From: Methanoregula sp.
GTDB lineage: Archaea; Halobacteriota; Methanomicrobia; Methanomicrobiales; Methanospirillaceae
NCBI GenBank assembly: GCA_026394595.1
Contig: JAPKXX010000042.1
Coordinates: forward strand, 1-41,794
Reading direction: 5' to 3'
DNA: 41,794 bases
Part shown: positions 1 to 41,794 of the stretch, one piece after another
Layout of the letters: each line of letters begins with the position of its first letter
How positions within the stretch are numbered: the first letter of the stretch is position 1
The notes under the pieces: model-generated
Told to the model about the DNA's origin: nothing
Database searches by the model: none
The model's input: only the letters and a program-made list of their open reading frames with translations
Program-made: the position numbers and the translations under genes

Positions 1-405
1 CCAGAGAAGTGCAAAGACGAGGTATGCGGAGAACTTAATACGCTCAGCAAAAGCCGATGTCACAATTGCCATCGTTACGGTTGCAAACACCAGCTGGAAA
101 ACCATGTATAACAGTCCGGGAATTGCCGGGCTGTACGACCCAGGTTCCATCCCGATGCCATTTAAGCCAAGGAAGTTAAGGTTACCGATGAAACCCCCGA
201 CATCCGGCCCAAAGGCAAGTGAATACCCAAGGATAACCCACTGTATGCTCACCAGTGCAAACGCTACGAACGAGAGCGTAATCATCGAGATGAAATTTTT
301 CTTACGCACGAGTCCGCCGTAGAAAAACCCGACACCCGGCGTCATCAGCATCACAAGGGCTGTTGATGCCAGGATCCAGGCTGTTGCTCCAGAATCTAAA
401 GCCAT
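1..405 (-). CDS. amt: Ammonium transporter (Amt), N-terminal part, cut by window edge
   Basis: The first 135 residues of an Amt/Mep/Rh ammonium channel are encoded; the rest lies beyond position 1. The protein opens MALDSGATAWILASTALVMLMTPGVG, and then shows GFFYGGLVRKKN, the hallmark Amt N-terminal motif, and later helices such as FQLVFATVTMAIVTSAFAERIK. The start ATG has a good ribosome site (AAGGTGA) about 6 nt upstream. The ORF track misses it because it has no stop inside the window. It is an inner-membrane channel that brings in ammonium for the neighbouring glutamine and glutamate synthases. It follows glnA on the same strand but has its own TATA box and an NrpR-type operator, so it is probably separately transcribed and induced by nitrogen limitation. 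A GlnK gene often follows amt; that would be outside the window. Confidence 0.95.
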   Translation of the reverse strand, partial: MALDSGATAWILASTALVMLMTPGVGFFYGGLVRKKNFISMITLSFVAFALVSIQWVILGYSLAFGPDVGGFIGNLNFLGLNGIGMEPGSYSPAIPGLLYMVFQLVFATVTMAIVTSAFAERIKFSAYLVFALLW

Positions 406-547
406 TTGTTTTCACCTTAATCATTATGTTTGATTGCATGCAGCGGATCAGATGAACATATCATTCAGCGATCCATGCCGGATGAAAAGTCCGGTGGATT
501 ACCTCATCTGAGTCGCACGTACAGTTTCTTACGATAAACTGTTGGAA

Positions 548-561
548 GGAAGTTGTATTCC
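548..561. promoter_or_regulatory. NrpR-type operator upstream of amt
   Basis: A perfect palindrome, GGAA-N6-TTCC (GGAAGTTGTATTCC), lies just downstream of the amt TATA box, between it and the expected transcription start. This is the operator known for NrpR, the archaeal nitrogen repressor characterised in Methanococcus maripaludis. The sequence match and position are seen directly; binding by NrpR is inferred, and no nrpR gene is in the window. Confidence 0.75.
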
Positions 562-564
562 TAT

Positions 565-574
565 ATTTATAAAA
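565..574 (-). promoter_or_regulatory. TATA box for amt
   Basis: On the minus strand the sequence reads TTTATAAATA, a strong archaeal TATA box. A start site 25-27 nt downstream would fall near 543, giving a leader of about 135 nt before the amt ATG. The NrpR-type palindrome sits between this box and that start site. Confidence 0.65.
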
Positions 575-588
575 CTATCTTTTGAACG

Positions 589-597
589 AAAAAAAAA
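589..597 (-). terminator. Oligo-T end of glnA transcript
   Basis: Nine consecutive T residues (minus strand) directly follow the glnA stop codon. Runs of T are the usual intrinsic termination signal in archaea. This supports separate transcription of glnA and amt. Confidence 0.5.
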
Positions 598-1926
598 TTA
601 GTATGATGGGAAGTACCTCTCCAGTTCCCACGGGTGTACCACAAGCCGGAACGCGTCTGTCTCCTGCTCTGTGATACGGGTCAGGGTGTCCACGATGTGG
701 TTGCCGAGTGTGGCGCAGAGGACCTGATCTTTCATTAAATATTCATGGGATTCCGTAAGACTTCCTGGCAGCATGTCGATCTTGAGTTTTTTCCGTTCCC
801 GCGGACCAAGGTGGTAGATGTTAGTGTCGGTGCTTTCAGGGGGTAAAATTTTATTCTTAATGCCATCAAGACCGGCGGCGAGCATACAGGCAAAGGTAAG
901 GTACGGATTGCACATTGGATCTGGGCTGCGGAATTCCGCACGGGTACTATTGCCACGGGCTGCAGGAACGCGAATAAGGGCAGACCGGTTGGATGTGCTC
1001 CAAGAAATATAACACGGAGCTTCGTAACCAGGAACGAGACGCTTGTACGAATTAATCGTAGGATTTGCAACACGGGTGATAGCTTTTGCATGCTTGAGCA
1101 GCCCGCCTATATAGTAAAGTGCGACATCGCTTAGCCCCTTCGGCACATCCGGATCATAAAATGCATTTTTTCCGCCTTTAGCAAGTGATCCATGGGTGTG
1201 CATACCGCTCCCATTGATCCCTGCGATTGGTTTTGCCATAAATGAAGCATGGAGTCCATGTTTCAACGCGATTGCTTTTGTGGTAAACTTCTGTGTCATC
1301 ACACGGTCTGCGGTAGTGACGGCATCACCATATTTGAAATCGATCTCATGCTGGCTGGGTGCGACTTCGTGATGCGACATCTCAATCTCAAATCCCATCT
1401 CGATAAGTGCAAGCACAATCTCGCGCCGTACGTCCTCAGCTGAGTCATTGGGTGCAAGATCAAAATAACCGCCTTGGTCAGGAAACTGCGTTGTCGGTTT
1501 CCCATCAACCAGATTAAAGAGGAAAAACTCAAGCTCCGGACCGGTATTAAAGACATATCCCATCTTGGCGGCTTCTGCCATCGTCTTTTTCAAGATATAC
1601 CGCGGGTCACCTTCAAATGGTTTATTCCCGTACGTATAGACATCACAGACAAATCTCGCTACCTTCCCCTCAGCAGTTCGCCACGGCAATACTGTATATG
1701 ACTCAGGGTCTGCCTTGAGCAGCATATCGGACTCTTCAATGCGGGTAAACCCTTCGATAGAGGATCCATCAAACCAAGTCCCGTCCGTCAATGCTTTTTC
1801 TGCCTGTGCGACAGGGATCGCAGCATTTTTTGGCTGACCCATCACGTCATTAAACTGAAGCCGGATAAATTTTACATTATCCGCTTCAATTCTCTCCAAT
1901 GTTTTTCCGATGACATCTTTTGACAT
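598..1926 (-). CDS. glnA: Glutamine synthetase type I
   Basis: Makes glutamine from glutamate, ammonium and ATP in the cytoplasm, feeding the glutamate synthase encoded next door. Visible landmarks are the N-terminal VKFIRLQFNDVMGQ, the WFDGSSIEGF loop, the metal and substrate motif GSGMHTHGS, and the NRSALIRVPAARG and EFRSPDPMCNPYLTFA blocks of GS-I. The ORF track starts at 1938 (MSSSMSKD), but I prefer the internal ATG at 1926 (MSKDVIGK, 442 residues). The TATA box at 1951-1960 places transcription start near 1930, so the 1938 ATG would lie upstream of the RNA, and the operator palindrome would overlap that codon. A site upstream of 1938 (GGGTGGA) keeps the longer form possible. Nitrogen control by NrpR is inferred. 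Confidence 0.96.
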   Translation of the reverse strand: MSKDVIGKTLERIEADNVKFIRLQFNDVMGQPKNAAIPVAQAEKALTDGTWFDGSSIEGFTRIEESDMLLKADPESYTVLPWRTAEGKVARFVCDVYTYGNKPFEGDPRYILKKTMAEAAKMGYVFNTGPELEFFLFNLVDGKPTTQFPDQGGYFDLAPNDSAEDVRREIVLALIEMGFEIEMSHHEVAPSQHEIDFKYGDAVTTADRVMTQKFTTKAIALKHGLHASFMAKPIAGINGSGMHTHGSLAKGGKNAFYDPDVPKGLSDVALYYIGGLLKHAKAITRVANPTINSYKRLVPGYEAPCYISWSTSNRSALIRVPAARGNSTRAEFRSPDPMCNPYLTFACMLAAGLDGIKNKILPPESTDTNIYHLGPRERKKLKIDMLPGSLTESHEYLMKDQVLCATLGNHIVDTLTRITEQETDAFRLVVHPWELERYFPSY

Positions 1927-1929
1927 ACT

Positions 1930-1943
1930 GGAAGACATGTTCC
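1930..1943. promoter_or_regulatory. NrpR-type operator in the glnA promoter
   Basis: A second perfect GGAA-N6-TTCC palindrome (minus strand GGAACATGTCTTCC) lies 7 nt downstream of the glnA TATA box, in the same arrangement as at amt. It covers the upstream candidate start codon of glnA, which argues for translation from 1926. It also lies only 8 bp from the region that may serve as TATA box for the divergent glutamate synthase operon, so one site might control both directions. That last point is inference. Confidence 0.75.
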
Positions 1944-1950
1944 ACCCAAT

Positions 1951-1960
1951 TATATTTATA
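1951..1960 (-). promoter_or_regulatory. TATA box for glnA, possibly shared by the divergent operon
   Basis: The minus strand reads TATAAATATA, an archaeal TATA box for glnA. The AT-rich block is near symmetrical (plus strand TATATTTATA) and is the best TATA candidate for the plus-strand glutamate synthase operon too, which would start near 1985. No separate better box was seen between here and 2027. Confidence 0.6.
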
Positions 1961-2026
1961 CTTATTGAGCATACCTAATTCATCGGTTACTCAATACGTA
2001 CTGATAATTCGACTCCGTGATTTAAT

Positions 2027-3079
2027 ATGTGTGGCATTATAGGTGTAATTGACAGGCGCCGCCAGTGCATGGATGGCAGCAAGATCAAGGAGGCTCTCTC
2101 GATGATGAACGAACGGGGGAGTGGGGAGGGAGCCGGGTATGTCGCTTACGGTATTTACCCGGAATATAAGGACTATTATGCCCTGCATGTGTTTTTTGAC
2201 AATATAAGGGAGAACAAGGGGGCGCTTGATGCGGAGCTGGATAAATGGGGGACGATTGTACATGATGAGCAGATCAAAACATACGAGCAACCCAACATCA
2301 GGAAAGTTCACACACCCTGGCGGTATTTCTTCCGCCCCGACCGCAGTCTGATGCCCAAGAGTATTACGCCTGATGAAGACATTGTGACCCACCTTGTGAT
2401 GAAGGTGAACACGGCAAAAAATGGGACGCTTATTTTTTCATCAGGGAAAAATCTCGGGGTCTTCAAGGCAGCCGGCTGGCCAGACGATGTGGCGAACTTC
2501 TACCGAATAGAGGACTACAAGGGTTACCTGTGGCTTGCACACAACCGTTATCCCACAAATACCCCTGGCTGGTGGGGCGGGGCGCATCCGTTCAACCTCC
2601 TGAACTGGAGCGTTGTCCATAACGGGGAAATCACGTCGTATGGTACGAATCGCCGCTTTATCGAGAGCTACGGGTATCAGTGCACAATGTACACTGATAC
2701 CGAAGTTGTTGCGTATCTTTTTGACCTGCTAGTAAGAAAGCATGGGCTCTCTGAAAAGATGGCGGTGCGGGCACTTGCGCCGCCATTCTGGGAGGAGATC
2801 GATGCGATGCCGGAAAAGCAGCGGGAGCTTAATCGTGCCATCCGACTTGCGTATGGATCTGCACTCATGAACGGGCCGTTTGCGATCTGTGTGGCAAACG
2901 ATCACTCGCTGGTCGGGTTTACTGACCGTATCAAGCTGCGGCCGCTTGTCAGTGGCGAGCTCGGTGATCGCCTCTATATCTCCAGCGAGGAAGCGGCTAT
3001 TCGCCGAATCGAACCTGATGTACAGGATATCAGGATGCCCAAGGCGGGTGACCCGGTGGTCGGAAAGGTGTACGCATGA
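2027..3079 (+). CDS. gltB1: Glutamate synthase, glutamine amidotransferase subunit
   Basis: A class II (Ntn-type) glutamine amidotransferase of 350 residues that hydrolyses glutamine and passes ammonia to the synthase subunit. It opens MCGIIGVID, so Cys2 becomes the N-terminal nucleophile after methionine removal. Further family motifs are HNRYPTNTPGWWGGAHPF and SVVHNGEITSYGTN. In bacteria this is the N-terminal domain of the large GltB chain; here, as in many archaea, it is a separate protein. It is the first gene of an operon and overlaps the next by 4 nt (ATGA). It is divergent from glnA, with about 100 bp between them that carry the promoter and operator described above. The ribosome site is weak. 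Confidence 0.92.
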   Translation: MCGIIGVIDRRRQCMDGSKIKEALSMMNERGSGEGAGYVAYGIYPEYKDYYALHVFFDNIRENKGALDAELDKWGTIVHDEQIKTYEQPNIRKVHTPWRYFFRPDRSLMPKSITPDEDIVTHLVMKVNTAKNGTLIFSSGKNLGVFKAAGWPDDVANFYRIEDYKGYLWLAHNRYPTNTPGWWGGAHPFNLLNWSVVHNGEITSYGTNRRFIESYGYQCTMYTDTEVVAYLFDLLVRKHGLSEKMAVRALAPPFWEEIDAMPEKQRELNRAIRLAYGSALMNGPFAICVANDHSLVGFTDRIKLRPLVSGELGDRLYISSEEAAIRRIEPDVQDIRMPKAGDPVVGKVYA

Positions 3080-4587
3080 CAATTGGCAGCATTCCAATGA
3101 GGTTCAAGGTAGATATTGACCGCGACCGGTGCATGCTCTGTGGCAGGTGTGAGGAGAATTGCTCCTATGGCGTATACCGGAAAGATGGCGACAGTATCCA
3201 CATAAATTCCCGCAACTGCGTCGCCTGTCACCGCTGCCTTGCTTTCTGCCCCCGTGATGCGATTGATATTACCGAAAAGCCGACCGATTACCGCAGCCAC
3301 CCGCTCTGGACCCGGGAGGTGCGTGAGGCGATCTTCAACCAGGCAAAAACCGGCAAGATCATCTTATCAGGCATGGGCAATGCGATGCCCTATCCTGTCA
3401 TTTTCGACCGGCTCGTGCTTGATGCCTGCCAAGTAACCAATCCATCCATCGACCCGCTGCGCGAACCAATGGAACTACGGACACATATCGGGAAAAAACC
3501 GGCACAGCTTTCGCTTAAAGAGTCCTCTTCCGGGGATGTTGAGCTCCTGACTAAACTGACTCCGAACCTCCAGATCGAGACTCCCATCATGGTCGCGCAT
3601 ATGAGCTACGGGGCGATCAGCCTGAACGCGCAGCTCTCGCTTGCAAAAGCAGTGAGCCGGATTGGGACATTCATGGGGACAGGGGAAGGAGGGCTCCACG
3701 AAGCACTCTACCCGTACCAGAAGCATATGATCGTGCAGGTGGCATCGGGCAGGTTCGGTGTAGATATAAATTATCTTGAACGAGGAGCGGCAATCGAGAT
3801 CAAGATCGGGCAGGGAGCAAAGCCGGGGATCGGCGGGCACCTGCCCGGAGAGAAGGTATGCGCCGATATCTCATGCACACGGATGATACCGGAGGGAAGC
3901 GATGCGATCAGCCCCGCACCACACCACGACATCTACAGCATTGAGGATCTCAAACAGCTTGTCAGGAGCCTGAAAGAAGCGACTGAATGGAAAAAACCGG
4001 TGTTTGTCAAGATTGCTGCGGTGCATAACTCCGCTGCGATTGCCGCGGGTATCGCCCGCTCTTCAGCGGATGCTGTCGTAATTGACGGGTTTCGTGGCGG
4101 TACCGGAGCGGCCCCCCGTGTGTTCCGCGACCATGTTGGCATCCCCATCGAAGCAGCGGTCGCAAGTGTGGATGCGAAACTCCGCCAGCAAGGGATCAGG
4201 AACGAGGTCTCGATTATTGCAAGCGGTGGTATCCGTCAGAGCGCCGATGTTGCAAAGGCGATTGCACTCGGTGCGGATGCGGTATATATCGGCACTTCCG
4301 CACTCGTTGCGATGGGTTGCAGGGTCTGCGGCACCTGTTACCGGGGCCTCTGCGCATGGGGAATTGCTACCCAGCGCCCTGACCTTGTAGCACGGCTCAA
4401 CCCTGATGAGGCGTCGGTTCAGGTTGAGAATCTTATCCAAGGCTGGACACTGGAACTGGCTGAGCTGATGGGCGCCGCCGGCATCAACAGCATAGAGAGC
4501 CTGCGGGGAAACCGTGACCGTCTCAGGGGTTACATGCTGGATGAAGCGCTGATGAATGTGCTTGATGTGAAATCTGTCGGGGCTTGA
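3076..4587 (+). CDS. gltB2: Glutamate synthase, ferredoxin/FMN synthase subunit
   Basis: The catalytic synthase subunit (503 residues), which reduces the 2-iminoglutarate formed from 2-oxoglutarate and ammonia. Residues about 10-65 hold a two-cluster 4Fe-4S ferredoxin domain (CMLCGRCEENCSYG and CVACHRCLAFCP). The rest is the FMN-binding TIM barrel of glutamate synthase: MSYGAISLNAQ, GTGEGG, KIGQGAKPGIGGHLPG, DGFRGGTGAAPRVF. Near the C-terminus, CRVCGTCYRGLC matches the 3Fe-4S cluster site of the family. The start overlaps gltB1 by 4 nt; a second methionine 7 residues in (MRFKVDIDRDRCMLC) is an alternative start. It would need electrons from a partner, and the FrhB-like protein two genes downstream is the obvious candidate. 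Confidence 0.94.
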   Translation: MTIGSIPMRFKVDIDRDRCMLCGRCEENCSYGVYRKDGDSIHINSRNCVACHRCLAFCPRDAIDITEKPTDYRSHPLWTREVREAIFNQAKTGKIILSGMGNAMPYPVIFDRLVLDACQVTNPSIDPLREPMELRTHIGKKPAQLSLKESSSGDVELLTKLTPNLQIETPIMVAHMSYGAISLNAQLSLAKAVSRIGTFMGTGEGGLHEALYPYQKHMIVQVASGRFGVDINYLERGAAIEIKIGQGAKPGIGGHLPGEKVCADISCTRMIPEGSDAISPAPHHDIYSIEDLKQLVRSLKEATEWKKPVFVKIAAVHNSAAIAAGIARSSADAVVIDGFRGGTGAAPRVFRDHVGIPIEAAVASVDAKLRQQGIRNEVSIIASGGIRQSADVAKAIALGADAVYIGTSALVAMGCRVCGTCYRGLCAWGIATQRPDLVARLNPDEASVQVENLIQGWTLELAELMGAAGINSIESLRGNRDRLRGYMLDEALMNVLDVKSVGA

Positions 4588-4591
4588 TCTG

Positions 4592-5338
4592 ATGGCGAAA
4601 TCGGTGCGCATCGATGCAAGGGAGATCCACTATACCCCACTCAACCAGATGATCCGCAGAGCGGTCGCCGATGGTGTAACCGAGATTGTGATCGATAATG
4701 TGCTCGGTCAGCGGTTTATTGCCGATGGTTTGCGGGGAGATGCAGTTACCATCACGGTAAACGGCGTCCCCGGGGGAGACCTCGGTATGTTCATGAGTGG
4801 CCCCACGTTAATTGTCCATGGCAATGCAGATCACGCCCCGGGTAACACCATGGACCGGGGTTGCATTGTGATTCATGGAAGCGCAGGTGATGCTGTTGCC
4901 CACAGCATGCGGGGCGGGAGGGTGTATGTGCGGGATGATATCGGGTACCGCGGCGGTATCCACATGAAGCAATACATGGATAAACGCCCGGTCCTGGTTG
5001 TTGGAGGATCAGCCCGTGCATTTGTGGGGGAGTACATGGCGGGGGGACTCCTTGTTGTGCTTGGACTCAGTGGCATACCCCCCCTTTCGGAGCGCGGTGT
5101 CGGCAGTGGAATACATGGCGGAGAGATCTATGTGCGCGGAAACGTTCCTGACAACATATTGGGTGTTGGGGCAAAACAGAACCCGGCAACCGATGAAGAA
5201 AAGCATAAGATCGCACCGGTAATCAAAGACTTTGCATCTAAATTCACACTCGATCCCGCCCCCCTGTTGGCATCTGACTACACGCGGATCGTGCCTGCAA
5301 GCGCCCGCCCGTTTGCAAACAAGTATACCTGGGAGTGA
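4592..5338 (+). CDS. gltB3: Glutamate synthase, GXGXG-domain subunit
   Basis: A 248-residue protein made mostly of the right-handed beta-helix GXGXG repeat domain, seen in GNADHAPGNTMDRGCIVIHGSAGD, MRGGRVYVRDDIGYRGGIHMK and YMAGGLLVVLGLSG. In bacterial GltB this domain is the C-terminal structural part; here it is a separate subunit. The same fold occurs in formylmethanofuran dehydrogenase subunit C, but position directly after the synthase gene (4-nt gap) makes glutamate synthase the better call. A GGGG stretch about 9 nt upstream of the ATG may serve as ribosome site. Confidence 0.88.
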   Translation: MAKSVRIDAREIHYTPLNQMIRRAVADGVTEIVIDNVLGQRFIADGLRGDAVTITVNGVPGGDLGMFMSGPTLIVHGNADHAPGNTMDRGCIVIHGSAGDAVAHSMRGGRVYVRDDIGYRGGIHMKQYMDKRPVLVVGGSARAFVGEYMAGGLLVVLGLSGIPPLSERGVGSGIHGGEIYVRGNVPDNILGVGAKQNPATDEEKHKIAPVIKDFASKFTLDPAPLLASDYTRIVPASARPFANKYTWE

Positions 5339-5343
5339 ATACC

Positions 5344-6384
5344 ATGGCAGAAAAGAGTTACCTTGATCTGAAATCAGAAGTCTGGGATCCAGGACGGTGT
5401 TCCGGTTGTGGTGCGTGTATTGCGGTCTGCCCTGCCGACGCACTCTTTTTTGAAGAGGGTGAGATGGTCACAAGCCCGAAAAGCAACGGTTACTGCAAGC
5501 AGGTGACGGATGGCGTACTTTGCGGTGCATGCTATGAAGTCTGCCCGCGGGAGGGTGACCAACCCTCTGACACCCTTGGGGAGTACCTTAATCTTATCGC
5601 AGCAAAGGCGGCATTTGATGTACCGCGCCGTCAGACCGGGGGCGCAGTCACTGCGATTCTCACAAATGCCCTTGATGAGGGACTCATCGATGCCGTTGTA
5701 ACCGTGACCGAGGACCGATGGACGCAAAAACCCAGATCGGTTGTCATCACGAAATCTGAGGTGCTCATCCACGAAGCAGGGAGCCGGTACAGCTGGTGGG
5801 TGCCATTGCTTTCCTCCCTCAAAAATGCAGTTATCGATAAAAAGTACCGCAGGATAGCGATCGTTGGTGTGCCATGTGTTGTCCAGGCAATCGCCCGCAT
5901 GCGTGCTTCGAACAACGACCTGATCAAGCCCTATGCTACATCGATCCGTCTTATCATCGGGTTGTTCTGCACCGAGACTTTTGATTATGCTTCGCTTGTA
6001 CTGGGAAAACTAAAAAGCGAGAAGAAGATTGATCCCACACAGATCAAAAAAATGGATGTCAGGGGTAAGCTGGAGATCCTGATGCAAAACGGAGAAAAAG
6101 CATCTCTTTCTCTGAAGGAGCTAGAATCATGCGTGCGGAAAGGATGTCACCTATGTACCGATCTGACATCATTGCTTTCCGACATATCAGCAGGCTCAGT
6201 GGGAAGTCCCGCCGGATCCACTACGCTTATTATCCGCACTTCGACTGGTAGCAGCTTTGTCGATAATGCCGTGCAGAATAACAAACTCATAATTACCGGT
6301 GGGGTTGACAAAGGGGAGATCGAGAAGCTCGCAAGGACCAAGATCGAGAAAAATAGTAAGAACCAGTATAAGGTGATTAGGTAA
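5344..6384 (+). CDS. FrhB/FpoF-like F420 oxidoreductase subunit, probable electron entry for glutamate synthase
   Basis: A 346-residue member of the coenzyme F420 hydrogenase/dehydrogenase beta-subunit family, which use FAD and iron-sulfur clusters to exchange electrons with F420. Two 4Fe-4S motifs lie at the N-terminus (CSGCGACIAVCP and CGACYEVCP). Next come the family blocks GGAVTAILTNALDEGLIDAVV, GVPCVVQAIARM and GLFCTETFDY, and the late cysteines CVRKGCHLC. The ORF track begins at a GTG (5335), but the ATG at 5344 has GGGAGTGA about 6 nt upstream and is preferred. It ends the glutamate synthase operon, only 5 nt after gltB3. I infer that it delivers electrons from reduced F420 to the FMN/Fe-S synthase, in place of NADPH (GltD) or free ferredoxin. 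A separate F420 enzyme is the alternative. Confidence 0.87.
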   Translation: MAEKSYLDLKSEVWDPGRCSGCGACIAVCPADALFFEEGEMVTSPKSNGYCKQVTDGVLCGACYEVCPREGDQPSDTLGEYLNLIAAKAAFDVPRRQTGGAVTAILTNALDEGLIDAVVTVTEDRWTQKPRSVVITKSEVLIHEAGSRYSWWVPLLSSLKNAVIDKKYRRIAIVGVPCVVQAIARMRASNNDLIKPYATSIRLIIGLFCTETFDYASLVLGKLKSEKKIDPTQIKKMDVRGKLEILMQNGEKASLSLKELESCVRKGCHLCTDLTSLLSDISAGSVGSPAGSTTLIIRTSTGSSFVDNAVQNNKLIITGGVDKGEIEKLARTKIEKNSKNQYKVIR

Positions 6385-6517
6385 AACCGGAACTCAATAT
6401 TAAGGAGAGGGGAATACCTGTCTTCAGCAAATATATTCTTTGGAAATCATCTGTACACCGTCCCTGTCTTCTGGTCAGGCATCGTTAAAATTGGTATAAT
6501 TCTCTCAATAACCTTCA

Positions 6518-7885
6518 TTATTTTCTCCGATGGACCCGCGTCAGCGGTGAGCAGCGCTCAAAGAACATCGCGATGAACTGGGCGAATTGTTCCTGCCAGC
6601 AGCCTGCCCCCTCCTCCACCCGCCAGCCATTAGTAAGCGACTGACGGATATGTTTGCCGAGGCTTACATTGAGGAGGGAGGGGGATGCGAGCAGACTTTT
6701 TGCCGTTGTAAACTCCCGTGAGACCTCCATCTCATACCGTCCGTTTTCAATATAGGGGCCGGGATATGTGGAACCGAGATGTTTTTCACGGAACTTCTCG
6801 GCGTTTGTACGATTCCAGAGTGGGGGTCCCATATGCCGGCGGATCCGCGGAAGTTCGGAAACGAGGAGTTCAAAAAGGAGCATACAACGATCGGGTTCCA
6901 TCCGGTAATGGGCGTGGTGCACCGTAAAACCATTTCGTTCGAGGTGCTCGCAGATCGAAACGACGCTCCGCTTCAGCTGGGGAACGACAATCTCCTCTAT
7001 ATAAGGCGGTGTTTCAAAGGTAACGGCAAACAGTGAGGCACATCGTTGTTCGAGAAGTGTTGCGAGTTCATCTTGTGTGATCAGCCGCGGTTCCGGCAAC
7101 ACAAAGAACATCTCGGATGGTTTTTCGAGGTATCCACGCGCCAGCTCGATAAACTCCACCATCCTGTCTAAAGATACCGCTGCCGCAACGTTACGTTTCG
7201 GGTCTACCGGATCGATCACGATCAGGCATTCGTTAAATGTTTTTGCCGCGTGGTGCTCAATATCTATAATTGTTCCCGGCCGCCACTCGGCAGCTGCTTT
7301 CAGTAAAGGAATAAAACCCCCGTAGTGCAGCACCAGAAGTTCGCACAGGTATCCGGAGAACCCCTCAGTCATTTGATCGGAACCATAGATCCCGCCTGTC
7401 TTTGCAAACTGTTTCAGGAGAAGGACATCATCAATGAACCCGTCAATCTTGTCGGTGATATACCGGGTATGGAACGGTGTTCGGTCAACAGCGCTCTGGA
7501 TTGTCGTAGCGCTCGCTACCTCATAACAGGGTACAATATCCACATCAATTCCGTCAATAGAGGCATAAATGTACGGGTGCTCGGCATACTTCTCAAAGAA
7601 CCTGTCAGTAAACTGCGCAGCGATACGGCGTGCCAGTGCCATTCCCTGCTCCTCCAGAGCTTCGCGGGAGAGAGATGGATGAAAGAGAAGAAAGATATCG
7701 ATATCATGTTCGCCGCTCACCCAGGTGTTGCGTGCTATGGAGCCCACCACCATTCCCTGTGCCTGTCCAATCGCTGCGATAGCATTGAGTATCAGCCGGG
7801 CAACACCGCAAATCTGATCCCGTTCCTTTCCCTTGGGACGGATGCGGGAAAGTATCTTGTTTTCAAGTGGGGTTCTTTTTACCAT
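6518..7885 (-). CDS. cca: Archaeal (class I) CCA-adding tRNA nucleotidyltransferase
   Basis: Adds or repairs the 3' CCA of tRNAs without a nucleic acid template. The 455-residue length fits archaeal enzymes. Near residue 47 the signature GSIARNTWVSGEHDIDIF gives the nucleotidyltransferase GS motif and the two catalytic aspartates, and a further carboxylate comes from GIDVDIVPCY. The protein runs on through the central and tail domains without disruption. Its start lies inside the end of the RNA ligase-like gene upstream (7-nt overlap), so the two are one transcription unit. It converges with the glutamate synthase operon across a 133-bp gap in which I see no gene. Confidence 0.95.
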   Translation of the reverse strand: MVKRTPLENKILSRIRPKGKERDQICGVARLILNAIAAIGQAQGMVVGSIARNTWVSGEHDIDIFLLFHPSLSREALEEQGMALARRIAAQFTDRFFEKYAEHPYIYASIDGIDVDIVPCYEVASATTIQSAVDRTPFHTRYITDKIDGFIDDVLLLKQFAKTGGIYGSDQMTEGFSGYLCELLVLHYGGFIPLLKAAAEWRPGTIIDIEHHAAKTFNECLIVIDPVDPKRNVAAAVSLDRMVEFIELARGYLEKPSEMFFVLPEPRLITQDELATLLEQRCASLFAVTFETPPYIEEIVVPQLKRSVVSICEHLERNGFTVHHAHYRMEPDRCMLLFELLVSELPRIRRHMGPPLWNRTNAEKFREKHLGSTYPGPYIENGRYEMEVSREFTTAKSLLASPSLLNVSLGKHIRQSLTNGWRVEEGAGCWQEQFAQFIAMFFERCSPLTRVHRRK

Positions 7886-8418
7886 GCGACCTCCAGCAGA
7901 TCTTCATAAACAGGCCCCTGTGGGGTAAGTGTACTCTCCTTCAGTTTCATGCCGGTTATTAAACAGTCCCCATAGGTACTGGTGCTGATAGCGTTTAATG
8001 CCTTAAAAAGCGAGGGATCGAACCGTTTTACTCGTGCGATAGTAGCATGAGGAGTAAACCTGCGCCCCTCCCGTGTAAATCCAAGGGGAGAGAGTGCGTC
8101 CTCCACAAGTCGAAGGAGTTGTGATCCCTGCCCCCCATCTTCCAACGCGCACCAGACCGTGAACGGACGGCGGGGGTTGTTGACGGTAATTGCGCCTGCT
8201 TTCACAGAAAATGGTTTGAATGCGATTGATGCGAGCGCGCTCTTCACGTGAGGGATTTTTTCATTATCGACTTCATCCAGAAATTTTACGGTGATATGGA
8301 TATTTTCTGGTTCAACCCATGTCATACGGGCGTTGCACTGCTTCAGCATTTCCTGGGCCGCGCCAAGTTGAGCCCTGATCTCATCGGAAAGCTCGAGTGC
8401 AACAAAAGCCCTGACCAT
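7879..8418 (-). CDS. thpR: RNA 2',3'-cyclic phosphodiesterase (2'-5' RNA ligase family)
   Basis: A 2H phosphoesterase of the LigT/ThpR family, acting on 2',3'-cyclic phosphate RNA ends. The two catalytic HxT/S-x motifs are clear: HITVKF near residue 43 and HATIARV near residue 128. The ORF track begins at 8454, but family proteins start directly with the first beta strand (MVRAFVALELSDE), so I place the start at 8418, giving 179 residues. It overlaps cca by 7 nt on the same strand, which fits an RNA processing pair. Confidence 0.9.
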   Translation of the reverse strand: MVRAFVALELSDEIRAQLGAAQEMLKQCNARMTWVEPENIHITVKFLDEVDNEKIPHVKSALASIAFKPFSVKAGAITVNNPRRPFTVWCALEDGGQGSQLLRLVEDALSPLGFTREGRRFTPHATIARVKRFDPSLFKALNAISTSTYGDCLITGMKLKESTLTPQGPVYEDLLEVAW

Positions 8419-8543
8419 CAGGGTACTATTATTCCATTCCCCTACAAATGGCATTCGATGATCGTGACTTACAGCAATTGTTAAAAACTAAGTTTTTCTA
8501 TTCGAAGAACCCATTATTTGATAACGAAGCAAGGGTGTTTTTT

Positions 8544-8813
8544 ATGCCGACCAATCCCATTCTGATCGTCTATACGCTCGAGCACTGTCCAAACTGCGAC
8601 GTGCTGAAGGCTTATTTAAAAACAAGCGGGAATCGATTTACCGAGAGAGATCTGTCCACGGCGGAATCCCTTACGGAACTGCGAGTCAACGGCATTTTTG
8701 TTTCCGAAGCACCGGTTCTCCAAAAGGGGGATGAGTTTTTCACAACCTCAGACCTCTTTGATAGCGGCAAAGTGGATGCAGAGCGGATCACCAGGTTTGT
8801 TTCAGGTGCATGA
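8544..8813 (+). CDS. Glutaredoxin/NrdH-like redox protein
   Basis: An 89-residue thioredoxin-fold protein with one CxxC site, in YTLEHCPNCDVLKAYL, the spacing and place expected for glutaredoxin/NrdH proteins. The cis-proline region shows as VSEAPVLQKGDEFF. The ORF track starts at 8448, but the ATG at 8544 has AAGGGTG about 6 nt upstream and begins exactly at the fold. Its stop overlaps the nrdD start (ATGA). Methanogen class III reductases such as that of Methanosarcina barkeri use an NrdH-like protein as reductant, so supplying electrons to NrdD is the likely role. Confidence 0.85.
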   Translation: MPTNPILIVYTLEHCPNCDVLKAYLKTSGNRFTERDLSTAESLTELRVNGIFVSEAPVLQKGDEFFTTSDLFDSGKVDAERITRFVSGA

Positions 8814-10999
8814 TGGGACTACACGAGACCAAACAGAAAACTCTTGACGGCGTTTATATTCCTCTCCTCCCCCCCGTCCGGACAACTGACGGGCATATCA
8901 TCGACTATGATCGCAACCGGATCGTCCGGCAGATTGTGGATGAGACCCGGCTTGTCGAGACTTTCTATGGCTATGAAGGCGCAACCGAGGAACAGGCGCA
9001 GCAGATTGCCCGCGAGGTTGAGCAGCGGATTCAGGGACTAGGATTAAAATCCCTTTCCGGTCCCCTGATCCGCGAGATTGTAAACATGGCTCTGCTTGAG
9101 AAGGGGCTCGTGCAGTACCGGAATGTCTGTACCCGTGTGGGTACACCGGTATTTGATGCCCACCTGATCGATGTTGGGAGGGGTTTTGAGGCGCATGACA
9201 ATGCAAACCTCCAGGAGAATGCTGAAACTTCACATAAGAAAAAAGCTGACAAGATCAGCAAAGAACAATATCTCCTCCAACTCCCACCCGATCTTGCAGA
9301 TCACCACCTTTCCGGCGACTTGCACATCCATGATCTCGAGTACTTTGGCACCCGCCCGTTCTGCCAGGACTGGGACCTCCGATATTTCTTCTATTACGGT
9401 TTGATGCCCGATGGGAACGGGACGAAGGCATCCGTGGCAGGACCAGCCAAACGTGCAGAGGTGGCAATCCTCCACGCGGTCAAGGCGCTGGGATCCGCGC
9501 AGACGAACTTTGCCGGCGGACAGGGATACTATAACTTTCTCACATTCCTTGCGCCATTCTTTGAGGGACTCCCCTACGATGAGATCAAGCAGATGATGCA
9601 GATGTTTGTATATGAAATGACCCAGATGATGGTCGCCCGCGGAGGCCAGCTTGTCTTCTCATCGATCCAGCTCTCACCCGGTGTCCCGTCTCTCTGGCTT
9701 GACAAACCCTGCGTGTACAAAGGTAAGATATGGGACGGAAAATCAGCACCCCGCCACACGTATGGAGAATTCGAACGAGAGGTGCGCCTGCTCTTCAAGG
9801 CAATTATGGAAGTGATGCTTGAGGGAGATTACTGGGGTAAACCCTTCAGCTTCCCAAAACCGGAGATCTCGATAGAGCCGGACTTCATGAACGAGCGCGA
9901 AGAGTTCAACCGTGCACACCCCGATCTTCCCACATACCGAGAACTCTACCTGCTCACCTTTGAACTTGCAAGCAAATTCGGCACCCCTTACTACGACAAC
10001 CAGCTTCCTGAATACCGCGGTGCGGGAAAGGGTATCTCCTGTTATCAGTGCTGTGCGTACCAGTTCTCGGCTGTTGCGGACAAGGACTCCGACTTCGATA
10101 AAAAACTCTTCTTTGAAAACGGCAGACACTTCTCCATGGGGTCGTGGCAGGTAGTATCCGTGAACTGCCCTCGGGCAGCGTACAATGCGGAAGGTGATGA
10201 CACACGCCTGTTTGGTGAGCTCAAGGCACTCATGGATGAATCTATCGAGATATTTAAGATCAAACGGCGCTGGATGAACCTTATCCGCGCGCACAGCAGG
10301 ATGCCGTTTGCGATGCAGCGCCCCAAAGATCCCAATACCGGTGAGCGGGGTGCGGTTGCAGTAGATCTTGAAGGGCTCGTTTATACTATCGGGGTTGTCG
10401 GTGTGAATGAAATGGTGCAGCATCACACTGGCAAGCAGATCCATGAATCCAAAGAAGCATTTAAACTCGCTATCCGTGCAATGACCGAAATGGAGCTCTA
10501 TGCAAAGAAGCTTTCCCAGATAAACAATATGACGATAGCACTCGCACGCACCCCGGCGGAGACAACCGGGCAGCGCTTTGCTGTTGCTGACCTGCTCAAC
10601 AAGCGGTACCACGATTATGCAGTGAAAGTGATCAAGGGGGACCTTGATTATACGCTCGGGATGCTGGGAAAGACCTCCGACCTTCCAGTGTATTACACAA
10701 ATGGAACTCACGTGGCGCCAGGAGCAAATGTCCCGCTCACGAAGCGCATGGAAATCGAACATGTCTTCTTCCCAATCGTCGACGGCGGCAACATATTCCA
10801 TATCTGGCTGGGTGAGGCGCGCCCTGATCCACGGGGCTTGTATGACATGGCGATGAAGTTATGCAAGAATACCCAGATCGGATATTTTGCGTTCACCCGC
10901 GACCTTACTGTTTCGCTCCGTCAGTTTCATGAGTACCGATCTGAGAAGAAGACAATCCCCCAAGGGGTAGCGTCAAATACTCTGGTCGGGGCATCATAA
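8810..10999 (+). CDS. nrdD: Anaerobic (class III) ribonucleotide reductase large subunit, lacking the usual C-terminus
   Basis: Clearly NrdD: it has LSGDLHIHDLEYFGTRPFCQDWDLR, ARGGQLVFSSIQLSPGVPS, GTPYYDNQLPEY, a cysteine-rich GISCYQCCAYQ, MGSWQVVSVNCPRAAY and DLPVYYTNGTHV. These belong to the ten-stranded barrel that reduces ribonucleotides with a radical. The oddity is the end. After the family block KNTQIGYFAFTRDLTV, normal proteins continue with two CxxC zinc pairs and the glycyl radical motif (RVxGY). This one reads VSLRQFHEYRSEKKTIPQGVASNTLVGAS and stops. No cysteine pair or RxxGY appears in any forward frame before the next gene, so a simple one-base frameshift does not explain it. No nrdG activase is in the window. 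Function as a conventional glycyl radical enzyme is therefore uncertain. Confidence 0.93.
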   Translation: MMGLHETKQKTLDGVYIPLLPPVRTTDGHIIDYDRNRIVRQIVDETRLVETFYGYEGATEEQAQQIAREVEQRIQGLGLKSLSGPLIREIVNMALLEKGLVQYRNVCTRVGTPVFDAHLIDVGRGFEAHDNANLQENAETSHKKKADKISKEQYLLQLPPDLADHHLSGDLHIHDLEYFGTRPFCQDWDLRYFFYYGLMPDGNGTKASVAGPAKRAEVAILHAVKALGSAQTNFAGGQGYYNFLTFLAPFFEGLPYDEIKQMMQMFVYEMTQMMVARGGQLVFSSIQLSPGVPSLWLDKPCVYKGKIWDGKSAPRHTYGEFEREVRLLFKAIMEVMLEGDYWGKPFSFPKPEISIEPDFMNEREEFNRAHPDLPTYRELYLLTFELASKFGTPYYDNQLPEYRGAGKGISCYQCCAYQFSAVADKDSDFDKKLFFENGRHFSMGSWQVVSVNCPRAAYNAEGDDTRLFGELKALMDESIEIFKIKRRWMNLIRAHSRMPFAMQRPKDPNTGERGAVAVDLEGLVYTIGVVGVNEMVQHHTGKQIHESKEAFKLAIRAMTEMELYAKKLSQINNMTIALARTPAETTGQRFAVADLLNKRYHDYAVKVIKGDLDYTLGMLGKTSDLPVYYTNGTHVAPGANVPLTKRMEIEHVFFPIVDGGNIFHIWLGEARPDPRGLYDMAMKLCKNTQIGYFAFTRDLTVSLRQFHEYRSEKKTIPQGVASNTLVGAS

Positions 11000-11083
11000 C
11001 CGCACGGTTCGCACCATACAGTGACTTATAACCTAACATTCCCGACCATTACTTTTTTTACATTAAAAACGAGAGCATGAAGT

Positions 11084-11827
11084 ATGCAGCGACACTATGC
11101 CCCCTTTATCATTCTCATCATCGCCCTTGTTCTTACCTGCGGCTGCTTCGGTTTCCAAGCAAAATCCCAGAACGAACAGGCGGCTACGACGGTCCAGCAA
11201 ACGGTGACAACAATTGCCCCTGTAGTGCCAACCGTGATTACCGTTGAAACGACAGTAACTCCTCAACCGACACAGGATCCGTTCCCGAACGCGCTGAAAT
11301 TGAAACAGACGTTCAATTTCAGCAGTGGTAAGAGCGCAAGTGAGGGAACGGTATACCGGTACTGGATGAATGACACCTATCAGCTCTTTGATCCACGGGA
11401 AACACGCTATGTGACAAAATATCCTGCTTCGGGAAACAAATACCTGATAATCTTTGTTAATGTGGTGAACCGTGGCACCACCCGTACGTTCCCACCGAGG
11501 TCATCGAATATTATCCTCCATTATGATGGTCAAAACTATTATCCAGATTCTACTCATCTCCTCCCGATGACTGAGCGGAATAAAGACGCGCCACCTGAGA
11601 TTATTCGGATCGGCCAGATCGAGTTCTTCCATAAACTGTACGGTTCTGAATATGTGGAGGATTTTGGATATTCCCATGGAATGGAGCAGGCGTATCTGAA
11701 TCCAGGGGAAAGCAATGCTATAGATGGCTATATCGTCTATGAAGTTCCCGCTTCCCTGACCCCGGAAAAGACCTATGTTGAGATCGGTTTCAACTCCCAA
11801 GCAAGTGCAGTCTGGAAACTTGGATAA
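11084..11827 (+). CDS. Exported lipoprotein-like protein of unknown function
   Basis: A 247-residue secreted protein. The N-terminus is a signal peptide (HYAPFIILIIALVLTCGCFG) with a lipobox-like cysteine, so it is probably lipid-anchored on the outer face of the membrane. A Thr/Pro/Val-rich spacer of about 45 residues follows, then a beta-rich domain (FNFSSGKSASEGTVYRYW, NKYLIIFVNVVNRGTTRTFPP, NPGESNAIDGYIVYEVP). The pattern resembles the DUF4352 or related immunoglobulin-like extracellular domains, but I do not assign a function. The gene just downstream encodes a paralogue of the same domain on a different anchor. A run of seven T residues in the gap after nrdD suggests a transcription break there. 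Confidence 0.8.
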   Translation: MQRHYAPFIILIIALVLTCGCFGFQAKSQNEQAATTVQQTVTTIAPVVPTVITVETTVTPQPTQDPFPNALKLKQTFNFSSGKSASEGTVYRYWMNDTYQLFDPRETRYVTKYPASGNKYLIIFVNVVNRGTTRTFPPRSSNIILHYDGQNYYPDSTHLLPMTERNKDAPPEIIRIGQIEFFHKLYGSEYVEDFGYSHGMEQAYLNPGESNAIDGYIVYEVPASLTPEKTYVEIGFNSQASAVWKLG

Positions 11828-11899
11828 TTCTTTTCCTTTTTTCGAATTAAAATCATAAAAAACAATCTTTTTAATTTTGATCAACTGAACTGACTATAT

Positions 11900-12971
11900 A
11901 TGCCGTTCTGTATATCCTGTGGGAAAGAGATCTCTAGCCGCGCAAAGTTCTGCGGACATTGCGGGACTCCAGTCGATCATGCAGGAACCCTGCCGCCTGT
12001 TCAGGTCCCCCCACAGGCTCCACCCTCACCACCTCCTCTCACCTCTCCACCACAAGCCCCGATAAATACCCCCGCCGCTCCCCCAATTCCTCCGCTTGTG
12101 CAGCCTGACTACGAGCCCGCCCCATTTATAGACACCCCGCGTTCACCTATACCTCAGTCTCTTGTTGTACCCCCACCCCCAACCCCGTCATCTAATGTTC
12201 CTGCAACGGTGCCAGTGTCATCTAAAAACAAAAAGGTTATTATCGCTATTTTCGCGATTCTTATTGTCATAGTCGGTGTATATGTGTTCGTCTTACCAAA
12301 AATTTCCAGCATTCAGGTCGCTGGTTCTGGAATATCTGGCTCTACGACCCCGTCTCCTTCTATAACAACTGCCCCTCCGGCAACAACAATTCCCACCCCG
12401 ACACCTGTCCCGACACCGATACCCGAATTATTCCCGGGTGCGCTCTCAATCAGGACATGGTATAACTTCAGTAGTGGTAAGACCGCAGGTCAGGCTACTG
12501 TCTACGACACATGGGTTAATGGTACATACCTTTGGCACAAACAGTGACAACAAATGGTATATCCAGAATCCACAAGAGGGGAACAAGTATCTCCTTGTTT
12601 TTATCAATATCGTGAACCGCGGGGATACCCGGGTATGGTACCCAAAGTCAAGTAGTATCGTCGTCCACTACAACAACCAGCTATACAACCCCGACCCCTT
12701 GCATTATATACCTGAAATATCTGGAGGCAATACCGAGGCAACCCCCCTTGAGATCGGTGAGGTGCAGTACCGCCATAACCTGTTCAATACAGAATATGTG
12801 CAGGATTACGGGCTTTCGCATGGGACGAAATCGGACTTCGTCTATCCGGGCGAAAGTAATGCGATTGACGGGTATCTTATTTATGAAGTGCCTGAATCAC
12901 TGACCTTGGATAAAACTTATGTTGATATTGTATTCAATGGTCAGGACCGTGCAGTCTGGAAAGTTGGATAA
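11900..12971 (+). pseudogene. Zinc-ribbon, single-TM protein with extracellular domain; frameshifted paralogue of the upstream lipoprotein
   Basis: Two ORFs (11900-12547 and 12438-12971) together make one protein. It starts with a double CxxC zinc ribbon (CISCGKEISSRAKFCGHCG), then a long Pro-rich stretch, a transmembrane helix (VIIAIFAILIVIVGVYVFVL), a Thr/Pro linker, and a domain paralogous to the upstream lipoprotein (WYNFSSGK versus FNFSSGK; LVFINIVNRGDTRVWYP versus LIIFVNVVNRGTTRTFPP; GESNAIDGYLIYEVPESLT versus GESNAIDGYIVYEVPASLT). The frame changes near 12531-12533 (a CCTTT run): removing one base restores GTYLGTNSDNKWYIQNP and a full alignment. The second half is well conserved, so the shift is recent, a sequencing error, or a programmed slip. 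Confidence 0.75.
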
Positions 12972-12983
12972 CTCTCTCAATTC

Positions 12984-12997
12984 TTTTTTTAAAAAAA
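12984..12997. terminator. Bidirectional T7/A7 terminator between convergent genes
   Basis: Seven T residues followed by seven A residues give an oligo-T signal on each strand, between the end of the zinc-ribbon gene and the end of the Hsp20-like gene. It is placed where two convergent archaeal transcripts should stop. Confidence 0.55.
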
Positions 12998-12998
12998 G

Positions 12999-13415
12999 CT
13001 AGGCGTTTCGGATCTTCTGTAATGTGATATCGAGGACACCGCGGTGCACGCGGTAGTAACTGTGGATCACATCAATGGGATGATCCAGCACAATTGTCGT
13101 CTCACGGTTGTCAACGCAGATCCGGATAGTGTTTACCTGAATGTCAGCAAATGGTAGATTCTTTGGATCCGAAGGCATCTCGGCAGTGATGTAGATCATG
13201 GAGTCGGATTCAACCACTTCGTACGGGATCCCGTCATCATCATCATCATCACCGATCCGAAACACTGCAGGAGGTTCATTGGAACCGCGGGTGATGATTG
13301 TATAACCTACGATACGTGCATGCTGGTGCTCGGGCATGTTTTTTACAATCTCCTCCACGATCCGGGAGATGTTGGAGAAGATGTCATCATAGGGGTTGTT
13401 TGGGTTATTCTGCAT
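12999..13415 (-). CDS. Hsp20/alpha-crystallin-like small protein
   Basis: A 138-residue protein whose second half looks like an alpha-crystallin (Hsp20/CS) beta sandwich, ending in HRGVLDITLQKIRNA, which matches the GVLxIxL strand of small heat shock proteins. An acidic run of six aspartates (IGDDDDDDGIP), encoded by a GAT/TCA-type triplet repeat, precedes the domain. The ORF track uses a GTG at 13421, but that codon is part of the ribosome site (GAGGTG); the ATG at 13415 is the better start. Start and upstream gene overlap by 11 nt, so translation is probably coupled to the regulator. A role as chaperone follows from the family only. Confidence 0.75.
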   Translation of the reverse strand: MQNNPNNPYDDIFSNISRIVEEIVKNMPEHQHARIVGYTIITRGSNEPPAVFRIGDDDDDDGIPYEVVESDSMIYITAEMPSDPKNLPFADIQVNTIRICVDNRETTIVLDHPIDVIHSYYRVHRGVLDITLQKIRNA

Positions 13416-14031
13416 GGACACCTCGGAGCATATAGCGCCCTTTTTCCCGCCTGATAATCCCGCGCCGTTCGAGCCTCCTTAAGAGCGGGGCGAGTTCGTC
13501 ACCTTCGGACCCGGTGACTCCCAAGATCTCCGCAATTGCAAGGCTGTCGTGCGAGAGCGCAATAATTACACTGAGCTCTCTCTCATTCCTGAATATATCT
13601 TTATGGTTGTGTGCAATGTCGGTGAGTTTTATCTCGATGTCATGGTTGATTTGCTCGAGATTATCGAGAAGCTTATCGTGAGAGCGGATCATGCGTGCTA
13701 GCATCATGATAGAATTTTGAAGCTGTTCATTTCCCGCTTCTTCTTCTATCTGCTCTGCAACATCACGCACGAGCCGTTTGAGGCTGACATCGATTGAAAT
13801 ATCGTTTGCAAGGTAGTAGTACTTGCGCCGCCGGTCATCAGTCTGATATGAAAGGATCGCCTCTCGCTCCATTAACTGGAGGTGCTCAATCACGGCTTTG
13901 GGCGAAAGCGTGAGTGTCTCGGAGATCTCGGTGACAAAACAGGGTTTCTGCCGGAGCAGGTCGATGATTCGCCGCCGGTTCCGGTTCCCCAGAATGTCAA
14001 GCAGTCGGGCAACCTCAACAGCGTCGTACAT
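13405..14031 (-). CDS. ArsR-like winged-helix transcriptional regulator
   Basis: A 208-residue regulator with an N-terminal winged helix-turn-helix (LLDILGNRNRRRIIDLLRQKPCFVTEISETLTLSPKAVIEHLQLMERE, followed by the wing SYQTDDRRRKYYYLAN). The remaining part is alpha-helical with heptad-like spacing (VRDVAEQIEEEAGNEQLQNSIMMLARMI, DNLEQINHDIEIKLTDIAHNH), likely for dimerisation. A second HTH-like segment may close the protein (SLAIAEILGVTGSEGDELAPLLRRLERRGIIRREKGRY). It lies first in a two-gene unit with the Hsp20-like gene, an arrangement that suggests it controls that gene, perhaps in a stress response. Ligand and operator are unknown. Confidence 0.85.
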   Translation of the reverse strand: MYDAVEVARLLDILGNRNRRRIIDLLRQKPCFVTEISETLTLSPKAVIEHLQLMEREAILSYQTDDRRRKYYYLANDISIDVSLKRLVRDVAEQIEEEAGNEQLQNSIMMLARMIRSHDKLLDNLEQINHDIEIKLTDIAHNHKDIFRNERELSVIIALSHDSLAIAEILGVTGSEGDELAPLLRRLERRGIIRREKGRYMLRGVHAE

Positions 14032-14104
14032 TGTCTTTACATTAGGTTAGGGTGAGAGGATATTAAACTGATTGGTGGTTTTTGGTCTTTGAAATTTTTT
14101 TAGT

Positions 14105-14341
14105 TCATGACGTATATCCGGTCCTTTTCAGATGCTGCAGGATTAGTTTTTCAATCATCTCTTTCATCTCCCCAGATACATGCCCTTTTTTCCCGATTAC
14201 CGCCCCCCTCTTAATCGTCCGCACCGTATCGGTCTGTACATAACTTTCTGAAAAGAGATCAAGCCCCCCCTCGTCAAAGTCATCGATGGAGATAGGGATG
14301 CATGCCGGTACGATGCGCCCTGCCGGGCCATGCTTCCGCAT
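14105..14341 (-). CDS. Small conserved-looking protein of unknown function
   Basis: A 78-residue ORF downstream of guaB on the same strand, with a 103-bp gap. I do not recognise its family. The first half is acidic (ISIDDFDEGGLDLFSE); the second is basic and helical (IKRGAVIGKKGHVSGEMKEMIEKLILQHLKRTGYTS). No signal peptide, membrane segment or cysteine motif is visible. The composition and clean helix periodicity suggest a real gene rather than a chance ORF. No antisense gene explains it. The gap between it and guaB contains two direct copies of GGTTTCC about 18 bp apart. Confidence 0.6.
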   Translation of the reverse strand: MRKHGPAGRIVPACIPISIDDFDEGGLDLFSESYVQTDTVRTIKRGAVIGKKGHVSGEMKEMIEKLILQHLKRTGYTS

Positions 14342-14444
14342 GTTGACGCACCAGTAACAAACGGTTTCCGGTATTAATCCGGTTTCCTGCCGATTACCTT
14401 TTTTATGGAAGACCGGTTCTGGAATGTCGAGGCTGGTAAAAAAG

Positions 14445-15914
14445 TTATTCGAAGAGCCGGTAGTTCGGCGCTTCGTCCGTGATCAGGATGTTGTGCGGGT
14501 GACTCTCGGTCATTCCGGCATTTGTTATCCGTACGAAGCGGGCTCTTTTGTGCATTTCGGGAACAGTCCTCGAACCCGTGTAGCCCATTGCGGATTTCAG
14601 ACCTCCCACGAGCTGATAAATGACCTCGCCGACGTTTCCTACATAAGGTGTAACGCCCTCAACGCCTTCGGGGACAAATTTCGTGCTTCCTATATCCTTT
14701 CGCTGGAAGTAACGGTCGCTCGATTGCCCTCCGCTCATCACGCCCAGTGAGCCCATGCCCCGGTACTGTTTGTATCTCCTGCCCTTGATCGTAATGACCT
14801 TGCCCGGAGCTTCGTCTGTGCCTGCGAACATGCTGCCCATCATGACACTGTCGGCCCCTGCAGCGATTGCCTTCGCTACATCACCGGAGAAGCGCACCCC
14901 CCCATCGGCAATAATCGGTATGTCTGCTTTCCGTGCCACATCCGCCACCTGTGCAACCGCGGTGATCTGCGGGACCCCGACACCGGCGACAATGCGGGTG
15001 GTGCAGATCGACCCGGGTCCGATGCCGACCTTAAACCCGTCGACGTTTGTGTCCAGCAGTGCCTCCGCGGCAGCGACTGTTGCGATATTGCCCGCGACTA
15101 CTTCTGCTCGTGCGCTTGCCTTGATCTCCTTTACCCCCTTGATTACTTTCAGGTTGTGCCCGTGTGCACAGTCCACTACGAGAGCATCAACACCCTTATC
15201 ATCAAGGAGCATCGCACGGGAGAAATCAAACGGTCCAACCGCTGCGGCAACACGAAGGTTGCCTTTCGTGTCACGGGTTGCGAGAGGGTATTGCCGTTTC
15301 TCAAGGATATCCTGCATTGTGATAATACCGACCAGCTTCCCTTTATTGTCCACGACGGGAAGGCGCTCTATTTTGTTGGTATACATAATTTCAAGCGCTT
15401 TTTCCGATGTGATGTCTTCGGATGCCGTTATCGGCTTTTTTGTCATAATCGCAGTGATCTTCTCATTGCCCCGTTTTGAGATGATTGCCCGTACATCGCG
15501 TCTGCTCACAATCCCTATGATCTTATATTTATCCACTACAGGAACACCGCCAATGCTGTACCGGTTCATCAGCTGTTCGGCATCTGTAACCGTTGCTGTT
15601 CTCTCGACAAAAAGTACTTTGCGCTCGATCAACTCCTCGGCCTGCTTAACAGCGATTACTTCCTGCAGTTCACTCTCTGGTGTCATGTTCCGGTGGATCA
15701 CACCAATGCCACCCTCTCGTGCGAGTGCGATTGCCATTGTCGATTCCGTCACCGTGTCCATTGCAGCGCTGACAAGCGGAATATGGAGTGCAATCTTTTT
15801 GGAGAACCGGGATCTGACATCCACGTCTGCAGGTTCGAGTTCCGAGGCTGCCGGTTCCAGCAGCACGTCATCGAATGTGAGCGATAGGGGCATTTTTAGT
15901 TTTTCAGTAAACAT
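14445..15914 (-). CDS. guaB: Inosine-5'-monophosphate dehydrogenase
   Basis: Oxidises IMP to XMP with NAD, the committed step to GMP. The 489-residue protein has the full layout: N-terminal barrel half (LTFDDVLLEPA, SAAMDTVTES), two CBS domains at about residues 95-205, and the second barrel half with the catalytic cysteine loop GPGSICTTRIVAGVGVPQ, the GGVRFSGDVAKAIAAGAD phosphate site and the flap EGVEGVTPYVG. It begins 3 nt after mfnB ends, so the two form an operon. The long antisense ORF at 14755-16248 is a shadow of this gene. Confidence 0.97.
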   Translation of the reverse strand: MFTEKLKMPLSLTFDDVLLEPAASELEPADVDVRSRFSKKIALHIPLVSAAMDTVTESTMAIALAREGGIGVIHRNMTPESELQEVIAVKQAEELIERKVLFVERTATVTDAEQLMNRYSIGGVPVVDKYKIIGIVSRRDVRAIISKRGNEKITAIMTKKPITASEDITSEKALEIMYTNKIERLPVVDNKGKLVGIITMQDILEKRQYPLATRDTKGNLRVAAAVGPFDFSRAMLLDDKGVDALVVDCAHGHNLKVIKGVKEIKASARAEVVAGNIATVAAAEALLDTNVDGFKVGIGPGSICTTRIVAGVGVPQITAVAQVADVARKADIPIIADGGVRFSGDVAKAIAAGADSVMMGSMFAGTDEAPGKVITIKGRRYKQYRGMGSLGVMSGGQSSDRYFQRKDIGSTKFVPEGVEGVTPYVGNVGEVIYQLVGGLKSAMGYTGSRTVPEMHKRARFVRITNAGMTESHPHNILITDEAPNYRLFE

Positions 15915-15917
15915 AAT

Positions 15918-16604
15918 TCACCTGATCATGGCGAGTGCGGTTGCGATAAGGTCTTCTTTTATCGTGGCGTTCCGGTCGCCGCCACAAACCATGCCCCGCA
16001 CTCCGATAATATCCGGATTTATCCTCTTTAACGTTCCAATGTCTTGGAACTTCAGCGACCCCGCGAGAGCTGTTTTTAAGCCGAGGTCGGTATTCCTTGC
16101 GATAAAGGCTGCAAGGTCGGACTCGTTCATAAATTCAAAGGTACTTTTGCTGTCCTTAATCCCCGTATCCACCATCGCAACATCAGCGCCAAGATCTGCG
16201 GCAATCGGTGCCATGTCATACGGAGAGATGGTTCCCATCCTCCTGTAGTCAGAATAGGCGGCAATCACGACATTTTTTTCCGGGAATTCCCCTTTGACTG
16301 CTTTTACTACCGCTGCGATCATGTCCCGTGCCCTTGTTTTGCCATCGAACGCTAGCCCGATCTTGACATAGTCAGCCCCGGCGCAGGCAGCACCATAAGC
16401 GGCAAGTGATGCGCCACCTGGTTTGAAGGTAAAGTCGCCGATTGCCGCACTCACCGGTTTTTTTGTAAATGATTTGATCTCCTTGATCACCCATGGATAG
16501 TTGGCACCAAGTGAACCTTCCGATGGTTTTTTAACATCGATGATATCAGCGGCAACAGAGCATCGTGCTTCATCGATGCTGCTTGGGCTGACCAACAATT
16601 GCAT
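15918..16604 (-). CDS. mfnB: (5-Formylfuran-3-yl)methyl phosphate synthase, methanofuran biosynthesis
   Basis: Converts two glyceraldehyde-3-phosphate molecules to the furan precursor 4-(hydroxymethyl)-2-furancarboxaldehyde phosphate, the first committed step to methanofuran. The 228-residue length and sequence match the MfnB family: LLVSPSSIDEARCSV, the lysine-bearing strand ADIIDVKKPSEGSLGANYPWV, then GADYVKIGL, and the loop MVDTGIKDSKSTFEFM. It leads an mfnB-guaB operon (3-nt gap). The start lies 41 bp from that of the divergent HisA/HisF-related gene, so the promoter of each runs into or next to the other gene. The protein is a marker of methanogens and close relatives. Confidence 0.94.
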   Translation of the reverse strand: MQLLVSPSSIDEARCSVAADIIDVKKPSEGSLGANYPWVIKEIKSFTKKPVSAAIGDFTFKPGGASLAAYGAACAGADYVKIGLAFDGKTRARDMIAAVVKAVKGEFPEKNVVIAAYSDYRRMGTISPYDMAPIAADLGADVAMVDTGIKDSKSTFEFMNESDLAAFIARNTDLGLKTALAGSLKFQDIGTLKRINPDIIGVRGMVCGGDRNATIKEDLIATALAMIR

Positions 16605-16645
16605 AAACTTTAATGATCGTTTTTGCTAATAGTGATTGCGTTGGC

Positions 16646-17317
16646 ATGGATCTGATTCTGGCCATGGATTTACAGCACGGGGTAGTCGTGCAGGGAAAAG
16701 CGGGCAACCGTGCCGGCTACCTGCCGCTTGACTGGGGGCTTTCCCACACCGCGGAACCTCTCCGTTATATTGCTGAAATTAATCCAAAATATCTCTATAT
16801 TGCCGACCTTGACCGGATTGAAAAGACGGGATCCCATGATGATATTATCAGAGCATGCGCACAGAGGGTTGCCTGCTGTTATGTAGACCGTGGGATTAGG
16901 ACACCGAATGAATATCTTAAAGGAGATCATATTGTCAACGTGATCGGGACAGAGACCTGTGGTGATGATCTGTCACGGTACCGTGATGGTTTTCTCTCCA
17001 TCGACATCAAGCATGGAAAGGTGATCCCGTCTGGTCGTATACCGATCGATGTGCTTGTGGAAGCGGAACGGCTGGGATTTGAAGGATGCATCATCCTGAA
17101 TCTTGGTGCAGTCGGCACCCGAAGCGGGATCGATGCAACCGGTCTATGCATCCTGCGATCTGCCTACACTGGAAAGCTTCTGTACGGGGGGGGCGTCTCA
17201 ACGATTGACGATCTCCAACAGCTTGCCCGTGCCGGATTCGATGGGGCCATCATCGCCACGGCAGTCCACAGTGGCACAGTCCCGCTGGCATTGTTACAGG
17301 AGGGATGCATGTGTTGA
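16646..17317 (+). CDS. HisA/HisF-family TIM-barrel protein of unknown substrate
   Basis: A 223-residue (beta/alpha)8 barrel related to HisA/HisF, close to the archaeal group often called hisAF-related. Visible are ILAMDLQHGVVVQGKAG at the first strand, YIADLDRI, CCYVDRGIRTPNEY, and the phosphate-binding ends LLYGGGVSTIDDL and GFDGAIIATAVHSG. The ORF track starts at 16613, but the ATG at 16646 begins at the first barrel strand and follows a TATA-like element (CTTTAAT, near 16608) at the distance of a near-leaderless transcript. The family is not histidine biosynthesis in most methanogens; its reaction is unknown to me. It is divergent from mfnB and overlaps tmk. Confidence 0.78.
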   Translation: MDLILAMDLQHGVVVQGKAGNRAGYLPLDWGLSHTAEPLRYIAEINPKYLYIADLDRIEKTGSHDDIIRACAQRVACCYVDRGIRTPNEYLKGDHIVNVIGTETCGDDLSRYRDGFLSIDIKHGKVIPSGRIPIDVLVEAERLGFEGCIILNLGAVGTRSGIDATGLCILRSAYTGKLLYGGGVSTIDDLQQLARAGFDGAIIATAVHSGTVPLALLQEGCMC

Positions 17318-17928
17318 TCACGCTCGAAGGGATCGATGGAACCGGGAAAAGCACACTCCATGCAGCGCTCGCAGGACTGCTTTCAGACCTCCATCCGGTC
17401 TTCACTCGGGAACCCGGCGCGACATGGGTGGGAGATTCGGTGAGGCGCGCAATCGCGGAGCAGACCGATCCGGTTACTGAGGCACTTCTTTTTGTTGCCG
17501 ACCATGCCGCACACCTCGCAACCGTTGTTCGACCTGCCCTTGATGAGGGAAGGATCGTAATCTCTGACCGGTACATTGACAGCCGTTATGCATACCAGTC
17601 CGTCACGCTGGAAGGCATCGTGCCCGAACCCCTTGGATGGCTTCAGTCGCTCCACAACGGATGGACGATTGTTCCGGACCACACGTTTCTTCTCGTTATG
17701 CCTGTCGATGAAGCGCTGTCACGGCTGAAGGAAAAGAACGGGAGGGAGCATTTCGAACGAAAGGAAATTCTCGAAAAGGTGCAGAAGAACTATCTGGCAC
17801 TTGCCAGAAAAGACCCCTCACGGTTTGTTATCATCGATGCATCATTAGAAAAAGAAGAAATTCTCCAGTTTGTCGCAAAGGCGATCAGGCAGTTTTCTGG
17901 ATCGTCACGATCACGTCGCCGACGCTAA
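17311..17928 (+). CDS. tmk: Thymidylate kinase
   Basis: Phosphorylates dTMP to dTDP. The P-loop [11 protein letters not shown] is at the N-terminus, followed by the substrate region FTREPGA, the DRY motif ([14 protein letters not shown]) and a lid-like stretch [16 protein letters not shown]. The ORF track begins at ATG 17305, but AGGAGGG touches that codon with no spacer; GTG at 17311 has the correct spacing and gives the usual [10 protein letters not shown] start (205 residues). The start overlaps the end of the HisA/HisF-like gene by 7 nt. The last 44 nt overlap the end of valS on the other strand, where the protein ends in an unusual basic tail (SSRSRRRR). Confidence 0.93.
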
Positions 17929-20479
17929 TCACATCTACCTTCGCCCCTCCCTCCATGTATGAGAACTTCGGGGTGAATGCGTGGTCAGGCACCAAAACTT
18001 CGGTCCCTTCGAGAGTGATTAGTTTCGGCGGATTGACCAGTTCCTGCGGTGAAAGTACACGGATTGCGTTCATGAATGCTGGTGCCTTTTTGCGGAAGGC
18101 GGGACCCACAACTGAGCGGTTGAACTCGATATCAGTGACTATACGGTCAAGTTTTGCGGTGTCAGTACGCCAGAATACATCAGCGTTCAGGGTGCGGGCG
18201 GCATCTCCCGCATCCTCGATTGTATGTGGTGCATATATCGTCACCCTGCCAAGAGGTGCGTTGAGTGCAAGACCCGAATCGTGTTTGTATTTTCGCACAT
18301 CTCCAACGATTTTTACAAGGAGGTCACCTTCAACGTACGCCTGCGGGTCATCGTAGGTGAACGTGACCCAAGGCTGTTTATGGACACTTGTTTTGTTTAT
18401 ATAAAAATAACATTCTTCAGCAAAATAGGGGGTGAACGGGGCGAGCATGCGACATATTGCGTCATACGCAGTATAAAGCACAAGGCATGCACTCCTGCGT
18501 GATGCATCTTTTGTATACAGGCGTCCTTTTACCAGTTCGATGTAGTTGTCCGCAAGTATGTCCCACGCAAACTCTCTAATCGCCTTTAATGCCACATCGA
18601 ACTGGTACTGTTCCATCGCATCGGTGACCTTTCCGATTATGTTGGAGAGTCTGGTAAGCAGCCATCGGTCAGCGAGTGAGGTGACCGGAACGTTCTTTTC
18701 TATCCCTTCTTTATCCAGCTGTAATAAGACGAACCTTGCGATATTCCACATCTTTGTCTGGAACCGTGATGCCGCAACCACATCATTCCAGTTGAACATG
18801 ATGTCCGATCCCGTGGTGGCGCCCATTGCAGCCCACTGACGGAGTGAGTCGGCGCCGTACTTGCAAAGGATATCTTCGGGTACGATGATGTTGCCCCGGC
18901 TCTTGCTCATTTTAAATCCGTCCTGCCCTAGTACCATACCATTTATCAGGATCTGGTCCCAAGGGCGGTTGCCAGTGAGTGCAACCGACCGCAGGATTGT
19001 ATAGAACGCCCATGTCCGGATAATATCATGCCCTTGCGGGCGGATTTGTGCAGGGAAGATTTCAGGACTACTGTGGCCGTCCCAGCCGGTGACATAGAGC
19101 ACCGAGATCGACGAGTCCATCCATGTATCGAGGACATCCTTTTCTGCTGCAAACTCCTTGCCCCCGCACTTTGGGCACGCTTGTTCAGGTTTTGTAAGCG
19201 TCGGGTCCACAGGAAGATCGTTTTCATCCGGTACAACCATCTCATTGCACTTTTTGCAGAACCAGACCGGAATGGGGGTCGCAAAAATTCGCTGGCGCGA
19301 GATACACCAGTCCCACTCCATCTGTTCGACCCAGTTCTCCATACGGCGCAGCATATGTTCCGGGTACCACGTGATCTGGTGTGCCGCGTCAAGAATTTCA
19401 TCCGGCTTGATTTTGATGAACCACTGACGTTCGGAGAGGATCTCGATGGGGGTCTTGCAGCGCCAGCAGGTGCCAACCCTCTGTCCGAGGGCTTCCTGTT
19501 TTCGCAGGATCTTTTTTTCCTCCATGTCAGAAAGGATTGCCTTCCGGCAATTGGCAGCGGTCATTCCCTCATACTTCTGGGCGAGGGCGGTCATTTTCCC
19601 CTGGCGATCAATCGCCTTCCTGAGCGCGAGGTTGTGCTGTTTCCACCAGTGAACATCCTGTTTATCTCCGAACGTACAGATCATAACGGCACCGGAACCA
19701 AATGCGGGATCAACAGCCTCGTCCCGCACGACCGGCACCAGATGTCCGAAGATCGGTACCTTAAGCGTTTTTCCTTTCAGTTTCTGGTAGCGTGTGTCAT
19801 CGGGATGAACGGCAACGGCGACGCATGCAGCGAGGAGCTCGGGGCGTGTGGTCGCAATTTCTACACTATCGAAATCAAAATAATTGAGCCGGGTGTCCCG
19901 TTCATCATATGCGACCTCAGCAAATGCGATTGCAGTCTCGCACCGAGTACAGAAATTAACCGGGTGTTCGCTCTGGTAGATGTAGCCGGATTTCAGCATC
20001 CTCAAAAAAGAGAGCTGGGTCTTTTTAAAATACTCCGGTTGCATCGTGATATACTCGTTGCTCCAGTCAACCGAGAATGCCATCCTGCGCAATGTCTGGC
20101 GCATCTGCCCGATGTTTTTTATGGTCAGCTCGCGGCACATCCGCCGGAACTCCTCACGCGAAACGTCATTTTTTGTGATATTATTGATCTCTTCGACTTT
20201 GACTTCTGTCGGGAGTCCGTGGCAGTCCCAGCCCTGCGGGAACATCACGTTGAATCCCCGCATCCGTTTATAGCGGGCGAAAAAGTCGATATAGCACCAG
20301 TTCAGCGCATTTCCGACATGGAAGTTCCCCGTGGGATAGGGCGGTGGTGTATCAATGATGAAATGGGGTTTCTTGGAGTTACGGTCAAAATAAAAATCTT
20401 CGTCCCGCCATCGGTTTTGCCAGCGCTCCTCAACCTTTGCAAATTCATACGTTTTTGGCAGTTGATCAGAGAGTTCCAT
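17885..20479 (-). CDS. valS: Valyl-tRNA synthetase
   Basis: Charges tRNA-Val. Class I signatures are [15 protein letters not shown] (HIGH motif as HVGN) near residue 50 and KMSKSRGN in the second half. The [14 protein letters not shown] stretch and DTWMDSSIS are typical for ValS, not IleS. The editing domain ([17 protein letters not shown]) is present, as are zinc-type cysteine pairs (CWRCK; CKKC and CPKC). The ORF track starts at a GTG (20506); I favour ATG 20479 ([20 protein letters not shown], 864 residues), which fits a TATA-like ACTATATG about 30 nt upstream. A 490-residue antisense ORF (19028-20500) is a shadow. Its 3' end overlaps tmk by 44 nt. Confidence 0.95.
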
Positions 20480-20611
20480 TCCGCAGGTCATTGGTCGTGA
20501 AATCACATATAGTAATCGAAAATTTTTCGGCTTTGGGGGGCACGCAGGGGCGAGCAGTCTTCCTCAAGTTTGGATACACAAACAAATTCTTTTCATCTGA
20601 ACACCCATACT

Positions 20612-21820
20612 ATGGCAATGGATAAGTATCCTGGATTGTTGCTTGCAGCGGTCCTTGCCCTATTTACTATCCTGCTTGCTCCGCTTGTTCATCCTGCATG
20701 GATCATGGGGCTTGTTGTTATCATCTCATCTCTTATGCTTTTCAGATTCTTTGACACCAAATACCTCACATATGCATTTGTTGTCCTGGCTGCGCTCTAT
20801 AGCATCGCGCTCCTTCCGCTATTCTATTTTTCCTGCACCCTTGCGATTCTTATTATGGGCGAGATCGTTTTTGGTTCAGGTGCCGACGACCTGAACACCT
20901 ATCTGTACTATATTATCTCAACAGCCTGGGCGGCAGTCCTTGTCATGGTGTATCTCAACCGTATGGTCCCGCTTACTATCATCTTCGGGCTTATTGCCGC
21001 AGTGCTCCTCAAGGTGATCCTGCTCAAATATGAGGATTCACTTGTCATCGAGGCGCTTGGTATCGCTATGACAATGTATCTGATTGATGAATTGAATTAC
21101 AAGGCAGACCTGCAGATAGTGGTCATAGCGGTAATAGTCGCGTTCACGTTTGGCTATTTTGCGTTCAGGTTCAAGACTGCTGATCTCTCCGGGCTTTTTT
21201 CTGTGGCGCTCGTCGGTATCATCCTTATCGTTTTTGCTGATGCCCGCTGGTTTTTGATTATGCTTATATTTTTTATCCTGGGCTCTGTCTCAACACGATA
21301 CAAATATGAATACAAGAAGAAAATTGGTGTCGAGCAGGGGCATGGCGGGGCACGGGGCTATCGCAATGTCTTTGCCAATGGTATCGCAGCTTCGGCCGCA
21401 GCGGTGCTGTACGGGGTCTTCGTTCGACCCGAATTCATTGTGCTTTATATTGGCTGTGTTGCCACAGCAGCGGCGGATACGATGGCGAGCGAGATCGGCG
21501 TTACCGGGGGGACACCGTATATGATCACTAACCTGAAAAAAGTTCCCATTGGCACGAACGGTGGCGTAACCTTGACCGGGGAACTTATTGCGGTGGTGGG
21601 GGGTTTTGTCATATCCATGGGTGCCCTGTTGCTTAACGTGATAACGCCCGAGATGGTTCTGATCTGCACAGTCGCTGGTTTTGTCGGTACAAACATTGAC
21701 AGCATTGTTGGCGCAACGCTTGAGAACCCTGGATATCTCGGAAATGCCGGGACAAACCTGGTTGCCACGATTGGCGGAGGGGTGTTTGCGGTTATGCTCT
21801 TTTTACTCTTAAAATTTTAA
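20612..21820 (+). CDS. DUF92-family membrane protein (TMEM19/phytyl-phosphate kinase-like)
   Basis: A 402-residue protein with about ten or more hydrophobic segments. The C-terminal half carries the DUF92 signature: GHGGARGYRNVFANGIAASAAAVLYG, ATAAADTMASEIGV, IGTNGGVTLTGELIAVVGGF and GTNIDSIVGATLE. Relatives in plants and cyanobacteria include the phytyl-phosphate kinase VTE6, which suggests a prenyl-alcohol or prenyl-phosphate substrate, perhaps in archaeal lipid metabolism; that is inference. The ORF-track start at 20570 adds 14 unlikely residues, so ATG 20612 (or 20618) is preferred. It converges with the membrane protein gene downstream, with only 22 bp between them. Confidence 0.85.
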   Translation: MAMDKYPGLLLAAVLALFTILLAPLVHPAWIMGLVVIISSLMLFRFFDTKYLTYAFVVLAALYSIALLPLFYFSCTLAILIMGEIVFGSGADDLNTYLYYIISTAWAAVLVMVYLNRMVPLTIIFGLIAAVLLKVILLKYEDSLVIEALGIAMTMYLIDELNYKADLQIVVIAVIVAFTFGYFAFRFKTADLSGLFSVALVGIILIVFADARWFLIMLIFFILGSVSTRYKYEYKKKIGVEQGHGGARGYRNVFANGIAASAAAVLYGVFVRPEFIVLYIGCVATAAADTMASEIGVTGGTPYMITNLKKVPIGTNGGVTLTGELIAVVGGFVISMGALLLNVITPEMVLICTVAGFVGTNIDSIVGATLENPGYLGNAGTNLVATIGGGVFAVMLFLLLKF

Positions 21821-21842
21821 AAAAATTCCTTGAATCCGTTTT

Positions 21843-22682
21843 TCAATACTTATACCAGCGCCCTTTGCTGTCATATTCCCCCGTCTGCTGCTGGATTGGA
21901 GCGAGTTTCCCCGAAATCAATCGGTAGAAACACGCCTTGTACGTATAGAGGAGCGGGACAAGAAAGGCAATCCAGCAGAAAATAATGAAGGCAGTGATCC
22001 AGACACCATCCGCCCCAATCATCGTAGTAATCTGATCAGACGTAAATGACTGAATCTGTGTAGTATTATATTCTGTGATGGGTTCAAGCCGGTCAGCAAG
22101 AAATGCGGTCCAGATGACCAGCATAGCAAAACTTGTGGTAACAAAAATCAACAGACAACCTGCAAAAAAGAGGATAACTTCCATGAGGTTGGCAGTGACA
22201 ACCTCGATGCTGCGTTGCAGGGACTCAAATATCTTTTTCCCCTCAAATATAACGGCTGTGTCATAGAAGAAGGTGAGCATAACAGTTGGGAGCACGACAC
22301 CAAAGACCAGAAATGTGAGTAACCCGGCATCAGGTTTTGCACCGATCAGCGTGAGGGTGAGCACAACCATCACAAACACAAGGAGGATGCTGAATGCGAT
22401 CACGAGGGTGGGCACGAGTAATCTGAAAAAGTTAGAAGTGCCGTCCGAAATCATACCCCTGAGCGAGCCACTGTTCTTTTTCACGGCCACGAGCATGCCG
22501 GAAATAAAAAAGAGCGCCACCAGCGAGAATATGAGCAGCAGCCGGGCAGTAAAAAAGGTTCCGGACCGGTTTAATACCAGCCAGAGCATGGCAGCAAGCA
22601 TTCCGCAGGCAATCCCCGGTACCCAGAGAACTGGAAGTCTTGTGAGGAGATCGATGGTGTCTTTGAATGCGGCAAGCGACAT
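21843..22682 (-). CDS. Multi-pass membrane protein of unknown function
   Basis: A 279-residue protein with about six membrane segments, for example VLWVPGIACGMLAAMLWLVL, ARLLLIFSLVALFFISGMLVAV, LVIAFSILLVFVMVVLTLTLIG and FIIFCWIAFLVPLLYTY. The pattern recalls the archaeal DUF7847-type membrane domain, but I am not sure. The C-terminus is short, polar and Tyr-rich (GEYDSKGRWYKY). It starts 2 nt after the stop of the pyruvate-kinase-C-like gene, so the two are co-transcribed and may work together. Confidence 0.78.
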   Translation of the reverse strand: MSLAAFKDTIDLLTRLPVLWVPGIACGMLAAMLWLVLNRSGTFFTARLLLIFSLVALFFISGMLVAVKKNSGSLRGMISDGTSNFFRLLVPTLVIAFSILLVFVMVVLTLTLIGAKPDAGLLTFLVFGVVLPTVMLTFFYDTAVIFEGKKIFESLQRSIEVVTANLMEVILFFAGCLLIFVTTSFAMLVIWTAFLADRLEPITEYNTTQIQSFTSDQITTMIGADGVWITAFIIFCWIAFLVPLLYTYKACFYRLISGKLAPIQQQTGEYDSKGRWYKY

Positions 22683-22684
22683 GA

Positions 22685-23275
22685 TCAGCGGACCCTCGGC
22701 ATCGCGACAATTTCGCGTACCTGCAGGTCGAAGAAGTTTGCCGTATGGGCCGGACGGATTACAGAGACGGTATCCGCACCGCTCATCGTGCCTCCGAGGG
22801 CAATGACTTCCTCATCAATCCTCACCACACCATTGTCTGCAGCGATCATTACACATTCCACCGCAACCTTGAGCCCGACTGCGACTACGCGGCGCAGTGC
22901 TTCTGCAATCGCCTCGGTGCGCGATCCCCCCCCGACTTTTGGAGAGCGTGAGAGCGCACGTTCAAGCCCGGACAGGGCGTGGGTGCCGGTGACGATTGTC
23001 ACGCCGCTCTTTCGTAGGGATTGTGCTGTCGCTGCATCAAACTCCCATTCGCCTGCTTTTGAAAATCCTACGACATGGGTTACTACGATAAGTTGTAGTC
23101 TTGTTCCTTTCATTGCCTCATAACACTTTTTTGCGGTCTCCCCCGATGTGCTCGCAATGACGATTTTTTTTATGTTGAGTTCTTTTGCCCGTTCGACAGC
23201 GAACCGGATCGCATCTCCGGTATTTGCCGGACCCGGCGCTTCAAAGTAATAGATATTTTTTCGAACAAACGCCAT
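22685..23275 (-). CDS. Stand-alone pyruvate kinase C-terminal (PK_C) domain-like protein
   Basis: A 196-residue protein that matches the alpha/beta domain normally found at the C-terminus of pyruvate kinase: NTGDAIRFAVERAKELNIKKIVIASTSGETAKKCYEAM, then IVVTHVVGFSKAGEWEF and GVTIVTGTHALSGLERALS. Independent proteins of this type are conserved in archaea (Archaeoglobus and methanogens) with no settled function. The catalytic barrel of pyruvate kinase is absent, so kinase activity is not expected; a sensory or ligand-binding role is possible. Followed within 2 nt by the multi-pass membrane protein gene. Confidence 0.8.
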   Translation of the reverse strand: MAFVRKNIYYFEAPGPANTGDAIRFAVERAKELNIKKIVIASTSGETAKKCYEAMKGTRLQLIVVTHVVGFSKAGEWEFDAATAQSLRKSGVTIVTGTHALSGLERALSRSPKVGGGSRTEAIAEALRRVVAVGLKVAVECVMIAADNGVVRIDEEVIALGGTMSGADTVSVIRPAHTANFFDLQVREIVAMPRVR

Positions 23276-23369
23276 ACTTACATTTTAATAAACAGGCAAG
23301 AAAAGCTTTGTCAGATGCCATTACTCTCATCCATCCTTGTATAGCATACACCAGTGTCAGGGAGATATG

Positions 23370-24539
23370 ATGATTACACTTGCCCTTGCCGGAAAACCCA
23401 ACTGCGGGAAATCGACATTTTTTAAAGCCGCAACCATGGCGAATGCCGAGATTGCCAACTACCCGTTCACGACCATCAACCCGAACTTCGGGGTTGCATA
23501 CGTTCGCACCAGATGCCCCTGTAGAGAGCTCAACCTCACATGCGGGAAATGTGTGGACGGGAACCGGTTTGTACCGGTAAACCTGATCGATGTGGCCGGG
23601 CTCGTCCCGGATGCGCACAAAGGAAAAGGCCTTGGCAACCAGTTTCTTGACCATCTGAGGCAGGCGGATGCGATCCTGCATATCGTGGATGCAAGTGGTG
23701 GAACCGACAGTGAGGGCAACCCTGTAGGTGTGGGCAGCCACGATCCTGAAGGGGACATCACGTTCCTCGGATTTGAGATGACCATGTGGGTATATGGCAT
23801 CCTTGAAAAGCACTGGGCGAAGCTGAACCGCCAAGCTCAGGGAAAAGGCTTCTCTATCCAGCAGGGGGTTGCCGAAGTTTTTACCGGACTCGGTATCACC
23901 CTGGAAGATGTGCGTGATATTGAGATCGCACTCAGGATTGATCTGGTCCACGCAAAGATGGAAGATCTTGTCCCGTTCTGTGCAGAGATCGTGAAGATCT
24001 CAAAGCCGATGCTTGTCGTGGGGAACAAGGTCGATGAGGCACCGGAAGCGCTGCGCGCAAAACTGGCAGAAAAGAAGGTTGCGTTTGCCAGCGCGGCATC
24101 CGAGCTCGCGCTCCGTAATGCCGCAGCGGTAAATCTCGTGAAATATCTCCCCGGGGATCCTACCTTCAGCATCGCGAATGAAGCGGCGCTCTCAGTTGCG
24201 CAGAAAGCCGGCTTGGCAAAGATTGCATCGGTCATGAAACAGACCAGTGGCACCGGTGTCCAGCAGGCGATCAACCGTGCCGTCTTTGAGCTGCTGGAAA
24301 GGATCGTAGTGTACCCTGTAGAGGACGAGAACCACTACTGTAATAAGCAGGGCGAGGTGCTGCCGGACGCTTTCCTGATGAAGAAAGGATCAACGCCCCA
24401 CGACCTCGCGAACCAGGTCCACACAGATATCGGCAAGGGGTTCCTGTACGCAATCGATGCACGGACAAAGATGCGGATAAAAGAGAGCCATCAGCTCAAG
24501 GATGGCGACATCATCAAGATCGTAAGTGCTGCGAAGTGA
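23370..24539 (+). CDS. YchF/Obg-like GTPase/ATPase with TGS domain
   Basis: A P-loop NTPase of the archaeal YchF-like group, usually ribosome-associated. Motifs in order: G1 GKPNCGKST at residue 7, G3 DVAGLV with the downstream GKGLGNQFLDHLRQADAILHIVDASGG, G4 NKVDEA, and a C-terminal TGS domain (from about residue 310; HDLANQVHTDIGKGFLYAIDARTKMRIKESHQLKDGDIIKIV). A cluster of cysteines (CPCRELNLTCGKC) in the switch region is typical of this subgroup. The ORF track starts too early; GGGAG lies 5 nt before the ATG at 23370 (23367 is an equally possible tandem ATG). Length 389. Confidence 0.93.
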   Translation: MITLALAGKPNCGKSTFFKAATMANAEIANYPFTTINPNFGVAYVRTRCPCRELNLTCGKCVDGNRFVPVNLIDVAGLVPDAHKGKGLGNQFLDHLRQADAILHIVDASGGTDSEGNPVGVGSHDPEGDITFLGFEMTMWVYGILEKHWAKLNRQAQGKGFSIQQGVAEVFTGLGITLEDVRDIEIALRIDLVHAKMEDLVPFCAEIVKISKPMLVVGNKVDEAPEALRAKLAEKKVAFASAASELALRNAAAVNLVKYLPGDPTFSIANEAALSVAQKAGLAKIASVMKQTSGTGVQQAINRAVFELLERIVVYPVEDENHYCNKQGEVLPDAFLMKKGSTPHDLANQVHTDIGKGFLYAIDARTKMRIKESHQLKDGDIIKIVSAAK

Positions 24540-24561
24540 GCGCGGGGGGTGCGGAACAGTA

Positions 24562-24590
24562 TGACATTTGTCATCCATTTGTCAGACAAA
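24562..24590. promoter_or_regulatory. Paired TTTGTC/TGACA inverted repeats after the YchF gene
   Basis: Two short palindromes lie within 29 bp: TGACATTTGTCA and TTTGTCAGACAAA (a perfect 13-mer around one central base). They fall in the 182-bp gap before the 106-aa protein gene, about 85 bp upstream of its TATA-like stretch ACTTTTTAAG. A regulator site for that gene is possible; a chance repeat is not excluded. Confidence 0.3.
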
Positions 24591-24721
24591 AACGCCGCGT
24601 TTTGATGAAAAAGCCTGTTTTAACCTGTTATTTTCCCGCGATAAGCCCGGTTTTACCGGAAACTTTTTAAGCAGACGGTTAATAACAGAGAAATCACCCT
24701 CAACAAGGCAGGAGGTGGGTA

Positions 24722-25042
24722 ATGGCTGCAGAGATCTATCAGGCGCAGGTGATCAGGAATTTCTTTGACACTATTACCGGGACAGACAGGAACCTGACCC
24801 GGATCTACATGTGTGTCATGAGCCTTGCCAAGCTCCGGATGGAAAGCCCGGAGAAGATGGTACACCTGCTCGACCAGATCAAGAAGAGCAAGATTAAAAA
24901 GGAGCTCTCGGTCGATATCCTCGACTATGTCTGCGATGTGGCGGTTCAGCTGGAGATAAACGCCGTGCAGACTGCATTCGGGGTCAAAGATATCAGGGAA
25001 CTCGCACAGGACTTCTCGGGCATCAGCGTCGATTCGCTGTGA
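24722..25042 (+). CDS. 106-aa protein of unknown function
   Basis: A small, mainly alpha-helical soluble protein, which I do not recognise beyond being probably conserved among related methanogens. Helical stretches include YQAQVIRNFFDTITG, LTRIYMCVMSLAKLRM, PEKMVHLLDQIKKSKIKKELSVDILDYVCDVAVQLEINAVQTAFG. It has a very strong ribosome site (AGGAGGTG) 4-5 nt before ATG, indicating high expression. Preceded by a TATA-like ACTTTTTAAG. A decayed second copy of its C-terminal half lies about 1.1 kb downstream (see 25992-26105), so this was a small family in the genome. Confidence 0.8.
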   Translation: MAAEIYQAQVIRNFFDTITGTDRNLTRIYMCVMSLAKLRMESPEKMVHLLDQIKKSKIKKELSVDILDYVCDVAVQLEINAVQTAFGVKDIRELAQDFSGISVDSL

Positions 25043-25114
25043 GTGCTCTGAAAAACTCCTGCCCTCTCGATTTTTCTTTTAATATTCAAATCGATAAATT
25101 ACCTAAATATTTCA

Positions 25115-25339
25115 TTATCCGCGGAAGGTCTTTCGTGATCTCCCGCGCCCTGCCACCCGCTCAAGATATTCGCGGGACGATAGAGGCATGTTCCGGGCGT
25201 TTTCAAAGAAGCTGTCGATCAGCTCGGCTTGCTGTCGGCTCCACTCGGCATCCGGTGTCCGCTTCACCCATGCAGCATAGTTCCTGACAAACGCGAGACG
25301 TTCTTGCCGGTTCGCTTTTTTGTCAAATGCCAATTCCAT
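25115..25339 (-). CDS. Small partner protein of the nucleotidyltransferase-like gene
   Basis: A 74-residue basic, helical protein (MELAFDKKANRQERLAFVRNYAAWVKRTPDAEW, then LIDSFFENARNMPLSSREYLERVAG). The start at 25339 is chosen over 25357 because it begins the helix-rich part and follows a G-rich sequence. It overlaps the end of the nucleotidyltransferase-like gene by 17 nt, a coupling that suggests the two work as a pair. Two-gene units of this type often behave as toxin-antitoxin or defence modules, but that is only context. I do not recognise the family. Confidence 0.6.
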   Translation of the reverse strand: MELAFDKKANRQERLAFVRNYAAWVKRTPDAEWSRQQAELIDSFFENARNMPLSSREYLERVAGRGRSRKTFRG

Positions 25340-25922
25340 ACTCGTCCCCCCGGACATCGAATTTTTTCATCCACGCTTTGAGGTTTTGTTGATCTAGGTC
25401 TTTCTTGAATATTTCGAAGAGATAGAGCGCATCCTCGATATCCTTTTCGGAGCCAAGATACAGTTTGTACGCGATCTGGATCTCGATCGGTGAAATATAG
25501 ACCGTTGCATCCGAAAGGTTCACTTCCACCCTGTCGCGGAAGACACGCTGGTCAACATCGTCCTTGAGAAATTTCAGTTCGATGTTCGGGATAAACTGAT
25601 CTATTCTCGCTATCCGGATGCCCATCCGGTTCATGAGCATATCATACAGCCCGTCAGTACCTTCCGCGTTCAGGAATTCATACCCTCCGGCAAGGAGAGC
25701 CGCATGAAGGTTCCTGAAAGCTTCCTTTTTGACACGGGGGATAAGGATGTCGATAGCTTCCGTACCCCGGGACCGCCCGAACAGGATGGCGACGTATCCG
25801 CTCACGATGACATATGGGGTGTGCGGTTCCAGCACACGGATGAATCCGAGGACAAACTGATCCAACAGGGTGAGATGTTTTTCGCTGAATGTGATCGTGT
25901 CCTTCGAGTACCGGATATCCAT
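25323..25922 (-). CDS. AbiEii-like nucleotidyltransferase-fold protein with degenerate active site
   Basis: A 199-residue protein with the nucleotidyltransferase-fold pattern in VIVSGYVAILFGRSRGTEAIDILIPR near residue 40. Related proteins read GxxxxxxGxxRxTxDID there, with catalytic aspartates; here the first is alanine (TEAID). Downstream is an acidic and aromatic-rich all-alpha/beta part (VRVEVNLSDATVYISPIEIQIAYKLYLGSEKDIEDALYLFEIF), as in AbiEii/DUF6036-like proteins. Co-transcribed with the small basic protein. It may be a toxin or an NTase-like antitoxin; the lost aspartate suggests reduced catalysis or a switched role. No ribosome site is visible, so the transcript may be leaderless. 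Confidence 0.7.
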   Translation of the reverse strand: MDIRYSKDTITFSEKHLTLLDQFVLGFIRVLEPHTPYVIVSGYVAILFGRSRGTEAIDILIPRVKKEAFRNLHAALLAGGYEFLNAEGTDGLYDMLMNRMGIRIARIDQFIPNIELKFLKDDVDQRVFRDRVEVNLSDATVYISPIEIQIAYKLYLGSEKDIEDALYLFEIFKKDLDQQNLKAWMKKFDVRGDEYGIGI

Positions 25923-25991
25923 ACGTATCCATGAATAGTGCTCGGGAAGAAAAGAGGGTATCGTTATCCGGGCAGATCCTGAAAATATCAG

Positions 25992-26105
25992 ATGAACAGA
26001 ACAATCCCGGCCGGTATCCCAGACTCGGCCCGTGATGTCGCAGTTCAGCTGGAGATGAACGCCGTGCAGACTGCGTTCGGGCTTTGTGAATCCAATAGTC
26101 TATAA
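25992..26105 (+). pseudogene. Remnant paralogue of the 106-aa protein
   Basis: A 37-codon open stretch reads IPDSARDVAVQLEMNAVQTAFGLCESNSL, matching ILDYVCDVAVQLEINAVQTAFG of the 106-aa protein at 24722. The nucleotide match covers about 24932-24983 versus 26031-26082, and most differences are at third codon positions. The copy therefore diverged as a coding gene and then lost its first half and part of its C-terminus. It is not a recent copy. Confidence 0.7.
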
Positions 26106-26115
26106 AATGATGTAT

Positions 26116-26401
26116 AAATAAAGGGTAAGGTGTCATTATATCCCCTGAATTCAACAATGATTTAAGAAGTGAAAAAATGAAAAATATAATTTACTCAATA
26201 CAAGACAGAAAAAGTGCTTCATTTTTTAACGAATGGATTTTCGGATTTTATTACGATTAATCGGTTCTATCGCATCTTGGGGATCGCCACAGCGGCAAGG
26301 GCGGAGGCAAATGCCGAAGCCCCCAGGAGCGTCATCAACTGGTATTTTTGATAAATCATACAGAAAAGTTAGGGGCAGGAATGGTACCTTACCCAAATAA
26401 A
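26116..26401. mobile_element. MITE-like non-autonomous element with 7-bp target duplication
   Basis: The element proper is 26123-26394 (272 bp). Its ends form an inverted repeat: GGGTAAGGTGTCATT at the left and, read from the right end, GGGTAAGGTACCATT; the first 9 bp are perfect and about 13 of 15 agree. Immediately outside, AAATAAA occurs on both sides (26116-26122 and 26395-26401), the pattern of a 7-bp target site duplication. The inside is AT-rich on the left and carries no ORF of useful length, so it has no transposase and would need one in trans. The family is not recognised. Confidence 0.72.
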
Positions 26402-26539
26402 CACACCCAATCAGAGATCACACATCATGGAAAGTAGCGACTTTGTACATGATCATTTTCGCATCACAGGATGATAGTTTAAAAGGCCGGGTTTCCGGTT
26501 TTAAATGAGCAAAAAAATACAAAATTTGATGAGTGAACG

Positions 26540-26971
26540 ATGAGTAACAATCTTGTTTTGGAACCTGTAGCCCGGTCGCAGATCCTCTTTTACCAGTCAG
26601 AAGACGGGAGTAGCCGCATCGAAGTTCGGCGGGAAAAGGGGACGGTCTGGCTCACGCAGGCACTCATCGCCGAACTCTACCAGACTTCAAAACAAAATGT
26701 AAGCTTCCATATCAGGAACATCTTCGATGACAGAGAACTGGCGGAAAGATCAGTAGTCAAGGAATACTTGACAACTGCCGCTGATGGCAAGAATTACAAC
26801 ACGAAATTTTACAATCTCGACATGATCCTCGCCATCGGCTACCGCGTTCGCTCGCACCGGGGAACCCAGTTCTAGAAGTGGGCCACCGAACGGCTAAGCG
26901 AATATCTGATCAAAGGTTTTGTCATAGACGACATCCGGCTCAAAGAGGGGCGCAACATGAGGATATCGAAA
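26540..26971 (+). pseudogene. RhuM-family protein, truncated and interrupted by in-frame TAG
   Basis: The first 111 residues match the RhuM (virulence RhuM/DUF) family: KGTVWLTQALIAELYQTSKQNVSFHIRNIFDDRELAERSVVKEYLTTAADGKNYNTKFYNLDMILAIGYRVRSHRGTQF. The family then continues with an RxWAT.RL motif. Here TAG replaces the arginine, and the same frame carries on with KWATERLSEYLIKGFVIDDIRLKEGRN. After about 26971 the resemblance ends; the normal protein is about 300 residues or more. So the gene is broken twice. A TATA-like AGTTTAAAAGG lies about 55 bp upstream. RhuM proteins are common in accessory islands; their role is unclear. Confidence 0.8.
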
Positions 26972-27197
26972 AATAATTGTCATGCTTTTTCGCGAATTAG
27001 TCCTAAAAATCCCAACCCGATCCTCCGGAATAGGTGAACCCATAATGGTGTCACCGTCGGAGAGATCATGGATGCCCGGGAATGGGATGATGCTCCGGTT
27101 CTTCAGCTGCCCCCGACTCTTCACAGGGTTGTCAACCCCAGTACCGGATCCTAATGGGATCATATAAGGGCGCAAATGTATATCTTGTATATCTGTG
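26972..27197. other. Gene-poor stretch between RhuM remnant and RelBE
   Basis: After the RhuM resemblance ends, the plus-strand frame continues to a TGA near 27036 without recognisable protein. A further short frame (GVTVGEIMDAREWDDAPVLQLPPTLHRVVNP) shows no start or known family. The 93-codon minus ORF (26894-27175) overlaps the RhuM remnant and is not supported. I see only decayed sequence here. Confidence 0.4.
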
Positions 27198-27211
27198 TAT
27201 ACATATGTATA
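27198..27211. promoter_or_regulatory. Perfect palindrome at the RelB-like start, likely autoregulatory operator
   Basis: TATACATATGTATA is a perfect 14-bp palindrome ending at the first base of the antitoxin start codon. TATA-like GTATATCT repeats lie just upstream. Toxin-antitoxin operons are usually repressed by their own antitoxin through such sites, so this is the likely operator. AT-only palindromes can arise by chance, hence moderate confidence. Confidence 0.45.
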
Positions 27212-27444
27212 TGTCCACCATGACCACGATCAGGATCTCGCACCAGACCAAGGAACTCCTCGATGACCTGAAGCATCACAAAAAGGAGAGCTACGAGGAC
27301 GTGATCGGGCGACTGGCAACGATGGCGTATGACGACGAGCCGCTGTCCGATGAGGAGATCGAGGACATGAAGGCAAGCCTAGAAGATATCAGGGCCGGGC
27401 GGGTAAAGTCGCTGAAGGCTGTCAGGGACGAGCTGGGAATCTGA
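27211..27444 (+). CDS. RelB-like antitoxin
   Basis: A 77-residue protein with an N-terminal ribbon-helix-helix-like segment (MTTIRISHQTKELLDDLKHHKKESYEDVIGRLATMA) for DNA binding, followed by an acidic tail (DDEPLSDEEIEDMKASLEDI) that probably wraps the toxin. Start chosen at ATG 27211; 27220 is also possible, and the ORF-track start at 27154 is too early. It overlaps the toxin gene by one base (TGATG). Archaeal RelB-type antitoxins have this size and layout. Confidence 0.8.
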   Translation: MSTMTTIRISHQTKELLDDLKHHKKESYEDVIGRLATMAYDDEPLSDEEIEDMKASLEDIRAGRVKSLKAVRDELGI

Positions 27445-27719
27445 TGCTGTACGAGATCTGGATCCCGCACCGCGTAGAGAAGCAGATCGCTGCTATCCCA
27501 AAAGAACTCATCGCCCGCGTTTTGGACGACCTTGAAGGGTTCGCAAAAAATCTTGACTACAAACGGTACGATGTCCGGAAAGTCAAAGATTCGCCAAAAG
27601 ACGTTCCGCGCTACCGGATGCGCTCCGGCAATTACCGGGTCACGTTCTTCATCCACCACAACCGGCTTATCATTGAAGTGATATCGATCCGGAGAAAAAA
27701 GACCGGTATGGATTATTGA
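27444..27719 (+). CDS. RelE/ParE-family toxin
   Basis: A 91-residue basic protein of the RelE/ParE fold: YEIWIPHRVEKQIAAIPKELIARVLDDLEGFAKN, then DVRKVKDSPKDVPRYRMRSGNYRVTFFIHHNRLIIEVISIRRKKTGMDY. The GxYRVxF and IxxIxRRxxxY pattern is the family signature, with the C-terminal Arg/Lys/Tyr expected for ribosome-dependent mRNA cleavage in RelE. Both genes look intact, so this is probably a functional module inside the decaying corridor. Confidence 0.88.
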   Translation: MLYEIWIPHRVEKQIAAIPKELIARVLDDLEGFAKNLDYKRYDVRKVKDSPKDVPRYRMRSGNYRVTFFIHHNRLIIEVISIRRKKTGMDY

Positions 27720-27803
27720 TCTCTCCGGCTCATGGATACATAATTTGTAATAACTGCTCTTTTCTGAAAAAACCGGAATTCCGCGTTCTTATGTGCCGTC
27801 TTT

Positions 27804-28277
27804 TCATCCCAGCACAACCTTCTTCCATCCGCCAGCCCGGTACATCCACGCGAGCAGTCCTGCCTGCACGACAATGCCGATGATCGCGGCGAGCCAGACG
27901 CCCGTAATCCCGATGACGAGCAGGCCGGGCAGGAAATACGCGAGCGGGATCTGGAGGAGCACCATGGAAAAGAGCGTCGTGAACATCGGCTTTCGCGTGT
28001 CCCCTGCCCCATTGAGCGCGAACGAGAGCACAAGTGCAGAGCCCATGATGATGTAGAACAGCAGGACAGACCGGAAGAACGAGACGCCGGCCGCCTCGCT
28101 CTCCATGCTCGGGTCAAAAAAGCTGATCAGCTGCGGCGCGAACACAACGTAGATGCAGGAGATCACGAGCATCAGTGCGCCGTACAGGATCAGGTAGAGG
28201 AGCACGCCCCGGGCAGCCCGCTCAGGCTTGCCCGTCCCAAGTCCGTCAGTTCGTTTGGTTTTTCCAAGTGAAATCAA
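27804..28277 (-). pseudogene. MATE-family efflux transporter, 5'-truncated
   Basis: The 157-residue ORF matches only the C-terminal third of a MATE multidrug/sodium antiporter, about 450 residues when complete. Recognisable parts are GTGKPERAARGVLLYLILYGALM, SFALNGAGDTRKPMFTTLFSMVLLQIPLAYFLP and GVWLAAIIGIVVQAGLLAWMYRAGGWKK, covering about four membrane helices. The first ten residues of the ORF do not look like MATE, and nothing upstream to 28348 restores the N-terminal half. It is therefore a remnant. Confidence 0.8.
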
Positions 28278-28348
28278 CCGTCGTGTTAGTGGAACAGAGC
28301 ATGCGATAAAAATAAAAACCGGGTCCTGTTCACGCCCAGGTTCCGGAA

Positions 28349-28822
28349 TTATACAATGCCAAGGGCGGCTTTGTAGGATGTAAGGATCTTGAGTACGAAT
28401 TTCTGGTGCTCATCCAGAGCCTGCTCGTCATCCGATGAAGTGTTTTTTGCCACTGCATAGAGCAGGATGAGCGCGTTGTCCAGTTCCAGCGAAGCGGGGT
28501 CTTCGATTTTGTCTTGGGGAAGTTTTATTGCCACAAGGGTTCGCTCGCTATCTGAAAAGGCCATTCTGGTGTCTGCCGTTACCTGTGAGTTTTCCAGATC
28601 TTCGGCATTGAGCTGTACAATCCGCAGGGCTTTTTTAAGCGCAAGGGCAGTACCATCATCAGGGAGCATGGCAAGGGCAAGCCTGGACTCTTCTATTGTA
28701 TTTGTGTAGAGCCCAAACTTGAAGCTTAAGAAAGCAGATGCAATCTCATGGGCAGTCTTTTTTTGGACGTTTGTAAATTCCGATTTAATTCTCTCAATAT
28801 AATCGCGCAGAAATTGTTCCAT
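28349..28822 (-). CDS. Alpha-helical protein of unknown function
   Basis: A 157-residue soluble, helical protein (MEQFLRDYIERIKSEFTNVQKKTAHEIASAFLSFKFGLYTNTIEESRLALAMLPDDGTALALKKALRIVQLNAEDLEN). The first half resembles a TPR-like or four-helix arrangement, but no family is recognised. It has a good ribosome site (GAGGAGG about 10 nt before ATG). The start lies within the last 97 nt of the membrane protein gene upstream, on the same strand, which suggests translational coupling or that the upstream C-terminus has been altered. Confidence 0.65.
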   Translation of the reverse strand: MEQFLRDYIERIKSEFTNVQKKTAHEIASAFLSFKFGLYTNTIEESRLALAMLPDDGTALALKKALRIVQLNAEDLENSQVTADTRMAFSDSERTLVAIKLPQDKIEDPASLELDNALILLYAVAKNTSSDDEQALDEHQKFVLKILTSYKAALGIV

Positions 28823-29198
28823 GGGTTCAGATCCTCCTCTGGCATCCGCCGATGAACCAAATTTTTATTCAGCCGCACCAGAAGGACGGTGATGCTTGCA
28901 GTAAAGAGCAACTGCAACAGCAGGGTGGGGGTGTACTCCAGTGGCACCAGAAAGATGATAACTCCGTAGAGAGGTGCGCAAAGCGCAACCACATCCTTCC
29001 GGGGTTTGATATAAGCAAGATAGCCGAGCATGAAAGAACCCGCAAGACTCCCCCAGAAAAAGGTACCGGCATCAGTGATGACACCAGTCTGCTGGAGCAG
29101 GACAGCGGTAAGGATTCCTCCAAACGAAACCATTGGGATGGCATAGGTAAGCCAGCGTTCCAGAGATTGCGTGTCCTCCCGTTTTTTTCTTTGTTCAT
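28726..29198 (-). CDS. Membrane protein with a probable frameshift near its start
   Basis: The ORF track gives 28726-29133 (MVSFGGIL...), but the same frame stays open upstream and looks coding (KKREDTQSLERWLTYAIP), with no start codon. The frame of the upstream ATG at 29198 (MNKEK) runs into an A7 run (29182-29188); adding one A would give MNKEKKREDTQSLERWLTYAIPMVSFGG. This is thus a likely indel in a homopolymer, real or from sequencing. The rest has about four membrane segments (GTFFWGSLAGSFMLGYLAYI, DVVALCAPLYGVIIFLVPLEY, LLLQLLFTASITVLLV). Function unknown. Confidence 0.6.
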
Positions 29199-29348
29199 CG
29201 GGCGTTCCCGGAAAATATTGGCTCCGTTAAGCCAAGAACATATCCGTATTTCCACTATTTTTCATTGATATAATGGCAGGTACCTTTTGTCAGCTGGTCC
29301 AATCACGAGTGTATATGAGGATGCAATGCCAATCAGCTATCAACCGCT

Positions 29349-30098
29349 ATGGGCGCAGTAATATTTTCTGACGTGCACGCTGATGCTGCCGCACTTGCCG
29401 CGTTTTTATCCTGCATAAAAAAACCGGCGTTTGTCGATCAATTCGGTACCATTGATTTCATAGTGAACCTCGGGGACATGCTCCACCGGGGCAACCATCC
29501 GAAGGAAGTGCTCGAGCACGTCCTCTCGCTGGCAAAAGAATACCGGCTCGTCTCTATTATGGGTAACCACGACCATGCTTTTCTCAACAGTCTTACGGTG
29601 AGTGGCAGCGATGAGATGAGTATATACCGCCATGAACAGTTGCGGGGTTCACCGTTGCTCTCAATCTTTGATGGAATGCCCATGGAATGGGTGCATGATG
29701 ATATGCTCTTTGTACATGGCGGACCTCTGGAGCTGGGAAGATCGACGCTTCATCTCAAAAGCTGGCAGCGGCTGGGAAGAGAAGCAGGGGAGTTCTTCAC
29801 CGGATACCATTACACCCCCGAAATGGCGTTTGTTGCTCTGAGATCCCGCGGGCTCTCCCACCTGTGTTGCGGTCACCAGCACACCGCTGTCTGCTGCAGA
29901 AACACACCACAGGGTGTTAAAACCTTTGATCTGGATTATTCTCCAATTAAAATGGCGGGGGGAATGATCGGTTCGCTGGATATAGTACATGTACCGCTTG
30001 ATATGCCGACAATCATGCGTGTCGGTGCATGTTACGGTAAACATCCTGAATTTGCCTTCACGGACTTTAAAACATTCACCTTTATCAGGATGAGCTGA
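29349..30098 (+). CDS. Calcineurin-like metallophosphoesterase
   Basis: A 249-residue member of the calcineurin-like phosphoesterase superfamily, related to serine/threonine phosphatases and ApaH-like enzymes. The metal site motifs are complete and in order: FSDVHAD, VNLGDMLHRG, MGNHDHAF, FVHGG and CGHQHTAV. No signal peptide is seen, so it acts in the cytoplasm. The start follows a TATA-like GTGTATATG at about 29311, at the distance of a nearly leaderless transcript. The substrate cannot be told from sequence. Located alone between the membrane-protein pair and the antitoxin-like gene. Confidence 0.88.
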   Translation: MGAVIFSDVHADAAALAAFLSCIKKPAFVDQFGTIDFIVNLGDMLHRGNHPKEVLEHVLSLAKEYRLVSIMGNHDHAFLNSLTVSGSDEMSIYRHEQLRGSPLLSIFDGMPMEWVHDDMLFVHGGPLELGRSTLHLKSWQRLGREAGEFFTGYHYTPEMAFVALRSRGLSHLCCGHQHTAVCCRNTPQGVKTFDLDYSPIKMAGGMIGSLDIVHVPLDMPTIMRVGACYGKHPEFAFTDFKTFTFIRMS

Positions 30099-30190
30099 AT
30101 AGCGGAGTGATGTTAATCTGGGGATAATCGGGATTATTTTTTTATCGGGTTGATTTTTCAGATATTTTGACAGAATGTTTATATGCCATA

Positions 30191-30203
30191 ACCACCCAGT
30201 GGT
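30191..30203. promoter_or_regulatory. ACCAC-N3-GTGGT palindrome at the antitoxin-like gene
   Basis: A short inverted repeat between the TATA-like TTTATATG and the start codon at 30208, at the expected transcription start. It is a reasonable site for autorepression by the RHH-type product. Inference from position only. Confidence 0.35.
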
Positions 30204-30207
30204 AATC

Positions 30208-30393
30208 ATGCCTCGTACAGGTGAGGGGCGGTCGATCAAGATCGACCCCGAAGTGTATGAGGCGTTGCTCGCGCTGAAACACGGGCGGATGACCATAAGC
30301 GATGTCATTGCTCACATGCTGCATGACTGCTATGGCTGGCATTCGGAATTCCCCGACGATCAACGTGAGCTCGAAGATTTCACAGAGAAATAA
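30208..30393 (+). CDS. Orphan antitoxin-like small protein
   Basis: A 61-residue protein with IKIDPEVYEALLALKHGRMTISDVIAHMLHDCY, the strand-helix-helix pattern of archaeal VapB/RHH-like antitoxins, followed by an acidic tail. The start at 30208 is preferred over 30175, since the TATA-like TTTATATG (around 30177-30184) is part of the longer version and fits a leaderless transcript beginning at 30208. The usual downstream PIN-domain toxin is not present: the next 210 bp hold only a hairpin and a 44-codon ORF. Confidence 0.65.
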   Translation: MPRTGEGRSIKIDPEVYEALLALKHGRMTISDVIAHMLHDCYGWHSEFPDDQRELEDFTEK

Positions 30394-30412
30394 CGGGCAC
30401 GATATCCATATC

Positions 30413-30441
30413 CTGCGGTGGTGGGCACGGTTCCACCGCAG
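30413..30441. repeat. Strong stem-loop downstream of the antitoxin-like gene
   Basis: CTGCGGTGG and CCACCGCAG form a perfect 9-bp stem around an 11-nt loop, 20 bp after the antitoxin-like stop. There is no T-run behind it, so it is not a classic bacterial terminator. It may be an RNA-processing or stabilising structure, or a protein site. Confidence 0.45.
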
Positions 30442-30479
30442 CGCTGAGAACCGAACACAGGTGGTATATCATAACTCCG

Positions 30480-30614
30480 ATGGTCTTTGAAGAAGATCTC
30501 ACACGTGATTCCCTGAACAGGTTGATCCAACGCATGGATGAGGAACTTACCATGTCGGATGAGCTTGGGAAGGAAGAGTATTCAAGCCAATTGCAGGTAT
30601 TACCCTCACTGTAA
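30480..30614 (+). CDS. Possible 44-aa small protein
   Basis: A short ORF below the size cut-off of the track: MVFEEDLTRDSLNRLIQRMDEELTMSDELGKEEYSSQLQVLPSL. It is acidic with a likely amphipathic helix. AGGTGG lies about 15 nt upstream, a long spacing. Its last nine bases overlap the 3' end of the opposite gene. It may be a real microprotein, or a chance ORF in a gene-poor stretch; the even, charged composition favours coding slightly. Confidence 0.3.
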   Translation: MVFEEDLTRDSLNRLIQRMDEELTMSDELGKEEYSSQLQVLPSL

Positions 30615-31901
30615 TGGGCTGAAAAAATCGGAATATAGAATCTGCACGTCATTCCCTGATATCTCCCCCAACGTTTTCTTTAGTTTTTCCTGAAGTGAGG
30701 TGATGCTCTGCTGCAGGTCTTTTCTCCATGTGATAAGATCTTTAAGGGACTGGTGCTCTTTTTCGAGGATTACCTCAAGCTGGTTTTTTTCCCGTGCCAC
30801 GTTCTCGGTTCGGGCAACTACAGGGTGTGAGCGGAACGAATGTTCCGCTTCATCGCACATCTTTGCTAGGTCGGTATATTTTTCTGAGAGTTGCCTGATC
30901 TCGCTGATAAACTCGCCGGTATCGGAAAACAGTGTCCGTTCTTCCTTGTTTTTAAGGGAAACATCACCGCTTTGGATCATTGTAACGGTGATAGTGCATG
31001 CCGCAGTAAGTGTCTGCGCCAGATAAGCTGCATCCGGAACTGTATGGTCGGAAAGAATGTCCATTGCATGAATGAGCACCGCTTCATCAGATTTCCTGTG
31101 TTGTTTATGAGCCAGCTTTTCAGCTTTGCGAAGCACGTGGGATGCGGTCATCGACAAAGCGGCGTATCTCCTTATGACTCCGTCACGTTCTTCTATCATA
31201 CTACTGAGAGCACGATGTTTTTCTGCAAGTTGGCCTTGTGCTTCATCGCGTTCCAGTGATGCAAGTTCCTGTTCACATTCCCCGATTCGGGTTCTGGTAT
31301 CATGGATCCGCTGCTCGATCCTGCTCTCTTTCGTGTATGATTTTACGGTATCATTTTTAATATCAGAAAGCGCTTCGTGTATTTTTCTTGCTTCCGTTAT
31401 CTTTTCCATCTCTATTCGATAGGGAGCGAGGGCTTCGTTCATCGCGTTGATCTCACGCCCTATTGTATCAATGCCGGTCCGTACGGTTTTCATTTCCTTG
31501 GGGAAAACGGTCTGGAGGTATTTCCCCTGGCCTCGTGAACTGTTGATGCACCCTTTGAGTATCTCGGTTGCGGTCGAATAGAATCCCTCGACATCATCCG
31601 GCAAGGGTTTTGACAGTGCGGTCTCCATCGCTTTTGCAAACTGTGGCAGCGTATTTTTCGCGATGCTTTTTAGTTTCGGATGTATCTCTTCATTATATTC
31701 AGCAGCACGCAGTGTCTCGACAATCTCGCCAAGATTGTTTACTGCTTCACGTACAACACCTATCGGAGAAGCGGTATTACTTGAAAGCAAACGGTATTGC
31801 ATCCCCTCACGGTTTTCGAGCCATGCAGGTATAGCATCGTACATGAGGAGCAGAGGTGCCGGTTTTACCGATTTGATGAGATTTTTTAATAATTTAAACA
31901 T
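30606..31901 (-). CDS. Large coiled-coil protein of unknown function
   Basis: A 431-residue cytoplasmic-looking protein with no signal peptide. From about residue 180 to 250 and again 340 to 410 it is strongly heptad-like (ESRIEQRIHDTRTRIGECEQELASLERDEAQ; VAREKNQLEVILEKEHQSLKDLITWRKDLQQSITSLQEKLKK). The N-terminus is basic and amphipathic (MFKLLKNLIKSVKPAPLLL), which might touch the membrane. No enzymatic motif is visible. The gene is 53 nt downstream of nadM on the same strand, so it may belong to the larB-nadM unit or have its own promoter. Confidence 0.72.
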   Translation of the reverse strand: MFKLLKNLIKSVKPAPLLLMYDAIPAWLENREGMQYRLLSSNTASPIGVVREAVNNLGEIVETLRAAEYNEEIHPKLKSIAKNTLPQFAKAMETALSKPLPDDVEGFYSTATEILKGCINSSRGQGKYLQTVFPKEMKTVRTGIDTIGREINAMNEALAPYRIEMEKITEARKIHEALSDIKNDTVKSYTKESRIEQRIHDTRTRIGECEQELASLERDEAQGQLAEKHRALSSMIEERDGVIRRYAALSMTASHVLRKAEKLAHKQHRKSDEAVLIHAMDILSDHTVPDAAYLAQTLTAACTITVTMIQSGDVSLKNKEERTLFSDTGEFISEIRQLSEKYTDLAKMCDEAEHSFRSHPVVARTENVAREKNQLEVILEKEHQSLKDLITWRKDLQQSITSLQEKLKKTLGEISGNDVQILYSDFFSPLQ

Positions 31902-31954
31902 ACGTGATCACAAATACGCCTGATGCATCACAATCGGTGATGTGGCAATCGGCT

Positions 31955-33234
<1,280 letters not shown>

Positions 33235-33285
33235 ATTAGTAATAATACAGATATGGAGTGGCGTATAATAAGTTAGTTCATTGCC

Positions 33286-33600
33286 ATGACGTATCTCGTC
33301 TATGTAGCCTTTTTCGGAGCCGCTGCAGTCATATTCCTCTGGTTGCGCGATGCAAGGATTTATTACCGGACCGGGCTTCCCGGATATCGGACGGCAGCAT
33401 ACCAGGGAGTTGTATATGGTGCGCTTGCGATGTTCGGGGTGGCGTGTGGGGTATTCATGCTGGAACTCCTTGGCTTGGGACTGATCCTTGCTGCGCTCTA
33501 CCTGCAGGGAAGAATCGAGCGCGAGAAGGTGTGGAGGGGTGAGACTTCATTCGAACGCGTCCTTGGCAGTGCCTCGATTCGGAGAGCGAATAAGAAATAA
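33286..33600 (+). CDS. Small membrane protein of unknown function
   Basis: A 104-residue protein with an N-terminal membrane helix (LVYVAFFGAAAVIFLWLRD) and a second hydrophobic region (GVVYGALAMFGVACGVFMLELLGLGLILAALYL), so two or three membrane spans, ending in a basic tail. It is divergent from larB and 24 nt upstream of hisS on the same strand, probably co-transcribed with it. No family recognised. Confidence 0.68.
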   Translation: MTYLVYVAFFGAAAVIFLWLRDARIYYRTGLPGYRTAAYQGVVYGALAMFGVACGVFMLELLGLGLILAALYLQGRIEREKVWRGETSFERVLGSASIRRANKK

Positions 33601-33624
33601 TGAAAAGCCTGTAGAGAGATAGGG

Positions 33625-34866
33625 ATGAATAGGATGCTCCAGAAACCCCGTGGGACACGGGATTTTTTGCCGGAAGAGATGGAAGCGCGCCGCAGTGTCG
33701 AGGCAAACCTGCGGGAGGTTGCGCGCCGCTGGGGGTACCGTGAGGTTTGTACCCCGGAATTCGAGGACCTTGAACTGTTTACTATGCGTTCGGGCGCGGG
33801 TATTATAGAGGAAATGTACGTCTTTGAGGACAAGGGCGGCAGGAAGCTCGCGTTGCGTCCGGAGGTCACCGCAGCTGTAATCCGGATGTACGTCAACGAG
33901 GCAAAGGTCGCTCCAAAGCCGATCCGTTGGTGCTACTTTGCCGACTGTTTCCGGTACGAGCGCCCTCAGAAGGGACGGTACCGGCAGTTCTGGCAGTTCG
34001 GAGTGGAGCTGATCGGCGCAGACACGGCGCCTGCCGATGCGGAAGCAGTCATGCTGGCAGCAGACATGCTGGACGCAATTGGCGTCTCCTATGAACTGAA
34101 GGTAGGGCACCTCTCGTTCATGAAGAACCTGCTCTCAGGACTTTCACCGGGAGTGCAGCGGAAGGTCATGGCCCACCTTGACAAGAAGGACTTCGAAGGG
34201 CTTGCAGTTACACTTGAGGAGCTGAAAAAACCTGATCTTGGTACAGCGCTCAAGGATCTTGTCGCCTGCCGGGACCTTGATGGAGCTTTTGCGATTGCCG
34301 GCAATATCCCTGACAAAGAACGGTTTGACCAAACGATCAGCCTATTGGATGCCGCTGGTGTGAAATACAGTTTCAACTTCGGGATCGCCCGGGGCCTTGA
34401 TTACTACACCGGTATGGTCTTTGAGGCCTTTGCGGCAAACCTCGGCGCTGAGAACCAAATTCTCGGCGGCGGCACCTACCGGCTCGCGCAGCTATTCGGT
34501 GGCGACGATGCGGCGTCCTGCGGGTTTGCGATCGGGTTTGACCGGGTCATCGTTTCACTCGGCGATATAGGGCGCAGGAAAGAGCCGGTTGTTGCCATCA
34601 TCTGCACAGAAGAGGGGCGCAGGCGCGCGCTTGCCGTTGCCCGGGCATTCCGGGACGCCGGCTACCGGGCTGAGACCGACCTGATGGAGCGCGGGATCGG
34701 TGCGCAGGTCACGCACGCATCGAAGACTGCGGATTTTGCCGTCATCATCGGAAAACGCGAGTCAGAGTCTGGAGAGGTTACGATTAAGAACTTACAATCC
34801 GGGGAGCAGAAGACCGTAACGCTCGATGCGGCGATCGCCGGGGTGGGATCGCATGGTGCTCGCTGA
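33625..34866 (+). CDS. hisS: Histidyl-tRNA synthetase
   Basis: Charges tRNA-His. Class II motifs are present: KPRGTRDFLPEEM at the start, motif 2 FRYERPQKGRYRQFWQFGVE, the histidine-specific GIARGLDYYTGMVFE, and motif 3 CGFAIGFDRV. The C-terminal anticodon-binding domain is complete (AVARAFRDAGYRAETDLMERG, then GSHGAR at the end). The length of 413 is normal. A purine-rich stretch (GAGAGATAGGG) precedes the ATG; ATG 33634 is an alternative. The 3' end overlaps top6B by 14 nt. Confidence 0.95.
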   Translation: MNRMLQKPRGTRDFLPEEMEARRSVEANLREVARRWGYREVCTPEFEDLELFTMRSGAGIIEEMYVFEDKGGRKLALRPEVTAAVIRMYVNEAKVAPKPIRWCYFADCFRYERPQKGRYRQFWQFGVELIGADTAPADAEAVMLAADMLDAIGVSYELKVGHLSFMKNLLSGLSPGVQRKVMAHLDKKDFEGLAVTLEELKKPDLGTALKDLVACRDLDGAFAIAGNIPDKERFDQTISLLDAAGVKYSFNFGIARGLDYYTGMVFEAFAANLGAENQILGGGTYRLAQLFGGDDAASCGFAIGFDRVIVSLGDIGRRKEPVVAIICTEEGRRRALAVARAFRDAGYRAETDLMERGIGAQVTHASKTADFAVIIGKRESESGEVTIKNLQSGEQKTVTLDAAIAGVGSHGAR

Positions 34867-36610
34867 CGAGCTTGCCAAACAGCAGCGCAGCATCAGCGTC
34901 GCGGAATTTTTCGAGAAGAACAAGCACCTCCTTGGCTTTGACTCTCCCACCCGGGGCGTGATCACAACTATCAAGGAGGCAGTGGACAACGCGCTGGATG
35001 CCTGCGAGGAGGCACAGGTTCTTCCTGACATCTACATCAGCATAAAAAAGACCGGAACTGACATCTTCCGCATCATCGTGGAGGACAACGGTCCCGGTAT
35101 TGTCCCGGCGCAGGTCCCGTTTGTTTTCGGAAAGCTCCTCTACGGTTCGCGGTTCCACCAGATCCGGCAGACGCGCGGGCAGCAGGGGATCGGGATCTCG
35201 GCAGCCGTCCTCTATGCCCAGCTGACAACCGGTCTTCCTTCCATCGTAATCTCCCGGACCGGCGCAAAGGAATCCGCCCACAGGTTTGAGATCCAGATAA
35301 AGATCGAGACAAACGAGCCCGACATAATCTCAGAGAAACCATTTGAGTGGGACCGGGTCCACGGGACGCGGGTACAGATCGAGTTCAAGAGCACGATGTC
35401 GGCAAAGAAGAAGCTGCTCGAGTACCTCAAGTACACATCAATCGTCAATCCGCATGCGAGGTTCCGGGTTGAACTCGATGATGAGGCATTCACGTTCGAA
35501 CGAGTCAGCCAGGAAGTGATCGCCTGCCCGGTAGCGATCCAGCCCCACCCGCATGGGATCGAGTTCGGGCAGTTAAAAAGAATGGCGGCGGCAAGCGAGC
35601 AGAAACTTGCAGATTTCCTTATCGAAGGCTTTTCCCGTGTCGGGAAGAAGACCGCGCAGGAGATGTGTGAAAAAGCCGGCCTGAAGGCCACGGCAAAAGT
35701 GTCGGGACTTTCCGCAGATCAGCTCAAGGCGCTCCTTGCTGCAATGCAGGAAGTTTCTGTGCCAGCCCCGCTCACCACCCAGTGTCTATCGCCCATTGGT
35801 GAGGAACTGATCCGGCGCGGGCCGGCTTCAGTCTTCTCCGGGCACTCGTTCGTAGTTGAAGCTGCAATCGGGTATGGGGGGAAGCTGCCCGCCGAAGGAA
35901 ATGCGATCATTCTCCGCTTTGCCAACCGCGTCCCGCTCATGTACCAGCAGGGCGCATGCGCGATCACCCAGTGTGTTGCAAATGTGAACTGGAAAATATA
36001 CAACCTCTCACAGCAGGGACTCCCGATGGGACCGGTCCTTATACTTGTCCATGTCGCATCCACAAACGTGCCCTTCACCAGCGAAAGTAAGGATGCGATT
36101 GCGAGTATCCCGGAGATAGAAAAGGAGATTGTTCTCGCTCTGCAGGATCTGGGACGGGATCTCAAACTCTTTGTCTCCCGGCGGGACAAGAACAAGGTAG
36201 CCGAGGACCGGGCGCGGGCAGTCTGCGCTATCATCCCCGAGCTTGCCCAGAAAGTATCCGAGATCGTTGAAAAACCGCTGGTCGATACATCTCCCATCGA
36301 AGGGAAGCTGATGCGTAAGCTGATCGCCAAGAAATGGACAAAAGACGGGAAGATCACAATCGAGATCAGCAACTATACCGGCTACGATGGCGAGATTTCG
36401 GTGTACGACATCTCCCAAGACAATGCAGCGGACGCGGTACCGAAAGCCGGTTTCGTCACAGAAGTGGAAGGCCAGTTCACCAAGGTCTGGAAAGTAGTTG
36501 TCGCACCGCAGAAGGTCTGGCGAGTCAGCTACTCCGGTAAGGGCGGGGGGATGCTCGACGTCCGGGGCATAGAGGACGGGAAGAAGATGGTGGTGGATCT
36601 CGATGTCTAA
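34853..36610 (+). CDS. top6B: DNA topoisomerase VI subunit B (ATPase)
   Basis: The ATPase subunit of the type IIB topoisomerase that relaxes and decatenates DNA in archaea. The GHKL motifs are plain: EAVDNALDACEEA (N box), VEDNGPGI (G1 box), RGQQGIGISAAVLYAQLTTG (G2-like box). After it come the H2TH and transducer domains and a C-terminal extension. The ORF-track start (34826) reads through hisS; ATG 34853 (MVLADELAKQQRSISVAEFF, 585 residues) is the usual start. Overlaps hisS at one end and top6A by 8 nt at the other. Confidence 0.96.
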   Translation: MVLADELAKQQRSISVAEFFEKNKHLLGFDSPTRGVITTIKEAVDNALDACEEAQVLPDIYISIKKTGTDIFRIIVEDNGPGIVPAQVPFVFGKLLYGSRFHQIRQTRGQQGIGISAAVLYAQLTTGLPSIVISRTGAKESAHRFEIQIKIETNEPDIISEKPFEWDRVHGTRVQIEFKSTMSAKKKLLEYLKYTSIVNPHARFRVELDDEAFTFERVSQEVIACPVAIQPHPHGIEFGQLKRMAAASEQKLADFLIEGFSRVGKKTAQEMCEKAGLKATAKVSGLSADQLKALLAAMQEVSVPAPLTTQCLSPIGEELIRRGPASVFSGHSFVVEAAIGYGGKLPAEGNAIILRFANRVPLMYQQGACAITQCVANVNWKIYNLSQQGLPMGPVLILVHVASTNVPFTSESKDAIASIPEIEKEIVLALQDLGRDLKLFVSRRDKNKVAEDRARAVCAIIPELAQKVSEIVEKPLVDTSPIEGKLMRKLIAKKWTKDGKITIEISNYTGYDGEISVYDISQDNAADAVPKAGFVTEVEGQFTKVWKVVVAPQKVWRVSYSGKGGGMLDVRGIEDGKKMVVDLDV

Positions 36611-37691
36611 GGAAGAACTGGAACGGCAGACGATGTCTTCCCTGCTCTCAATTGCCAATGCATGGTATGACCAGATGAAGGCCGGGGATATCCCATCGAT
36701 CTCGCTTCCGACACGCACGAAGTATAACATCGAGTACGATGACACAAGCGAGGTCTGGAAGTACGGGGACAAGGAGAGCCTGCGCACCGCGGCAACGGCA
36801 AAGAGCGCAACCCATCTTTTGAAGATGGCGTACGTGATCGGGTTTGTCCGTCAGCAGCTGATCGAGAACCGTTCCTCCACACTGAGGGAAATGTACTATA
36901 TCTCAGAAGGCTGGAAGCGCGCCAAGTTCGGGGCGCAGGATGAGAGTAACTTCCTTGTCGAGGACCTCGAGATCTTAACCGAAGTCCCACGCGAAGGATT
37001 CCACCTGCGACCAGAGGAGGACGGGGCGAGCATCTACGGCCCGATGCGAATCAAGGAGATGACACGGCGTGGCTTGAAAACCATCCACTGCCAGGACGAT
37101 GTCGGCGCCGCGGGATACTCCATCCCCAACAACGTGGAGAACATCGAGTTTGTCGACCATGACGCGAAGTTTGTCATAGCCTTAGAAACCGGCGGTATGT
37201 ACGACCGGCTGATCGAGAACGGGTTTGACGAAGAATATGGCGCAATTTTGATACATTTGAAAGGGCAGCCGGCGCGCTCCACGAGGAGGATGCTGAATAA
37301 AATTAATTCTACCTGGGGTATTCCCGTCCTTGTCTTCACGGATGGCGACCCGTGGTCGTACCGGATCTTTGCATCCGTTGCCTACGGTGCGATCAAGAGC
37401 GCACACATGTCGGAGCTGCTCGCAACGCCCAAGGCACAGTTTTTAGGGTTGCAGCCCAGTGACATACGGGATTACAATCTTCCATCGGATAAACTGTCAG
37501 AAAAAGATGTAGAAGCTCTCAATGCAGAGCTTACTGATCCGAGATTTGCAACCGATTACTGGAAAAAGCAGATTAATTTGCAGCTTGAGATGGGACTGAA
37601 GTCAGAACAGCAGGCGTTTGCTGCGCGGGGGCTGGACTTTGTGACCAAGAAGTATTTGCCGGCGCGGCTGAGTGAGATGGGGATAATTTAG
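36603..37691 (+). CDS. top6A: DNA topoisomerase VI subunit A (Spo11-like)
   Basis: The DNA-cleaving subunit, 362 residues. The catalytic tyrosine lies in the winged-helix motif STLREMYYISEGWK (near residue 98). The Toprim domain shows its glutamate in FVIALETGGMYDRL and the DxD site in VFTDGDPWSYRIF. It overlaps top6B by 8 nt, so the two are translated together. After it the character of the DNA changes to surface-glycan genes. Confidence 0.96.
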   Translation: MSKEELERQTMSSLLSIANAWYDQMKAGDIPSISLPTRTKYNIEYDDTSEVWKYGDKESLRTAATAKSATHLLKMAYVIGFVRQQLIENRSSTLREMYYISEGWKRAKFGAQDESNFLVEDLEILTEVPREGFHLRPEEDGASIYGPMRIKEMTRRGLKTIHCQDDVGAAGYSIPNNVENIEFVDHDAKFVIALETGGMYDRLIENGFDEEYGAILIHLKGQPARSTRRMLNKINSTWGIPVLVFTDGDPWSYRIFASVAYGAIKSAHMSELLATPKAQFLGLQPSDIRDYNLPSDKLSEKDVEALNAELTDPRFATDYWKKQINLQLEMGLKSEQQAFAARGLDFVTKKYLPARLSEMGII

Positions 37692-37712
37692 TAAAGATTT
37701 CAGGGAGGCAGA

Positions 37713-38414
37713 ATGAACATCGGTGACATGTACCTTGATGGTGAATATCAAAAACACAATCCCACGTGGGATGTGGAGGATGCCCCATGGAAGGCGGACC
37801 TGATCTTTGATATGATACAGAAGCACCGGTTCGAACCAAAGACCATCTGCGAAGTGGGGTGCGGCTCCGGGGAAATCCTTCACCAGCTACAGCAACGGAT
37901 GTCCCCGACATGCACGTTTGCTGGCTATGAAATATCTCCCCAGGCATATAAATTATGCATGCAGCGTGCGAATGAGCGGATGTGTTTCAAGCTGAAAAAT
38001 TTCATCGAAGAGAGCGATGCCACCTGCGATCTCATTCTGCTTATTGATCTTATTGAACATCTGGAGGATTATTTCCAGTTTCTCCGTGAAATTAAGGGTA
38101 AAAGTCAATATAAAATTCTGCACATTCCGATTGAGATGTTTGCACTATCGGCTCTTTATCCCCAATTTCTGCTCGGACAAAGAAAAAAAGTGGGGCATCT
38201 CCATTATTTCTCAAAAGAGACCGCACTCCAGATGCTGAGGGATTTGGGGTATGAAATCCTTGATTATTCCTACACTGCGGGATATTCACTACCGAGGAAC
38301 TATGGAGTGAAGGATCGGCTCCTGAAAATGCCGCGGCGACTTTTTTTCCGGCTTAGCAGGGATTTGACGGTGAGAGTATTTGGAGGATATTCACTCCTGG
38401 TACTGGTGAAGTGA
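37713..38414 (+). CDS. SAM-dependent methyltransferase, class I fold
   Basis: A 233-residue methyltransferase. Motif I is ICEVGCGSGEIL at about residue 47, and motif II-like residues appear in DLILLIDLIEHLEDYFQFLREI. The late segment (HYFSKETALQMLRDLGYEILDYSY) resembles enzymes that act on sugars or lipid-linked substrates. It begins 21 nt after top6A but has its own ribosome site (AGGGAGG). The following genes make it likely to modify a surface glycan; the substrate is unknown. Confidence 0.85.
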   Translation: MNIGDMYLDGEYQKHNPTWDVEDAPWKADLIFDMIQKHRFEPKTICEVGCGSGEILHQLQQRMSPTCTFAGYEISPQAYKLCMQRANERMCFKLKNFIEESDATCDLILLIDLIEHLEDYFQFLREIKGKSQYKILHIPIEMFALSALYPQFLLGQRKKVGHLHYFSKETALQMLRDLGYEILDYSYTAGYSLPRNYGVKDRLLKMPRRLFFRLSRDLTVRVFGGYSLLVLVK

Positions 38415-38472
38415 AATGCGGACTTCATCTCTTCTGCAAGGGAACCACTCTGAAATTGTTGGGGGTGAATAG

Positions 38473-39516
38473 GTGGTCGATTATACTCTTGCGCTCTTTG
38501 CAAATATGTATCCGGCGTTTGATGGCGATTACCGTGCGAACTTTATCAGGCAGATGGTTAGAGATCTTGAATTGCGTGGTGTTGCGGTAAAAAAAGCGGT
38601 CAAGACATCGTCATCTATTTCCGGTTATTTCCCTTTCTACTACCAGTCGCTTCTTCTTTCCCGTGATCGGGATCTTGATCTCCTTCAGGCCGAATACATT
38701 CCCCACAGCAGCCTTATCCCCGCTTTTTTCAAGCGGTGGGATGTCCCGCTTATTATGAAATTCCACGGGGATGATGCTAGGATCTATCCTTTCAAAAACC
38801 GTTTTAACCTGATACTCACCCGTTCCATGCTAAAACGTGCGGATTATGTGATCACAACAAGCGAAGAGATGCGGCAGGTTTTGATGGGCATTGGCGCTAA
38901 TCCAGATCGGATCTCTGCTATCCATACTGGTGTTGATACAGTATTTCTCTCGCCGGCATCAAAAGAGGAATCGCGGAAAAAGCTGGGACTTACTTTTGAA
39001 TCAACACTTTTTTTGTTCGTGGGCAGGCTGCATATATGGAAGGGAATTGGGGAACTTCTTGAAGTCGCAAAGATGTGCCCAGATCTCGGGTTTGTTTTTG
39101 TCGGTCCCGGGCCTGTTCCGATACATACTGCGAACTGCATGTTTGTTGGTACAAAAACTCCACGTGAGGTAAGGGAATGGCTGAATGCATCTGATTGTCT
39201 CGTGCTGCCTACCCATACGGAAGCAGTTCCCACATCGGTGATGGAGGCCTTTGCATGCGGTCTTCCTGCAATCACAACGGATGTTGGGGGATGTCCGGAG
39301 ATTGTTGAACATCAGAAAAACGGACTTATTGTTCCCGTACGGGACGTCAAAGCTTTGAAGGATGCCGTTATGTGGATGCATCATAACCCGGATCAGCGCA
39401 GGGAGATGGGAAAACAAGGGCGGATGACTGTAATAGAAAGATTTGATCACAACAAAATGATCGAGAAATTGATTACCGTACATCGCATCCTTCTGCAACG
39501 AAAAAAAAATCCCTAA
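38473..39516 (+). CDS. Glycosyltransferase, GT4 family (GT-B fold)
   Basis: A 347-residue glycosyltransferase. The C-terminal Rossmann domain shows LFVGRLHIWKGIGELLEVAK and the GT4 donor site HTEAVPTSVMEAFACGLPAITTDVGGCPEIVEHQKNG, including the E-x7-E pattern. A membrane anchor is not evident. Start is GTG at 38473 with GGGGGTGA close upstream. Probably adds a sugar to a lipid-linked or S-layer glycan. It converges with the next glycosyltransferase across 17 bp that are very A-rich on the plus strand (T-rich on the minus). Confidence 0.9.
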   Translation: MVDYTLALFANMYPAFDGDYRANFIRQMVRDLELRGVAVKKAVKTSSSISGYFPFYYQSLLLSRDRDLDLLQAEYIPHSSLIPAFFKRWDVPLIMKFHGDDARIYPFKNRFNLILTRSMLKRADYVITTSEEMRQVLMGIGANPDRISAIHTGVDTVFLSPASKEESRKKLGLTFESTLFLFVGRLHIWKGIGELLEVAKMCPDLGFVFVGPGPVPIHTANCMFVGTKTPREVREWLNASDCLVLPTHTEAVPTSVMEAFACGLPAITTDVGGCPEIVEHQKNGLIVPVRDVKALKDAVMWMHHNPDQRREMGKQGRMTVIERFDHNKMIEKLITVHRILLQRKKNP

Positions 39517-39533
39517 AAAAAAATTTCAGCGGG

Positions 39534-40727
39534 TTACTCTGGTTTAGTCTTGCATATTACTTCACCGAAAATCCGATACGCGTTTTCAACACTAAAATCG
39601 ACCTCAGCGCGTACATATGCATTATCTGCCAGTTTTTTCTGTAATTTTGTATCAGCTAGTAAATGTTCAATGCCCTGTGCCAGTTTTGTCGGATCGTTGT
39701 CATCTACTACCAGACCACACTGATGTTTTTTAAAATACCATGAAATAAATGAATTTTTTGGGGCATGAACAAGGATCGGTCGTTTTGATGCCAGATATTC
39801 ACCAATCTTTCCGGGTGCGGACGTTTTTATGATTTCTGGGAAGGGAGAATTGAAGGCAAGGGGTAAGAACAAGAGATCTGCATTTCGCTGGATATCAGGT
39901 ATTATATGTGCAGGTTGATGTTTGTGTATGATTACCGCACCGGAGATATCGTTCATCGATAATCGAATCGAGGATTGAGGTGTATAAATATGCAGTTTGA
40001 TGTCAGGTCTCTTCAGTAGGGTCAGTGCAAAAAGAAGGTTTTTAAATGCGGTGTAATGGGCATCGTAAATGGCACCTGTATAGATAATGTTTTTATTATC
40101 ATGAGTTGTTGCATCTGCGGTGATACACGACTCGTATTCGGCAAGGTCAACCGGGTTGTGGATTATGGTCGATGCAATGCCATATCTTGTACGATATTCT
40201 TCATACAAGCATTCGTTAGGAACAATAATTCCCGACGAGCTTTTTAATATAATTCTCTCGTATTTTTCAGCGAATGCCCGCTGGACGGGATGTGTCCATT
40301 GCCGGGAATAATAATCGAATATATAGAAAAAGAACGGCAGTCCCAGTGACTGGCTGGCAAGAAATGCAGCTGGTGGATCGAAAAGCTCACCTGTACAGAC
40401 AACAACGGCATCACACTTCTCTTTTTTAAGGATTTTTTTAAATTGGTAAACACGCAATGACAGTAACAAATTAAAAATAAAAGAAAGGTGGAGAACACAG
40501 GCACACCGGACAAGCCCACGGACGATTTGGTATTCCGGCTGAATGAAATAGGTAGGTGCTTTAAGGGCTGTGGAGCAGTTCCCCAGACTGCCATAGAGAT
40601 GGATATTTTTCAGGGTGATCAGGCAGTATTCCTTGGTATCCGTGTTCTTGAGCAGATGGTAAAGTACCATGGACTGTCCGGATTGTGACGGAGGCAGCCC
40701 CAGAGAAATGAGTGCAAATTTTTTCAT
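39534..40727 (-). CDS. Glycosyltransferase, GT4-like (GT-B fold)
   Basis: A 397-residue glycosyltransferase in opposite orientation to the last one. The N-terminal domain begins MKKFALISLGLPPSQSGQSMVLYHLL; the C-terminal domain contains NIIYTGAIYDAHYTAFKNLLFAL and KTSAPGKIGEYLASKRPILVHAPKNS. A hydrophobic patch (LHLSFIFNLLLSLRVYQF) may dip into the membrane. It starts 24 nt after the epimerase gene stop and is probably in the same operon. Its A+T content is visibly higher than that of the core genes, as often seen for glycan genes spread by transfer. Confidence 0.85.
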   Translation of the reverse strand: MKKFALISLGLPPSQSGQSMVLYHLLKNTDTKEYCLITLKNIHLYGSLGNCSTALKAPTYFIQPEYQIVRGLVRCACVLHLSFIFNLLLSLRVYQFKKILKKEKCDAVVVCTGELFDPPAAFLASQSLGLPFFFYIFDYYSRQWTHPVQRAFAEKYERIILKSSSGIIVPNECLYEEYRTRYGIASTIIHNPVDLAEYESCITADATTHDNKNIIYTGAIYDAHYTAFKNLLFALTLLKRPDIKLHIYTPQSSIRLSMNDISGAVIIHKHQPAHIIPDIQRNADLLFLPLAFNSPFPEIIKTSAPGKIGEYLASKRPILVHAPKNSFISWYFKKHQCGLVVDDNDPTKLAQGIEHLLADTKLQKKLADNAYVRAEVDFSVENAYRIFGEVICKTKPE

Positions 40728-40751
40728 ATGTCATTGAGTAATGATAGCCTT

Positions 40752-41794
40752 TCATGTGGTATATGTCGGAAATCGATGGAATCCAAGGATAATCTTTACT
40801 ACCGTTATGCTTACCTGATCCATTAAATATTCCTGGGGGATTCTCCAGGTGGGTTTCTGTGACAGAACGAAATCAACGCACTGGAGGAGAGTATCTTTGT
40901 CTGCTCCCGAAAGGACATTGCTCCCGCATTCAATGGTCTCAGGTCGTTCGGTGACATCGCGGATAGTTACGTTGGGAATGTGGAAAATACAGCACTCCTC
41001 CTGTACGGTTCCGCTGTCACTCAATACACACCGTGCATTCTGTTCGAGTTTAATAAAGTCAAAGAACCCAAACGGGCTGTGGAATTGAATGTTTGACTCT
41101 TTCGTATCGATGTCGAACTGATCCAGCTTATCTTTTGTTCTGGGATGCAGACTGCAGATGACCGGGATTTGATATTTTTGTTGCAATGATTCCATCGAAT
41201 CGATCAACTGGCAGAACCTGTCGGGAGTGTCAACGTTTTCAGCCCGGTGCATGGTAACACAAAAATAGTTTTTCTGTTTCAATTTCAAACGCTGAAGAAT
41301 ATCTGATTTATTTATCTGCTTTTTATAATGTTCTATCACTTCAAAAATCGGGTTTCCGATGACATGGATACGTTCTCCCGGTATCCCTTCCCGTATCAGG
41401 TTTGCACGGCTGCGTTCAGTATAGGGAAGCAGCACATCGCTGCAGTGGTCAATGATCCGCCGGTTCACTTCCTCGGGAACACGGTCGTCATAACACCGGT
41501 TTCCAGCCTCCATATGATAGACCGGAATACCCCGTCTTTTTGCAACGATTGCCGAGAGGCTGCTGTTGGTATCTCCAAGAAGTAATATTTTGTCTGGATT
41601 TTCCGCAAGAATGACCTTTTCCGAAGCCTGTATGATCCGGGCAATCTGTTCACCAGTAGTTGTTCCCTTGACATGAAGATAATGATCGGGTTTGCGAACC
41701 CCCAGTTCCTGAAAAAAGATATCACTTAAATTTTTCTCGAAGTTCTGACCTGTGTGAACGATGACATGGTGACAGCAGCGATCGAGTTTTTCAA
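40752..41794 (-). CDS. wecB: UDP-N-acetylglucosamine 2-epimerase (non-hydrolysing), cut by window edge
   Basis: Interconverts UDP-GlcNAc and UDP-ManNAc, a precursor for surface glycans. The ORF track lists only an internal ATG (41513), but the same frame is open to the window edge and reads VIVHTGQNFEK, LLLGDTNSSLSAIVAKRRGIPVYHMEAGNRCYDDRVPEEVNRRIIDHCSD, all typical of WecB. The rest includes VTMHRAENVDTPDRF, ICSLHPRTK, and VLSDSGTVQEECCI with the catalytic-site glutamates. The N-terminal few residues lie outside the window. It is the first visible gene of an operon leading to the glycosyltransferase. Confidence 0.93.
   Translation of the reverse strand, partial: EKLDRCCHHVIVHTGQNFEKNLSDIFFQELGVRKPDHYLHVKGTTTGEQIARIIQASEKVILAENPDKILLLGDTNSSLSAIVAKRRGIPVYHMEAGNRCYDDRVPEEVNRRIIDHCSDVLLPYTERSRANLIREGIPGERIHVIGNPIFEVIEHYKKQINKSDILQRLKLKQKNYFCVTMHRAENVDTPDRFCQLIDSMESLQQKYQIPVICSLHPRTKDKLDQFDIDTKESNIQFHSPFGFFDFIKLEQNARCVLSDSGTVQEECCIFHIPNVTIRDVTERPETIECGSNVLSGADKDTLLQCVDFVLSQKPTWRIPQEYLMDQVSITVVKIILGFHRFPTYTT

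Follow-up and report, generated by a model that had tools for sequence, protein, structure and literature searches.

The window, by which we refer to the whole analysed stretch of 41,794 nucleotides (Methanoregula sp., contig JAPKXX010000042.1 of assembly GCA_026394595.1), contains a gene for an NrdD homologue of the class III (anaerobic) ribonucleotide reductases together with a small glutaredoxin-like gene, which overlaps the start of nrdD on its upstream side. The features of this locus are as follows:

8544–8813, plus strand: glutaredoxin-like (NrdH-like) protein with CPNC (PF00462, E 8.7e-5)
8810–10999, plus strand: nrdD, open reading frame of 729 amino acids, putative barrel subunit (TIGR02487, PF13597)
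8876–9118, plus strand: N-terminal ATP-cone, residues 23–103, allosteric activity site (PF03477, E 6.7e-5, just under the gathering score)
9200–9208, plus strand: NxN flap motif N131-A132-N133 (both Asn in 28/28 ungapped split rows, the flap being kept in all ungapped rows of split and fused enzymes)
9362–9364, plus strand: active-site Cys185 in PFCQDWD (no exception among 29 split and 30 fused homologues)
10040–10054, plus strand: CYQCC motif, containing the finger-loop cysteines Cys414-Cys415 (invariant in the same split and fused enzymes)
10559–10561, plus strand: Glu584 in TPAE, aligned with Glu581 of the Prevotella copri enzyme (8p23; invariant in 59/59 homologues)
10913–10996, plus strand: end of the barrel, with the split point and a short lineage-specific tail, SLRQFHEYR... 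(conserved tail motif)

The glutaredoxin-like reading frame extends from 8448 to 8813, with the ATG at 8544 as its likely start; the NrdH-like protein is the likely electron donor of the reductase discussed here. The nrdD reading frame ends in ...KNTQIGYFAFTRDLTVSLRQFHEYRSEKKTIPQGVASNTLVGAS*, with the stop located 27 residues past YFAFTRDLTV. It scores 471 bits against TIGR02487 (cut-off 326), aligning with model positions 2–530 of 581, and matches the Pfam family NRDD (PF13597) over positions 1–512 of 562; since the coverage of both models ends early, only the C-terminal zinc/glycyl domain is missing, as the original prediction had held. Its statement that no forward frame up to the next gene encodes the missing segment can be extended to all six frames of the whole window: the glycyl domain is absent from every one of them, the sole RVxGY-like string (minus strand, 13316) is unrelated, and a separate glycyl radical domain protein (GRD; see below), used as tblastn query, has no significant match anywhere in the window. 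The tail had been described as unrelated to the usual C-terminus, which is right in so far as the zinc/RVTGY domain itself is missing, but roughly the first 10 of its residues can still be aligned with the point at which the zinc domain begins in fused enzymes (TVSLRQFHE vs. TVCMDDFHV). Residue 702, corresponding to the first zinc-ligand cysteine, is Cys in 30/30 fused and Ser in 21/29 split enzymes. A local frameshift in nrdD was considered and rejected, given that the end point is common to the order and that no GRD remnant is present in the window. Further downstream, the overlapping reading frames 11900–12547 and 12438–12971 look like a single secreted-protein gene with a frameshift near 12540, of which an intact paralogue is found at 11084–11827.

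Only one NrdD was found in the window's own genome, for which reason a decayed allele beside another functional copy was rejected, and the shortened form is conserved across the order Methanomicrobiales, as which the order was recognised by its named genera Methanoregula, Methanolinea, Methanoculleus, Methanospirillum, and Methanofollis. The same NrdD is present in 40 of 41 related genomes, and the 29 correctly extracted relatives share the end point (...GYFAFTRDLTV[S]L+QFxEYR...) with the tail motif [S/T/A/C]L+QFxEYR, followed by 10–30 variable residues. In nearly every genome of the order, NrdD matches stop at model position ~529, with one divergent fused copy (G025) within the order; other families of the same phylum possess full-length NrdD, with matches reaching model position 580–581. 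In a maximum-likelihood tree, from which the wrongly extracted row L022 (branch length 10) was disregarded, the split barrels group in a single clade (support 100/100) that is nested among fused NrdD, and this clade points to one origin of the split. In many of the NrdD relatives (e.g., G028, G033, and G027), the protein is interrupted at one or both of two places, about query residues 184–188 and 407–430, by long insertions that keep the frame and are probably inteins, resulting in open frames of 1161–2008 amino acids.

A glycyl radical enzyme normally has its radical glycine on the same chain as its active site. In the genomes of the order, the NrdD family search yielded a second match site, covering model positions 522/540–581 in open frames of mostly 121–149 amino acids, and the window's genome (G000) encodes such a glycyl radical domain on another contig, alongside a candidate activase:

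G000:C110:23725–24084, minus strand: GRD, glycyl radical domain protein of 120 amino acids with RVTGY and CxxC pairs, same assembly as the window
G000:C98:1487–1996: NrdG candidate, TIGR02495 above cut-off, assigned by family score only

The GRD matches the C-terminal part of the NrdD models (PF13597, 507–562 of 562; TIGR02487, 540–581 of 581), which are its best families, while no match to the pyruvate formate-lyase (PFL) family was found. An alignment of 19 members (120 columns, 79% mean identity) reveals C29, C32, C41, C44, C53, C60, C71, C74, C79, C82, and RxTGY as invariant. The C-terminal ~45 residues constitute a canonical glycyl domain, whereas the N-terminal ~75 residues form an additional extension that is rich in Cys and resembles zinc ribbons only weakly. 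CPLC..CPEC serves as the metal-binding site and RVTGY as the radical loop; RVTGY, WN, and the cysteine pairs are all kept. C53 and C60 lie outside the CxxC pairs and do not vary, not even among the viral copies that were aligned; they may serve as a metal ligand or a redox pair. An AlphaFold model of the GRD alone is of moderate confidence (mean pLDDT 71), with the radical loop disordered (below 50), and Foldseek returned no significant fold match for this moderate-confidence model. The GRD gene is unlinked to nrdD and resides in a conserved neighbourhood of its own, tiaS–deoxyhypusine synthase–pyrF–GRD–cbiZ-like–rpa, where the cbiZ-like gene usually starts a few bases past the GRD stop; the cbiZ-like gene and pyrF were found at 97 of the 107 GRD loci examined, seven of which are the unlinked Methanosarcinaceae-like ones treated below. 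A split intein joining barrel and GRD was rejected on the grounds that the ends carry no intein-like sequence.

Among 149 genomes of the order, each at least 80% complete, the truncated barrel and the GRD were each detected in 133; both halves are present in 131, neither in 14, and only one in four. Hence, of the options that the original prediction had offered, a glycyl domain encoded as a separate protein elsewhere is the one that is supported. The 14 genomes devoid of both halves are all sampled members of one genus (g28), and the four discordant ones are fragmented assemblies: in G192, which is without a GRD match, the contig stops inside pyrF, directly before the expected GRD position; in G232, likewise without a GRD match, the pyrF match is absent too; and G205 and G237, which are without the barrel, are 82–85% complete. 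Fisher's test for the presence of barrel and GRD gives 9e-16 with genomes that are related; given this relatedness and a signal that stems largely from one joint loss, the result is best taken as a single clean event on top of a broad co-retention. NrdG2 (TIGR02495) exceeds the cut-off in 129/149 genomes and never does so in g28, where the best matches (E 1e-13 to 1e-19) stay below it. That the GRD might serve another glycyl radical enzyme was considered and rejected; a PFL-like barrel, that of a glycyl radical enzyme resembling pyruvate formate-lyase, occurs in just 1/149 genomes (G022:C58:18232-20364), leaving NrdD as the only plausible partner.

The split coincides with a structural boundary. 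In P. copri NrdD, residue 671 is the last of the core, and residues 676–739 form the glycyl radical domain, which contains a structural zinc site and for the most part moves as one rigid unit; Glu581 of the core is in contact with Tyr712, the neighbour of the radical Gly711, while substrate and glycyl radical domain are bridged by the NxN flap (PMC11226230). The natural split point corresponds to this core/GRD domain boundary, and the contact residues are kept on both polypeptides. The two CxxC pairs on the GRD, together with a barrel-side cysteine that is mostly replaced by Ser, are what would be expected if the GRD folds independently.

Taken together, we consider it highly probable, judging from sequence, that the two genes encode a naturally split, obligately two-subunit class III ribonucleotide reductase, with the barrel as the large subunit and the GRD as the radical subunit. 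According to the proposed mechanism, NrdG would create the glycyl radical at Gly95, and the GRD would dock on the barrel at the usual site of the fused domain; its RVTGY loop would insert beside the finger-loop cysteines to generate a thiyl radical, which would then reduce the nucleotide, with the NrdH-like protein as the likely electron donor. Contrary to a two-subunit enzyme stand the unlinked genes, which give no operon support for the pairing, a correlation that is largely due to the joint loss in one genus, and the mediocre model of the GRD. The window protein has the class III barrel with its catalytic cysteines and is a class III homologue of likely class III function, in which one of the usual defining features, a radical glycine on the same chain, is absent.

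Compared with fused NrdD (TIGR02487; e.g., P. copri 8p23 and the Methanosarcina-type L050/L051), the split system has the same barrel, ATP-cone, NxN flap, catalytic cysteines, GRD-facing Glu, RVTGY loop, zinc-binding CxxC pairs, and NrdG-type activase; in the fused enzymes, however, the GRD is the C-terminus of the same chain, whereas in the split system it is encoded by an unlinked gene and possesses the extra Cys-rich N-terminal extension. Ribonucleotide reductases in two polypeptides are also known from class II, where the Pseudomonas aeruginosa enzyme is split into NrdJa and NrdJb (PMC4520616), the second chain comprising the C-terminal zinc-finger region (PMC9669993), but this is a cobalamin enzyme whose split-off chain is without a radical site. 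In class I NrdA/NrdB, the radical is likewise stored on one subunit and used by the other, although there a ferritin-like protein holds a tyrosyl/metal radical that acts over a long range, and no glycyl loop enters the barrel. In the open-access literature, to which our search was confined so that a subscription paper could exist, no description of a split or truncated class III NrdD was found.

Among the closest known parallels of the GRD is YfiD (GrcA), a protein of ~14 kDa that is a second copy of its enzyme's C-terminus and repairs oxygen-cleaved pyruvate formate-lyase; phage T4 carries the YfiD-like Y06I, and spare parts for further glycyl radical enzymes might exist (PMC8683613). The GRD could, accordingly, be mainly a spare part replacing an oxygen-damaged glycyl domain instead of a standing subunit, a reading that we regard as improbable, yet as the best of the alternatives. 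The size and layout of the GRD indeed resemble those of YfiD: both are free-standing small copies of a C-terminus, with a glycyl loop completing a barrel, and both are also found in viruses, which carry the GRD alone just as T4 carries Y06I. Moreover, a diverged relative exists beside an intact fused NrdD in two Methanosarcinaceae-like genera. However, the GRD is related to NrdD and not to PFL, it has metal-binding cysteine pairs, and, apart from the divergent copy in G025, no intact fused NrdD that could be repaired was found in the order; because of this, the GRD is obligatory in the order if the enzyme works at all. While YfiD and Y06I mend the damaged copy of a complete enzyme, the GRD would instead complete the barrel as a subunit.

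Very improbable is a barrel that survives only as a remnant, dead or repurposed, in a lineage relying on its class II reductase. It would agree with the class I/II reductase family PF02867 being present in 129/149 genomes, including that of the window (class II reductase on G000:C59) and all of g28, which has no split enzyme and always possesses a class II reductase. Against it stand the 20 genomes without PF02867, which are distributed over several families and all carry both halves; among them are G218, a single contig of 1,949,073 bp, and G243, a single contig with an estimated completeness of 99%. No ribonucleotide reductase other than the split enzyme was detected in these 20 genomes, where it presumably has to work. 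Furthermore, dN/dS is below 0.03 for the barrel (a rough value, with synonymous sites near saturation) and 0.04–0.09 for the GRD, the catalytic residues are invariant, and NrdG and the GRD are retained alongside the barrel. These findings contradict the original suggestion of a dead enzyme.

Still less probable is a radical chemistry that operates without a glycyl radical, e.g., by direct thiyl formation. It would account for a barrel polypeptide that itself is without the radical glycine, but the genomes encode NrdG as well as a conserved RVTGY protein, both of which disappear jointly with the barrel; with activase, glycyl motif, and catalytic cysteines all in place, the different chemistry that had originally been envisaged is unneeded. 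An assembly or sequencing error that removed the C-terminus of NrdD has a practically negligible probability, for although the draft assembly of the window genome is fragmented into 121 contigs and has a completeness of 83.5%, the same end is conserved in all families of the order, single-contig genomes included, which excludes an artefact and makes the originally proposed resequencing unnecessary.

If the split, two-subunit enzyme is real, the DNA synthesis of a complete order of methanogens depends on a two-part enzyme, which in some species is the sole reductase. It would offer a natural system for studying, each on its own, how NrdG installs the radical on a free protein of 13 kDa and how docking, transfer, and repair proceed; for annotators, it would mean that a "truncated" NrdD in Methanomicrobiales genomes is no defect.

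Free-standing glycyl domains extend beyond the order. In two Methanosarcinaceae-like genera (g51, g38; L168–L173), diverged GRD-like proteins in frames of 114–131 amino acids are found beside an intact fused NrdD—a coexistence encountered only for these relatives—and, by analogy with YfiD, they look like candidate class III spare parts. A further free-standing GRD-like copy (L174), from the likewise Methanosarcinaceae-like genus g59, looks decayed. It is plausible that a stand-alone glycyl domain came first and that the barrel's own domain was lost later.

A scan of IMG/VR revealed GRD-only genes on eight virus contigs (L199–L203, L205, L209, L210) representing about seven viruses, with L209 and L210 looking identical over the compared stretches. 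The viral proteins share 41–62% identity with the host protein and, in those aligned, the same invariant cysteines; genes for terminase, portal, baseplate, and Sak4-like proteins are present on the contigs that were sampled. On none of the eight contigs, which are up to 64 kb long and may be fragments, was an NrdD barrel found by a search that, as controls, recovered the complete fused NrdD of another virus (G321) and of G131 as well as the barrels of G000 and G218. Searches of phage and plasmid records with the GRD returned only C-termini of fused NrdD, none covering 80% of the query. The viral GRD is thus apparently an auxiliary gene that would supply only the radical subunit. On balance, we lean slightly towards a wider picture in which the whole order possesses a dissociable and exchangeable radical subunit, which may have originated from a stand-alone spare-part domain after the barrel's loss of its own, and in which the viral GRD may serve to complete the host barrel, to re-arm it, or to take it over. 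A different arrangement is seen on the virus contig L211 (IMGVR_UViG_3300029825_000423), which encodes a complete fused NrdD of 763 amino acids that is 64% identical to the window protein.
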